Below are positions 1 through 64,000 of a stretch of DNA of 64,000 bases, one piece after another. The stretch is from Rhodamnia argentea. Taxonomy: Eukaryota > Streptophyta > Magnoliopsida > Myrtales > Myrtaceae. Below the pieces are notes generated by a model. It saw nothing but the letters and a program-made list of their open reading frames with translations, searched no databases and was not told the DNA's origin. The translations under genes were made by a program, and so were the position numbers. How positions within the stretch are numbered: position 1 is the first letter of the stretch; every line of letters starts with the position of its first letter. The DNA lies in NCBI RefSeq assembly GCF_020921035.1, contig NC_063158.1, positions 5,872,001 through 5,936,000 on the forward strand, in the 5' to 3' direction.

Positions 1-16
1 TAAATTGTTCCTACAG

Positions 17-95
17 GTATAGGATTGAGCAAGAACTTGGAACTGAGATTAAACAGATTCCTCCACATATTGATCAGGCAATTTATTGTCGGTGA
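17..95 (+). CDS. RH8: DEAD-box ATP-dependent RNA helicase, DDX6/Dhh1 type (RH6/RH8/RH12-like), terminal coding exon
   Basis: Only the last coding exon is in the window. A pyrimidine-rich acceptor ending in CTACAG at 11-16 is followed by a phase-1 exon that reads YRIEQELGTEIKQIPPH and on to DQAIYCR, then TGA at 93-95. This peptide is the characteristic C-terminus of plant DDX6/Dhh1 helicases (Arabidopsis RH6, RH8, RH12); the human DDX6 tail is similar (EQLGTEIKPIP). Members of the family act in cytoplasmic processing bodies in mRNA decapping, storage and translational repression. The helicase core motifs lie upstream of the window and cannot be checked. Which of the three paralogues this is cannot be told from 25 residues. 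The following ~2 kb probably includes the 3' UTR. Confidence 0.82.
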
Positions 96-182
96 TATAT
101 GGGAGAAATCTTGGTGCAGTACTGAAGTGGAAATGGTGAGTGATGGCACGTGGGGCTACTGTTTTTTATTTTTTTTTTGGGT

Positions 183-257
183 CGTTGGTTTTGGTTTGGG
201 GGTGGGGGGTGGGTTGTTGGGGTGGGGTGGGGTGGGGTGGGGAGGGTGGGGAATGGG
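183..257 (+). repeat. G-rich tract with many GGG/GGGG runs
   Basis: More than ten runs of three to six guanines separated by one to three bases (mainly T) occur just after the helicase stop codon, on the sense strand of that gene. The pattern satisfies the G-quadruplex consensus many times over. It is probably in the 3' UTR or a 3'-UTR intron. Confidence 0.7.
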
Positions 258-2486
258 TGTGTTAATGGTGTGTAGAGTTGGATTCTTTCTTGCTATAGTC
301 TAAGTAACTGTCAAGATTTATGGCTTTTTCTTTCTGATGTTTTTTTTAACGAGCATTTATTGATAGAAGAATTGTCAAGATTCATGCTTTTCATCTGTTA
401 CCGAGGCCACGATACCTGCTCTTCTTGTAGCGGGTATTATCATGTGAATTATTTTGGCAGTGATGTCGATGTAAAATTTTGGAGACATTGCTTGATATTT
501 TTTTATTGTGTAGCTAATTTTTATTTTGCTATAACTGTGGTCTGAAGGTGCCTTCGTTCATTACTTGTATGAATGAGGTTCTGTGTACAAAGCGGAAGAG
601 TTATCATTGATCATTGGTTGGTAGTCTGTGGAATGAGCTCTAATGACTGCATCTTCTTCTTACAGCACAGTGAATGGTTTTCTATCCATTATGTTTTTCT
701 CTCTTAACATTCTTTACAGGATTTGTGAAGTATCAATTTGTAACCTCAATTTTGACGAGTAGTAGCTGCATGGGATCATATATTCGTTGGACAATAAAAG
801 TGTTATGGTGACGGAGATATACATGTGCCTTTCTTATGTATAAGCACGAATTGGACTAATCCAAATAAGATTGTGAGGTATGCTTGATTCAATTGCTATT
901 AACAGGTTGCTAATATTTCCTCTCCTGCTTTCAGGGATCGATGAAGCTGCCTGATTCAATAAGTGGGCATGGGCGGCTTGTGGAGCGTAAATTGTGAGGG
1001 ATTAATATGATAAAAACTTTTTTGTGGACGCCCAAATAGGAGTGCTAAGAATGTTTTTAATGGTGTCTGGATTTGTGTAACCCGGATTATATCAGGAGAT
1101 TGCTGAGAGTTGGTAGATGATCTACACAAGTCTCGGGAAAAAACGTATGGGTCCAATTTACCTTTGAATTTCCTCAAGAGACGTTTCTCTCTTGTTTTCG
1201 CCTATATTGTCTAGAATGCTTTTGTTCCCTCTGTTTTGGAAAGATTGATCACTGTTGACAGATGTTCCTTGGATCAAATCTCTTGCTGCTTCTCTTTTTC
1301 TTTTTTTCTTTTTACGGCTTTTGTTTCGACTTCTTTAACCTCCTGTCTCTCCCTCTTTTTCCTTTTTTTTTTTGTTTTAGATTTGACCGAGGTAGGTTTA
1401 TTTCTATGCTTCATCTGTCTTCTATGCTCTTCCCAAAATGTCCTATTTCAGGAATCGTTGCAGTTAACTTACCAAATCATTTTGGTTTTCTGATGTCTAA
1501 TGGGAATACTAGTAATTGGCCGTATTTTGGTAAACTCTGAATCACAATTCTCTTTCGAGTTTGTCACAAAGGAGATTGTGGTGCTGAATCACCTTTTGTT
1601 CCTGCCTCCAATAATGTCGGCGGATGAATCGAGGGCCTACCATGTTGCATAAAAATGATTGTAATGTGTCTACGACACTGGCTGGACTAGGATTAACAAC
1701 TGTTCGTCCCTTCAACGACCGTGCTTTATAGCACGCACTGGGATTTCACTTGTACTTGACATGTTGTATATGAAGCGGTCGATCGATAGAGTTTGTGTAC
1801 ATGTCGTGCCAAAGGTTAGAGAAAATATGTTCTAAATGGTGAAGCGATCAAATTCATACACACGGATGAGAATGTAATGACATTTGGGGGATATATTGTA
1901 CCGATGGTATAACTGTGGACGAGTGGACTGAGTCTATGGTGTCTCGTGGGCACTGTGCGTTCACCGATCCGTCATTGGATTGAAAAAAGGACTTATAATA
2001 TCGCCGTTCATGCTGAAATCTGTAGAAGGTTTAACATCTGTTTCATTTAAACCTGGGGCGAAAGCCGCGGTGCCCGTATAACGACCGTAGATTGACCCGT
2101 ACAGTACATGAGCGATTGTTTATTTTGTTTGCTTGTCTGCTAGTTTGTGGACCCTTCTTTGATATTTCCGAGTAGAGAAGAGATCAGAATGTAATCTGAA
2201 AACAGGAAGTGCAGAGAGACTCGGTGACTCAACCGAGCACGCAAACTCAGCTGAGTGATTCAAACAGACATGATGCGGAGGAGGAGCTTTCCTGTTCTGA
2301 GCTTCGTGGGCTTTGACCGCATTTATGATCTCCTTTTCCCCTGTTCCTTCACATCTCTTTCCCCCATTGAATCGTTTGATTCGTTTGTCGCTCTCGCAAA
2401 CAAATCTGTGTTTTTTATTTTTTTAATCTAAACTCATCATACGAATTTCGCATTCCCGTGGAACGTTTGGTTTGAACCGCAACTAT
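258..2486. other. Helicase 3' flank and intergenic DNA, no gene recognised
   Basis: No open frame with recognisable protein content was found. T-rich tracts followed by CAG (near 717-720 and 930-935) could be acceptors of 3'-UTR introns of the upstream helicase. Nothing else could be supported. Confidence 0.4.
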
Positions 2487-2637
2487 ACTCATTATCTTAA
2501 TGCGTTCGTAATCCGTCTCCGCCCTTACCCCCTCGTAAGTTCATTTCCCGCATTTTCAACGACTCATTATCTTAACGGATCCGTAATCCGTCTCTATCCC
2601 TACCGCCTTGTAAATTTATTTCCCACATTTTCATCGA
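2487..2637. repeat. Two-copy tandem repeat, 75-bp unit
   Basis: The words ACTCATTATCTTAA, CGTAATCCGTCTC and TTATTTCCC-type segments recur 75 bp apart (unit 1 from 2487, unit 2 from 2562). The copies differ at several positions, so the duplication is not recent. Confidence 0.7.
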
Positions 2638-3104
2638 CAAAGTCGAACTACTGTGAGTGAATGCTAAGAAAGGCCGAAATGTTTCCCGACATAGTTCAAT
2701 ACACGTATCCTTAATATCTCCGCGTACTTATGATCATAGGTTCATATGGAATAATAAACCGTCCTCTAAATATATTGAATATGGCGTAATTCGATCATAC
2801 TTAGTACAAGATAATGAGAAAAACCCAAAAAAAAAAGAAAACTGTAGAATTCATGTTTGTTTCTTGATCAGCATTGCACAAGATGGTTGCTAACAACATC
2901 CATCAACCGAATATACGTCGATTTATCGCACTGTGGCCAGCAGTTTTTTTTTTTTTTATAAATTTTTTGGTCGATAGCCAGCAGTTTATTAATGAAGGAA
3001 TGGATAGCAGAGAGGAAGAGCGAGGAAGAGGTTGTCACCTCAGACCGTGTCCGTACCCGCCTCATTCATGTCATGTCACAGAGCCATAGCCATTAATGAA
3101 GAGA

Positions 3105-3833
3105 CACACTCCGCCTCTCTCCTCTCCTGAGATCTCTCTCTCTCCCTCTCTCTCCCCCTCTATCTCGCTCTCTCTCTTCAAGACCATCCGCCATTAATGC
3201 AACCCTCTTGATTGTCACTTCACGGGGTTTCTCTCTCCTCCCTCCCTCCCTTCCCCCCTCAGTTGAAAACCTCTCAAAAGAGGGAGTGCCCGCTTTAAAT
3301 GGCTTTCGTTTTCTGCACAAGGGCCTCAGAAACTTATGACCCCTCGAGTGATGATGATTCAAGATTCAGTCTTTCTTCTTCTTCTTCTTCCCGAATCCCT
3401 TCGTTTGCTCTTGGGGTACGAGCTCTACTGGTAGGGACCAATGGGATACATACACTTTGAATACGTGACACGTCGAACATTTAATGTCTCCTCCCAGCAA
3501 AAATACGTCCCATTTAATGCGCGCCACAGCTTAAAGCCCGCCGATCGTCCTTCCACTCCCACAAGTTGTGTCCAGTTTGGTTTCGATCCCTCCCCAGACG
3601 CAGTAAAATCGAAATGGGCATTTAGAGAACCCCTCACATATTACATGATCCTCCCGTCTCTCTGTCTCTGTCTCTGTCTCTCTCCAAGATAGTCTTTTTG
3701 ACTACTTCTCTGTACTTCATTTGCTCCCTTTCACTCACAGGCTGAAGAAGAGCTTTAAAGGCGTTTCTTGGTTCTCTCAGGGTCTTCTGTTTTTGGATTA
3801 TGTTGTGATAACTTTGTAAGTGGGAGAGAGAAA
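3105..3833 (+). promoter_or_regulatory. Promoter and 5' leader of the MYB17-like gene, CT-rich
   Basis: Long CT/TC microsatellite stretches (about 3127-3175 and 3655-3690) and TTC repeats lie upstream of the MYB start codon. Such pyrimidine tracts are common in plant core promoters and leaders. The ORFs on both strands here are low-complexity and are not taken as genes. No unambiguous TATA box was identified. Confidence 0.5.
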
Positions 3834-5638
3834 ATGGGAAGGACACCATGCTGTGACAAGAAGGATTTGAAGAAAGGGCCGTGGACGGCCGAGGAAGATG
3901 AGATTCTTGTTGGGTATATCAGACAGAATGGCCATGGAAGCTGGCGTTCTCTCCCCAAGCTTGCAGGTGGGGTTCTACACTTCTCTTCTCTTCTTCTTCT
4001 TCTAAAGTTGTCCCCTTTTTGTTATTTTTTTCGGTTTACTGTATGTTTGATCACCACAAGGGCTCCTTTGAAACTTGTCTTATAAGAAGAATTAGTGTGG
4101 TTCTAAAGGCGAAGTTGCAATCTTTTTGCTTCGGAGAGTCCGAGAATGGGCAAAAGTAGAGTTCTTTTAGGTGGTGTTGTGCATCTTTGCGACAACATGG
4201 TACTGAAAAATAGTTTTGCCGCTGCTGCTTAATAGGTCTTCTTCGTTGCGGTAAGAGTTGCCGGCTAAGGTGGACGAACTATCTCAGGCCAGACATAAAA
4301 CGTGGCCCTTTTACTCCCGAGGAGGAGAAGCTTGTCATTCAGTTTCATGGAATACTCGGTAACAGGTACCTATCTTACACTCTCCAAGACTCATGCCTGG
4401 TGCTTAGTCTGAACAACCGGTGGATATGGTTGGCTTAGCTGAGTAGAGATAATAAAACCTCTACTTGCATTTGGATCGTGAATAGCTAATAGAATGGAAG
4501 GTACCCTTTTGGAATTATATCAGTTACTGTTGTTTTATGGCACTTGACCTTTTTAGCTTTGGAAGATCTATAGTGGTTTGACACCTCAACATTTTGTTCT
4601 GCCTAAGCAAGTTGATGATCGGTACCATATTATCTTACTAGGTTCAGATTTGGACCAGAATAAAGATAATATACCTGATTATTAAATAATTTAGCTTCTG
4701 CTGTGAATTCCTAAGCTTGTGAAGGATGTGTTTGAATTCCAGATAGCATCATGAAGATGCATTTTTCTGCTCTTACTTACATTAGGCTGTTTATTTTGTA
4801 GCTATACAATGTTCCATACTCGCTTTAAGCATTGGCCACTTGATTTTCACTTGTTTTGTATCTTCTAATTTAAATCTAGCATGTGATTGAAAGTATCTTA
4901 GAACTGCTCTATTTATCAAAGATGATTAGGACTCCAACAGATTGTCATTGGAAACATAAGTGTAGGCCTTTGACTTGTTCTCTTCGTAATGCCAGGTGGG
5001 CTGCCATTGCTGCTCAACTTCCTGGAAGAACGGACAATGAGATCAAGAACCTGTGGAACACCCATCTAAAGAAGCGTCTTCTTTGCATGGGCCTCGACCC
5101 CCAGACTCATGAACCTTTCGTAACCCGAGGCCCTATCACAAACTCACCCACATCAACAATCACGCGTCACATGGCACAGTGGGAAAGTGCTCGGCTTGAA
5201 GCTGAAGCTCGGCTTTCTAGGGAGTCCTTCCTGTTTAATCCACTTCCAAAAACTGATGCTGACCATTTCCTCCGGCTGTGGAACTCAGAAGTTGGAGAAT
5301 CTTTCAGAAAGACAAGCATGGAAATTGGAAGAAGCCCGGTTTCTCCGGCATCTTCATCTGTGAAGTGTGAATCCAATTCAGCCATCAGCACCGAAATGGG
5401 TCCCTGCGTGGGTGGTTCTGCTGCTGCCGCAAATGACGGAGACGAAGATGAGGAATACAAGAGGTGCAAATCCTACATTCCACTAATGGCTGCAGGGACA
5501 GAGTCCTCTGGCTCTAGTGCCTTAGAAGATTCATCAGATACAGCATTGCAGCTGCTGCTGGATTTTCCTATCAACAATGACATTAGCTTCTTAGGAGGAG
5601 ATATTGATCAATATGCTTCATCTTCTGGTTTAATTTAG
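3834..5638 (+). CDS. MYB17: R2R3-MYB transcription factor, subgroup 9, MYB17-like
   Basis: Three exons, 3834-3966, 4236-4365 and 4996-5638, encode 301 aa; exon sizes 133 and 130 bp are the usual sizes for this family. The N-terminus [20 protein letters not shown] starts R2, whose tryptophan spacing is intact. R3 follows ([20 protein letters not shown], then [17 protein letters not shown]), ending about residue 115. [13 protein letters not shown] and a later [19 protein letters not shown] match subgroup 9. The combination fits Arabidopsis MYB17 better than the MIXTA proteins MYB16/MYB106. The tail contains an acidic patch and [15 protein letters not shown]17 (LATE MERISTEM IDENTITY2) is a nuclear activator in the floral transition. 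The gene is tail-to-tail with the remorin. Confidence 0.93.
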
Positions 5639-5867
5639 AAAGTTCTGAAATATTTGCAGTTATGAAACCCGGCTAAGCATTTACCTATTATGAGGCCTCT
5701 CCTGCTAGAGTTTTGAGCTTTTTCCATTAGCAAGAGGAGATGCGAACGTTAACATTTGACTCTATGGTAATGTCTTACTTGCTTAGTCTATTTTGCTTTG
5801 CTGTATCTAGAAATTTTCTTGTTCTGGAACCTATTAATGCATTACATGGATAGGTCTCATGTTCCGA

Positions 5868-5962
5868 CATAACAGAGGGTTGTTAAATTTGCTCAGCAGT
5901 TGCTTCTAAGCATTTGGAGTTGGAATATGGTTAGAAAAAACCACAAGCAACCCTCTGTTATG
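5868..5962. repeat. Short inverted repeat between MYB17-like and remorin 3' ends
   Basis: ATAACAGAGGGTTG near 5869-5883 is repeated in inverted form as CAACCCTCTGTTAT near 5948-5961. The stem is about 14-15 bp with a ~65-base loop. It lies between the stop codons of the two convergent genes, so it could sit in either 3' UTR. Confidence 0.55.
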
Positions 5963-6232
5963 GAAGAAAGGTGCTACATCTGAACCAGGAACCTAGACTA
6001 GACAATCCATTCTCTTCATAGGAATAACAGGTAAAGATCACTCACAAGTCACAACCATTTAAGTACTTAAGATATGACACGGCAAACAAGCCCTTCGTCA
6101 TGGAAGCACAAAAAACAGACGGCAATCTTCCTTTTTCAGCGAGGTTCACGCGCCAACAGCATGAAACAACAGAAACATTATCGATGAGAGCTATTGTTCT
6201 TCCCTTCTGGTCAGGTCCAAGATCAACGATTT

Positions 6233-9067
6233 TCAGAAACACCCTAGGAACTTTTTCGGCATGTACCCAGCAGCACGATATTTTGCAGCCACTTCCCCTG
6301 CTTTGAGAATTTGTTCACTACGTTCTGCTTGGATTGTTGCCCTCTTTTCTTCTGCTTGCTTGTGAATCAATGCTACCTTGTTTTTCACTTTTTCCCCGTA
6401 CTCTGCCTTTTTCTTCTCCAGCTTTTCCTGCATACCATGGACACGGAACTGAGAATAACCAAGAAAGAAGCACATGATGCAAGGAGAAACTTAGAAGCAG
6501 ATCTTCAAAGCTGGAGAAAGAACGAAATGATAAGAAAAAAAGCAAGGAGGAAGCGGGTGTTTGCGGATGTTACCTCTGTTTTTCGCAAATCGGCTTCTTT
6601 AGCAGCCTTCTTGCTGTTTTCCCAAGAAGTAATTGTGGACATCTTTTTCTGTGCCCTGTTCATGCAAAAACCTTGCTTTGCTTGGACACACTATTATGAG
6701 CTAGCACTAAAACCTTATTTCTAAGTAGCTCAATGGCGTTTCGGACTCAGGAGGGCAAACAGAACAGGCCTAGCGGGACGACGGCGATGTGTAAGAGGGA
6801 CTTGCTATTGACTCATTAAGATGTGAACACAACTTCTTTGGTCAAGTAACTAATAAAGCAGAGCATCCATCACTTGGGATTGAGCACTCTGTCATGAAGC
6901 ATATATTGACGAACTATCTTTCCTCACGGTCGGAGCAAAAGTGAAGAGTTTGGTACTTCAGTAGCACACATTAGGTTGTTGGACGTAAAACGGTAGGGAA
7001 GATAGGAATAAGTATAATCATTTGGTTCGCGAGATTACAGGAATGTCGAGAGATTGATTCAGCAATGCACATTGGCAAGCCGATTGCGTATCAGCTGGAG
7101 GTTGGAAAACACTCCTCAAAGAAAACAAAGAACTCTTTCCCCCATGATCATACTTTCAGACCTCCGCTCATTCAAGCAAATTCATGCATTAAGCTAAGGC
7201 AACCCAATTCAAAACTCCAAGAAGATGTGTCGTGTGTATGGCTTACTTGTTGTCTGCCTTTGTCTTTTCACTTTCTTCCCATGCCTTAATGAATGTCAGT
7301 TTCTTTTCCTTCTCAACTTCTGCTAGCGCAAGGTCTGCAAAAAGCATTACACAGAAAAGCCGGGTCAATTGAGTTGGGAGGAAACTCCATCATGCATATA
7401 GGATCTTTAAAGAGAGAAACTCAACGATAAAACACACCAAAAAAAAAAAAAAAATAGATCTCGGATCATGACCGATGTAAGATGATTAGGACGGAAATTG
7501 AGAAATTCATTGTGTGGCTATACAATCAAATGGCATCATTATTAGGAACTATATAAAAGAAGTTTCGGTAAGATCAAATCTTTCTGGATGTGCAAGCACC
7601 TAGTAGGCTAGTACTCACCCCTGTCGACTGATCCACTTGAACCTTTATTCCGTGCTGTACCTGGTGCCTCTGTCAATAAGTATAAATTACATTGGAGTGA
7701 GACGGAATAATTACGGAATGTGTATCCTGGAGTAATTGTTCTTGGGCAAGTATTGACTACTGAAGTGCATCACAATGAAGTGAAAATCCACAGCATTTTT
7801 CCAACTGCTAACACATTCTCAACATATTTGTACTTCTATGTCCATCCCTCAATGCTAATTTTAATTTCTAGAGGATGAGAGGAGATTGAGTGATCTGTGT
7901 CATACGCTAAGTCGCAGCTAACATCTTCACTTCTGTAAATGAAAGTGCTTTAGTTAGCGGTCTCCATGTTTTGTGCAAAGCCAATTAAGAGAAGAACGTG
8001 CCCATGATTGGCATAACAACTATGGTCCAGTTCCTTGCACTTAGGACCGAAAATAGTCTCAACAAGAAACTGATTATTCTCGAGGTCTTAGTTCAAGCAA
8101 CAGAATTTGCTTGAGATGATGAGCATTAGGAACCCGTCTGTTTGAAGTCTTCGCCAAATTCACGTGAAGGCAATGAGCGAAGTCCGTTGAGAGCTATACT
8201 CGCTATATGCCTAATGACGTCTAGAGCTCAAATATCAACGACGACTCAACTTGACCGGGTTTAACCTGGTTCTAAACTGGGGTATTCTCTTAGATCGTGT
8301 TGGTTCAGAACTCATCAGAAGGCAATCTGAAGCAATAGAAGATAAGAACAGGTCATTTGCACTTCCTATCACCTCAGGAAAGTGCCCTATTTTTCCTTTG
8401 TTATTTTATTAAAGGGAAAGGGAATTCTAAGAATAATGAAAGCATAGTGGAGTACCCAAATTTGGAATTGATAAGACAGACATCAAGCATAGTGCAACGA
8501 AAGCAAGCATTTTTAATATGCCGATCCCCGAGTTCAGCTTTGAGAAACTTGGGATCCAATTCCATCTCTTTACATATGTGAAGACACAATGAAATCCACA
8601 TACTTTATTCAGCCTCATTTGTACACTAATGGGAGTTCTTTTCTCAAACTAGGTCCGTGTTAAGAACGTCACAAGTTTTACCAAGAATGAACGTAGAGGA
8701 CTGAGGCGACCCTTGAGCTTGGGACAGCTTCCAAAGACAAGAAAAGACAGGGTATAATTCACTTGAAGTAGGAAGATCAGATGATTCATAACCTTTCTCT
8801 CTGTGATCAGAGCTAGTTATAAGAAAGAATGACCAAGCAACGAGCGCGATATAACTCTATCATTTCGTTAACTTCGAGCATAGACATGAATGTAGCATCT
8901 ACTCAATACTCACCCATTATTCTCGCCATCCAAAGAGAGAGAAAAGAGAAGAATGAAGCACAAAGGAGGCTGGAGAAGAGAGGGCGATTTTTACTTGGTG
9001 CAGCAACGAGAGCTATGGACTCGTCGCTCTTCCCTTCTGGTGGTGTGACTGTCATCTCTCGCCTCAT
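6233..9067 (-). CDS. Remorin family protein (group 1-like, short N-terminus)
   Basis: Five exons on the minus strand: 8995-9067, 7619-7669, 7247-7334, 6574-6655 and 6233-6427. They join in frame to 162 aa, and all junctions are GT/AG. The N-terminus (MTVTPPEGKSDESIALVAA) resembles a reduced Remorin_N region. The rest is the Remorin_C domain, with LTFIKAWEESEK, STITSWENSKKAAKEADLRK, the coiled-coil block KLEKKKAEYGEKVKNK, and AAKYRAAGYMPKKF ending LGCF. Remorins bind the inner leaflet of the plasma membrane through the C-terminal anchor and organise nanodomains at plasmodesmata and infection sites. At 162 aa it is shorter than typical group-1 remorins (~175-200 aa). The ATG at 9065-9067 is preceded in frame by a stop, so an extra upstream coding exon is possible but not needed. 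Intron 1 is ~1.3 kb. Confidence 0.9.
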
Positions 9068-10397
9068 GCCTTAACTATCAACTTCTAAGTGCTTGGACTC
9101 CAAACCGTTCTGATGATTTGCAAGTGAATATAGTGCAGTGGGTTTGTATAGAAGGGGTCCATATATCAGCCATAGGCGGGCATTTTTATTTTTGCCAAAC
9201 AAAGAGTAAGAGAGCGAAAACTAGCTCGCCGGTCGTCGTTCTGCTCAGCTGTGCTTCTTGACCCGTCTCATTTCGAACGAAATGGGTTGGGAATAAAGTT
9301 GATGAACAGAAAGGTAAGGTCGTCGTTTCAGCATAAGGAATAGATGCAATGCAAGGCTGTCATGAATAAAGAGTTAAGCTCAAAGAAAAGGAGGCACAGT
9401 AACGCACACACCGATCGGTAATAGAATCGCGATCTTCAGTTTGGATATATATATTTGCTGTATTGCCGCCGGTAGTACCTCCGCCCTCCGGATCACTAAA
9501 AGGATGAGAACATAGAGGGGAGACATCTTTAATGGGCTGTCGTAGGCGGGTTCGGCTGGACCTACTGTAATATCCAAGGCCTTGTGGCGCGTCGGGGCGA
9601 GCCCTCGAGTCGAGCTTGAGAGACCATGCCCAAGCATGCCACCTATGACTTCGGAAGAGTGCGAAAATTTCCCAACTTTTCTCAATTCGTGTGTGTACTT
9701 TCTCCGATCCACATAAGCACTGAAATCCCGTCGGCTCTTCCATTAACAAAGATGTTGTTACATGTAGAATGTTGGGCTCTATCCTAAATCAAAACCCGAA
9801 GCACTATCCTCGAGACTTGACGTGCACGATTCGAGTCGGATCGTTACAATCACCGTACCGATAAATCTAAAAGAGCTCTGACGTTGTCTTGGTTTGTCGC
9901 ATTTCCCTTGAATTTGATAGTAGTCGTCCATGCACGCATATCATGTGTAGAACTTGATGACTTTTGTTTTTTGCCCACTTGTTTTGCCCGGAATTGACTG
10001 GTTAAATGAGCCAACTTTACTGCTTCCCTCCTGGATTCGGAGCCGTCTTTTCCGTTTTAAGTACAAGATGGACGATAGAATACGCATATGGAGGCATTTA
10101 ATCGTGAAGAGGACAGATGATTTTCATGAAGAAAACGAAACTGCCCTCGATTATTCGATGCTGTACTCGTCCGTTTAAACTCGCAAAGCCGGCAAGAAGA
10201 GCGCTCATCCCGGCATGCGTCGTGGCCTGTGTAATGTCTCGCAAAACATGAGACTCCAGCTAAAGAACGGGACTCACGCAGTGTTTCACGACCCTTCAAT
10301 TATCATGTGTATGTGGGGAGTCTTCCATTGTTAAATGTTACATCAGTGTACGATGTGGTTCCGATGTTTAACTGCTAGAGAGACGATCAAAGACTAG
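9068..10397. other. Intergenic region between divergent remorin and GT90 genes
   Basis: This should hold two divergent promoters. A GC-richer patch at 9470-9640 gives overlapping minus-strand ORFs (for example 9360-9749) that have no recognisable domain. I see no transposon ends. Confidence 0.4.
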
Positions 10398-12775
10398 ATG
10401 AAGATGATTATCAGTGAGAAGTATATGGGCATGTCTGGTCATGGAATTCATAAGCAAACCCCGGCCGGAGCACGGTGGAGGCAGCTGAAGAAGCGGAGCC
10501 CAACCGCGACTCTGGTTATCGTCTTCTTCCTCTTCCTTTTGGTCGGCGCTCTGGTTTTCGCCGTTTGGATCAAAGCAGTAAGTAGACATGACAGGCCCGC
10601 ATTTGACGCAACCCGTCACTGCATACCGAATTTCGTTTCAATTAGGAGATGATTAGTACTCTTTACCGAAATATGGAACAGTGCGATTTTCCTAGATCCG
10701 ATGGAAGCCACGTTAATTACATTCCTTTTGCATTTCCAGTTTCAATCACTCTTTTCAGGTGCTTATCCAAGATCAATCTTCACAACTTCAAAAGTACCAA
10801 AGAAACCAGAATTCCCACTACAATGCACAAACCATAACCTCGCCCAGACATGTCCAAGAAACTACCCGACCACTCGAAACCTCACCAAGCAATCTCAAAA
10901 CCATGCATCAACGAGTCAATGCCCGTCATACTTCGTATGGATCCACGAAGATCTGCGGCCTTGGAAGGAGACCGGGATCACGAGGGACATGGTCGAGAGA
11001 GCGCGCAAGACAGCGCATTTCCGGCTCGTGATCCTCGACGGGAGGGCCTACGTCGAGAAGTATAGGCCGGCGCTACAAACTAGGGACTTGTTCACCTTGT
11101 GGGGCATACTGCAACTCCTTAGGCGGTACCCCGGAAGATTGCCTGATTTGGAGCTGATGTTCGACTGCGACGATCGTCCGCTCATCCTAATGAAGGACTA
11201 TCGACGCCCCCGATCGGGACCGCCACCATTATTCCGTTACTGCGGGGATGGGAAGACGTTCGACATAGTTTTTCCAGATTGGTCTTTTTGGGGATGGTGA
11301 TTAGATTCAACTTTCACTCACTCTATAAGAACATAGCAAATAACTCTCAATTTTTAAATGAGTCATTCTGATGAGAATGATGTGCTTGGTACATATATGT
11401 AGGGTGGAGACAAACATCAAACCATGGGCACATGTGCTGAAGGACATACAAGAAGGTAATAAGAGGATTAAGTGGGAAGATAGATTGCCCTATGCTTACT
11501 GGAGAGGGAACCCTAATGTGGCCCCCACCAGAAGAGACCTCCTCAAATGCAATGTCACAGATAAATATGACTGGAATACCCGATTATTTATTCAGGTAAA
11601 CATCCTTTGATTTATATGTCAAAGCACAAGAGGAAAGGAAATTGTATATGCCGTGTCGACTTTGATGAACATCGCGTGTGAAATCCACGTACTATATATG
11701 AACTTATGCGAACTCGGTACTCGTATGGTCTATTAGGCCTCTAACACATGTTAGGAGTATCAATCTCTTATGGCAGGATTGGGAGGAACAATCCAAACAA
11801 GGGTACAATCAATCCAATCTAGAGGACCAATGCACACATCGGTACGCATTATAGAGTTGATTAGTTGCTCGCTTTTGCTTTTCCTCGGTAAGACAGCTTT
11901 CACGAGCGTCTGTTCTTGTCGGATTTCGGCAGCTACAAGATATACATTGACGGGTGGGCGTGGTCCGTAAGCGAGAAGTATATCCTGGCATGCGATTCTA
12001 TGACTCTGTTAGTACGTCCAGATTACTATGATTTCTTCACCAGAGGAATGGTCCCCTTGCAACACTACTGGCCAATTAGGCCCAACTCCAAATGCACCTC
12101 CCTCAAGTTTGCCGTGGAATGGGGCAACAATCACACCGGCAAGGTCTCTCTCTCTCTCTCTCTCTCTTAACCGTCGATCCCTATTCACGTGCCAAATTTA
12201 GGTCGTCGACTCGCGTCTATTGTTATAACTTATGGAATGATCAATGATCAAAATTTGTTAAATGTACCGATTGTTTGATCAAATCCAAATCAATGTTAAA
12301 CCGAATCATCTTAGACCGTATCTTTTTGTGCCAGGCAAAGAACATAGGAAATGGTGGGAGCCAATTCGTATTCAATGAGCTGAAGATGGAGTATGTGTAC
12401 GACTACATGTACCATGTGCTGAGCGAGTATGCAAGGCTACTGACATACAAGCCGAGCATACCGCCGAAGGCAGTCGACTTATGCTCCGAGGCAATGGCAT
12501 GCCCGTCGAATAGGACATACAGGAGGTACATGGAGGAGTCCATGGTGATGTCCCCAAGCGAAGGAGCCCCATGCACTCTCCCTCCTCCATTCGACACTCC
12601 TTCGCTCCAAGCCTTCAGCGAGAAGAAGGCTCATTCCACTTGGCAAGTTGAGATGATGGAGAATGACTATTGGCAAAAAGTCAACAGCAAGGACAAGGAC
12701 AAGAACAAGAACAAGAACAAGAACAAGAACAAGAACAAGAACAAGAACAAGAGCATGAACACAAGCCTCCTCTAG
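10398..12775 (+). CDS. GT90/CAP10 (DUF821) O-glucosyltransferase rumi-like protein
   Basis: Six exons, 10398-10577, 10740-11296, 11403-11595, 11777-11841, 11933-12143 and 12335-12775, join in frame to 548 aa. Residues 36-57 form one membrane segment (ATLVIVFFLFLLVGALVFAV), giving a type II Golgi/ER topology. The luminal part is a CAP10/GT90 domain. Recognisable blocks are CPSYFVWIHEDLRPWKETGI, LELMFDCDDRP, FDIVFPDWSFWGW, NIKPWAHVLKDIQEGNKRIK, LPYAYWRGNPNV, RDLLKCN, AWSVSEKYILACDS, RPDYYDFFTRGMVPLQHYWP and KFAVEWGNN. Animal relatives (Rumi/POGLUT) transfer glucose or xylose to EGF repeats; the acceptor in plants is not established. After a conserved Cys-rich stretch the C-terminus becomes a Lys-Asp/Lys-Asn repeat. 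No KDEL signal is present. Confidence 0.9.
12701..12748 (+). repeat. Coding hexanucleotide repeat (AAGAAC)8
   Basis: Eight perfect AAGAAC units, preceded by two AAGGAC units, encode a (Lys-Asp)2(Lys-Asn)8 tail directly before SMNTSLL and the stop of the GT90 gene. The unit is a multiple of three, so length changes keep the frame. The antisense frame reads as a Leu-Val repeat and is a shadow ORF. Confidence 0.95.
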
Positions 12776-13178
12776 GGGGTAAAATTCCCTTTTGATAGTT
12801 TGACTTTGTTTTGACATTTTCTAGTGGTTGAGTTGTTTGGGTCGGGGCCAACAAGAAAGTTGAGGGGCACTTGTTTGAGATTCTATAATTTCCCTTTTGA
12901 GGGTCGGTCATTGTTGAGCTTCTAGTGAAAACTTAAAGCAATTCCTAAAGATTGTGGAAACGTGGATAAGGGTTTGAGCCTGATCTCTCTCTCTCTCTTG
13001 CTCGCTCTGGCCAAGTGCCAACAATGTATATACACTCTCCTTGAGACTGAGAAGGAATGACGAAATTATTCTTTAAATCCAAATAACCCACAAAGAACAT
13101 ACAGAAGAAGCAAAATTTGCTGCTCACTGGGATACATAGAAAGATTATTAGCTCATAAAATCAAGGGTATTCATTCGT

Positions 13179-14588
13179 TCAGAGAGCTCGCGCTTTGATG
13201 ATGTCCATGCTCATCTCGCTGGGGTCAGTAGCTTGCAACTCCACTTGAATGCCATCTAATTCCCTCTTGAATCTGTCTTTAGAGCTCGCATATAGCATCT
13301 TACTCCTCACTCTCGATGTGTCTGGCGACCTGTCCATCCCCCACCAAAAGAACCCAAAAACAATTGTTAAGCGAATATCTGAATAGTACGAACCGCTCCG
13401 AAGCAAGGCCAGATATAATTTGATCCTTGTGAGCAAATAGATCACATTATGAGGTGGGTTCATTAAGTCACATTTCACAGATATAAACGAGTCAATGACT
13501 AAGAATAACGACACAAAATAATCATGCTGTGGTTATATCCAAGCATGTAGAATATGCCTATGTCAATATCATGGTTGTCGTGACCCTTCATCTTATTTGC
13601 CATCCCAATTTGTCATGGCCAGAAAGTTATGTCTTTATAGTCAAGATTGCACTAAATTTCTTCATAATTGGTGATGACGACATCATAACGATGCAGCAAG
13701 TGGGAATAGGAGCTGGTTATACACAAACATACGCAACATGACACGAACGCATGCTCGGAATTGAGAGTTTTCCCGTTACCAGGCGATGAAGAAGATCTTG
13801 CTCTTTTGACAGTTCTCGTCGGTGGTGAAGTCGAAGTCAAAAACAGCGTATCGGCACTCATCGGGTGGCATACATGCGGTGAAATCGTCGTAGGTCTCCT
13901 CGGGACTCCCGACCTTCTCCACGGCAACTTGTTGGATCTTCTCATCGATCTTGAACACGATGAACCGGTGATTCCTCTTTGCTTTTAGCTCCAAGAACTT
14001 CAGCTTGCACTCGTCGTGCACCGCCATTCCCGATGCCGAGTTTGCCTGCAAATTTTCGTCTCACTAACTTGCGAAAGCCAAAGGTTTATATGATTGTTTC
14101 TAGAGTGATGATACAAATGGGCCAGACGGAACACATTTTCCGCATGAATGTGAACCAATTGTTCTTCGCCATTCAGCATTTTGATAGACTATATGTGCAA
14201 GTAACTCTCTCCTAAGTAGAAATTATCCGAGTTAACAATCGACGATGGCAACTAGATCGCACATTTCTTTGTATCTTCATGCACGGGTGCGCTCGGGTAT
14301 GCCGAGGAATCAAATGAAACAGGCCGCGTTTCTCGCAAAGCGAGGCAAGAAAATCTCGGCCATACAAAGTCCTAGCTAATCCGCCTATCAATATGTTCGC
14401 CGGCCGAGCCATGCTCTCGGGCGAAACAACGAGCACCTACATCGACCAAATTTCGAATGCCATCCGGCAAATATGGAATAATTGGACGAATTGATATTGA
14501 TCATGGGATTTCTAGCCTCTACATCTCCTGAAGAAGCAAATCATCGAAACAAAAAAAAAAAAAGTGGGCGTTGCGAGGGACATACCAT
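13179..14588 (-). CDS. ADF7: Actin-depolymerizing factor, ADF7/ADF10-like
   Basis: Three exons on the minus strand: 14586-14588 (ATG only), 13780-14045 and 13179-13329. They give exactly 139 aa, the standard plant ADF length. A first exon carrying only the start codon is the conserved plant ADF structure. The protein begins [20 protein letters not shown], with Ser6 as the usual regulatory phosphosite. It continues through the actin-binding long helix ([20 protein letters not shown]) and ends [20 protein letters not shown]. ADFs sever and depolymerise F-actin. DETYDDF-like and [20 protein letters not shown] wording and the IIK-RAL ending are closest to ADF7 of subclass II, which is pollen-enriched in Arabidopsis. 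The paralogue call is less certain than the family. Confidence 0.93.
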
Positions 14589-17122
14589 TCTGTGCACCAG
14601 ACAGGAGGAGAGAAGTCCTTAGAGAGGAAGATGAAAGCAATACGAGGGTAAATGTATCAAGAATGAGATCAGATCCAACCCTAGAAGAAGGAGGAGGAGA
14701 AAGAGAGACCCGTGATTTTGGAGATGGGACATGAACAAGGCTTTGAGTTTTGAGGGAGGAAGAAAGAGATTGGAGGGGAGATTTTCTTGGGACAAAACAA
14801 GGGTTGCTATTCATTCCGGCCTCCCTAACCAACCATTGCCCTCGGTCATCACATTCCCTTGTTGATGTTGCCACGTTGTTTTGTTTATTTATTTTTTGCA
14901 AATGGAGGGGGAGATTTATTTTTGGGCTTTTTCTTAAATTTAGAGTGTGATTGTTTTAGGCTCTCTCCCCTTTTCTTGTGTCCATGCTTATCAAGATTTC
15001 CCAGTTGTAATTCTTTTCTGCACGAACTTCGCTGGGTCGTTAAATTTAAGCTCTTGTTTGACGTGGAAGACGATCATGTTTGCCATAATTATGCCATGCT
15101 TATCCAATCCCCGACCATGAAGGGAAAATTTCAAACAAAGGACCCGAAGCGCAATCATCTTCTCAAAAAAAAGGAGGGGTGGGGGGTTGGTAATAGACTT
15201 TGTGTCAAATAAGAGCCTGAAGTGACCAAGTTAGCATCATATTAGGTCTGAGCTCGCTAGCCCAGTCGAGTTGCACCGCTTGATGGCCTCAAGAACTTCC
15301 CTATCGTTTCTCGGCTCGTTGATCTGACTGAGGTCAGCTCCTCAGGTCCCGGTCTCCATGGTCCATGTACCTTTCTATACATGATTGAGAGGGAGAATCG
15401 AAGAGCGAACCTGGGAAAGGAGGAGAAAATCAACGAAAAAAACCTAAGTGAAATTCAATTTGGAGCCTTCGGTTCTTAAGATTTTACCCTTTTTTCACCT
15501 AGTTGCAATGTGGATAGAATTGCCCATGCTTCGCAGGAGTGAGGAGTTGGCCAGCTGGCCGGCGAGCTCAGACTTGACTAACTTGGCAGCTTCAGACACT
15601 CCTCTAAGACAACGTCTACTTAAAACCATTATTTCATTTTTTTAAAAGCAGCTCTACTTAAAACGCTTATTTTAAATTTTTCCCAGAATAGACCAACGTT
15701 ATACGTTAAGTAAAGAAAGATTTTTTTTTTCAATCTAAATATCGAGTGTTTTTTTTTCTAATAGTAAGATATCCTCAATCGTAAGGTAACATGAACATGA
15801 AAAACACAATGGGTTTTCTTTTCCCAAAGTACGAAGTCTTGCACAATTTGTGCTTAAATGGACAATGTGCATGCTCTCGTGACATGTCAAAATTACTAAT
15901 CCACCCACCCTAACTAATTCCATGTACCATCATATCCAAATTATGCCCCTCGACTTTGATAAATTAAATCTTATGATCTCTATGGCTAGGAAAAAAAAAT
16001 TGGTAAAGAAGCTAGAAAAATTTGATGTCTAGAGTCATTCAAAATTTCGTGCGCCCATCATTAAAAAAAAAATTAGGAATAACTACATCAAAAGTCTTAA
16101 AATTTATTGCGAAAATGCAATCAGAATCCCAAATGGAATCAAGTTTTCAAGACTCGAAACACTTAACGAGGAAGAGAGGGAGATGTATACAAAGCACAAA
16201 TTGGACAGATGTATACAAGCAACTTTCCTCTTCAACTACCTTCTTGAAAATAAAAACAGTTTTTTCTTTAAGCCACGGGCAGGTCTCAGCAAGTACTTTG
16301 AAGCTTGAAGTCCTCTTTAGCCTGTCCAAACTCGATCATTAGTCAAGCCCCAGAAAGAGTTTTAAACATTTGATTATCACATGATCCAATGGGACTAAGC
16401 CTGCGTTTAATTCGATTTTTGAGGAAATGCGAAGGAGTTTACGCGAAAAGATTTTTCCACGATGCAAATAGCGTATGTTTAAGTTGTAGCTTAAAACATA
16501 TTGAAAACAGCTTTTACTTAAATGCAATTTGGAAAGGATAAAAAAAACTACACTTGCAAAGGACTTTCGCTAGTTTTTTTTTTTTTAACAAAGAATCTCA
16601 AACCTTTGTTGACGAGCCCAAATTTGGGTAGCCAGTGGCCTGAGCCCTTTGCAGGGAACATCGCATAAAGCGAGAGCGTTTCCCAAAATGTGAAAGTTTA
16701 TCGAGGGTAAAATTGAAATAGAATATATATATAAACATTTCAGTAATGCTCAAAGCTCAAAACTCCTTTGAACCGACCTTGGGCTAAAAGCATTTAGAAG
16801 CATTTGAAAATACAATTGAATCTACCCAAAACTCTCCAAAAAAATTTGTCCAACAGTACTGCATTTGCCCAAAGGGATTTGACAAAGTCTTGCCGAACTC
16901 ATCCTTAAAGGATTCCTATTAGTGTTGAGCCCTAGTCCAAAGTAAGTTGCATTGAGATATGTTTAGTCTTCGACGACCCAACCTTAGACCGAACAAAACA
17001 AAGTTAGGCTGCATAGTTTGGCATTAGTTAATCAATTCCCAAAACAACCTACTCCCTGTTGTCCTAAATATCAGCTTTCTATTATAAACAAGAATTTGTT
17101 TGAAGAAAAAAACTTCGCGAGA
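14589..17122. other. ADF promoter/leader and intergenic DNA, no gene
   Basis: About 14600-14800 is purine-rich on the plus strand, that is, a CT-rich leader for the ADF gene. The remainder is AT-rich with homopolymer tracts (for example 15720-15760 and 16570-16590) and only short ORFs with no recognisable content. Confidence 0.4.
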
Positions 17123-17856
17123 GGAATAATTTACCCACTAGTCTAAAAAATCCTAAACTTATTGCGCTTTTGCTAGTTCAATCTTAGATATTTTAATTTT
17201 GTCAATCAAGTTTCAAACCTTCACAAATTTTGTCAATTAAGTCCATCCGGCCAATTTTGATCGAAAATAGTTGACATGGACACCGTGGCGCGGTCGGCGC
17301 TGACATAAATAATTTTAATAATATTATCCTATTTTTTTAATTTTTAATTTTTCCTATTTTATTTTTTCTTGTATTGTTTCCTTTTTATTTTTTCCTCTGC
17401 TGACCATCGTCGGGTCTCATCGATGGTCGGCGGACGTCGTTGGGTGAGCATGGGCGGCTCTCACCCGATCTAGCGATGGGCTACCCTTGCCGATCCCTAG
17501 TGAGGGCCATCCTTGCTCGCCTAGGCGAGGCTGGCTGAGGGGAAAGAAAAGGAAAAGGAAAAAAAAGAATAAAGGGTAAAAAAGGATAACAAGAAAAAGA
17601 GAAAAAAGGAAAATAAATAAAATAATGAATATAAATTCGAAAGAGCATTAAAATATTAATAAAAATTATCCACGTCAACGTCGGTAGTGCCACGTAGGAT
17701 GATCGGCATCCACATCAGCAAATTCCAGTCAAAATCAATCGGATGAACTCAATTGGCAAAACGTCAAAATGTTTAGGATTCAACCAGTAAAATTAAAAGG
17801 TTTATCATCGAATTAACAAAAGTGCAATAGATTTAAGACTTTTTGGACAATTTTCC
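17123..17856. mobile_element. Non-autonomous DNA element with long imperfect terminal inverted repeats
   Basis: The left arm from 17123 (GGAATAATTTACC, then CCTAAACTTATTGCGCTTTT) and the reverse complement of the right arm (GGAAAATTGTCC, then CTTAAATCTATTGCACTTTT) align for well over 100 bp. Shared phrases include a TTTTGTCAATTAAGT/GCCAATTGAGTT block and a GACGT-rich inner segment. The middle has T-rich and A-rich flanks around a GC-rich core (about 17395-17540). No transposase is present. The structure suggests a Mutator-like (MULE) derivative; a target duplication was not recognised. Related copies lie at 38890-39381 and 62165-62525. Confidence 0.72.
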
Positions 17857-18387
17857 TGCTTCCTTGATAAGTGACATTTAACATAATTCGGTAACTGGTC
17901 ATAGTCGTCATAAAATAGGAGGGAGACCACCGAGCTCAGCTCAAACCTAACGATAGTACTTATGGCAATTTAAACCCTAAGTCAAGTTCAACAGGCAATC
18001 GGTTGCTTGATTGGCACCTTCCAACCTCTCACCTTAATAAATTACAAAAAAAAATAATAATAATAAAGTTCTTGATGTACCCATTTATAATTTTAATGTG
18101 TTTATAGCGATTAATCAAAATTTGGTAGAATATTCAAAGGGTAGAGAATGGAAATAAACAACAGCATGGAGTCTAAAAGAAGAATATCCTTCGGTATAAA
18201 ACTGTCTACTCTTCAGCAACTGAGCTTTCAGCCAGCCTTATCACTAAAGGACGGTGGGCATCATCTCAGAGCTGATATTTTGAAATAGTTATCGAGTGTC
18301 AAAACAGTGTTCGTGCAAAAAAAAATTATGGATCACTTATTTTTTGATCATTTATCAATATCTTATCGTACTAAATTATCAACTCTT

Positions 18388-20671
18388 TGTTGACACCTAA
18401 ATTTTGACTTTCCTTTTTTGTTATTTTTGCATAAAAGTTAGAGCTAATTTTAGTTCTAAACAAAAAAAAAAACCAAATCAATTTTTTTTATGCATTGCAT
18501 TAGTACTCATTTGCGCGAATTGCAAAAAAAATAAAAAAAAAATCATAAAGGCCAAGAAAAGGTAATATGAGACAAATATATTCTTGGGCAAGACAAAAAG
18601 GAAACATGGGCATGAAGGAATTCAAATCACAAGGGAAATCGGCGCAATATTGAGCCAATATTATACGTGCTGCTGAAGAAGGAAGAGGGCTAAAAAAAAA
18701 AGGTAAAAAAAGGAGAGAAGCGATATCATGACAAAAGGACAATATCCTGGTGTATATTCGGCTAAGTGCAGCTTGCAATAAGGAAGATATACATTTGCAT
18801 GGTTGAATAATAGTGGAGAATCCACTTGTAATATTCATTGGGAGAAAAGATACGAAGGAAATGATGGTTTGACTATTCAACCCTTTTTCTTATAACCCTA
18901 ACTTCATCCTATAAAAGGAGGACTCTCAGAAAATTAAGAGCGAGAAAAGGAGAGAGTGATCAAAGAGGTGCTCGACCAAGGAACACCCCATCCGACGACT
19001 TGCGCTACCACCCACGCATCACTGAAGCTCTATTCATTATCCACCGCCAAGCACTACATTTCTTTGCCTCAGTTCACCATTCCGCCCGGCCGTGGAGTCC
19101 CGAAGCACGATTCGAATCGATCTCGAGGCATTATTGATACAACATTTTGTTGTCCAGCCCCTGTTCACACTCAAATCAGCCTTATTTGGGTGGTAAAACA
19201 GCTCGTTCTTTTGTCGTTACTTGAGTCTAACAAAGCTACGACTGGTGGTGGAATCTTGGCTATTTAGGAGTTTGATTTGCTGAAAATTTGAGCTAAAAAA
19301 GCAGCTATTTTGGACAGATTACGCAGCGCAGATTTTTAGCTTGGAAAAGGTAACATGTTGCAACTTTAGATTGTGGATTTTATGCTTATTCAGTTGATAA
19401 CTTGCACTTATACTATTGTATCTTGCTAAACATGCATCAATTTGTAATTAAAAGTTGATAGAGCAAACCCTTTCGATCATAAAAGAATGAACTTTTAATT
19501 GACTGTCAAAGGACTTTTGAGACGTTACTTTGCTGCATCACCTTCAATCAACCTTGGCTTTTGCATTTTATGTCCTTATGCATATTTATTTATTCATGCG
19601 ATTGATTGTTTGTTAAAATTTGCACTTAAATAAACAATCTTGCCCATAACACATGCTCCCTATTTGTGCCTTGTCTCTCGGAAAACGTACATTAAAGGCA
19701 ACATATGATTTTGATCTCGAAGTATGATCGTGCCCGTACGTGTGAATTAGATATCAAATCCTCGATCTCGAGGAGCGGATCGCTAATTCCTAAATAGAAT
19801 TTCAAAGTTTGCCCTATGTATATAGGGACGACGGTAATTCTATACTATATTCACTTGCTAACCCTAATCTCGGGGGATGTTATGAATAAAAATTGGAATT
19901 TCGGATTTAAAGGTGTTTTATGGGCAATATTGTTTATTTTTGTTCAAATTTTACTGTTTTCATGGTTTAAATAAATTCCTAAAAAATCCCAAAAAAGATG
20001 TCACGTTTTCTTAAGCTAAATCACATTTCTCTTTTTGCATGAAAATAATAAAATTAGGACTTTGAGAAATCAATTTCTTAAGTTAAATTAGATGTTACTT
20101 CACGTTAGGGTAGTTTTTACCTTTATTTTTTCATGAACCCGAAAATACACAAAAATATACCAAAAAATACCATCAACGTTGCATAGCATTATAGTTTAGT
20201 TTGCATTATTATATTTTCTTTGTCATGCATATTTGCCACGTCATTATGCCATGTCACGTATTTTTGCCATGTCATTACATCTCACATGTCATATAGGTAG
20301 ATTGCATTAGCATTGCATTTAATAAAAGAAAACCCCAAAAAAAAATTAATTCAAATCATCAAACTAAGGTTTTTTCATGAAAATCGGGTACCGAAAGGGC
20401 ATTAATTGAAAAGTTAATGTAACCAAGTCCCCGAATCCATTTAATCTCTGGTTCGTATGAAATAAAGTATTTTCTCCCGAATACTTTATTTAGGTTTCTA
20501 ATCTACCTACTATAAAAGATTAGTGGCGGCTCCAATTTAAAATCTTGGCGTGTAATTGAACCTAAGTTGCGATTCGGTAGGACTTGGGAGAGTCCGAATT
20601 AGGTTAGTTAATCTAATTAACCTAATAATCCGTTAACCAAAAAAAAAAAAACTAATTTTTAGGTCGCGACA
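18388..20671. mobile_element. Solo LTR of a Ty3/Gypsy-like retrotransposon
   Basis: The fossil starts TGTTGACACC and ends GGTCGCGACA, so it has canonical TG...CA ends. It is flanked by a perfect 5-bp target duplication, CTCTT at 18383-18387 and 20672-20676. At 2,284 bp it would be a long LTR. It contains a TATA-like CCTATAAAAGG near 18908-18918, consistent with an LTR promoter. No gag-pol coding, primer-binding site or second LTR is seen between the target duplications, so it looks like the product of LTR-LTR recombination. The ends and length suggest Ty3/Gypsy (Tat/Ogre or a similar long-LTR lineage), but the lineage is inferred. The intact target duplication implies a moderate age; without a paired LTR it cannot be dated. 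Confidence 0.8.
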
Positions 20672-20676
20672 CTCTT

Positions 20677-23600
20677 TATTAATATTTGCAAATTACCAAT
20701 GTTTTTTTTTCTAATTTCTGCGAGGCGAACGGTTCTGAATTTAACAATTTTGCCTCGAGCAATTTGCAAATTTTCTCCCGTTCAAGTTCCTTATCGATGT
20801 TTGTTTTGTTGAAGTTATTGTTGCTGTCTTACATCAGTTGTGAATCATTCCGTCTTACCCAGCGTTACTACCTTCTCATGTTATGAATCATTCCATTATA
20901 TACTTTTTTAGCCAGTGTTATTCCTTTTCGAGTATGTGGGCCTACCCTCATTAATCAATTTTCACGTGTCACTCGTAATCGGGTTTGCTTGTGAGAGGGG
21001 GTGTTGAAGTTATTATTATTGTCCCATATCAATTGTGAATGGGTCATGTATGCTATTTATATTCATGTGATCTCTCTCCACCTATTAGTTTAAGCTTTTA
21101 GATTTGACGTTCTAATATATTTGACTTCTTTTTTACTTTACTAGTATTGTTTGTCAATTTCAATTTGTTTTCTTTACGAATACGAAGTTATATTCATCCT
21201 GCGTGACAAACCATTTTGTCTCTCATTAAATTGCTGACTTTCACTTGAGTTGCTTATTAAGTTTTATATCGAGCAACATTTATTGGTCTAATGTACTAAC
21301 TCGATAAATTTACGACAGACTTTTTTTTTTTTTGGCAATCATCAATCTTAAAATAGAGCGAATCTATCCTAACTTTCTGACGCCTACTAACACTTCTATC
21401 CTTCGGACAAATCCTGACCACCCAAAAGAGATCGCTTTAATGTAAATATCTCATCCTTTGGCGCAAATATTGCATAGATTTTAGACTTCGGGGTGCCTAG
21501 GCCTCAAGTATCTTTAGTTTATAAATAATCTTTTTAGTGCAATTTGACCATGTCAGAAGTAAGAGAGAAGATGTCCATCGACAATTCGACCGTCAAGAAA
21601 GACAACTTTAGGGTCTTCGATTATAATATCCTCTTTGAATTGTTTAGTTTACACCTTCAAGAAATAAACATAGTTGTGCTCTTAATTTGAGAAAATTATT
21701 TTAAACCATGTGAAAAATTGTCCAAAAACAATCAAAAATTTACCGTACGAATGTCGATTCAATCGTACACTCTTCAATTTTGCAAATTTAGTCATAAATC
21801 TTTACATTGAATTTCAATATAATCTTTCCGCTTAATTTTCATTGAAAATTGTCGTGTCAATAATTTGTGACAAAAATTGACCGGAACCACTACATGGAAA
21901 TTTCGAGGGAAGGTACAACACTAAATTGACGAAATGAAAAAAGTTTATGGAAGGTTATTTTCCATAAACCCCGAGCAGCATCAAGTTGCCTCTAACATTG
22001 GTATTCTCCCTACATAAGTGAAGAGATCAATGCTAATTAAGAAAGAAATCTTATTAGCCGTCTTAACTTGTGCAAATAGAATAGAGTCTATGCTCTTCTT
22101 CGATTTTGAAGACCGTCGCACTAACTTCCTTCCGTTTGAAAACCACGTCTTATCTTTCGTGATATATATAACATGAGTGAACGTGCATACCAATCTTTTG
22201 GCAAGTTGTTTAGTAATTAATTAATTAAACATATATATGTATGATTATGTCTATGATGATGATGACCCATGCTTTTTGTTCGTTTTGGTCAAATCCCACA
22301 GGAACATGCTTAGAAACCCTAATGGCTTGATTAAGAGCTAAGCATTCTTTGATTAGAAATGCGCACTCACTGAGGTTCACGCCAATGACGACCTTCCTCT
22401 TCAAGAGTCAAAGCCGGCACGTTTGCTTAGGAACATAACGGTTCTCAAGATATCATTCTCCTTGTTAGGGTTTCGAGGGAAAACAAAGTTATTTCGCTTT
22501 TTGGCATTGGAAATCTCGCTTCTTGAAACAACAACGGTAACATGCCTTGCATTCCTAGGATCGAGCGTGTTTGCAGCAAGATTTTCGGGAGCATTGGTCG
22601 CCTGTTGAAAGAATTCTCCGCACCTTATTATCGGTGAAAACAAAGGAGATCAAAATGTTGAAAAGGAATAAGCGTGTAGAAAATTTTAAAACTTGTAATG
22701 AAAGTGCAATTAAGTTTTAAAATTTATAAAAAATTCAATCAAATTCTAAAATTTGTCAAATCGATGTACCAAACCCTTCCATTAACTCCGTCCAACTCGA
22801 CAAATGAAAAATGTTAACAAATTTTAAGATTTTATTGCATTAACTTGACGAGTTTTAGGACTCGATTATACCGACTTAATAAGTTTTAGGGTTCGATTGC
22901 ACTTTTTCAAAGTTTTGATATTCAATTATATTTTCGAGACTTCCGATGCGCTTATCCATTTTTAATAATAGTGCTATATCTTTCTTCTTTTGCTTTCATT
23001 CGATTGTGGAGATGATGTTAGATTGCTTTATTTCACACGCGGTTCGCACTCTCATGTGGACCACATGATATCTACCTTCTTTATACCGACTAAACAAAGA
23101 GAAGAGATGAGGACGTGCTTTACAGGTAGCGTTCATGTCTTCTGGTGCTAAAGCTTTGCTAATTGCGATTTAATTAAGGCAAAGTCGTTCCTGTCTTCTC
23201 CGGCTTCATGCTAAGTGGTGCTGGAGGTCGGGCGAGTACAGAACGATAGGCGTGTGAAAAATGTGTTGATAATACAGTTTTATCGAACCTTTTTCCGACC
23301 ACAGAAGGATCAAACCATCCGTGAAATGGGCTCCACGCGTGAATTGACTTGATGGCTTGCGTGGGGTCAATGCCCTAATGCAATTTGTCCGAGGAAAAAG
23401 TTGCAAAGTCACGTGTCATTTCAACATGATGTGTCCTTGCTCGGCAAATAAAAGTTCGTGTCTTTCCAAAAATAAAAAACAGAAAATAGAAGTTTATGTT
23501 CGCAATGTGATTTTTAGCAATAACTTCTTCAACAAAAGCTGAACCCTATGATCTGTTTTTTGTATGGTAGTATATGTTTGCATTCTTGTCTTTTCTGAGT

Positions 23601-23795
23601 TAAATTCCAGTTGAGGAAGCCCTTTTAGGTGAATTATTATATAAATAAATTGAGATAAATTTGGAAAGAAGAGGTATTACTTTAATTCAATATGCAAAGT
23701 CGTCTTTGTATTTTTCATTTGTTCGATGTAGCCATTGAACTATCGACAAGTGTTTAATCTTATCCATAAATAACATGAATATGTACATGCTCTTA
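20677..23795. other. AT-rich intergenic DNA with MITE-like inverted sequence
   Basis: No intact gene was found. About 22680-22950 holds an inverted arrangement of phrases such as AAGTGCAATTAAGTTTTAAA and their complements, resembling a ~270-bp MITE. About 21680-21950 has similar TIR-type wording. A minus-strand open stretch (22401-22643) has no recognisable domain. Confidence 0.45.
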
Positions 23796-24520
23796 TTGAA
23801 CGTTTATTGATAATTTTCTTTTGTCAAAATGTATTAATAGTTTTTAGAGGTAATTTATGACATTTTTTCTAAATAATAATTGGGATCTAAATAAGTCCTT
23901 AAGCTGCTTTGCATGAACTTTGGGACGTAAAATATTTGGAGGTATTTTCTTAAGATGAAGGGAAGAAAAAATATTCTCTTAACTTGGATGGGTGATGGTG
24001 GGAAAGGTAAAATTTACTTCTGCTTCGAATAGCTATCACCGAATAGGGTTGTATAGTAGCGACCCACAACTAAAGTGAATCGTTGGAATTTCGGCTTCTG
24101 TGTTGTCAATGACTACATTGAATGTTTCATCGATGATTTTTTTTGTCAAAACATATTAACATTTTTTAGAGGTAATTTATGACATTTTTTTTCTAAATAA
24201 TAATTGGGATCTAAATAAGTCCTTAAGCTGCTTTGCCTGAATTTTGGGACGTAAAAAAATTTGGAGGGTATTTTCTTAAGGTAAAGGGAAGAAAAAATGT
24301 TCTCTCAACTTGGATGGGTGGCGATGGGGAATGTAGACTTTACTCCGTCTTCGGATGGCTATCACCAAATATGGTTGTATAGTAGTGACTCGCGACTAGA
24401 GTGAATCGTCGGAATATCGGTTTCTACGTTGTTGATGACTACATTGAATGTTTACTGATAATTTTTTTTGTCAAAACATATTAATAGTTTTTAGAGGTAA
24501 TTTATGTCATCTCCCCTAAA
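23796..24520. repeat. Tandem repeat, ~323-bp unit, about 2.2 copies
   Basis: The landmark TTTTTAGAGGTAATTTATG recurs with TAATTTATG at 23851, 24173 and 24498, that is, spacings of 322 and 325 bp. Each unit also carries AAATAATAATTGGGATCTAAA, TCCTTAAGCTGCTTTGC, CTTGGATGGGTG and GGTTGTATAGTAG. The third copy stops after ~75 bp. Units differ by scattered substitutions and small indels. Confidence 0.88.
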
Positions 24521-25076
24521 TAATCGTTGAATGCGTGGACCCCATTCGATGGACAGTTTGTTTAGAGCTGAAAAACTTGGGCTTTTTTTATTGGGCATGC
24601 GCCTAATAAATGATAGGAAAAACTATAAAGTATAATGTTATTTCAATGGAAATTGTGAAATTGAGAAAAAATTCAATTATTAAAAAAAAAAAAACGGGGG
24701 AGAAAAATCCCCAAATGAACGGTGCCTTGGGCGCGTCTCAGGAACTACAGTGGAATACGTAAATGTGTTCATCGCACAACAAAACAACAACCAGAAGAAG
24801 CCAACGAAGGAACAGACGACGACTTCATTCTTCTTCGTCCTCCGCCATTTCGGACTCGTTTTCGACGACTCTCTCCTTCTTCTTCTTCTTCTTCTTCTCT
24901 CTCTCTCTCCCCTCCTTCTGCGAACCATCACGGAAACGTTCTTGAGTTATGACGCTTGTATAAGTCTCTGTGTGCATCGGAGGAGTCAGTCGAGGTTGCA
25001 AACATCCCGAGTTTGCTCGTTTCGTCTCTCGAGAGCTCGAGTATTCAAATTTGTCAAGCTTTCAACCTTGAGAAAG
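24521..25076 (+). promoter_or_regulatory. Promoter and leader exon of the MCTP gene
   Basis: A (TTC)n/(CT)n tract at about 24866-24911 precedes the leader. The leader exon ends at a strong donor, GAGAAAG|GTGAGT, with the intron beginning at 25077. Short ORFs here are low-complexity and are not taken as genes. Confidence 0.5.
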
Positions 25077-26292
25077 GTGAGTTTCCGTTTATTAAATGGG
25101 AATTTCCATTTGGGTCCTGTTTGATTATTCCCTATGTGCCGATACTGGGCTTATGTCCATCTGGGTCTTCTTCTGATCATTGTTTTACGATAGTCGAGAT
25201 TAGCAACTTTCGTAAAAATTCAAGCTTTGTGCTTTATTCTTGCTTTGCTTGTAGCAATTCGTGGGATTGGTGATCGTCTCCACAGATAAGAATCTCTTCT
25301 TTCATCTGGCTTTTGGTGCTTCTTTTCATGCTGTCTGGATCTTTAAAAGGAAGTGACTTTGTAGATCATAAGCGTCGTTGACCTCATCTTTTCTGAGGCA
25401 AATTGTTTCGGAAGCAATTTTTGTCGGATACAAGGAAGCGGTGTTTGCTCTGTTTAAGTTACCTGAAACTCTGGTGAATATACGCTGATAAAGTTCACGC
25501 TCTGTTTTTTTTCATCAGAGAAAACTGAGGGCCAAATTTGTAAAACTGATTCTTGGTTGGTTGAAGATACCAAATATTCTTAGTGCCTTTACTCTTTGGT
25601 TTCCCAGAAAGATTACGGGAGGAACTTGTATGCTTGATGGGTTTCGGAATCTGAATTGAATCCGCTCGTCCTTCCCTCATCCAAATTATTAGCAAAACCT
25701 TTTCTTTTTCGATCTTTGACTTAATTTTCCCCTGTTTTTTTTTTTTTTATGTTTCATGGTAACCTTTCATTCATGGAGGTGTCTAGATGTTTAAGTTTGA
25801 ATTGGACAAGTAAAAAGCAAGTTTAAATGGAGAATCAAGCCACAACCATATGGAGCAAATTCATATTGCATTTGCTTTCCGATTGGATGCTTAAGACTTT
25901 TCTCATACCTTGCTTTGTGTTTAATTGAAGGGTTTGGCTTTCTGTGCATCTCATGCCTGCGTATTAAGATATTGTACTCTTCTTTCTGTCACATTTCTTA
26001 TTCTCTACTAGAGAAGATAAATTGTCTGTCTCACCGATTTACGGAGCCTTTTTGTGTTAAGTTGTTTTGATTTGAGGAGTAAGCCAAGGTTTTTGAGACG
26101 TGAAGTGCACGTCATGATTTTTGTTGGCTCATTGATTTGCCGCTTGTTTATTGAGCAATGGTTCTTTCAAGAGAAAGTTGTTCCTCCCACTCTTTCCTTT
26201 AATGTTCTTTTTTCCCCCCTTTTATCTTTTCCGCAATCTTTACTTTGATTATGACGGCCATCAATTTTTGCTGGTTTGTTAATCCCTCACAG
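25077..26292 (+). promoter_or_regulatory. 5'-UTR intron of the MCTP gene
   Basis: The donor GGTGAGTTTCC at 25077 and the acceptor TCCCTCACAG ending at 26292 bound a 1.2-kb T-rich intron that lies wholly before the start codon at 26365. Long leader introns of this kind often raise expression of plant genes. The intron is inferred from splice signals and from the absence of coding content between the leader and the ATG. Confidence 0.6.
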
Positions 26293-26364
26293 GTATAAGT
26301 TGTATTCTGCTAGCTGCAGTAAGTAATTTTTGCTTCAATCAAGTTCTAAGTTTGCCTAGATCCC

Positions 26365-29300
26365 ATGAGTAATCTCAAGCTTGGCGTGGAGGTCGTGAGT
26401 GCGCATGATCTTGTTCCCAAAGACGGGCAAGACTCTTCCGGTGTTTATGTGGAGCTCCAATTTGAGGGTCAAAAATTTCGCACCACTCTGAAAGAGAAAG
26501 ATCTCAGTCCAGTCTGGAATGAAAGCTTCTACTTCAACGTCACCAACCCTAGCAACCTCCGCGACCTTACCCTTAATGCCTACGTCTACAGCCTCAATAA
26601 AGCCACCGACAAGAAGTCCTTCCTTGGAAAAGTTTCCCTTACTGGGACATCATTCGTGCCATACTCGGATGCTGTCGTCCTCCATTACCCCCTTGAAAAA
26701 CAAAGAATTTGGTCACGGGTGAAGGGAGAGCTCGGTTTGAAAGTTTTCATAACAGATGATTCTTACATGAGCTCCTCAAATCCAATGCAGACAATGCAAT
26801 CCACCATGAATGTCGACCCACGTTCAGCTGAACCAATTCCAAACCCCTTCTCCGATGGAAGAGCCGAGTCAAGGCGGACTTTCCGTCACCTTCCAAATCC
26901 GGACCGCCGAAAACAAAATGACGACGCTTCTGCTGCAGGCTCCCTGCCAAAACCAAACTTGGGGTCTTACGAGATGAGATCCGGACCACAGCCTCCAAAT
27001 GTAGTCCACACTTATGGGGGCCCATCGCCAATGCAACCAGGGGAATATTCATTGAAAGAAACAAGCCCCCATCTTGGCGGTGGCCGAATTGTTGGAGGGC
27101 GAGTAATACCTGCTGAGAGGCCGAACAATACCTATGATCTTGTTGAAAAGATGCAATACCTCTTTGTTCGAGTCGTGAAAGCCCGTGATCTTCCTACTAA
27201 GGACGTAACGGGAAGCCTCGATCCATATGTGGAAGTTAGAGTGGGGAACTATAAAGGAACTACAAAGTATTTTGAAAAGAATAAAAACCCAGAGTGGAAT
27301 GAGGTGTTTGCATTTGCCAAGGATCAGGTTCAGACATCTGCGCTCGAGGTTGTGGTCAAGGACAAAGATCTTGTAATGGATGACTTCGTGGGTTTGGTTC
27401 GCTTGGATCTTTACGATATTCCCACTAGAGTTCCACCTGACAGCCCGTTGGCTCCTGAATGGTATAGGCTTGAAGAGATGAATGGGGAGAAGAGGAAGAA
27501 AGGGGAACTGATGCTTGCTGTTTGGTATGGCACACAGGCAGATGAAGCTTTCCCTGATGCTTGGCACTCAGACGCTACTTCTGCAACTGATCCTTCTTCA
27601 GCTATTTATGGCCATACTCGTGGCAAGGTCTACCACTCGCCTAAATTGTGGTACGTGCGTGTTGTCGTACTTGAGGCACAAGATCTGCTTGTGTCAGACA
27701 AGAGCCGGTTCCCTGATGCATATGTTAGGGTACAGATAGGTAATCAGGTGTTCAAGACAAAACCGGTTCATTCTCGGAATATGAATCCTGTATGGAGGGA
27801 GGAAATGCTGTTTGTTGCTGCTGAGCCCTTTGAAGATCATTTGATTCTTTCAGTTGAAGACCGTTTAGCTCCCAATAAGGAGGAAACCATTGGGAAAGTT
27901 ATTGTACCACTGAGCCAAGTCTACAGGCGTGCCGATGACAAGATTGTGCGTAGCCGCTGGTTCAACCTTGAAAAGTCAACATCGGCTGCTATGGATGTGG
28001 ATGCAGGAAAGAAGGACAAGTTCTACAGCAGATTGCATCTGCAAGTCTGCCTTGAAGGAGGGTATCATGTGCTTGATGAGTCCACATATTACAGCACTGA
28101 CCTCAGACCGACTGCAAAGCCACTGTGGAAGAATTCCATAGGGGTCTTGGAACTTGGGATTATCAATGCCGAGGGACTCCACCCGATGAAGACGAAAGAC
28201 GGTAAGGGTACATCAGACACTTATTGTGTAGCAAAGTACGGCCAAAAGTGGGTGCGAACTAGGACTATAATCGACAGCCTGAGTCCCAAATACAATGAGC
28301 AGTACACATGGGAAGTTTATGATCCAGCAACTGTTCTAGTTGTGGGAGTGTTCGACAATAGTCAGATAAATGGAGGCTCAAGCAGTAACAAAGATGTTAA
28401 GATTGGGAAGGTTCGGATTCGGCTATCTACTCTCGAGACTGGTCGTGTGTATACACACTCCTATCCGCTTCTGGCACTTCACTCTTCTGGGGTAAAAAAA
28501 ATGGGTGAGGTACATTTGGCGATAAGATTTTCTTGCACGTCACTCATCAATATGATGTACATATACTCTCGGCCACTTCTACCGAAGATGCACTATGTAA
28601 GGCCGTTGACCCCAATGCAGCAGGACTTATTGCGTCACCAAGCGGTCAACTTGGTGGCGGCTCGTCTTAGTCGGGCTGAGCCTCCCCTCAAGAGAGAAGT
28701 AGTTGAATACATGTCTGATGCACACTCTCATTTATGGAGCATGAGACGGAGCAAGGCAAACTTTTTTAGGCTGATGTCAGTTTTCTCAGGATTATTTGCT
28801 TTCGGGAAATGGTTTGGGGAGGTGTGCAAATGGAAAAGCCCTGTGACAACCATCCTTGCGCATGTTCTCTTTGGGATGCTCGTGCTGTTTCCAGAGTTGA
28901 TCTTGCCGACTGTTTTCTTGTACATGTTCGTAATAGGTCTTTGGAATTACCGGTATCGGCCTAGATATCCCCCTCATATGAACACTAGAATATCTTATGC
29001 GGATGCTGTTCATCCAGATGAGCTCGACGAAGAATTTGACACGTTTCCGACCACTCGCAGCCCGGACACAGTTCGATACCGCTATGATCGTTTGAGGAGT
29101 GTCGCAGGAAAGGTTCAGTCGGTTGTAGGTGATCTTGCAAGCCAAGGCGAGCGAATCCAAGCCCTGTTGAGCTGGCGAGACCCACGCGCCACAGTCATCT
29201 TCATTCTATTTTGTCTTGTGGCTGCAATCGTGTCGTATGCAACACCTTTTCAGGTTGTGGCTCTTAGTATTGGGGCTTATGTCATGAGGCACCCTAAGTT

Positions 29301-29373
29301 ACGACATAAAGTGCCCTCTGCGCCTACCAATTTCTTCAAGCGACTGCCTGCTCAGACAGACAGTATGTTGTAA
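26365..29373 (+). CDS. Multiple C2 domain and transmembrane region protein (MCTP7-like, four C2 domains)
   Basis: One uninterrupted frame of 1,002 aa starts MSNLKLGVEVVSAHDLVPKD and ends at TAA 29371-29373. C2A covers about residues 1-130, followed by a Pro/Ser-rich linker. C2B is about 263-385 (VRVVKARDLPTKDVTGSLDP), C2C about 427-550 (EAQDLLVSDKSRFPDAYVRV) and C2D about 595-720 (INAEGLHPMKTKDGKGTSDT). Aspartates typical of Ca2+ binding are seen in C2B-C2D. The C-terminal phosphoribosyltransferase-C region (about 800-1002) carries hydrophobic segments near 835-865 and 940-975. Plant MCTPs (FTIP1, QUIRKY) tether ER to plasma membrane at plasmodesmata and move signals or proteins. Four C2 domains and the N-terminal wording favour the MCTP6/7 branch over the three-C2 FTIP1/MCTP3 branch. 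Confidence 0.95.
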   Translation: MSNLKLGVEVVSAHDLVPKDGQDSSGVYVELQFEGQKFRTTLKEKDLSPVWNESFYFNVTNPSNLRDLTLNAYVYSLNKATDKKSFLGKVSLTGTSFVPYSDAVVLHYPLEKQRIWSRVKGELGLKVFITDDSYMSSSNPMQTMQSTMNVDPRSAEPIPNPFSDGRAESRRTFRHLPNPDRRKQNDDASAAGSLPKPNLGSYEMRSGPQPPNVVHTYGGPSPMQPGEYSLKETSPHLGGGRIVGGRVIPAERPNNTYDLVEKMQYLFVRVVKARDLPTKDVTGSLDPYVEVRVGNYKGTTKYFEKNKNPEWNEVFAFAKDQVQTSALEVVVKDKDLVMDDFVGLVRLDLYDIPTRVPPDSPLAPEWYRLEEMNGEKRKKGELMLAVWYGTQADEAFPDAWHSDATSATDPSSAIYGHTRGKVYHSPKLWYVRVVVLEAQDLLVSDKSRFPDAYVRVQIGNQVFKTKPVHSRNMNPVWREEMLFVAAEPFEDHLILSVEDRLAPNKEETIGKVIVPLSQVYRRADDKIVRSRWFNLEKSTSAAMDVDAGKKDKFYSRLHLQVCLEGGYHVLDESTYYSTDLRPTAKPLWKNSIGVLELGIINAEGLHPMKTKDGKGTSDTYCVAKYGQKWVRTRTIIDSLSPKYNEQYTWEVYDPATVLVVGVFDNSQINGGSSSNKDVKIGKVRIRLSTLETGRVYTHSYPLLALHSSGVKKMGEVHLAIRFSCTSLINMMYIYSRPLLPKMHYVRPLTPMQQDLLRHQAVNLVAARLSRAEPPLKREVVEYMSDAHSHLWSMRRSKANFFRLMSVFSGLFAFGKWFGEVCKWKSPVTTILAHVLFGMLVLFPELILPTVFLYMFVIGLWNYRYRPRYPPHMNTRISYADAVHPDELDEEFDTFPTTRSPDTVRYRYDRLRSVAGKVQSVVGDLASQGERIQALLSWRDPRATVIFILFCLVAAIVSYATPFQVVALSIGAYVMRHPKLRHKVPSAPTNFFKRLPAQTDSML

Positions 29374-29854
29374 ATAGATGCTTGATCTTTGACTCTGAGA
29401 TCTTGTCTTCCGTTGGGACGACTGTTCTGCTCAGTTTTTCCTCCCAAATTATGCAGTACTGTGTAAGTGTTTCTTGTGTTTCTGTGAATTATTGTTCGAT
29501 TGTTCTAGCTTTGTAATCTTATACTGGCATTGTGTAAGTCAATTATAACTTGTTCATATGGCTTACCCTGAAGTAGCCTTCTGTTCCCTCCGATCTCCTC
29601 TACTATGTTCTGTTGATGTAATTTTTAGTCGACAAAATAGCAGAACTTACTTGTATTTATATTCTGGATCCAAGGGCTCGCTCCTGGAAGAAGTTGATTT
29701 TTATCTTCTTGACCAAGGAAACGGAAGAGTTGGATTGGTCAATGTATTCCTCTCTTGTCCTTTCATGGTCAATGCATTAAGTATATCAGGACCACAAACC
29801 TTACGGAGCACGTAAGGTTTTCCCTCCCAAATAGAAGATCTGTTATAACACTGA
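29374..29854 (+). other. MCTP 3' UTR and flank
   Basis: T-rich sequence after the stop is consistent with a 3' UTR. The words CTTGTCCTTTCATGGTCAAT occur near 29753 and again at the start of the inverted repeat near 29862, so a short piece of the kiwellin-derived arm is duplicated here. No gene was seen. Confidence 0.4.
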
Positions 29855-30380
29855 AACAAGCTTGTCCTTTCATGGTCAATTTGTTCCTCTCTTCATGTTC
29901 TGAGACTGATGGTTTGGTGTGAAGTAGTTACTTTGGTGGTAAGCCTTATATACAAATGAAGCAGTGAATAGCTGTATTTTACAGTGAATTTTGCAGAAAC
30001 ATCGCTATGCCTTTTGCTATAAGCATGGAGCCAGGTAAATGTGATAAGTTAATCGTCAGAGCAAGCTACTGACAAATCAGAGTTCAGAGAATCTTTGATG
30101 ATTCCACCATGCTCTTACCTTCACCCGTCTCTTGGATTTATTTGATGAAGACGACAGTTGATTCTCCAGTTAGATGTCTTTTACCTAACGCATTTGCCTC
30201 GCTCCAAGCTGATAGTAAAAGACAGAACGATGTTTCTGCAAAATTCACTGTAAAATGCAGTTATTCATTGCTTCATCTCTATGTGAAGCTCACCACCAAA
30301 GTAACTACTGCACACCAAACCATCAGTCTCAGAACACGAAGAGAGGAATACATTTGATCATGAAAGGACAAGCTTATTTC
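29855..30380. repeat. Large inverted repeat built from two head-to-head kiwellin-type promoter regions
   Basis: The left arm (about 29855-30060) and the reverse complement of the right arm (about 30165-30380) match closely: AAGCTTGTCCTTTCATG, TTCTGAGACTGATGGTTTGG, AGTAGTTACTTTGGTGGT, TTTTACAGTGAATTTTGCAG and further inward with more differences. The intervening loop is ~100-220 bp depending on where the arms are ended. Read outward, each arm has CAGTTATT/CAGCTATT, a TATA-like TGTATATAAG (left), CCACCA, and CACACCAAACCAT, followed by ATGAAAGGACAAGC. This order matches the region upstream of the kiwellin-like gene at 40201 (CAGCTATT, TGTATATG, CCACCA, GCACCGAACCAT, ATG). I infer two diverging kiwellin promoters whose coding parts are lost. 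Confidence 0.75.
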
Positions 30381-30799
30381 AGAGGTATCACCAAAAACCA
30401 AAAAAAAAAAAGGTGATATGGTGATGGAGAAGAGGTGAATCCTGCTTGAGATTTTCTTCTGATAGAAGACTCATTTCTTTCCCCCTCCACCTTTCACTTC
30501 CACTAGATTTCTAAGTCGCTACGAATATAATGAGACGAGCTTTTGATTTTAACCCTTTTTTTTTTTGGGAAATTTTTTAACCCTTTAATCTGTAACTTTG
30601 TGAATCACTTCAATTCATCAATCAATATGAATTTTTTGTTGTTGTTGTGGTTGTTGTTGTTGTCGTCGTCTGTGAGACTCCATCGGCACTGCAGTACAAT
30701 CATAAACTTGACATTTTAATAAATAAATAATTAATTAACCATAGTAAGTGAGTTTGAGAGAAACCAAGACAAGAAAACAAGATTGCAATGGATACAAAT

Positions 30800-31065
30800 G
30801 CACGGCATCATCTTCCGGCAAACCGTGGACGTCAATAACCCCAAAAGGGCTGGTGGAAAGGTCGGTAATCATGAGCCGGATCGCGTCCCGTAGTAGAATC
30901 ACACTCATCCACAACCATGGCATCGACGCTTATTCCGGAAGCGTCGATAGTAATATTCAGCACCTGTGCATTCGGTTGAACCACCCCGTCGACAGCACCG
31001 CCACAAGATTATTGTCAGAATGGCATAATGAACGCAATGACCAAATCCTCGACTTCAATTTTCAA
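30800..31065 (-). pseudogene. Kiwellin (ripening-related protein) coding relic
   Basis: The minus strand contains recognisable pieces of the kiwellin double-psi barrel: DNNLVAVLSTGWFN, then a block equivalent to NITI, then AMVVDECDSTTG and AHDY, in the same order as in the copy at 39643-40201. They are split between frames with internal stops, and no start, signal peptide or N-terminal half is present. It is a decayed fragment of a host gene, oriented like the two other copies. Confidence 0.7.
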
Positions 31066-33936
31066 AAGAGATGAGAAGAAACTGTGCTTCTTTTCAAGAT
31101 TCAGCCTTTAGCGTTAAACTTATGCAGGGTTATATACACGTCAATGAGAAAAAGACCAAATGAGCCAGTCCTTGCATCTGTGGGCGGAAATCGTCGAGAA
31201 ACATCAGTAAGGCAAAGTCATGGTAATGTGACACTGTCATTTCTCAAAAAGATGACAAGAAGGGTCATTTGCAAGAGCACTGAGCTTAAGGCCAGAACTG
31301 AAGCTGCAATTTTAGCTGGATATGATTCAACAATTCCATATATAAGAGAACATTAAGAACTTAAACATGAGATGTGTTAAATTATGTCTCGAGTTTTTAA
31401 ACTATTTATAGAATCGCTTCGAATCTGTTAAGAAATAAATCCGGGAATTTGAATTGGGATTAGATTTTATATGCATGGAGATTTGTTTCTGTTGGAAGAA
31501 GATTCACCTCGTGCACTGGACGAGTTCTATCGCAGATGGGCATCTTGAGCGACTGCAAGGGACGTCCACAAGAAAAGGAATGTTAGTCACTATAAGACAA
31601 AAAGGGTTTTGCTTATTTTATTATATATTTAAATTCATGGTCAAACTTTGAGAAGAAAGTCTGACTCTCTCCTTTTTTTTTCTGGTCGTACGAAGAAACT
31701 TGTGTGCCCCAGCAGTAATTAGAGGAAAGTAAAAAGCAAGGGTTTTGCTTCCATGGTCTTCTTATACCTGCCATATCCGTACAAAAAAAATAAGTCTTCT
31801 TTCGCAGAGAGACGAGCTGCACAAGAAAAAAAACAGTGACGGAGCCGCGCACAGTCACCTTCGTGAAAAGGACGAGCGGAAGGAGACGTTCTTCCGATCG
31901 CGCGAAGAAGTCTGAAGAGAGAAGACTTGTTCATGAGTTTTCATATATCCAATTGGATTGTTTATTGTAAACACTTTAGGTTTAGGTATAATTTAGGTGC
32001 GGGAAACACGAGCGCATTAAGCGATTGTAACTGCGATTCTCGGATTATAGTGGATTGTTCTTTTTGTTGCCCGTGGATGTAGGTACCGATATTCGGACCG
32101 AACCACGTAATTTCTGGCGTTCTTTATCGTTCATCATTATTTTTCCGAGTTTTTCGCATTGACTTATTTGTAAGATCCTGATTAGTTTTCGCGCGTTAAT
32201 ATTACAACAGGATGCTTTTCACCAAGCGACTTGATGCAATATTACGTCCTCTTACTTGAGCTCAGCTCTTTGACTTTGGCGGGGTTCGTCGACACATGTT
32301 TTATTAATATTTTGTACATTGAATACGTTTGAATCACCTTGTTTTACGGGAGAAGAGTCGAAGATTATTAGAAGCGCTCGGCAGAAGTTCAATGCCTTCA
32401 CTCAAGAGAACATCAAGAGGGAGCCCAAATCCGAGCATGTTAATATATCTAATTGGACTCACCTTCACTCAAAACTTAAGTTAGTGAGTTATAGATCAAC
32501 TATGATATATTAACTACTTAACACCACATCAATCTCCAATGTGAAATTTCTCTAACACAACTCACACGTGCATCTCGATAAAGATTATGCGCCTACATTG
32601 ACATTCTTTTATCTTACCTCATAAAACAAAGTGAAGGGCTAAAACAGCAAAGGAAGATGTAAATACGAGAAACAGCAGAGGAAGATGTAAATATGAGAAA
32701 CAGCGGAGGAAGCGGAAACCTCTTATTGCTGATTTCATGTCCTAGAAAGTTGGAGATATGCTAAAACAACGAGGAAGTAAACACTCCTGATCTGGAGAGG
32801 AAAGATTTGCATTGAAATTGCATTGAAGAAAGTATGACCAGCTTACAACTTATGTGAAGTTTAATATCTCTTCTGAAGATTTCCAATTGAATGGCTGGTG
32901 AACTGTTTAAATTGCCGTTGATTTGGAAATCCCATGTAGACGTCATCTATGTACATTCGTGAGAACTGGAAAGTACACATGAATTGATGACAAGAATCTC
33001 AAGTCACTTGTTATATTAAAGGCAACTTCAAATAGTTAGTGTAAGAAATTATTGAAAATATATTTTGAATATGATCCCATCAAGAAAAGCCGACCCGAGT
33101 AAATGTTTACAATCCAGATAGGTTTTTTGTTTTGATCCCAACAAACAAGAAACCAATAATGTAGGGACCGCATTCCTAGTTTGAATAGGTTACCTAATAT
33201 GAGTTGGCTAAATGGGATTTCCTAGTGTTGATCCTAATGTTACAAGTATCCATTAGTGAGCACAGGAGCTTTCGAATGTAACAACCAATCGCGCAGTATG
33301 TTCATGAATATTATGAAGAAATTACGTTTTGAAGCTAATAATTAATAAATTGCTCATTGTATCGTTTGATTAAAATCCAATCCTGTCTTGCTCTCCTCGT
33401 AGAGTAAGTGAGGCCGACCGAGCCACTTAAATCGGATGTTCAATTCATTTTCTCACTTTGTTTATTGTATCATTCAATTGCTCGTTTTCACCACAGTTAT
33501 GCTCCCATGCTTTCTTCTTTCTTTCTACATAATATTTAGCTCATTCAAAAGTAGCCTGTTTTCTGCTCGTTTAGACATGTTAATTCAAAGAGTTAAGGGC
33601 TTCCAAGGCCTCCAAATAGTAATAAAAAGATTGCCCTTTGCCAGTCGAATCTGATGTACTTCCCAAGTTCCCATTCTTATTCCTAGGTTTAGCTGACCAA
33701 CATTTATAGATACTGTAAATAAAGCTGTAAACAATTAGAAAGGGAAATATCTCATTACAGTTATTACCTTTTCTTCTTCTTTACTTAGGATTATTCAATC
33801 ATCAGTTTGAGTTTTGAGTAAAACCGAGAACAGGGAAGAACATGATAGGAAAGAAAACGGCTATCCACCAGATGGATGATGGATCATAACGCCTCTGCAC
33901 TGCATGGCGTGTATCGAGTGCCCTTTCAAATGGCGC
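31066..33936. other. Intergenic DNA, no gene recognised
   Basis: AT-rich sequence with short ORFs only. A ~35-bp unit (GGAAGATGTAAATA, GAGAAACAGC) is tandemly repeated around 32650-32715. No transposon termini were identified. Confidence 0.4.
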
Positions 33937-34486
33937 TCAGGCATCTGACCAGTAAATGTCAAGCTCACCCACATGGGTTGGCACTCCTAGAGCTTTCCAA
34001 ACAGCTTTAGAGGCGTCCACAGTGTGGTTGTGACACGGAAGTTGGAAATCATGGTCAGAATCGCAGCCCATGGTGGAGTCCCGCTCATCCACAACCATGG
34101 CGTTGACCTCCCTCCCATTGCCGTAGATAGTAATATTCTTCAAGCACCTGCTCCGGTGGTTGAACCACCCGCTCGACAGGTGCCGTCCGAGTGGGACCGG
34201 TTGTCGCGCTCGGACGGCGCACCCCCGCACCGGCCTTCTCGAAGCTGTTGACTGTTAGGGTAGCTTACGTTCAACGTGAAACAGGCGGGGAACACTCGGT
34301 CGGGTAGAGAACGCCTTGTTTGCAGCATTCGGATTGATTCTCGGGGTTGCATTGTTTCGGAGGCGGCTTTCTCCCCCTTATTCTCCCACTGGGGTTGCAG
34401 GATTGAGCTTCGGCACTTGGACAAGTTGAACCAACGAGTAGAATGAGTATAAGAATGAGAAAACTCGAAAGGGCTTGTTTCTTCAT
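33937..34486 (-). pseudogene. Kiwellin-like pseudogene
   Basis: The N-terminus [20 protein letters not shown] is a good signal peptide followed by [19 protein letters not shown] and NQSECCKQG, the kiwellin Cys-rich start. Near CSPPVSR the frame meets two closely spaced in-frame stops (where the sister copy has CAA and AAG codons). A small deletion then shifts the frame near the EKGGDGGAPSE-type block, and part of the block before STGWFN is also lost. The last part is open again: SSGWFNHRSRCLKNITIYGN to VGELDIYWSDA and a normal stop at 33937. There is a good TATA sequence (TCTATATAAAG) about 80 bp upstream, at about 34565-34575. It is a host-gene copy that no longer encodes a full protein. Family function: secreted barwin-like proteins, some of which inhibit fungal effector enzymes. 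Confidence 0.82.
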
Positions 34487-34819
34487 CTCCAACAAGTTGT
34501 GTTTCCTCTAAACTGAATCGTAGTTGGCAACTGATTCCAGGGAAGGTGATGTTACGTTGATGGACTTTATATAGAGATTGAAGCGCTTAAATTGCTGCCT
34601 TTACCTATGTCATGACATAATAACGAGACATATCGTCATTTAAAAAAGCATAAAGTGACAACATACTGTACAAAAAGATTCTCGGTGATTTCACCATGCT
34701 CCTTAGTCCTTATTAGATCTCACTTTATAATCAATTGGCCTGCTTAATCTTTGCTGGATTCCCTTGGTTAACTCGTTTTAAAGATTCTCGATTCTCGATT
34801 CTTGTTGGAATCTTGGCTC

Positions 34820-35800
34820 TATTTGTTTTGGAAAAAAAACATTTTCTTGAGAAACATATTTTTCTCATTTTCCCGCATTTGGATTGCTTAGAAAAATTAG
34901 CCAACGAAAAATTAGGAACAATCAATGGAGACGTATGCTTGAATTCAGGAAAATAATTTCATCTTTTGGAAATCGAAAATCATTCATTCAAAATATAACT
35001 AGATTTCGGCTCTTAGACCACAAATTCTGTGTTTGGGCATGGAAACCCGTAAGCTCGTTCACGAGTCCCCAGCACCCGAGCCCAAGTCCAACGAGGCTGG
35101 GCCAGAGGCCTTGTGCCCCGTGCTCGATGCGCTAGCACTCGGCCCAAGGTCCACAAAGGTTGTGCCCGAGACCCCGGCTTCCGGGCTTGGGACATCGATT
35201 CTCGGGCTCGGGTCCCCGGTGCCCGTGCTCGGATCCACGTGCCAGAGTGTGGGTCCATTGAAGCCGAGCCCCAACACTCTGATGACCGTGCATGGGTCCA
35301 TCAAAACCGAAACCCTTGCCCCCGAGCCCGAGTTTATCAATGTTGAGGCCTGGGACTTTGATGCCCCGAGCCCAAGTCCATCGACCGGACCCGGGTTCAC
35401 CGACGCCAGGCTGGGGCTCGTTGAGGTTGGGCCCGGGTCCATCGAGGCCAAGGCCCAGGACCTTGAACGGGTCCATAAAAACAGTTCCGGGGACCCCAGT
35501 GTCCAAGCTCGAAACCCCGGTGCCTATGCCCGGATCTCCCATTCTCGAGCCCGGGTCCATCGAGGCCAAGGCTCGAGATCTCGATGTTCTTGCGCAAGTC
35601 ACTAGCGCCCAAATAATGTATGTGTATTCAGAAAAATCAAATCCGATTTCCTTTTACGAACGACGAAATATATTTTTGGGTTCTTTTTTATTTCATCAGA
35701 TTTCAGCCAAATACCGGAAAGTTTTTTCATTTTCCTGAAAAATGATTTTCCGAGAAACATTTTCTCAGTGTAACATTTTCAGTAAAATAAACAAGAGGCA
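34820..35800. mobile_element. Non-autonomous TIR element with a GC-rich repetitive core
   Basis: Flanks around 34830-35000 and 35640-35790 are mutually inverted AT-rich sequences with runs like GAGAAACATATTTTTCTC, GGAAAATGATTTTCCGAG and GAAAATGTT. The same wording marks the ends of the element at 54965-55628. Between them lies a strikingly GC-rich core (35035-35600). No transposase-like protein is seen. Exact ends and target duplication could not be fixed, and the superfamily is uncertain (hAT- or MULE-like). Confidence 0.55.
35035..35600. repeat. GC-rich degenerate tandem repeat (motif GGGTCCATCGAGGCC)
   Basis: At least nine variants of GGGTCCATCRARGCC occur (about 35149, 35233, 35251, 35293, 35374, 35392, 35437, 35470, 35556) interleaved with GCCCGAGCCC and CCCCGGTGCC type segments. 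The longest match, CCCGGGTCCATCGAGGCCAA, occurs twice about 120 bp apart. Because stop codons are rare in this composition, several frames on both strands stay open for 130-190 codons. I do not treat these as genes. Confidence 0.75.
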
Positions 35801-35981
35801 ACATTCCGACCAAAAAAAAGAGGCAACATTTTTGGAATGCAAGACCAATCTTGACGTGCATATAAGAGAAGCGAGCTCAATAAAACTGTGGACAACATAT
35901 GTTTGTCTCAATTCACTTTGTATGGGATTGGCTTTTTTCTAGGGTAATTTTTCTGCTGAGACAATTTGTCTTGGTTCTTCA

Positions 35982-36361
35982 TCAAATGGTTTTGGTATAG
36001 CAGATTAAGTGTGAATTCTCTGAATATGAAGTGAAAGACCTTTTTCTCTTTTTGATTCTGAAGCTTACAGCATCAAGGTTATCGTAGACGTAAAGATTCT
36101 GCCACCTTTCCTTGCTCGTCTTATCTGTGAAACAACCAAGGCGTCCAACAAAATCTTCCTCAGCATCAATCACGAAGATACGATGCCCGAGCAAGACAAG
36201 TCCTGATACTGTGACATTGTTGTCTCCTCAAAACTGGCAACAATAAAATGGATTGTTTGGTTTCTAATATCCCTCCAAAGATCATCTAGACGAAGAACAC
36301 AGCTGGAAGCAAAAGCCAAAGATGCATCTTCGTCGGATATGGTAAGGTTTCTTCCCTGCAC
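35982..36361 (-). pseudogene. Possible gene fragment, unknown family
   Basis: Two adjacent minus-strand open stretches in different frames have non-repetitive protein-like content: LAFASSCVLRLDDLWRDIRN, then VSGLVLLGHRIFVIDAEEDF and GRLGCF. The pattern loosely recalls kelch-type repeats (LGHRIFVI), but I cannot assign it. The frame change between them would need a short intron or a frameshift. Chance cannot be excluded. Confidence 0.25.
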
Positions 36362-36619
36362 CGATTCATAATCCTGTTGTATGGCTAAAATTGATGAAGT
36401 TGCGTCGATTCAAAGTAAAGAACAGTGACACCGACCTGTAAATCCGTAATCTTATGAAGTCGGCGACCTTCACCTATCATTCAGCAAATGGAAGGTCGCC
36501 GGAGAAATTTTCTCAAGAGGTACATCATCCGGTGAAACTTGAACATTGTTGCTCTAACATGCAGTGAGAACGAGAATGCATACTGATTTGGAAGGGCCGC
36601 GTGTATTTCACCGGATGTG

Positions 36620-38100
36620 TATTTACAAATCCTTATGAGTTAGTCACGGTGAATATTCGGTGTAATATCTTGGGCTTAACAGACAAATTTACTACTGAAA
36701 GCCTAAGCCCATGTACAAACTGGCCACAACTCATCCCACTTTCACTTGTTCTTCATCAAGAGGTGCGCGTGAGCGTAAAAGGGAAAGGAATACGGCGACA
36801 AAAACAAGGAAAGAAGAAGAAGCCCGTCCATGAAGAGGGGAAAAGGGGAAAAGAGACGAGAGGGAAAAATTTCGGGCAGTCGAATCAACTATGCGAGTTT
36901 TGAGCTGCGAAATCTGATCATGGAGTTTCTAAGCTGTAGATTCATATGAAAATGATAGTTTAGGGCGTCGTGGAACTATAGGATTTGACGAAAGTTGATT
37001 TGGAAGTACCGTTTGATTGAAATGAAATTTTGAAGTTTTGCATACGAGTTATGCATAACAGGCAATACTTGTGACGGGCAAAGATGAATTTTTCAATATA
37101 AACGAGTTTCTTCGTCAGCATAGGAGTCCATGAATCGACTATTAAGCGTAGTTAGCCAAGTCGTTCGTTAGGGTAGTTTATTATTTGTATTTTGATATCA
37201 TTTTACTATTAATTGATAGGAATACGAGTGCATTGGGTGGCTCGAATAACATTCGTAGATTAGTTTATCAACATTTCCAGGTAAGTGGTATTATATCTTC
37301 TTTGAGTTTATAAACTCATATTTTGAAAACATTATGGATCTCATATATCATGAGTTAAGAAATTTTGACCGCATAAAATTGGATCGAGCATTTAATACCA
37401 TTTAGTCTATTTGAAATGGCAATCTATCTCTAATTACAGTTTGAGTTGATTGCTTGTAAATGGTTTGTGCAATTTTGTCGTGAAAAAATCACAAAAAGTT
37501 CATGATTTATGAAAGGTACTTTAATATATATTGGATTGTGAAAAGTTACATGATGCAGTTAGTAAACTAGAGTTTTGATTTGGTTTTTAGTTTTGATTGT
37601 TGGTTATTGGAGATTAAGATTGGCGGATTACACTCATGTCGCTATGGTTAAAGCCCATTGAGGGGGGTAAGTATGTATACAGTTATCATGAATAACCTTT
37701 TGGGCCGAACTACCAGCGGAAATTGGTGGAGACCTAGCTAGAGGGAACTTGGTCACCTTTGTCGCAAGCTTTAGGCATGACCATAGTTAGATATTGAGCA
37801 TTAAATTGGTCAATGAGATAGACCACTAATGTATGATTTGACAGAGATGGATCAATAGAATGGACCATTAATAGTTGAATTGTTACTGATGATTTGATAT
37901 TGTTGATTGTTTGATATGTAAAAAGTACTATTGAAAAGATATTACCCACTTTTGATAATTTACGTATATATCATATACTGGGTCCGGGATTAATCAGTTA
38001 TGACATATGTTTATAAAGATTAAAGTGCATGTTCGATCTGCTAATAAGAAATGTATTACTCACTAGTTTGTGGTTGCTCATTCCATTCATCCTACTTGCT
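36620..38100. mobile_element. Possible LTR-retrotransposon remnant
   Basis: The sequence has the look of a Gypsy-type LTR or untranslated region: no ORFs, a purine-rich tract (about 36775-36870), phrases such as GAGTGCATTGGGTGGCTCG and AACATTTCCAGGTAAGTGG, and repeated GGACCATTAATAG/GACCACTAATG words. No paired repeats or terminal dinucleotides were located. It is a fossil of uncertain limits and family. Confidence 0.3.
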
Positions 38101-38889
38101 TTTCAAATTATTTAGGGCGTGTATGGCAACACTTTTACTCTAGAAATCAATTTCTAATCAGAAGCTGATTTTTTTACTTTTTGATAGAATTAATATATTT
38201 TTTTTAACTTCTTCAAGTTGCTCCAAGACTACTTTTGAAGCAAAAAAAATGCTCTAGAAGTAGAAAAATAAAATTGCGTAACCCAACGGATTTCTGCTCC
38301 AAAAGTATTGTCCTACACGCCTAGCTAGCCATAAGACAAGAGCATTTGCATAATCAGAATGACATTTTGATAACGAGATTTTATTAGTATAAGTCGTTTA
38401 TATTTGAAATGAACTTGTTAGTTTAGTTGCCAAATGAAAATGTACATATCTTTTTTAAACTCTGACACTGTATACAGGCTACTATTTTATCAAATATATA
38501 TTGATGTGTATATTTTCATAATAAGTTGATGATGGTTATATTTGAGAATGCGCCCTTGGAGTGAAAGGGTGATTATGTCATTACCCCTATATTTGTAGAG
38601 TTCGATTGTGACATTTGATGTCACATATGTAGAGGATTACTATGCTAGTGGCTGAAGACTTCCAATAAAACAATCCAGAGATGTGTCAATGGACAAGTCA
38701 ACCTCAAATGGACAGATGGCTGTGTTAGTCAAGGAAGATATTCAAGCCATGAAACGACAAGGATGTTGGAGAACCTTATTGAGTACGCCGTAAGGCCTTC
38801 TACTGTGTGATCTTCTTCCATTTATCTAGATTATTCTAGTGACTTTTTTCAAGCTTTCTTGTGGTTACGTAGTACTTAGATTACTACGG
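38101..38889. other. AT-rich intergenic DNA
   Basis: No gene or clear element. A segment around 38110-38330 (GCGTGTATGGCAACACTTTT ... CTACACGCC) has short inverted ends and GAAGTAGAAAAATAAAA-type filling typical of a small MITE; exact ends are not certain. Confidence 0.35.
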
Positions 38890-39381
38890 CTGGAATATTA
38901 TTTTTTTTTTATTACTTTTCCTTCTTCTTTTTTCTTTATTCTCTGATTTTTCTTTCTTTACTTTTTTTTTTTTTTTCCTTTTTCTCTTCTTTTCTCTTCT
39001 TCCCTTCTACCGTCCGCCGGCCATCGATGAGGTAAGGGCTGCCCTCGGGCCAGGGACACCCGGGCCTGGGTTGGCAAGGGAAAAAAGGGCAAAAAAAGAA
39101 GAAGAGAAAAGTAAGATAGAAAAAGAAGAAAAAATAAAAGAGTTCATAAATAAATTGAAAAAATAAAATATTATTAAAAATTATCAATATCAACGCCGAT
39201 CGTACCACGTAGGATATAGTATTCAATTGGCATAATTAAAAGATGAAAAAGATAGCGTTTATGGCTAGATGAACTCAATTGGCAAAATGTAAAAAAGTTT
39301 GTCACTTCATGCTACAATTAAATTGTTTAGAACTGAATTGCCAAAAGTATAGTACGTTTCTAACTTTTGGGACAATTTTCC
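38890..39381. mobile_element. Left-truncated copy of the long-TIR element family
   Basis: The right terminus (reverse complement GGAAAATTGTCCCAAAAGTT, then ACTTTTGGCAATTCAGTT and TTGCCAATTGAGTTCATCT) matches the right arm of the element at 17123-17856. So do the inner ACGTAGGAT segment, the A-rich stretch and the GC-rich core with GCCGGCCATCGATGAGG. The corresponding left arm is missing. It is non-autonomous, with no coding capacity. Confidence 0.65.
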
Positions 39382-39642
39382 AACTTTTGGATGCCGGTTT
39401 GAATCCGAGGAATATTTTAATTATCTCTTTGACACTTCTATATATGTTCACCGACACTCGATCGTAGATTTCACCGCCGAATTTCCAAAGACAATCATGT
39501 ATGTATGTAGAACTAAAGAGAAAAACTCAAAGCAGCGATATGGTATGACAGGTTTCACTTATTCTTTTGGTTGAAATCTCAGACTGAGGACATCACAAGC
39601 TTCTTCTTTATGTCCTTGTCCAGTGATTTTGCTGACTGCCAC

Positions 39643-40201
39643 TCATGCATCAGACCAGGAAACCTCAAGTTCGCCCCAGTCGTTTCGCGGCACTCCGAGA
39701 GCCTCCCAAACGGCTTCCGAGGCATCGACGAGGTTGGTAATCATGGCCGGCATCGCAGCCCTCTGTCGAGTCGCACTCGTCAACAACCATGGCTTTGACA
39801 CTCCTTCCATTGCCATAGATGGTAATATGCTTCAAGCACCTGCTGCGGTGGTTGAACCACCCTGTTGATAAGGCCACCACCAGGGTGTCGTCCGAGTGTA
39901 ACTTATTGTCGTACTCGGATGGTGCGCCGCCGTCACCGCCCTTCTCGAAGCTGTTGAGGGTTAAGGTGGCCTTCGTTTGACGCGAAGTCGGTGGCGAACA
40001 CCTGTAGGTAGTGTAGACTCGGCCTTCTCGGCAACAATCAGAGTCATCTTCAGTGTTGCACTGTCCTGGAGGCGGCTTTCGTCCCCTAATCCTTCCACTT
40101 GGCTTGCAAGACTGAGCTTCAACGCTTGGATAAGCCGAAGCAAGGCACAGAATGAGAATGAGAACGAGAACGACAGAGCGTGAACTGACTTGCTTCTTCA
40201 T
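39643..40201 (-). CDS. Kiwellin-like (ripening-related protein) gene with altered C-terminus
   Basis: The open frame runs from ATG 40201 to 39665 (178 aa). A signal peptide (SVVLVLILILCLASAYPSVE) is followed by [79 protein letters not shown] and AMVVDECDSTEGCDAGHDYQ. These are kiwellin-type double-psi beta-barrel landmarks. Directly afterwards about 17 bp present in the family (encoding the conserved Pro-Cys-x-Asn part) are missing. The frame therefore shifts and ends after 19 unrelated residues. The original frame continues in the DNA (VDASEAVWEALGVP ... WSDA) to a stop at 39643-39645. A TATA-like sequence lies at about 40288-40296. It may be expressed as a truncated secreted protein or be a young pseudogene. 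Confidence 0.75.
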
Positions 40202-40454
40202 CTTTAATGTGTTCGTTCGTATTTCCTCTCCAACGTGCGTGGCAACAACAATGGTTCGGTGCGAATGTGTGTTGCTGGTGGCAGACTACATATACAGATC
40301 AGACGGTTAATAGCTGCCTGTCTTGTAATGTGGATATACAGAATTAATTAATCTTGTCTTTTATTACTGTCGGTGTCAGCAACAAACAATACAATTGGCC
40401 TGGCAAGAAGTGAATACTAGATGAATTACAGCAACCTGCCGAGTAATGACAGGA

Positions 40455-40530
40455 GTAAAGGGAACTCCTGGTGATTTCACAGTGCATCAACCATAGTGTT
40501 CGGCTTTATTTCATGAACATCTTTGGTGGA
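40455..40530. repeat. Direct repeat partner of 42515-42590 (kiwellin upstream sequence)
   Basis: CTCCTGGTGATTTCACAGTG and ATGAACATCTTTGGTGGA recur as CTCTTGGTGATTTTACTGTG and ATGTACATCTTCTGTGGA at 42515-42590. Similar wording (TCGGTGATTTCACCATGCTC near 34680; TTGATGATTCCACCATGCTC near 30093) is found upstream of the other kiwellin copies. This marks a duplicated promoter module. Confidence 0.6.
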
Positions 40531-40554
40531 CGGCCTAATCCCTAAAAAATCTCA

Positions 40555-41104
40555 ACTTTTAGTAGAGTCCCAATTTTATCCCGAAATTTTTTTATCTAAA
40601 AAATACTAGTCCAGTCCAAATATGCCCCGAATTTTTATGTGTCTAAAAAAAACTGTAACTTTAGATCCAATTCCAGGTATGTCCCAAACTTTTTATTTTT
40701 GTCTAGAAGAAACATCACTAATTTTTACTAAAGTTCCAAATCTGCCTCCATCAGCCCTCAGTCCAAAAAATCGCTGTTAGTCGCATTTAATTTTCATATC
40801 CTGGAGCGGTTTCATTTTGGAGGTAATTTTCCATCACATTGTTGATGTGGATTTGTTATCGACGTGGAAATGCCATGTCAAGCTGGGACTGGGCCGCACA
40901 AGGGTAGGTTTGAGAGTAGATTGAAAACTAGTAATATTTTTAGACAAAATAAAATTTGGGGCAGATTTGGGACTGGATCTAAAGTTAGTATTTCTTTTTT
41001 TTTTTTTAGACAAAAAAAAAGTTCGAGGCAAATTTGAGATTAGACCTAAAATTTAGAGTCTTTTTCGAGAGAAAAAAAGTTTGGGACAGAATAGGGACTA
41101 GACC
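40555..41104. mobile_element. MITE-like element with long inverted arms
   Basis: The left arm (AGAGTCCCAATTTTATCCCG ... TGCCCCGAATTTTTATGTGT) reads as the inverse of the right arm (reverse complement TAGTCCCTATTCTGTCCCAA ... TTTGCCTCGAACTTTTTTTT). The arms are ~180-220 bp and imperfect, around a short centre. There is no coding capacity. It directly abuts the hAT-like element that begins at 41105. Confidence 0.55.
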
Positions 41105-42476
41105 TAGGGCCTGCATGGTAAGGATTATAGTTCTCCGATTCTATTCCTCGAAACAAAAAAAGATGAGAATCATGTTTGGTAACGTAAGTGAATCCGATTC
41201 GATCTTGATCCCTGTTCCTAGCAACAATTTTAGAACAAAAAAAAAAGTTGATTCCGGAAGAAAGAACCACTTTTGAGAATCACAAAACAGAATGAAATCC
41301 CACATCTTTTACTTTTCCCTGATTTAAAACAAAACATGGTCTCATTTTCAAAAAATAAAAAATAAAAAAAATCGAAAAAAATTGGAAAAGTTCTACAAAA
41401 TCAGAAGAATTTTAGAAAATCTCTAAAAATAGAAGAACCTTAGATTAGGCTAGTTTGACCATATTTTCATAAATTTGGACATAGATTCCCCAAATTTCAT
41501 AGATTTTGTTCTTTTTTAGGAACATCATAAATACTTTTGAAATTAAATCCGAACCACATTTCTCTAAGCGCTTCATTAGGATTTTATTATATGATTTATC
41601 AATGTCATGATTCCTTAATTGCACACTCAATTTCATTGATTGTGATTTGCCTTGGTTTAGGTACTAAAGACTTAGTCTAATTTTAAAAATTTTGAAAAAA
41701 GACAAAAAAAAAACATGCGTGACCACTTAGCATTGGCTTACCTCATAAGTTTAAAAACGAATTGAATTTGCATGAAACACGTTTTTTTAAAAACACTCAA
41801 CTTCGGTGCCGAAATGACATCGGTGAAAACACCGACGTAACCAAGTCCCAGCACCCTAGATTTCTTTGGTTGTGTATCTCTGGTTACGTAGAATCGAACG
41901 ATTTCCATCGATTGCTCGATAAGATTTCCAGTCTATCTTTCTCAAAGACTTGTGGCAGCTTCATTTGCATGTACGGATGCATATGCTACCGATCACACTA
42001 AGATCGAATCCGATATTTCCTCGTTGCGCTTTGATATAGGCCTAGGGGGGCTCGAGCTAATCCGAAATCACACACTAACGCAACATAATCTCTCCTTTTT
42101 TAAGCTTAAAACGACTCGTTATGACACGACGATTAGACAAAATAGCACAAAAAAATGTTACATGCAATATGTAATATGTTATATAAAAGAATTGATATGA
42201 AATAATCTTCAATTAATTCGAAATGTATGATGAAATTTCAGAAAATAACCACTTAATTATTTGACTTAAATGATAAAAAATTGGGAAATAAATTATTCTC
42301 GAGAACAAAAATTTTGTGCGGTTACCAAACGCTTTTACGTTTCGGGAATAGAAATTTTGTGCGGTTACTAAACACGTTATGATTTTCCAAAACACATCCA
42401 GGGAATAGAATCATAAAAAATATATTATAATCAGAATTACTTTTTCGGATCAAAACCATTGCCATGCCGGCGCCTA
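41105..42476. mobile_element. hAT-like non-autonomous DNA element
   Basis: The left terminus TAGGGCCTGCATGGTAAGG and the reverse complement of the right terminus, TAGGCGCCGGCATGGCAATGG, are imperfect inverted repeats. Subterminal GATTCTATTCC and GAATAGAATCAT blocks are also inverted. TAGGGnnTG-type ends and AT-rich inner sequence are typical of hAT derivatives. No transposase was seen, and an 8-bp target duplication was not recognised. The interior includes a fragment resembling the tail of an LTR (41760-42010). Confidence 0.5.
41760..42010. mobile_element. LTR-tail-like fossil fragment
   Basis: GGTGCCGAAATGACATCGG followed by GTAACCAAGTCCC, a region with TCTGGTTACG, and then GTGGCAGCTTCA parallels the order GGTACCGAAAGGGC, GTAACCAAGTCCCC, TCTGGTTCG, GTGGCGGCTCCAA in the last 300 bp of the solo LTR at 18388-20671. 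It is probably the 3' part of a related but distinct Gypsy LTR. Limits are uncertain. Confidence 0.4.
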
Positions 42477-43499
42477 ATGTTGAGGAGGGTGTTTTTTAGG
42501 GAATTAGGCGAAGAGTAAAAAAGAGTACTCTTGGTGATTTTACTGTGCATCAAAAATTTGATGTACATCTTCTGTGGAGTCCACTTAGTGATTGTCTACC
42601 TATGGCGCGGTAAAGAATATCTGAAAACTAGTTTGGTTAAGGCATTCTTCTCTTGTTTGCATTTACCAATTTGAGATCTGTCAAGGTTGTTAAGTTAAAT
42701 GTTTAGCTTAGCTTCCTGAAAGCCTATGATTTTTCGCGGGCGAAGACGGTCCAACGTGGAGTACCCGATGAACCCAACAGATATCATCTTATCCTCGCGC
42801 TAAAGAGTTCTTCGCTGCAACTTCAATCTGTGAAGATACCCTACTCCAAACAAGTTTCTAACTTTCCCACCATTAAGGTAGTTTTCCTTGAATTAAGGCA
42901 GTGGAAGAAAGATGGTCGCTAATAGGAAGAGAGAGATGCTGATTGCTGACTCCTTTTGCAACAATATCATTTGAACTTTGTCATTACAAGCAACAGAATA
43001 CAGAGCGCATCTTGTAGATCTATAACCAATCACAAGGCCCCAAAGGGGCCGACCTCGAATCAATTGGGCAGGCTCAAGCCAGGCCTCGGAACGCTCTGTT
43101 CAGTCATTTTTCCCTAGCAGACAGCTCAGAAACTGGAACCGAAATGTTTTAAATTCCCTGCTCTTAGAAAGTTAACGGTCATGTTAGGTAACAAGCATAG
43201 GTCCATTCGTAGGTTCCGGCTATATAAAACACAGAAGCACAGACTTTTTTTAGAGCCAATCATAGATTGTACACAAAACAGCAGCCAGAAAATGAAAACC
43301 GGAAAGAATACGGAAAACTTTTCAAGTTAAGGCTACAAAAAAGTACCGGTATCTCACCGGTTCGCGAATCAATGTGTCACGACATGCACATTAAGACTAG
43401 GTCAGCTGCTATACCATCATAATCGAAGAGGTCATGTCTTTGCAACACCAGAAGAGCAAGATATATACACCATCAATGTGCCTATACCCCTTAAAACTG
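42477..43499. other. Intergenic DNA and AHL 3' UTR
   Basis: The first ~120 bp contain the kiwellin upstream repeat. The rest has no ORF of note; the part near 43200-43499 is likely the 3' UTR of the minus-strand AHL gene. Confidence 0.4.
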
Positions 43500-46479
43500 T
43501 CATCCCCGCATCAGATCAATGTCCACATGATCATGAATGTCCAGTGGCTGCGAATCCGGCCAAACCCCCATGGAAACTGGAGTTAGGTTTTGACTTGGTG
43601 GTGGCGTTGATGTCGTGTTCATGGCACGAGCTTTTGAACCTTCCCCTTTCCGGTGCTTGGTTCTCGAACTTCCCCATGAAAAGCTCCCCACTATTACCTG
43701 CAGCTAACAGCTATCAGTCAAGTAGAGGACATTATTTCTGAGTCAGGCACAACCAGACGGACAAAATTCAGTACATTCGAAGTCCAGATGACTCTTATAG
43801 AAGATCCCGCATGATTGGATTACTAAAATAGTCGCCATAGTTCCCATTCTAAAATTATAGCTTTAAGAAAGCATTGCCAATACTGTTGAGAGAAGTGATT
43901 GGCCTTTCATATCAATTTGGTAATATCAACCTCAGTCTAAACCAAGTCCAAGAACTGTGGTATAGAAAATATCAACAAAGCACGTGGGCGATACATGAAG
44001 TAAGCAGAAGTTTTACCTGAACAGGACTTGCAGCTATGAGCATTCCCCCGACTCCTCCACCAATGACACGACCATCGGGACTGGCAAGAGAGATGCTAAG
44101 ACCACCCATTCTATTTCGAGAACCACTATCCTCTGCAAGCAAGAACGAGCCAGAAAGACACAAAATTTCTAAACGGCCCTGCAGATGTCAGACAGCATAT
44201 ATTAGCTGCATTTTTATAAACTAACTTCATGTTCTGGATCCTTCTATCAGAAAGAAAGAAAGAATATGAATAGCTGCTCAAACCTCATATGTGATGGTGC
44301 CACCAGAACTAGAAGGTTGACGTAGAGTTACAGTATTTACAGCACCATTGGCAGACAAGACGCATACAGCTTTTGACCCTTGCTGTGAAAAAGATGTTAT
44401 TTTCGCAGCTACGTCCTACCAAAGAATAAGGGAACTTACTAAACAAACGTCTCATAAAGGGAAATGGCAAGCTTCAGTAGCCAATACAAATGGCAACAGT
44501 TATATTCTAATAGAATTCAATGCTATAGATGCAAAGAGAATGACAACACAGTGAAGTTTTAAAGCATAACACGGATGCTCATTGCCCTTGACTTTGTATT
44601 CAATTTGAGAAAATACTTCTTTACCAAGAAAAGGAAAACTGAAAACATGATAGCTCACTTTCATGCTCATGAAGGGAAGCTGTTCATGAAATGGAGTACG
44701 CATTTAACATATGGCAAATAACATTTCTTTAATATTTTGAAAGATTCGATATTTTTCCATTGAATGTTTAAATTCCCGAGTCATGATTTTTCCAATTCTA
44801 GAAGAACTTGCATAGAAGAACGTTGTGCACAAAGCACAGTGCCATAAAAAGCAAAGCAAGTTAAGGACTCAACAGTGTAATATTTGCTTTCCCATAATTC
44901 TATGTGAAATTATAAACAGCATTGGCGTGGTAGTTACAAGCTGCAATTCCTTGGAGATTCTTTTTATGTAAATTGCGGCATAGTGATTCCAAAAATGCCT
45001 CATATTCCAACTAACTACATACCAGACCTTGCCAGCAACAAAATACAAAGAAAAAATTGTATATACTCTAACCTGAGATATATAGTTTGGCTATAAATTA
45101 CATGTTAATGAGAGAGAATAGAGATTTGCTAAAGCAGATCACATACTTCTCCCACTGCGACATTGATTATATGGGGAGTAAAACCCATTCCAGCTGAACC
45201 AGACAGTAGTTCACCTGGCAAAAAGATCATTACAAAGTCAATCATTGAAAAAAATTTAAATTGACAGAAGCAAAACTAACATGAAACAGTGAGCCTAACT
45301 TAGCTTCTCCCATATAACAGAAGGCAGACATCCTTATGTCGGATGGAAAAATTGATCAAAATGAACAGGTTAGCAATTGAACTAGAGAAAACACTAAAGC
45401 TCCGAACTAAGGCTCAAAAGATATTGGCTTCTCTCACACTCTCCTCTCACTTAACAGATGGAAACGCTAAGATTCTGAACTAGGTCTCTAAACAAATTGG
45501 CTTCACTCATCCTCTCCCTCTCACTTAACGGATCAGGCATCTCAAACACCAACCCCAGTCCAAAATATAACAATGAGAAATAAGACTGACATTAGACCTT
45601 AATCGGGCTTGACAACTAAAATAATGTCATGAAATGACCATTCAGAAGACAAGTAGTGTAACATTAGAGAAAAGGCATTGCCAAGATAGACTAGATATGG
45701 CCTAATTGTCTGAGAGTAAAATATGAAAACCAAACCGATTACATGTTCAGACATCAACCAGTGTCCCAGTTCATTGTCAAAGACTCTTATTAAGTTAAAC
45801 TTTCCCCCTCCAATACAGATTACTCCTATTTTACGTTAGCTTTATAAAACTTATCAGAGCTTTCATTTCAAGCTCTTATCTTTAGGAAGAACGGTTGTTT
45901 CCCAAATTGAGCCAATCAAATTTTCATACAGAAGACAGTTAATCATTCAAATTCAATCCAAGGCAGAATAAGAACACATACGTTGACTTAAGGCAGCAAG
46001 AAATCAAGTAACAAAATTGACCTTTTCACTTCCCAAAATCACTTAGACCCAGAAAACTCACCTGCGGAAGCTAACTGTTGCTTCCTGCCAGAACCCGGAG
46101 GCCGCCCTCTGCCACGCCTTGGTGTGGATGTTGGTCCTGGGGGAGAGACCGACGTGGACGACAATGCCAAAGACACGGTCCCTTCAGGACCATACTTCCT
46201 TGGCCGGCCACGCTTCCTTTTCACCGGCTCACCTGGTGGAGCTGCCGCGACTGCCGGCGGCCCAACACTAACTTCATGAGTCTGAATTGCCGACGAAGTC
46301 TCCACAGACAATGGCGATCCCAAAGAACCGCCTCCAAAATTGCTCGGAAAAGGCATACTTGCACTTGTCAACGGGTGAATTCCATGTGAACCATGGAAGA
46401 ATGACTGTGCTCCGGAACCAGTTCCAGATGCACCTCTTTGACTGTAATAAGAGGCTGACATTGCACCTCTCCGATCCAT
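43500..46479 (-). CDS. AT-hook motif nuclear-localized protein (AHL, two AT-hooks plus PPC/DUF296)
   Basis: Five exons on the minus strand, 46062-46479, 45147-45214, 44284-44415, 44017-44178 and 43500-43697, join in frame to 325 aa. Two AT-hooks are present: KRKRGRPRKYGPEG (about residues 88-101) and RRGRGRPPGSGRKQQ (about 121-135). The PPC domain follows (about 150-270), with MGFTPHIINVAVGED, AKITSFSQQGSKAVCVLSAN, GAVNTVTLRQP, YEGRLEILCLSGSFL, GGLSISLASPDGRVIGGGVG and MLIAASPVQVIVGSF. The end is HVDIDLMRG. Two hooks and an intron-containing structure place it in clade B (type II/III). AHLs bind AT-rich DNA in the minor groove and form PPC multimers that repress or organise chromatin. I chose MDRRGAMS as the start; an in-frame ATG 33 bp upstream (46512) is possible. 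Leader exons probably lie at 46500-47330. Confidence 0.93.
45395..45540. repeat. ~73-bp tandem duplication in AHL intron 1
   Basis: CTCCGAACTAAGG ... ATTGGCTTCTCTCACACTCTC ... CACTTAACAGAT is followed about 73 bp later by a diverged copy with TCTGAACTAGG, ATTGGCTTCACTCAT and CACTTAACGGAT. Confidence 0.6.
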
Positions 46480-47457
46480 GCATCTACTTTGGTAATGTAC
46501 AATTGAGGGCACTCAGGCACGCAATTTCACTCTTTTTCTTCCCCCAATAAAACGCACTAGACTTTCTTGTTAGCTCCAATAACACTTGAAGGCACACTAG
46601 GCCAAAACATGAAGAATTCTTGAAACCAAGCTTCAAATCTTAAAAGTTACTGGCGATGCAAAAAAGGAAGCAGCATTAGGTATGAGAGTATGAACTTCGT
46701 ATATCTTCAAAACAAGCACAAGCTCTTGCAAGACTCTGAATTCCCACTATAGAGAAGCATTGACAAAGTGAACAGATGAATAGTAGATCAAGATCACAGA
46801 AATAAATAAACGAGCAACCAAGGGTATGAAAGAAGGAAAGGAAGCGAGGTACAATTGGACGAGGGGGGAAAAAGGTTTTGAGGATCAAAAAGGCCTAGAA
46901 CAGAAAGACAAAAAGGTGTGGATGTGTTAACAGCTTACCAAACAAAAAGAAACCACAAAAAAGTCTTCATGAGCAAGATAAAAAAGGAAGAGAGACTCAA
47001 ACAGGTCCACACTCTCACCAACTATTCTACAATCTTTAGCACCAAGCATCCCCAAGGCCAGCTAAGACAAACCCAGAAATCATCAAGACAAAAGCAATGC
47101 AAATTCAACAACAAACCCAGGTCAACGCCACGGAAAAGCTTGAAACCCTCACTGGTAAAAGATGGAACTTTGAGAAGATGAGAGAGAGAGAGAGAGAGAC
47201 AAATGTAGCTTGTGAGTGGAGCTTAAAGACCTGCTGAGAGGAGTGAAGAAGAAGAAGCCACTGTTGAACGACGACCACCCTCCTACTGCTAAAGCAGGTC
47301 CTCATGACAATGCAAATTTCTAGGACACCAGAGCTCGATCTTTCTCTATCCCTATCCCTATCTCTGCCCCCCCCAAAGCAGATTTATCACCTTCTCTCTC
47401 ATCCGGGGTGAGTGATGATGCTTTGTTCAAATCAAGACCCGGCTCTGAGGGAGAGAG

Positions 47458-47498
<41 letters not shown>

Positions 47499-49553
47499 GA
47501 AAACTTGAACAGAAAAAAGCGCTGCTGCTCCTGGTGTACTAATAGATATGCATCGTCTTTTCCAGCTTGAAAACACGTATGAATGTGTGACTCTGTTTTC
47601 AAGCTGATCCAATGGCATGCCGAGTCCCCCATCCCCACGCGCGTCAAGGGGCGCGTGAGCAATGTCGACATCGGTCAACGCTGCGATCAAGGAACATTAT
47701 TGAAATGGCACTTTGCGCCAAACAGAGGATTAACAAATTATTTCTCGAGGTCAACCAGGTGTCGGAACTCATCTCTCTCAACATCCAATATTTACCTGAA
47801 AACTTACCAATAAAAATGCTTCATTTACATAGTAAATACATCCATATAGTTTCAATCTAATTTTTTCAATTAGATTTGGCTGAGTACATTTTTCGCTTCG
47901 TCAAAATCTATTTCGCTAACCACCGGCAATTCAAAAAAGAAAAACAAACTTCCAATTTTTGTAATTAACTGCTATTGATCAAGATTTTGTATTTAACTAG
48001 CGCAGCATCAATTTTCTTCCTTTTTCGAAACCCATCTCTAATTATCATCCAATTTCATGACTTCACCCTTAATGCATTTATTATAATCGTAGCAGAGCAA
48101 GAAATTCTTCGAGCATAAAGAACAAGATCGGGGAAGTGCTTCCTCTATATCATTAGTTAACAAGAGCAATTCCATGAAACAAAGCGAATAGAATGAAATT
48201 ATTATGATAAAGTTCAGATACCAATAGTATAAATTTGTGCTACCAACAAATTCAAAAGAAAAAGGAGAAATGCTAGTAATATGGGTCGAATCCCTTCAAA
48301 AATACCAATTTTAGGTCGTTTTTCAATTTTGACTCGCATTCTTTTTATCTCATAAAAAGTATCGATTTTAGGGTGGGTTTCAACTCTGGCCATAATTTTC
48401 TTTTGTCCCATAGAAAAAAAAATCGGCATACAATTCTCACCCCTGTCAAGCTTATGTCTAATGGTACCATTAAAAATGCAACATATCTCTCTCTCTCTCT
48501 CTCTCTTTCGATCTTTGCCTATACATGGAATGACGCATCGAAACTTTCGACAAAAACTTCACGGTAGCAAGATTTGGAACCTACCGAAAATTGATGTTTT
48601 ATTGAGATCAACCCAATGTAGATGCTTTTTAGTCACGAAAAAAAATATTCATGTCAGAATTAAGGCCCGACTGCAAGATTTTGTTTTTAAGGGAATTGAC
48701 GAGGAGATCGTGTGCTTGATCGCTTTGATTAATTAGAAGAGGCGAGTGGGACTCACGCGGTGTCGGTAAACGCGTGGCGCAGAACGAAAGTCGTCAGAAA
48801 CGTGACCCCACTTGGATAGCCCAGCCTTGAATGGATTGACAGAAGTTCAATTTTTCTTCTCCTTTTTTAACCGATTTTTGCATGTGACTGTGTTGATGCC
48901 AGTTTCTTCTTTTATTTACCATGTAATTCTTGGTAACATTGTAGCGAAAGGCGAAAGCTTCCGCTTTGTGTGTAAAGCTATCTCGAGGAGACCGTCCACA
49001 TTCGCCCGTGAGAAAAATCTTCGGTCCAGCGAATATGTTCTTGTCAATTTGCCAAAGCGCTCCACATTCTCCATCCCCACTTCACTAGTGGAACTGGAAA
49101 AGATGGCCATACCACACACTTTCTCCTCTTGGGGTCCGAACAGAACCACAGCTTCCAGCTTGAACCCTAAAACGATCTTCTTCTCTTGATAGATGACAGT
49201 GATGAAGATGGTTTTGCGTGCTTCGTGGGTCACGAGGCCTTCTCGCTTATGGGGTTCGGTTCTATGATCTATCAACCCACATGGGTTTTCCGTCTCTCCG
49301 ACCCAGAAACACTACCTGATATATTCGACCATCTGTTTGGTAAGCATCTTCAAAACCAGCAAGATGCACATTGCATAATCTATATCTAAGAATGAATATA
49401 CCAGAAGGTAATGAAGCCACTACAACAGATTTTACTATCTACAAAACAAGCTCTATGATGATGACGAATGGGATAAGATGAGAAGTTTTCGATCATCCTC
49501 TGGACTATGATTAGGAAAGTACAAAAGTATGCAAATCTCAGGCAGCTCTGCTT
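46480..49553. other. AHL leader/promoter with (GA)n tracts, then intergenic DNA
   Basis: (GA)n runs at about 47180-47200 and 47460-47493 lie in the probable AHL leader/promoter, and a (CT)n run is near 48487-48507. A minus-strand open stretch at 48916-49275 has one segment (VIYQEKKIVLGFK) faintly like the C-terminus of plant aspartic proteases, but no active-site motif, so it is not called. No other gene was supported. Confidence 0.4.
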
Positions 49554-49760
49554 TCACCCCTGAACATCCTCGAGTAAATCCTCCATTTGGTTCTTCGCCT
49601 TATTCAACGCCCATTCCTCCTGAACAATGTCCATCAATCTAAAGGCCTTTTGCTTAAACCCAACTCCAAGAATCTTTTTACACAGATCGTCCATGATCTT
49701 TCTGCGTAATATGACTGTTGCAAGCCAAGGAACTAGCAGCAGTAGAATTCCTTCCATCAT
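49554..49760 (-). CDS. Candidate small protein, 68 aa, unknown
   Basis: A complete frame from ATG to stop encodes an N-terminal hydrophobic segment (GILLLLVPWLATVILRR) followed by an amphipathic, charged region (DDLCKKILGVGFKQKAF, then VQEEWALNKAKNQMEDLLED). Composition is protein-like rather than repetitive. It could be a microprotein with a membrane anchor or the last exon of a longer gene. I do not recognise the family. Confidence 0.35.
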   Translation of the reverse strand: MMEGILLLLVPWLATVILRRKIMDDLCKKILGVGFKQKAFRLMDIVQEEWALNKAKNQMEDLLEDVQG

Positions 49761-50389
49761 ATGAGCTTCAAACTAATGGGTACTTAATTCACCAAAGTTT
49801 TTTGGGCACAAGGTGAAATCCTAACAAGAATGCCCACAATGTAACTTTATCGAATTAAACCTGATGGCATGTGAGCACGAGTTCATCCGAAGGTTGGACG
49901 TAATCTTCCAAGTAAAGAGGGTCATCAATTAATGTACAAAGAGCCAAAGACACCAAGACCTCAGTTCAGATGACAGATGCAAGAAGTGTTTTTAGCCATG
50001 AAGCCAACTAAAGTAAAGCATTGAACCTCAGTTCAGATAATCATATCCAGCGCGTGCCACGCCTTAAACAGACCAAACTGGGTTCTCACTCCAACGAAGA
50101 CACAAACATTCAGTTGAAGCACATAATGTGCACTGCAGATTCTCAATCTAAAAAGGCTGTTCTCGAATGTTCAGGCTCCCCTCGTGACTATCTACTTATT
50201 AATCACTAAGAACCATTATCATGATAATCATGAACAAGGACCAAAAGAAGCTACCTTCCACTATAAATTAAACCGTGAAGTTAAGAATTACATTTAGCCA
50301 CTGAAGTGTCAATTTTCCCAAGAAAATAAAAACTCACACTACAATGGAATTTGTCATCCCCAACTCACAAGACCAAACCTCATTTGTCC

Positions 50390-51114
50390 AGCTCCATTGC
50401 CTGTGCCGCCTTAGCGTTTACCAAAGCAGTTAACTTCGTCTTCACCTTTCTCTTCCCAACTTGGAATCCACTCTCACCCTTCTTCTTGCTGCTACCATCA
50501 ACCTGCAGGAATAAGTAGTTTAGCACAAGTCTACTTATATTTCCAGATAAATCCTCCATCTATTCCCATTTTCTCCTGAATAAATAGTATAACAAATTAC
50601 CGACGATCGACCCATTTGAGTTCGGATCAATCACCCATTGACAACACCAAAAGAACAGTGATCAGGCATCAGAATGTTGATCAATCCTACGCAACTGTCG
50701 ATTCAATGGGTATTCCATTGAACGTTCGAATTCAAGATAACCAGTAAGCAACCAAAAAGCATACAAATACAGGAAACCATTACCCTTTTGCTCTCCCAAA
50801 AGCACCTTACACAGGGAGGCAACGAAAGATCTAAGTCTACTATTAAAGCCGCAATCCGAAAAATCATGATCCAAAGGTCGAGATAAGTGGATAGGAAGCA
50901 ACTTACCTTCATCTTGTTTTTCTTAGCTTGAAGCTTCTTCGCCTTCTTCTCTTTCTCCGCTTTCTCTCCTGCTCAACAGCCATAAAAATCAATACTTTCC
51001 AGCATACAAGACAAGCGTAGAGCGAAAGCAGACGAACAGAACAAAGGGTTGTGCGGCAGAAATTCAAAAGAACAAAAAAATCATAGAAACAAACAGAACG
51101 ACACGAATTTGCAC

Positions 51115-51149
<35 letters not shown>

Positions 51150-51207
51150 TTCGAAGATCAAACTCGTACTGCTTCTTCCTACGGGATAAGCTGTTCTTCT
51201 TCGACAT
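50390..51207 (-). CDS. Small lysine-rich protein, 80 aa, probably nucleolar/nuclear, unknown function
   Basis: Three short exons on the minus strand (51150-51207, 50907-50968, 50390-50512) join in frame with clean GT/AG borders. The protein starts MSKKNSLSRRKKQYEFDLRR, continues as a charged helix (EKAEKEKKAKKLQAKKNKM) and ends VGKRKVKTKLTALVNAKAAQ then AMELDK. More than a third of the residues are Lys or Arg, which suggests RNA binding or nucleolar location; this is inference. The start lies just after a CT/GA-rich leader, and a (GA)n tract at 51117-51147 falls inside intron 1. I believe homologues occur across plants but cannot name one. No single frame spans it, so ORF-based annotation would miss it. 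Confidence 0.72.
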
Positions 51208-52328
51208 TTTTCTGGTACCTCGACGGAAATTGGTTTTGCCCTCTTCTCAAAAGTCGCAGTGGCGATCCAAGAGCAGAGCTAGGGTTTTCTTCTCTCCCTC
51301 ACTCTCTCTCTCTCTCTCCCGAACGGTTCTCCTGTCGGTCTTATTTTCTTATTTGCTTTCCTTCTATCATTAGGAATTTGTTTATCTTTACATATTCATC
51401 CTCAGCCGCCTTTATTTTCTTTTTCAGTGTCTGTGTATGATCTTTAATTTTTACTCGTTAATTATTTACTATAGGTTAGGATTATGAACTGCTCCGTCTA
51501 GACTTGATCCTAAACCTCGGGTTCTTTAAGACGTAAAAATGATTAAAGGGTATTTCTCGTCATCAAGGAAGAAAAAGAAATGAATGGCAACGAAGGATGC
51601 AATGCGTGCGAGCACCGACACCTTGAAATAAAAAAGTCATCTGTAGAGCCACCGTCAGTTATGGATCATACTTGAGGCCTATTGAGAAGAATGTTAATTG
51701 ATGACTCAGTCAATTGAGCACGGCCCGCTCCCGAGCCCAGTAGAGTTTATTCATTAGCTTCCTCGTACACTCCTGTGTGCTTGTTGGTTGCTGACGTCGT
51801 TAAGGTCGAGGTTGAGGATCGAGCAACCCGAATCTGGCCCTTCAGCTGTGGTCGCTAAGGTTGTGCGACCTCGACATCACCTCACCTGGCGTCGTGCATC
51901 CTCGACGGCCCGTGCCTGGGTTGCACCCGCAATGGAAGAGCCATATCTAAGTCGTCCCGAGAGCGTGCAGCCTCGACGACGGGCTGTCGCCTCTTTTAGA
52001 TTCGCCTGAGCCACTGTCTTTTCGTTGATATGTGCTTTCACTTTCATTTTTTCTCTCAGAAAATTTTAAATCCTAAGGAACCTCGATTTCCACTTTATGC
52101 ATTAAGCAGGCAGAACTCGTCAACTTGTTTCAGAAAACAAAATGGAAGAATTAGCTCAAACATCACATTGTGCCGAAAACATAAAGTCAGATTCTGAATG
52201 ATCCTTGTGAAGATAAATCAACTACAACATATACAGAATGATCGCCAGATAAATCTCCTTGGCAATGATACATCGAGGCGTTACGCGATTGCTTTTGATC
52301 TCCCAAGATGAGAAAGAGAGAGACCCAG
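51208..52328. other. Promoter of the 80-aa gene and intergenic DNA
   Basis: Short CT tracts near 51300-51320 belong to the leader/promoter of the minus-strand 80-aa gene. A GC-rich stretch at 51720-52010 (GTCGAGGTTGAGG, CGACCTCGACATCACC, CGTGCAGCCTCGACGACGG) resembles the GC-rich cores of the TIR elements elsewhere in the window, but I see no inverted ends. Its ORF is not taken as a gene. Confidence 0.4.
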
Positions 52329-54371
52329 TTACAATCCTTGAACATTCATTTGAGCAGCTCGGAATGATTCCTTAGTCACGCCATAATAAACCGGTTCGTT
52401 ACCCGGGAAGGTGAAGAAATTCCAGCCAAAAGCAGATGCACCAACAATGAATTTACCGTCATCATCAGGTCGCTGCTTCTCGGATGCAAACCCTGATTGA
52501 AAAGGCTTGTTGTCGGATGGTTTCGAGGATCTTTGCTCTGGGTGCTCTTTCGACTTGAAATCTGGAGCCTTTTGACCATTCCGGTTTTCTGCTGCGGAAG
52601 GCTGGACTTCCAGAACGCTATTTCCAGTAATCTGAGTATACAGATCCATCAGAAGCCTAACCTCTGCAAGAAAGAACACCAAAGATTAAAATATGCAAAC
52701 AAAATGTAAACCTCATATGAAAGCAAGGTAAACTTTGGCAAGTTAAAAGTATTGCTCGGGAGTGTCTGAAATAATGCTCTTTTTCATGCTGCTCTTGCTT
52801 TCGAAAACATCAGACCGATGTTTTTGTTATTTCTCATTTGAGGTATACATTCTCAAAAAGTTCAGGAAATACCATCCAGAATGTGCAGCTACTATAGCAT
52901 GCCACTAGAGTAGTAAACTATAAATGACTCAACCAACACTATTCTACTTAGCGAAAATAGTTATGATATCACAATTCACCAAGCATTAAAATAAGTGATA
53001 CTAGTTCTTCTTTTTGTACCAAAAATAAAGTTTTGACTACAAGTTTCAGAGTACACTTCCAAAAGACTCAACCAAGTATTCACTTCGAGTATGTTAAGGC
53101 CCTGGACTACTCAAGACAGAAGCGGGCAACCGCATCCATTTGGTACATTGATGCAAATTTGAACTGGAATAGCTTTAGGTGAAACAGCAGCAAGAGTTGA
53201 AACGGGATGTTCTCTCTTCTTTTGACTAAGAAAAGAGAAATCCCTTCCCTTAAAGCACCAAAACATCAGTCAAGTGTATAATTTAATAAAACAACTAGAT
53301 CACAGTACCCCTCATAAGAGGCTTTCCTAACAAAACTGATCTGGCAAATTGATCGTCTAGTATGGTGGTGAACACTGAAAACTACTCTTGCAATACATCT
53401 ACTTTATGAAACCAGGACAGGGATACGGTGATCAGACACTTACGTTTTCTGATTTCTTCAGCTGAATTGCAGTTCCGAAAATCTGGGGTCCGAAGCACCT
53501 TCAAAAGGTATCGAAAAGGAAAAGGGTTAGGTCCAAGGTTACACAAGGTTTTCTTCCGCCCTCCTTTGATAAGCCAGCGTTCAACATAAATCCAAAAGCA
53601 TGCCCAAATAATCCTTCACGAGTTGGAGGGAGGAAAAACAACATGCTTGATAATTGATCTAGTTGCTAAACCAGTAGTACAGAATCCTGGCAATAAGTTT
53701 CAGATCGACTCCTGAAATTGGCCACAAAAATGACCAAGAGTCGGAACTACTGCAACCCAATCCCAACGTGCGATCACAGCTACTCACCCTGTCCAAACAT
53801 ATGCATGGGCAATTGCAATAGCATGATTAACCGAAAGCTAAAAATTAGCCAATTAACAATGGAACCATCAAAATTTAGCCAAAAAGAACAATGAATTAGC
53901 TAGACAGGACAGCCTCGGTTAGTTACAGGCATCTGTTCTTGAATCCTTCCGTTCCCATCAACAGCGGACTACACATAACCGGCTCACGACGCGCTATTAC
54001 ATACAAAGAGACAAACTTTCAACCTGGGTATGTCCAGAAACGCATCAAGCAAAAAGATCCGGAACAGAGATAAATAAATTTAAAAAATTCAGACAGTTAA
54101 AGCTCCCAAAAATTCAAAACCAAACTTGTCGACTGATAAAGTTGCGATTTTTTTTTTTTCAAGGGGAACTCGTAATTCCATCTAAACGAATTTATACCTC
54201 AACGAAATGGGGACGGAGGTCGCTCAGCACGGCGCGCATCTTGAAGTACTTGGAGTTCTGAACGGAGGAGGCATTGGCGTCCCGCGGTCGCTTCTTGCTC
54301 TGCGGTGGAAGAGGTGGTTGACCGGGAGGAGTTTGGGCTGTCGGGTCCGGAGCCGGTTTCGGGTCTTCCAT
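52329..54371 (-). CDS. Plant-specific protein of unknown function, 187 aa
   Basis: Three exons on the minus strand, 54198-54371, 53444-53498 and 52329-52663, join in frame (174+55+335 bp). The N-terminus is Pro-rich (MEDPKPAPDPTAQTPPGQPP) with a basic SKKRPRD that could be a nuclear localisation signal. The conserved-looking core is SKYFKMRAVLSDLRPHFVEV, LRTPDFRNCNSAEEIRKQ, and VRLLMDLYTQITGNSV. A polar linker (about 95-140) leads to an aromatic C-terminal block: GKFIVGASAFGWNFFTFPGN, EPVYYGVTKESFRAAQM. I recognise the pattern as shared among plant proteins but know no function. An alternative frame in exon 1 (54224-54568) is a shadow. Confidence 0.75.
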
Positions 54372-54964
54372 GGATTGCTTGTGGCTCTGAAATGGGTCCG
54401 ATGGAGATGGTGGAAGAAGAAGCGGTGGCGTTCGGCTACGAGTTTAATGGGGGAAGGTAGGGCGGATTGCTTTGCCTTTGCGGGTTCACGGGACCGTGGG
54501 TGTGAGCTTTTGCTTCTATGGAAGAAGGAAAGCGCAGATGGAAAGTGGGTAAATGGAGGAGGAGACATTCAGGCTGCAATTCTTTTTTTTTTTTTTTTTG
54601 GATTTCTTATTGACATTTGTTTTTTTTTTTTGTTCAAGAACTTTTTTTTCCTCGTTTAGCTAGCAGGGATGTTTATCAAAAGGTGAATTCCATTTGGATT
54701 TACTCAAATTTAGTAGATTTTCAGATCCATTCATGAAATTTGATATCATTACTCCATCCGTTTAATTTTCAATTCCGTAATATCAATACACTTTGAGAAG
54801 AATTTATGCAATTTTTCGACAAATTATTGACATGACAAACATATGATTAATTTTTGAAAAATTATGCCGTTATCATGAAAAATATAAACCCTTGCTTGAG
54901 ACCCAACGTAAAATTTTTGGTCTTTTCTTAACAACACCGATCGAATTGTAGTCAGAAACTAAAT

Positions 54965-55628
54965 TAGGATACGTTTGTTTCACTGAAAATTCCATGAAAA
55001 AGGAAAATGATTTTCGGAGAAATGATTTTCTAGGAAAATAGTTTATTTTTCTTTGTTTAGTGATATATGATCGAAGACCTTTTTTGGTGTTTTTTTCTCA
55101 TTTAGAAAACGATTTCAATGAAATGACTTTATTTTTGGAGCAAAAAATTTGAATTTTTAAGTTATATTTTTATATTTCATGTTTTATCCCCTCTTTTTTT
55201 TTGGGGGGTGGGGTGAGGGGAGAGCCCAAGGCTCCCTAGGACCAGGTGAGCTTGAGGTTCGCCGGCCCCAACCGAGCTCAGTCTGGTCGACTGACCACCG
55301 TCGTCGAGGCCCTACAAGTGGCAAAGGTAGAAGCAAAAAGAAAAAAAGGGAAGGGAAGAAAGAACAAGAAAGTAAAAAACAAAATTACATAGATTCAAAA
55401 TATTATATATTAAAAAAAATACAAAAATTAAAATTTTGCTATGAGCAATTTTAAAAAATGTTTTCACCTATTTAGATATATGAAATTTACTTTCTTAATT
55501 TTGTATGTGAAATTTTCATCTACCGGAAAGTATTTTCGTTGATTAAATCATTTTCGACGAACCAAACAATTGAAAGTTCGAAAAAATCAATGTCCAAAAA
55601 TCATGTTCACTCAAACAAATAAATCCTT
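54965..55628. mobile_element. Non-autonomous TIR element, ~660 bp, GC-rich core
   Basis: The left terminus GGATACGTTTGTTTCACTG and the reverse complement of the right terminus, GGATTTATTTGTTTGAGTG, are inverted repeats, followed by GAAAATGATTTTCGGAGAA on the left and inverted GAAAATACTTTCCGGTAG on the right. The centre (about 55200-55330) is GC-rich and contains GTCGTCGAGGCCCTACAAG. The end wording matches the element at 34820-35800. No transposase. Confidence 0.65.
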
Positions 55629-55964
55629 ATTCTAACCAAAAAGAAAAAAAACAAATTGCATCCTTAAACCTGTATAAAACTCAAGATACTTGATTATTAA
55701 AAACACCGACTATAAGGACAAATCTTACCTAAGATGCTATAAAAATATACATTTTGCACTTTTGACCTAACAAATCGATGGTGACAAAAAAAGAGGGTGG
55801 TATAAAAAAGTGTAGTAGCAATTATAAATCAGTACGTTTTCTTATAGTCTAAATCACTTTATTCACCTTCCCAGCACCTTCTTCTTCCTTGTACTTCTCC
55901 ACTCTGCTCGTCCTCTTCTCGACAGACGGTTCACGGAGCACGAGGCGGTTTCAACACGAAGACG
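55629..55964 (+). promoter_or_regulatory. Promoter and leader of the 80-aa membrane microprotein gene
   Basis: AT-rich DNA passes into a CT-rich leader (about 55860-55930, CTTCTTCTTCCTTG type) just before the ATG at 55965. No TATA box was assigned with confidence. Confidence 0.4.
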
Positions 55965-56821
55965 ATGAACCCCAGGACGGACAAGCTCGTGAGGAGGACA
56001 ACCATGGTGGCGACCATCACCGCCTCCTATTTTCTCTTAACCGCTGACTACGGCCCCGAACCTAATGCTCTCGATCCCGTCAGTCCCTTCTTCTTCCTCT
56101 CGTCTTCTTAGTCTCTTCCTCTCTTTTGTTGGGTTTTGTTTCGTTTCTCCATGAATTTCCGTTTCTTGTTGGGTGCCCAAGGAGAGTGGGATGTGAAAGT
56201 TGTCGACTTTGCAAAGAGCTCTATGAAATTTCTGAAATTGTGATGGTACATGAATGATTTTGGGGGAACTTAAGTTTCACAAGGTTGAATTACTGGCTGG
56301 GATCGGACACTATGACTATTTGATCCATTAAGCTAGTTGATTGATTTCTGCACTCGCAACGTTATCATCGGCGGCTGTTTCTTGTGTCTGAGGTGAGGGG
56401 GATGAATGTCTTTGGAGCTTAGATTCTGATTCGTGTTCTGTCCCCGAAGCAGAAGCTCATTGCTGGGAACTTTTGATGCAATTCAAGGTTCCAACTTGAT
56501 GTTTGTCTATCTCAAGCAAATCTTGCTTATTCCTTCACTGTTGTCTGTCCGAAATTTATGGCATGTGGCGGTATTGGGATATCCTTCTTCTGCTGCTTGT
56601 GCTTTGACATAGAAATTGTTGATGTCCTTTGTCCTTGTACCTTATTCTGAATTGATTACATGGTGATTGATCCAAGGTGTCTTCATTCGCAGATTAAGAA
56701 GGCGATACTATCGGCCGAGAATCGTGTGAAAGGTTTTGTTTTTGGATCGAGCGAGAAACCTCGAGAGAGCCACTTGGGGAACTTGGGGGGCTCCAGGGAT
56801 TCACCAAAAGAACAACCATGA
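55965..56821 (+). CDS. Conserved plant microprotein, 80 aa, one membrane segment, unknown function
   Basis: Two exons, 55965-56078 and 56693-56821, join in phase 0 with GT/AG borders. The N-terminus MNPRTDKLVRRTTMVATITA plus SYFLLTADYGPEPNALDP gives a basic start and a short hydrophobic stretch (about residues 14-27), consistent with a signal anchor or mitochondrial/ER targeting. The second exon begins IKKAILSAENRVKGFVFGSS and ends in a polar tail (GGSRDSPKEQP). The coding fraction is strongly non-random, and I have the impression of close homologues in other dicots, but no function is known to me. It is too short and too interrupted to show up as a long ORF. Confidence 0.72.
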
Positions 56822-57591
56822 TCCTGTTGTCTTGTTCACTTCGTGCCGAAGAACGTCTGTCTTGACTCTTAGAGCTGCTTAGCCTTTGGTTCGGTTTGAG
56901 CAGGATATCACAGTTTTTGTATGGTCTGTGGTTAGTGTGATGTATATACCATGGGAGACCAGTTCAGTTTTTGCGAATGTAAGTAACCTCGACTGTGGAA
57001 TTAGACAGAAGTGTTTTAATTGAGTTTCTTCGACTCAGTGCGATCCTATTTCCCGCTCTGGATGAATAAACATGGGTTTTTTTATTTTGTGCGCTATGCG
57101 CTTTTGTGCTATTGCTAATCTTTCTCGAGCATTTGCTCAAGGAGTCGTAGCTCAGGAACGAGCATTTTGATTTTACATGCATTGAATCTTTAAGTAGGAA
57201 AAGTGAGTAGCAATTAGCATGGCAATGGTTCGAGCTCCGTATGGAACTTGCTGCTGTTTGTGGTGGAACCTTCCTGTGTCATTCGAACTTTTCTGATCCA
57301 AATAACTGGAATCTTGTTTAACTGTTTGGTCGAAGATTGGGAAAGATTCAAAGCATTTCCTGATCATGGAAGAGCTCCCTGAGACTTATAAAGTCAGATA
57401 CAAGTCTCTTCATCTATCTTACCCCAAAAAGAAAGCTGCCATAAAAATCCATTTCCGAATTTTACATTTCAGTTACAAAGATAAGAGCAAGAGACATAAT
57501 AATTCTCAGGGGCGAAGCAAATGTCAATGTTTATTTCAATGCACAGCATCTTCCACAAGGTTACACGTTATATGGTTAATTTGCCGTTCTG
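56822..57591. other. Convergent 3' flanks
   Basis: 3' UTR of the 80-aa plus-strand gene and of the minus-strand PYRD gene. No other feature was seen. Confidence 0.45.
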
Positions 57592-59601
57592 CTAAAGATG
57601 ACCCTCCAATATAATGCTCCTATCAAAGATCTTGGGTTGCAAGTTCTTCATTTTGCGTACTTCGGCCACATTCAATGGAAAACTTGCATTTCTATCATTT
57701 CTTTCACACCATAGAGGCAATATTTCGACCAAAACCTTCTGCAGCATATTCTGCTCAACACTCTCCTTGACAAGCTCTTCGAAGTCATATGCATTCCCTG
57801 TGAAGTCTAACAAGACACTGCATAGACCTTGACGTTTACAATAGTCCAAGATGGCGTTCATATTTATCTGATCTAAAATAACTGTCTCGACTCCTTGGAG
57901 TGACGCTTTTGATTCCACACCACTCTCTTTGTCTGTGAAGATTATAAGCTTGGAATTAACTCCTGCAGTGAGACCTGGGACTTCAAGCTTGGCATTGGAA
58001 CCTCTTGCTATTACTATCTGAAGAGGTTGATTAGCACCAGGTTCTCGGGAAGTGGGAAGTGACAATTTATCAGATAATGAGGTTGAAGAGAGTATGACTG
58101 CATCATATTCCTGCAGTAACTTGGAGTAGTATCCACCAGAGTCAGTGGCTCCTTCACCAAGATGATCTGAGATTTGACCGTTAAGGGAGATGGAGTACCT
58201 AATGTTATACAAAGGGTATTTAGTCAAATCAACTTGTGCAGTCGAAACTATTGCTTGATTCAAACAGTCAATTACAATACAGATTCTCCCCTGTGCATGT
58301 CAATTGGTGCATCTTCAATTCTGATGACATACATGAACAAAAATTTGTGTTTACCGATGCAACCACCTGAGAGAAAGAAGAGGCTTCCCAGTGAGCATCA
58401 GATGTATAAAGGCCTCATTGAGATTCTTGCATAGTGCTTCCTCCACACGAACAGTCACCTCAATCCCCGCAGCTCTTAATCTATCAATACCTTTCGAAGC
58501 CACAAGTGGATTAGGATCTACCATCCCAACTACCACCTTTCTCACTTTGGCTTTGATCAGTGCTTCTGTACACGGTGGAGTCCTTCCAAAATGGTTACAT
58601 GGTTCCAAGCTCACGTAAGCAGTTGCATTCTCCGCCAAATTTCCAGCATCTCTCAAAGCAAACACCTGCACATGGGTATTGTGATCCAACTAGTTTATAA
58701 GACAAGAAGATAAGACTTTGAAATTTCAGAACCTAAATCATGGATTCACAATTTTCGTTATTCCATAGAATACTAAGGAAAGATACAAAAATACTTAGAA
58801 TATTCTGCAGGAACTTATTTAAGTTTCTTCTCAGTACTAGCAGGCAAACTGGAACCCTGTCACTGTTCAAGTTTAGAACAGCAACAGAGAATTGTCATCA
58901 TCAATTACAATGTGAACAAGCAGCGTCACTATCTCTAGTTCCTCAGTGTGACCTAGGTGAAGTCACGGGAGAGCTAACTGCGGCCCGAGGGGAACTTCCC
59001 TATGTTACCATCATCTACTTGGAAGGTAGGGGGTTGAAGCTCCAAGCCTAGTGGTCACATTAGCACTGCCCCCACACTATCTTCTCTAGCCAGCGGAAGA
59101 AACCAACCAAAACACAATGCAATGTCCTCCAGAAGGAGGATAAGTGAAGGTTTATTCCACCTAGTTATTTAGCAACTAAAGATAAGAGGTGAAACCTTAA
59201 CATGAGCTAATGTAACTGACCTCAGCATGAGGCTGACCAGCTTTAGGATGGAATCCTTCACCGACAATCTTCCCATCCTTGACAATCACACATCCCACCA
59301 AAGGATTGGGACTTGTACGGCCAATTGCTGTCCTTGCAAGCTCCACACACCTCCTCATGTAAAAACTGTCATCATGGTCTGCCATTCCACAATGAACTCT
59401 AACCGAATGGGTGCTTTTTCCCAAACTAATGAGTGGCCGAGAGAAATTTCCAAATGATGTGTACAATCTAGGAACCGAACCTGAGTTGTATCCAAGTTTG
59501 ATGGGTTGATGCCACGGTAAAATACAAGTTGAGAAATGAGCAGAAGGTCGCGAATTGGATGGAGTGAGAGGATTAGGAAAAGAAAGTTCTAAGAAGTGCA
59601 T
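57592..59601 (-). CDS. PYRD: Riboflavin biosynthesis protein PYRD (pyrimidine deaminase), plastidic
   Basis: Three exons on the minus strand, 59221-59601, 58367-58665 and 57592-58198, join in frame to 428 aa. Residues 1-~72 are Ser/Pro/His-rich and fit a plastid transit peptide. The CMP/dCMP deaminase-like domain (about 75-225) keeps all zinc-site elements: H125-A-E127 and C150/C159 in [12 protein letters not shown], with [20 protein letters not shown] upstream. It deaminates the 2,5-diaminopyrimidine intermediate after GTP cyclohydrolase II. The C-terminal RibD reductase-like region (about 228-428) is degenerate: the usual K-x-A-x-SLDG entry reads YSISLNGQ and no Gly-rich NADPH loop is seen. 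This is the pattern of plant PYRD, whose partner PYRR has the reverse arrangement. Confidence 0.94.
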
Positions 59602-61559
59602 TTTATTTTTCTTCCTCTGAATATGCCAAAGATGAGAAAGGCAAACTTTAGAGCCAGTCTAGGGGAATAAAGTTAACATAGCATCACAAATTAGTGTCTT
59701 CTTTGTTGGACTTTTCTAAAGAAGCTGTATGCAAATATAGAAGCTTTGATCAGAAGCAGATACAGCCCGGTAAATTAGGCTTGGATATGGACCAACTCAG
59801 ATAAACCACCACCCATGATTTAAGCCCAACCAAACCTGTATAAGATAGCATGACACTGCTGTAAGTGCTAGATTATGTTGTCATGATAATAGTGCAGGAT
59901 TAAGGAGACTCACCGATCCAAACAGTTGAAAGAGTATTTGGTAACATGCTGTTTTCAAAATTTCGACGATAATAAAAAAAAATAGAACTGAAAGAGCTAA
60001 TCCAGGAGGATGCTGTTAGATGTGGGAATATTAAGAAAGCAAAACATTTTGCTAGCTTTCACTAAGCAAATTTTCCTATATGAACCAAGAAAAACTATGC
60101 AAGAATGCAAGTAAAAGCTATACATTGTAACGTGCAATAACTAAGTTTCTCTTTTCACTTTTCCAACCTGTATGATAGGCAAATATGAAAATGTGTGCAT
60201 GTACCTGACCCATATACCCGAACACATTAATTACTAGAAAAACCGATACCAACCCATTTAACAGTTCTTCACCGGTATATACAACTTGGATAAAAACTTC
60301 ACATCAGATTAAAAAAGTAAACTAAACAATAAAAAACTAGCAAATAAAATAAAGAACATATAAATTAAAATACTCATAAAGAACTCATGAGAAGAGAGTC
60401 TGATTAGCTAACCATTGACATGAAAATAACATTTGCTTATAAAAACTCTTCTAACATGCACCAAGCTAAGCTCATTGTCCACGAAACGAAATCAAGCAAC
60501 TCTACGTCTCTCGGATTGTTTTGCAGTTGAATATTCTTCTTCATCATGAGAAAAAGTGAATTAGAGCAAGTGGTAAATACTGAGAGAAAAGATAACATGT
60601 AATACTTCTACCGAACATTAAATCAAACACTTGCCAAAACTCGGTGGGACTTTGTCCAGTGCATCATACAAAACGTCAATTTTCACACCCACATCCGCAG
60701 TCTCACCAAACCTCTCAGAAGAGTTCTTGAGCTCTTCCTCGGTCAAGCTAGTTGAATATCTTTCTACTCCTAAGCTAAGTAATTTTCTAGCCGAATCATT
60801 TAAAGCAATAAAAGGTAATGCATGCGGATACAGTACTTAGCAACTTGGTGCGAAACAACGTATTCTAGACTGTCATTCGACTTGAATTCAATCACAAGAA
60901 GAGAAAAAGAACACTGCGACATTTTCACTTCTCAGCGATTACCTGGCGCCCTTATCTCACACTAAAACCTCAATCATCTCCAGACATTTTACAACATGCA
61001 AAACGCAGACCTCTCAAATCAACGAAAGCAAGTTCAAAGAAGACAAAGCTATCTATAGCCTTTCTCCAATGTCCTGCAAATTACAAGCACGTCGAATAAA
61101 CTCCAAGAAGATTCACGACCCTAAAAGGAGGAAAAAGAGAGGAGGGAGGAGGGAACCTGAGAAGATAAACTGAAACCATTATCAGACACAGAACTCCGAA
61201 CCCATCATCATTACCCTCAAATCCCAAATCTTGCCTCGTTCGAAAACAAATTCTAGGGACAATCGTCAACACACCGGGCAATCCCCCCTCGATTAAAAAA
61301 AAAAAGGAAGAAGAGAGAGGGGGAGAGAAGCAACTACCGAATGGAAGAGGAAGGTCGCGAGAGTACCTGGAGGAGCAAGCGAAAGTGGAGCGGAAGAAAG
61401 CGAAGCAGACGAAGAAGAGGAAGAGGGAAGTTCAAGCCAGAAGAGCTCCGTCGCGGTAGCCACGACGGCGGCGCTGGAACTTACCGATTTTTCGTCCCTC
61501 TTATCTCAAAGCTCACTGTCATGGTGAGAGAGTTTTTTTTTTTTTTAATAATTATTTAA
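59602..61559 (-). promoter_or_regulatory. PYRD upstream region with a probable leader exon
   Basis: About 61360-61500 is GC/CT-rich on the minus strand (GCTCCACTTTCGCTTGCTCC) and is bounded on its downstream side by a donor-like CTCCAG|GTACTC near 61366. It could be a 5'-leader exon of PYRD separated by a long leader intron, or the promoter of an unannotated transcript. The rest is AT-rich intronic or intergenic sequence apart from the fragment at 60618-60922. Confidence 0.35.
60618..60922 (-). pseudogene. Possible decayed exon, unknown protein
   Basis: From ATG 60922 the frame reads SFSLLVIEFKSNDSLEYVVS then HQVAKY. From about 60835 a different frame carries on as PHALPFIALNDSARKLLSLG, VERYSTSLTEEELKNSSERF and VLYDALDKVPPSFGK before a stop at 60618-60620. 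Both halves look protein-like, and the join would need a small frameshift. I cannot name the family. It may be a processed or decayed fragment of a host gene. Confidence 0.35.
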
Positions 61560-62164
61560 TTTGATCACTTGACAATATATATCAAGTTTCCTTATTTACT
61601 ATATCAAAGAATTTATCTTTTTTTCCTTAATAAATTAGTGAGTTATTTTTATACAGGGCATGAAAAACGTTAGAGGAAAATGTAGGAATACACTTTAAAG
61701 TATTACGCTCAATAAAGTATTTAGATATTTTTTCATAAATAGTTTATAGATTATCTCAATTTTCGTGAATCCAAAGTAACGATATTTCGCTGGAACTTTG
61801 GGCGAACAAATTCTTACTTTGTACAGCTTAGCCGTTTATTCATAAATTCAATGAACAATGAAGAAAAGAATTAGATTTCTTGAAAAACAAAACGAATTCT
61901 TATGAAAGTAATATCGCACATTAATAAAAAAAAGCAGCGACTTTGATAAAAATAAACTAAAATTACAATAAACAAAAATTAAACATATGAAATTTTTAAT
62001 TCTGATAAGTAGATCCTACATAAATAGAAAAAACAAAAAAAAGGAAATTTAATAAATATGGGGATCGCCAATTTAAATTGCAATTTGAAAGATATAGAAC
62101 AATTTTATCTTTTTGGTGGAAATTTAGTGAAATTAGCGCCACAAAAAAAAATTATAAATATATT

Positions 62165-62525
62165 ATAACCATGTCAATTTAGTCTTCTTTTTTAACAAAT
62201 TAAGTCTTAAATTCGTTGCATTTGTGCTAATTCGGTCCATTCGATCAATTTTGGTTGGAAAACTTTCACGTCGACGTCGGTCATCCTACACGGTGCGGTT
62301 GGCGCTTATATGGACAACGATCGACTAGAGAAAAGGAAAAGTAAAAAAAAAAAGAAAGAGAAAGAAAAGAAAAGCAAATTCAAAAAAATATTAAATATTG
62401 TCTACGTCACCGCCGGTGGCGCCACGTACGTCAACGATTTTAGCCAAAATTGGTTTGATAAATTGAGTTGGCACAAATACAAAAGGTTTCGAATTCAATT
62501 GGTAAAAAAAAATGTTTATGACTGA
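62165..62525. mobile_element. Short copy of the long-TIR element family
   Basis: The left arm (TTTAGTCTTCTTTTTTAACA, TTGCATTTGTGCTAATTCGG, CAATTTTGGTTGGAAAA, CACGTCGACGTCGGTC) is inverted relative to the right arm (reverse complement TTTGTATTTGTGCCAACTCA, CCAATTTTGGCTAAAATCG, TACGTGGCGCCACC). The centre is a short A/G-rich linker. Relative to the element at 17123 the GC-rich core is missing. Non-autonomous. Confidence 0.65.
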
Positions 62526-63760
62526 GTAGTCGTAAGTTTAATTTTTTTATATATAATTATCTCCTTATTTCTCGGTTTGGGTTGGCAGCAAGTTTATTAC
62601 TTAACCCTCGACGGTTTCTCTTGCCATTTGCTAATCGGGTTTAAAATTGTGGAAATTAGAAATATCAAAATAGGAATAACAATATTTTTTTCTTGGTCTT
62701 TTTCTTTGAAACCCATTTTAACCCACATTTTAAGTTTAAAATGACCACTTTTTTTTTTCATAATATATGAGCAAATGTATAAATTTGTGACCCATTTTGA
62801 TAGTCCTGATCACAACTTTGGAGAAGCATGTATTCAAGCTAAGGATTAATTTTTTTAACATAAAAAATTTATTGATTTGCGTTGGCAAACTGTATATCAT
62901 TCACTAAAGAATGTTCCGTAAAATAACAAATTTAGCTTGTGCATTGTTGCTTGTTGAATGAGTACATTACCCGACCCCAAAAATATTGAGTGGGGAGGAC
63001 ATTACCGATGGTACGTCTGAATTTAGATTCTCATCTATAAAGTAATAAAAATTTCTAGAGACTGGAAGTTAAATTGAATAATTGAGTCCATGAGTTTTGA
63101 CTAACGAACTAAATTCTAGACCACTGATCAACTACCATGGTGGTAAGTAAGTTAAATAGGTTAGATGCATAATACAAAGTCGGTAAATCTAAGCAGAGTG
63201 TAAACAATTAACTAGAGCATACAACTCCATGCATTTTAAGCTACATGGTAAAAAGACAATGAATGTGGATCGAGTCAAACCACTTATTAACACTGTAATA
63301 AGGTACTTGCGAGTAATTCGAACTTGCTAGAGTATTTCTTTTTTTTCTGCTGATTTCAAGCCAAGCTCGATCTATTTAAATATCTCGTGAAGTCATGCTA
63401 GAGTTCATTAATAACCAGTTCGATAGGCTCGCAAACATGAAAGGAATTTTCTTTCTATATTCTTAAAACAAATACAAAGATCCGTAAAATTACATAATGT
63501 GCCTTATATATATAATGTGTATCGTATATAAATACTCTAAGAGAAAATATTCGAGTTTATTAAGCATGAATTAGAGCTTCGAATTCAAGCTTGATTAAAT
63601 GGAATTGGATTAGGAAATTTGAATCTTTACTTAAGCTCGACTGAATTCCAAACACTGAAAATGCATCGGTTCGAGCCAGCTCGAGTACAAACCGTCTTTA
63701 GATCCAAGCCCAAAAAAGGGCTCGACCCGAACCGACCCGACCCGAAATGAGCCCATCCAA
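62526..63760. other. AT-rich intergenic DNA, no gene recognised
   Basis: No open frames of note and no clear element termini. The stretch leads into the promoter of the right-edge gene. Confidence 0.4.
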
Positions 63761-63933
63761 TCTGTGCCGGATCTTCTGGTTCTCTCAGCGCTGACTGACC
63801 GGCGAGAGTGCCGCCATATCTGTCCCCAAGTTTCAAACTTTCGAGCTTCGATCGGAGATTCAGAAGCTCAAGAGCGCCCCCAGAAGCCTCTCCAATCTAG
63901 TCCCTCTTTACCCAAGCCAATTTCTTCCATCCC

Positions 63934-64000
63934 ATGGCGATGAACAGCGTTCAAACCCTGGGAGCTCCCGCGTCCACTGAAATCCCCGAAGATGCCGAAA
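63934..64000 (+). CDS. Start of an unidentified gene at the right edge
   Basis: ATG at 63934 in a good plant context (CCCATGGCG), followed by an open frame MAMNSVQTLGAPASTEIPED running off the window. It is preceded by ~170 bp of GC-richer leader sequence (AAGCCTCTCC, CCCAAGCCAATTTC). The product cannot be determined from 22 residues. A second ATG lies two codons downstream. Confidence 0.55.
   Translation, partial: MAMNSVQTLGAPASTEIPEDAE

Follow-up and report, generated by a model that had tools for sequence, protein, structure and literature searches.

The window analysed here, a 64,000-nucleotide stretch of the Rhodamnia argentea genome to which all coordinates refer, carries a C2-domain/PRT_C gene at 26365–29373 (stop codon at 29371–29373). 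An inverted repeat begins 468 nt beyond this gene, and kiwellin sequences on the minus strand lie to the right of it. The two inverted copies, of 211 and 212 nt, occupy 29842–30052 and 30180–30391 and are separated by a 127-nt spacer. A preliminary description of this DNA had recognized close inverted copies able to form a hairpin of about 200 bp; this was borne out, with the ends corrected to 29842 and 30391. The features referred to below are as follows.

29736–29773, minus strand: extra short copy of the arm's ATG-side end, in two overlapping pieces of 16–21 nt
29842–30052, minus strand: left arm, facing left; carries the promoter, leader and initial codons of a kiwellin since lost (from the inverted repeat and promoter homology)
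29873–29871, minus strand: relic start codon of the left arm, followed by a 34-codon open frame (29769–29873)
29945–29952, minus strand: TATATAAG, TATA-box-like motif of the left arm, 72–79 nt before the ATG
30053–30179, minus strand: spacer, which forms the hairpin loop; runs on from the left arm as the distal portion of the original promoter
30180–30391, plus strand: right arm, facing right; copied from the left arm in inverted orientation
30360–30362, plus strand: relic start codon of the right arm, followed by an 18-codon frame to 30416
30859–31022, minus strand: what is left of a further kiwellin, from its middle to its 3' part (tblastn E 3.8e-14; two frames)
33940–34486, minus strand: pseudogene belonging to the same kiwellin array, with its upstream region beginning at 34487
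39665–40201, minus strand: kiwellin open frame of 178 aa, the closest promoter relative of the arms

Aligned as one, the arms span 212 columns at 85.4% identity with a single one-base gap, and differ by 18 transitions, 12 transversions and the gap column (K2P 0.159). The core of the repeat (29878–30052 and 30180–30354) is 175 nt at 86%, with an extension of 38 nt at 87%, and the stem includes perfect blocks of 29, 26, 18 and 17 nt. The plus-strand RNA of 29842–30391 (550 bases) folds at a predicted −304.2 kcal/mol (z −29.7), and none of 100 dinucleotide shuffles (mean −128.9 kcal/mol, sd 5.9) was as stable. The locus thus has a foldback stabler than shuffled sequence, as expected of MIRNA and proto-MIRNA loci (z −29.7, 0/100). 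In the left flank, at the site expected for the lost coding region, a small perfect palindrome (29797–29819; 9-nt arms, 5-nt middle) was noticed by eye.

We found no second copy of 29842–30391 in the genome (347 Mb, 74 contigs), and no further match to the spacer alone or the left flank alone, match counts in these searches being lower bounds. Both a miniature inverted-repeat transposon and any other kind of dispersed repeat were rejected, since the genome search, with counts as lower bounds, gave only the locus itself. Apart from the arms, near matches to pieces of the two longest perfect blocks were found at seven sites for one pattern (3 mismatches) and at none for the other. In a survey of 19 records (155,118 bases, with a small number of overlaps and with L022 and L023 left out as lying inside the window), inverted pairs of at least 60 nt at E 1e-4 with arms less than 2 kb apart numbered 13 in 9 places, and the hairpin at 29842–30391 was the most significant of all. 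In a different cluster, a long inverted repeat (~300 nt, 71%) lies about 2 kb before two kiwellin genes (L029, 1154–2031; L030, 1230–2063), and an imperfect one (182 nt, 69%) lies at 40566–41099, upstream of the 40201 gene.

Kiwellin promoter homology and missing coding sequence

PF24300, the kiwellin family, has at least 26 matches in the genome, which were grouped into 20 loci. Pairwise blastn with the arms alone was too weak to establish homology to kiwellin promoters (best match 68 nt, 71%, E 4); its proof required gapped local alignment of ATG-anchored regions together with shuffles. For the 12 of the 20 loci with a placeable start codon, we took 400 bases before the ATG and 40 after it. 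These were compared with a left query of 440 nt, which starts at the left ATG and runs outward through the left arm and the spacer and 94 nt into the right arm, and a right query of 290 nt ending at the right arm. The left query scored 108 against the upstream region of the 40201 gene (z 9.0) and 85 against that of the 34486 gene (z 4.1), and the right query 71 (z 5.6) and 76 (z 5.2), respectively, with none of 200 shuffles reaching the score in any case. The other ten upstream regions gave weak or no signal (z −1.3 to 2.9), the highest being the right arm against L017 (2/200 shuffles) and the left arm against L019 (5/200). The alignment of the arms to kiwellin upstream regions, which the preliminary description had proposed for every kiwellin gene, thus held clearly for the two local genes and at best weakly for the other ten of the 12 loci compared. 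Compared with each other, the two local upstream regions score 100, indicating that the arms are about as related to either gene as the 40201 and 34486 genes are between themselves.

The best left-query alignment pairs −276 to +24, relative to its own ATG, with −316 to +18 of the 40201 gene, and is thus confined to the left arm and spacer. With the arms alone, 0 of 500 shuffles reached the score in all four comparisons with the two local upstream regions; as a control, 158–346 of 500 did so when the arms were reversed and complemented. A sliding scan of 1128 comparisons across the window, excluding stretches centred at 29300–30900, placed the top five matches of the left arm (82–108; next 71) and the top six of the right arm (69–71; next 57) all on kiwellin upstream regions, on the minus strand. 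The homologous parts follow one another in the right order and lie at close to the right distance from the ATG, so that two local genes of the 12 show significant homology with matching position and strand, our criterion for derivation from a kiwellin promoter. The reading of the arms as head-to-head kiwellin promoters facing outward, originally drawn from the 40201 upstream region, is upheld there (0/200 and 0/500 shuffles) and extends to that of 34486. A block like GCATGGTGAAATCACC (minus strand, 30097–30112) is common to three promoters, recurring at 34686–34701 and 40470–40485; it lies about 200–285 nt before the ATG and may be a candidate kiwellin cis-element.

The spacer distinguishes the original side from the copy. 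Read with the left arm, it scored 51 and 45 against the two local upstream regions (0 and 1 of 500 shuffles); in the right-arm direction the scores were 26 and 35 (304 and 30 of 500). Because the spacer matches clearly only in the left-arm reading, the left arm and spacer are a continuous old promoter and the right arm is its inverted copy. The left arm faces left, the same direction as the window's other kiwellins. Homology was also seen to extend beyond the arms, through the spacer on the left-arm side. The preliminary description had placed a TATA motif in each arm. This stands for the left arm, with TATATAAG aligned to TATATAAA of the 34486 gene and to TATATGTA of the 40201 gene; the right arm has TATGTGAA at 30280–30287, the motif being lost.

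The kiwellin alignment extends past the arms' start codons for about ten codons at most. With three kiwellin protein queries, no convincing coding match past these was found on the expected strand next to either arm, in agreement with the earlier view that both attached coding regions are gone. A tblastn match at 29386–29460 (plus strand, E 0.029) was taken as chance, its strand being wrong for the left arm. The remnant at 30859–31022 on the minus strand, to which the preliminary description makes no reference, matches at 62.9% over 35 residues and 66.7% over 21, and at 71% over 170 nt to the 40201 gene; as it points towards the hairpin, it is not the right arm's coding region without a further inversion. 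Further along the array, the pseudogene at 33940–34486 matches PF24300 in pieces, one with internal TGA and TAA, and its translation has stops and frame changes. The 40201 gene, whose kiwellin frame is the longest in the window, is clearly a kiwellin (PF24300, 176.6 bits; PDB 6fpg, E 2.3e-46). Its last 21 residues seem, by eye, to diverge from the genome's other kiwellins as after a frame change; the PF24300 profile and PDB alignments nonetheless run on to residues 176 and 173. Judged by these sequences, the kiwellin array appears to be decaying.

Divergence of the arms and guide matches to kiwellin loci

Plant neutral rates are about 0.5–1.5e-8 per site and year, at which the divergence of the arms would correspond, very roughly, to 5–16 million years. 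Substitutions that yield G:U pairs account for 10 of 30 in the plus transcript and 8 of 30 in the minus transcript. Among the arm-differing sites at which the two local kiwellins share a base, 6 match the left arm and 7 the right. The arm differences thus showed no pairing bias and no arm asymmetry, and their clustering was not significant (permutation p 0.12–0.23), the 31 differences giving these tests little power. Rfam returned a single miRNA-family match, MIR7996 (55.4 bits, E 2.1e-8). This is well below the curated cut-off of 119 bits, so that family membership, which is helpful to a MIRNA assignment and not required for it, was not found. The MIR7996 alignment appears to match mainly by pairing, and we therefore take it as a long-hairpin score. 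At four loci with other, weaker inverted repeats, Rfam gave no match at 0.01.

The preliminary description also raised the possibility that RNA from the hairpin feeds small-RNA silencing of the kiwellin family. Since both promoters face outward, transcripts that they start would lack the hairpin, and since both leaders have the same sense sequence, they would not be expected to pair together. A hairpin RNA would need read-through, from the left gene or from the right. Among all 21-mers of the 550 bases, the best had 4–6 mismatches to each of the 20 kiwellin loci and none had fewer than 4 to any of them; in a control of 60 shuffles at three loci, 13–20% matched as well or better. We further scored mispairs with 1 for a mismatch and 0.5 for G:U, as in PMC8268441, doubled at guide positions 2–13 (our own choice of core). 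Mean scores over the 20 kiwellin loci were 5.9 at 21 nt and 7.4 at 24 nt, compared with 6.1 and 7.4 over 20 control stretches of the window.

Only the 34486 pseudogene (3.5) and L031 (4.5) scored below 5.0, the lowest control value at 21 nt, and at 24 nt only the 34486 pseudogene did (4.0, control minimum 5.5). Its best guide match, 30091–30115, falls in the loop, in a promoter element that the two have in common by descent, and is to the pseudogene's distal promoter. For L031 the match is in the stem (30200–30220) and is probably chance, because the L031 upstream region lacks homology to the arms. Stem-only scoring, which covers the two local loci (34486 and 40201), gave a best score of 4.5 at 21 nt (right arm, 30275–30295, against 34486) and 6.0 at 24 nt (left arm against 40201). 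Judged by sequence, trans-silencing through the stem thus has little support, although it might still act on the pseudogene. The same applies to the proposed silencing of the family as a whole, for which means equal to the controls and the lack of any 21-mer with fewer than 4 mismatches stand against it, yet two loci fall below the control minimum.

Origin of the hairpin and comparison with known systems

We consider it likely that the hairpin is a relic of a decayed inverted duplication, in which two outward promoter remnants, the left with a TATA motif, have no gene behind either. A minus-strand kiwellin tandem array would once have had an additional member with its promoter at 30179–29842. 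The promoter-proximal part, leader and first codons (29842–30052) would then have been copied inverted to 30180–30391, the attached coding regions would have been lost, and the two copies would afterwards have diverged by about 15%, free of detected constraint. We infer this order of events, as well as an absence of function; the latter is drawn from absent signal in about 210 nt, a length at which such tests have little power. The bidirectional promoter relic, which the preliminary description offered as its alternative reading, is the one that fits best, with the qualification that a TATA-like motif is kept in the left arm only. Its observation of the hairpin was real and the promoter origin well read, and a relic is much the likelier reading compared with silencing. 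Against a relic stands that this is the most significant inverted repeat in 155 kb, with perfect blocks kept, and that such a hairpin, if transcribed, could be diced. The MIR7996 match, where four loci with weaker inverted repeats gave none, and the two kiwellin loci with guide scores better than all 20 controls also speak against it.

The other readings partly overlap with one another and with this one, so that their probabilities do not add up to one. Small RNAs from the hairpin would match perfectly only their own locus, and any effect would therefore most likely be in cis. In such a case read-through would produce the long stem, Dicer-like enzymes would cut it, and the siRNAs would direct methylation to their own locus only, a proto-miRNA stage with the same origin as that proposed for the relic. 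The 85% identical stem, some 210 bp long (z −29.7), and a rice inverted pseudogene pair whose similar duplex yields small RNAs (PMC2708354) are consistent with this, but both promoters face outward and the sequence gives no sign of selection on pairing, and we regard it as unlikely. That the locus is a bidirectional promoter still active, giving two short outward non-coding transcripts under kiwellin-like regulation, is a good deal more doubtful: the left arm retains TATATAAG at an ordinary distance from the ATG and the element at about 30097–30112 is common to both local kiwellin promoters, but the right arm has lost its TATA motif, and the frames after the ATGs run for only 34 and 18 codons with no kiwellin similarity past the first codons.

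Silencing in trans would require that hairpin small RNAs cleave kiwellin mRNAs or methylate kiwellin promoters, like the methylation inducers of Brassica SP11. It could draw on the derivation of the arms from kiwellin promoters and leaders, on the low scores of 34486 (3.5) and L031 (4.5) against the 21-nt minimum of 5.0, of the right-arm stem against 34486 (4.5) and of that pseudogene at 24 nt (4.0 against 5.5), and on promoter-matching inverted-repeat small RNAs that act on SP11/SCR (PMC8268441, PMC13128112). It is nevertheless highly improbable, as the best 21-mers have 4–6 mismatches at 20 loci and are equalled by 13–20% of 60 shuffles (three loci), mean mispair scores equal those of controls, and the best match is a loop sequence (30091–30115) directed at a pseudogene's distal promoter, the L031 match being probably chance. 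A historical variant, to which we give scarcely more credence, is that a defence gene's promoter and leader gave rise to a proto-miRNA locus, whose siRNAs, from a read-through hairpin, once silenced neighbouring kiwellins and helped their decay, the weak 34486 matches being what remains. The preliminary description had named a closer match to an unrelated dispersed repeat as evidence that would tell against it; on checking, no other genome copy was found. Inverted arms and a short spacer would suit a miniature inverted-repeat transposon or a dispersed repeat of another kind, but this is almost certainly wrong, as the genome search found only the locus itself (counts being lower bounds) and kiwellin promoter sequence makes up both arms as well as the spacer.

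Inverted duplications of gene pieces are raw material thought to give rise to some plant small-RNA genes. Here, unusually, most of what was duplicated is promoter, and original and copy can be told apart. As a relic the hairpin is of modest interest; it offers a clear example of such raw material without sign of recruitment, amid a decaying defence-gene array. The kiwellin family (Pfam PF24300 KWL1; reviewed in PMC9813671) supplied both the promoter and the remnants nearby; unlike kiwellin genes, the hairpin is without kiwellin coding sequence past about ten codons. Among the titles and abstract openings of the matches listed in our literature search, none dealt with inverted repeats or small RNAs of kiwellins.

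Small RNAs from inverted repeats act on promoters at the self-incompatibility locus, as described for Smi/Smi2 and other S-locus precursors (PMC8268441, PMC13128112). As in that system, the inverted repeat here is similar to a gene promoter (in other cases an intron) and linked to the gene family; it differs from Smi/Smi2, with sequenced small RNAs and predicted target sites, in that its guide scores do not on average rise above background. PMC3237417 discusses how miRNA genes originate from inverted duplication (Allen et al. 2004) and from paired pseudogenes. Here too, part of a gene-family member was duplicated in inverted orientation and a long hairpin formed; in contrast to such MIRNA genes, guide-like matches to the family are at or near background. 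In its structure the hairpin is best placed with inverted pseudogene pairs, which PMC2708354 describes as opposite copies within 2 kb with a stem above 100 bp and a loop below 2 kb, and with small RNAs that map to the hairpin beyond a set density; the structural features all occur here, in upstream regions and not in coding sequence. Of the described cases that we found, the nearest comes from rice (Guo et al. 2009, PMC2708354): a pair whose duplex measures 185 nt at 83% identity and whose loop measures 1,283 nt. That account reports that the duplex gave many small RNAs and that the parent gene gave none that were detected. The two are alike in their opposite orientation and close in stem size (211 nt at 85% against 185 nt at 83%). 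They differ in that small RNAs were mapped to the rice pair with its 1,283-nt loop, whereas the locus described here has arms of promoter and leader around a loop of 127 nt.
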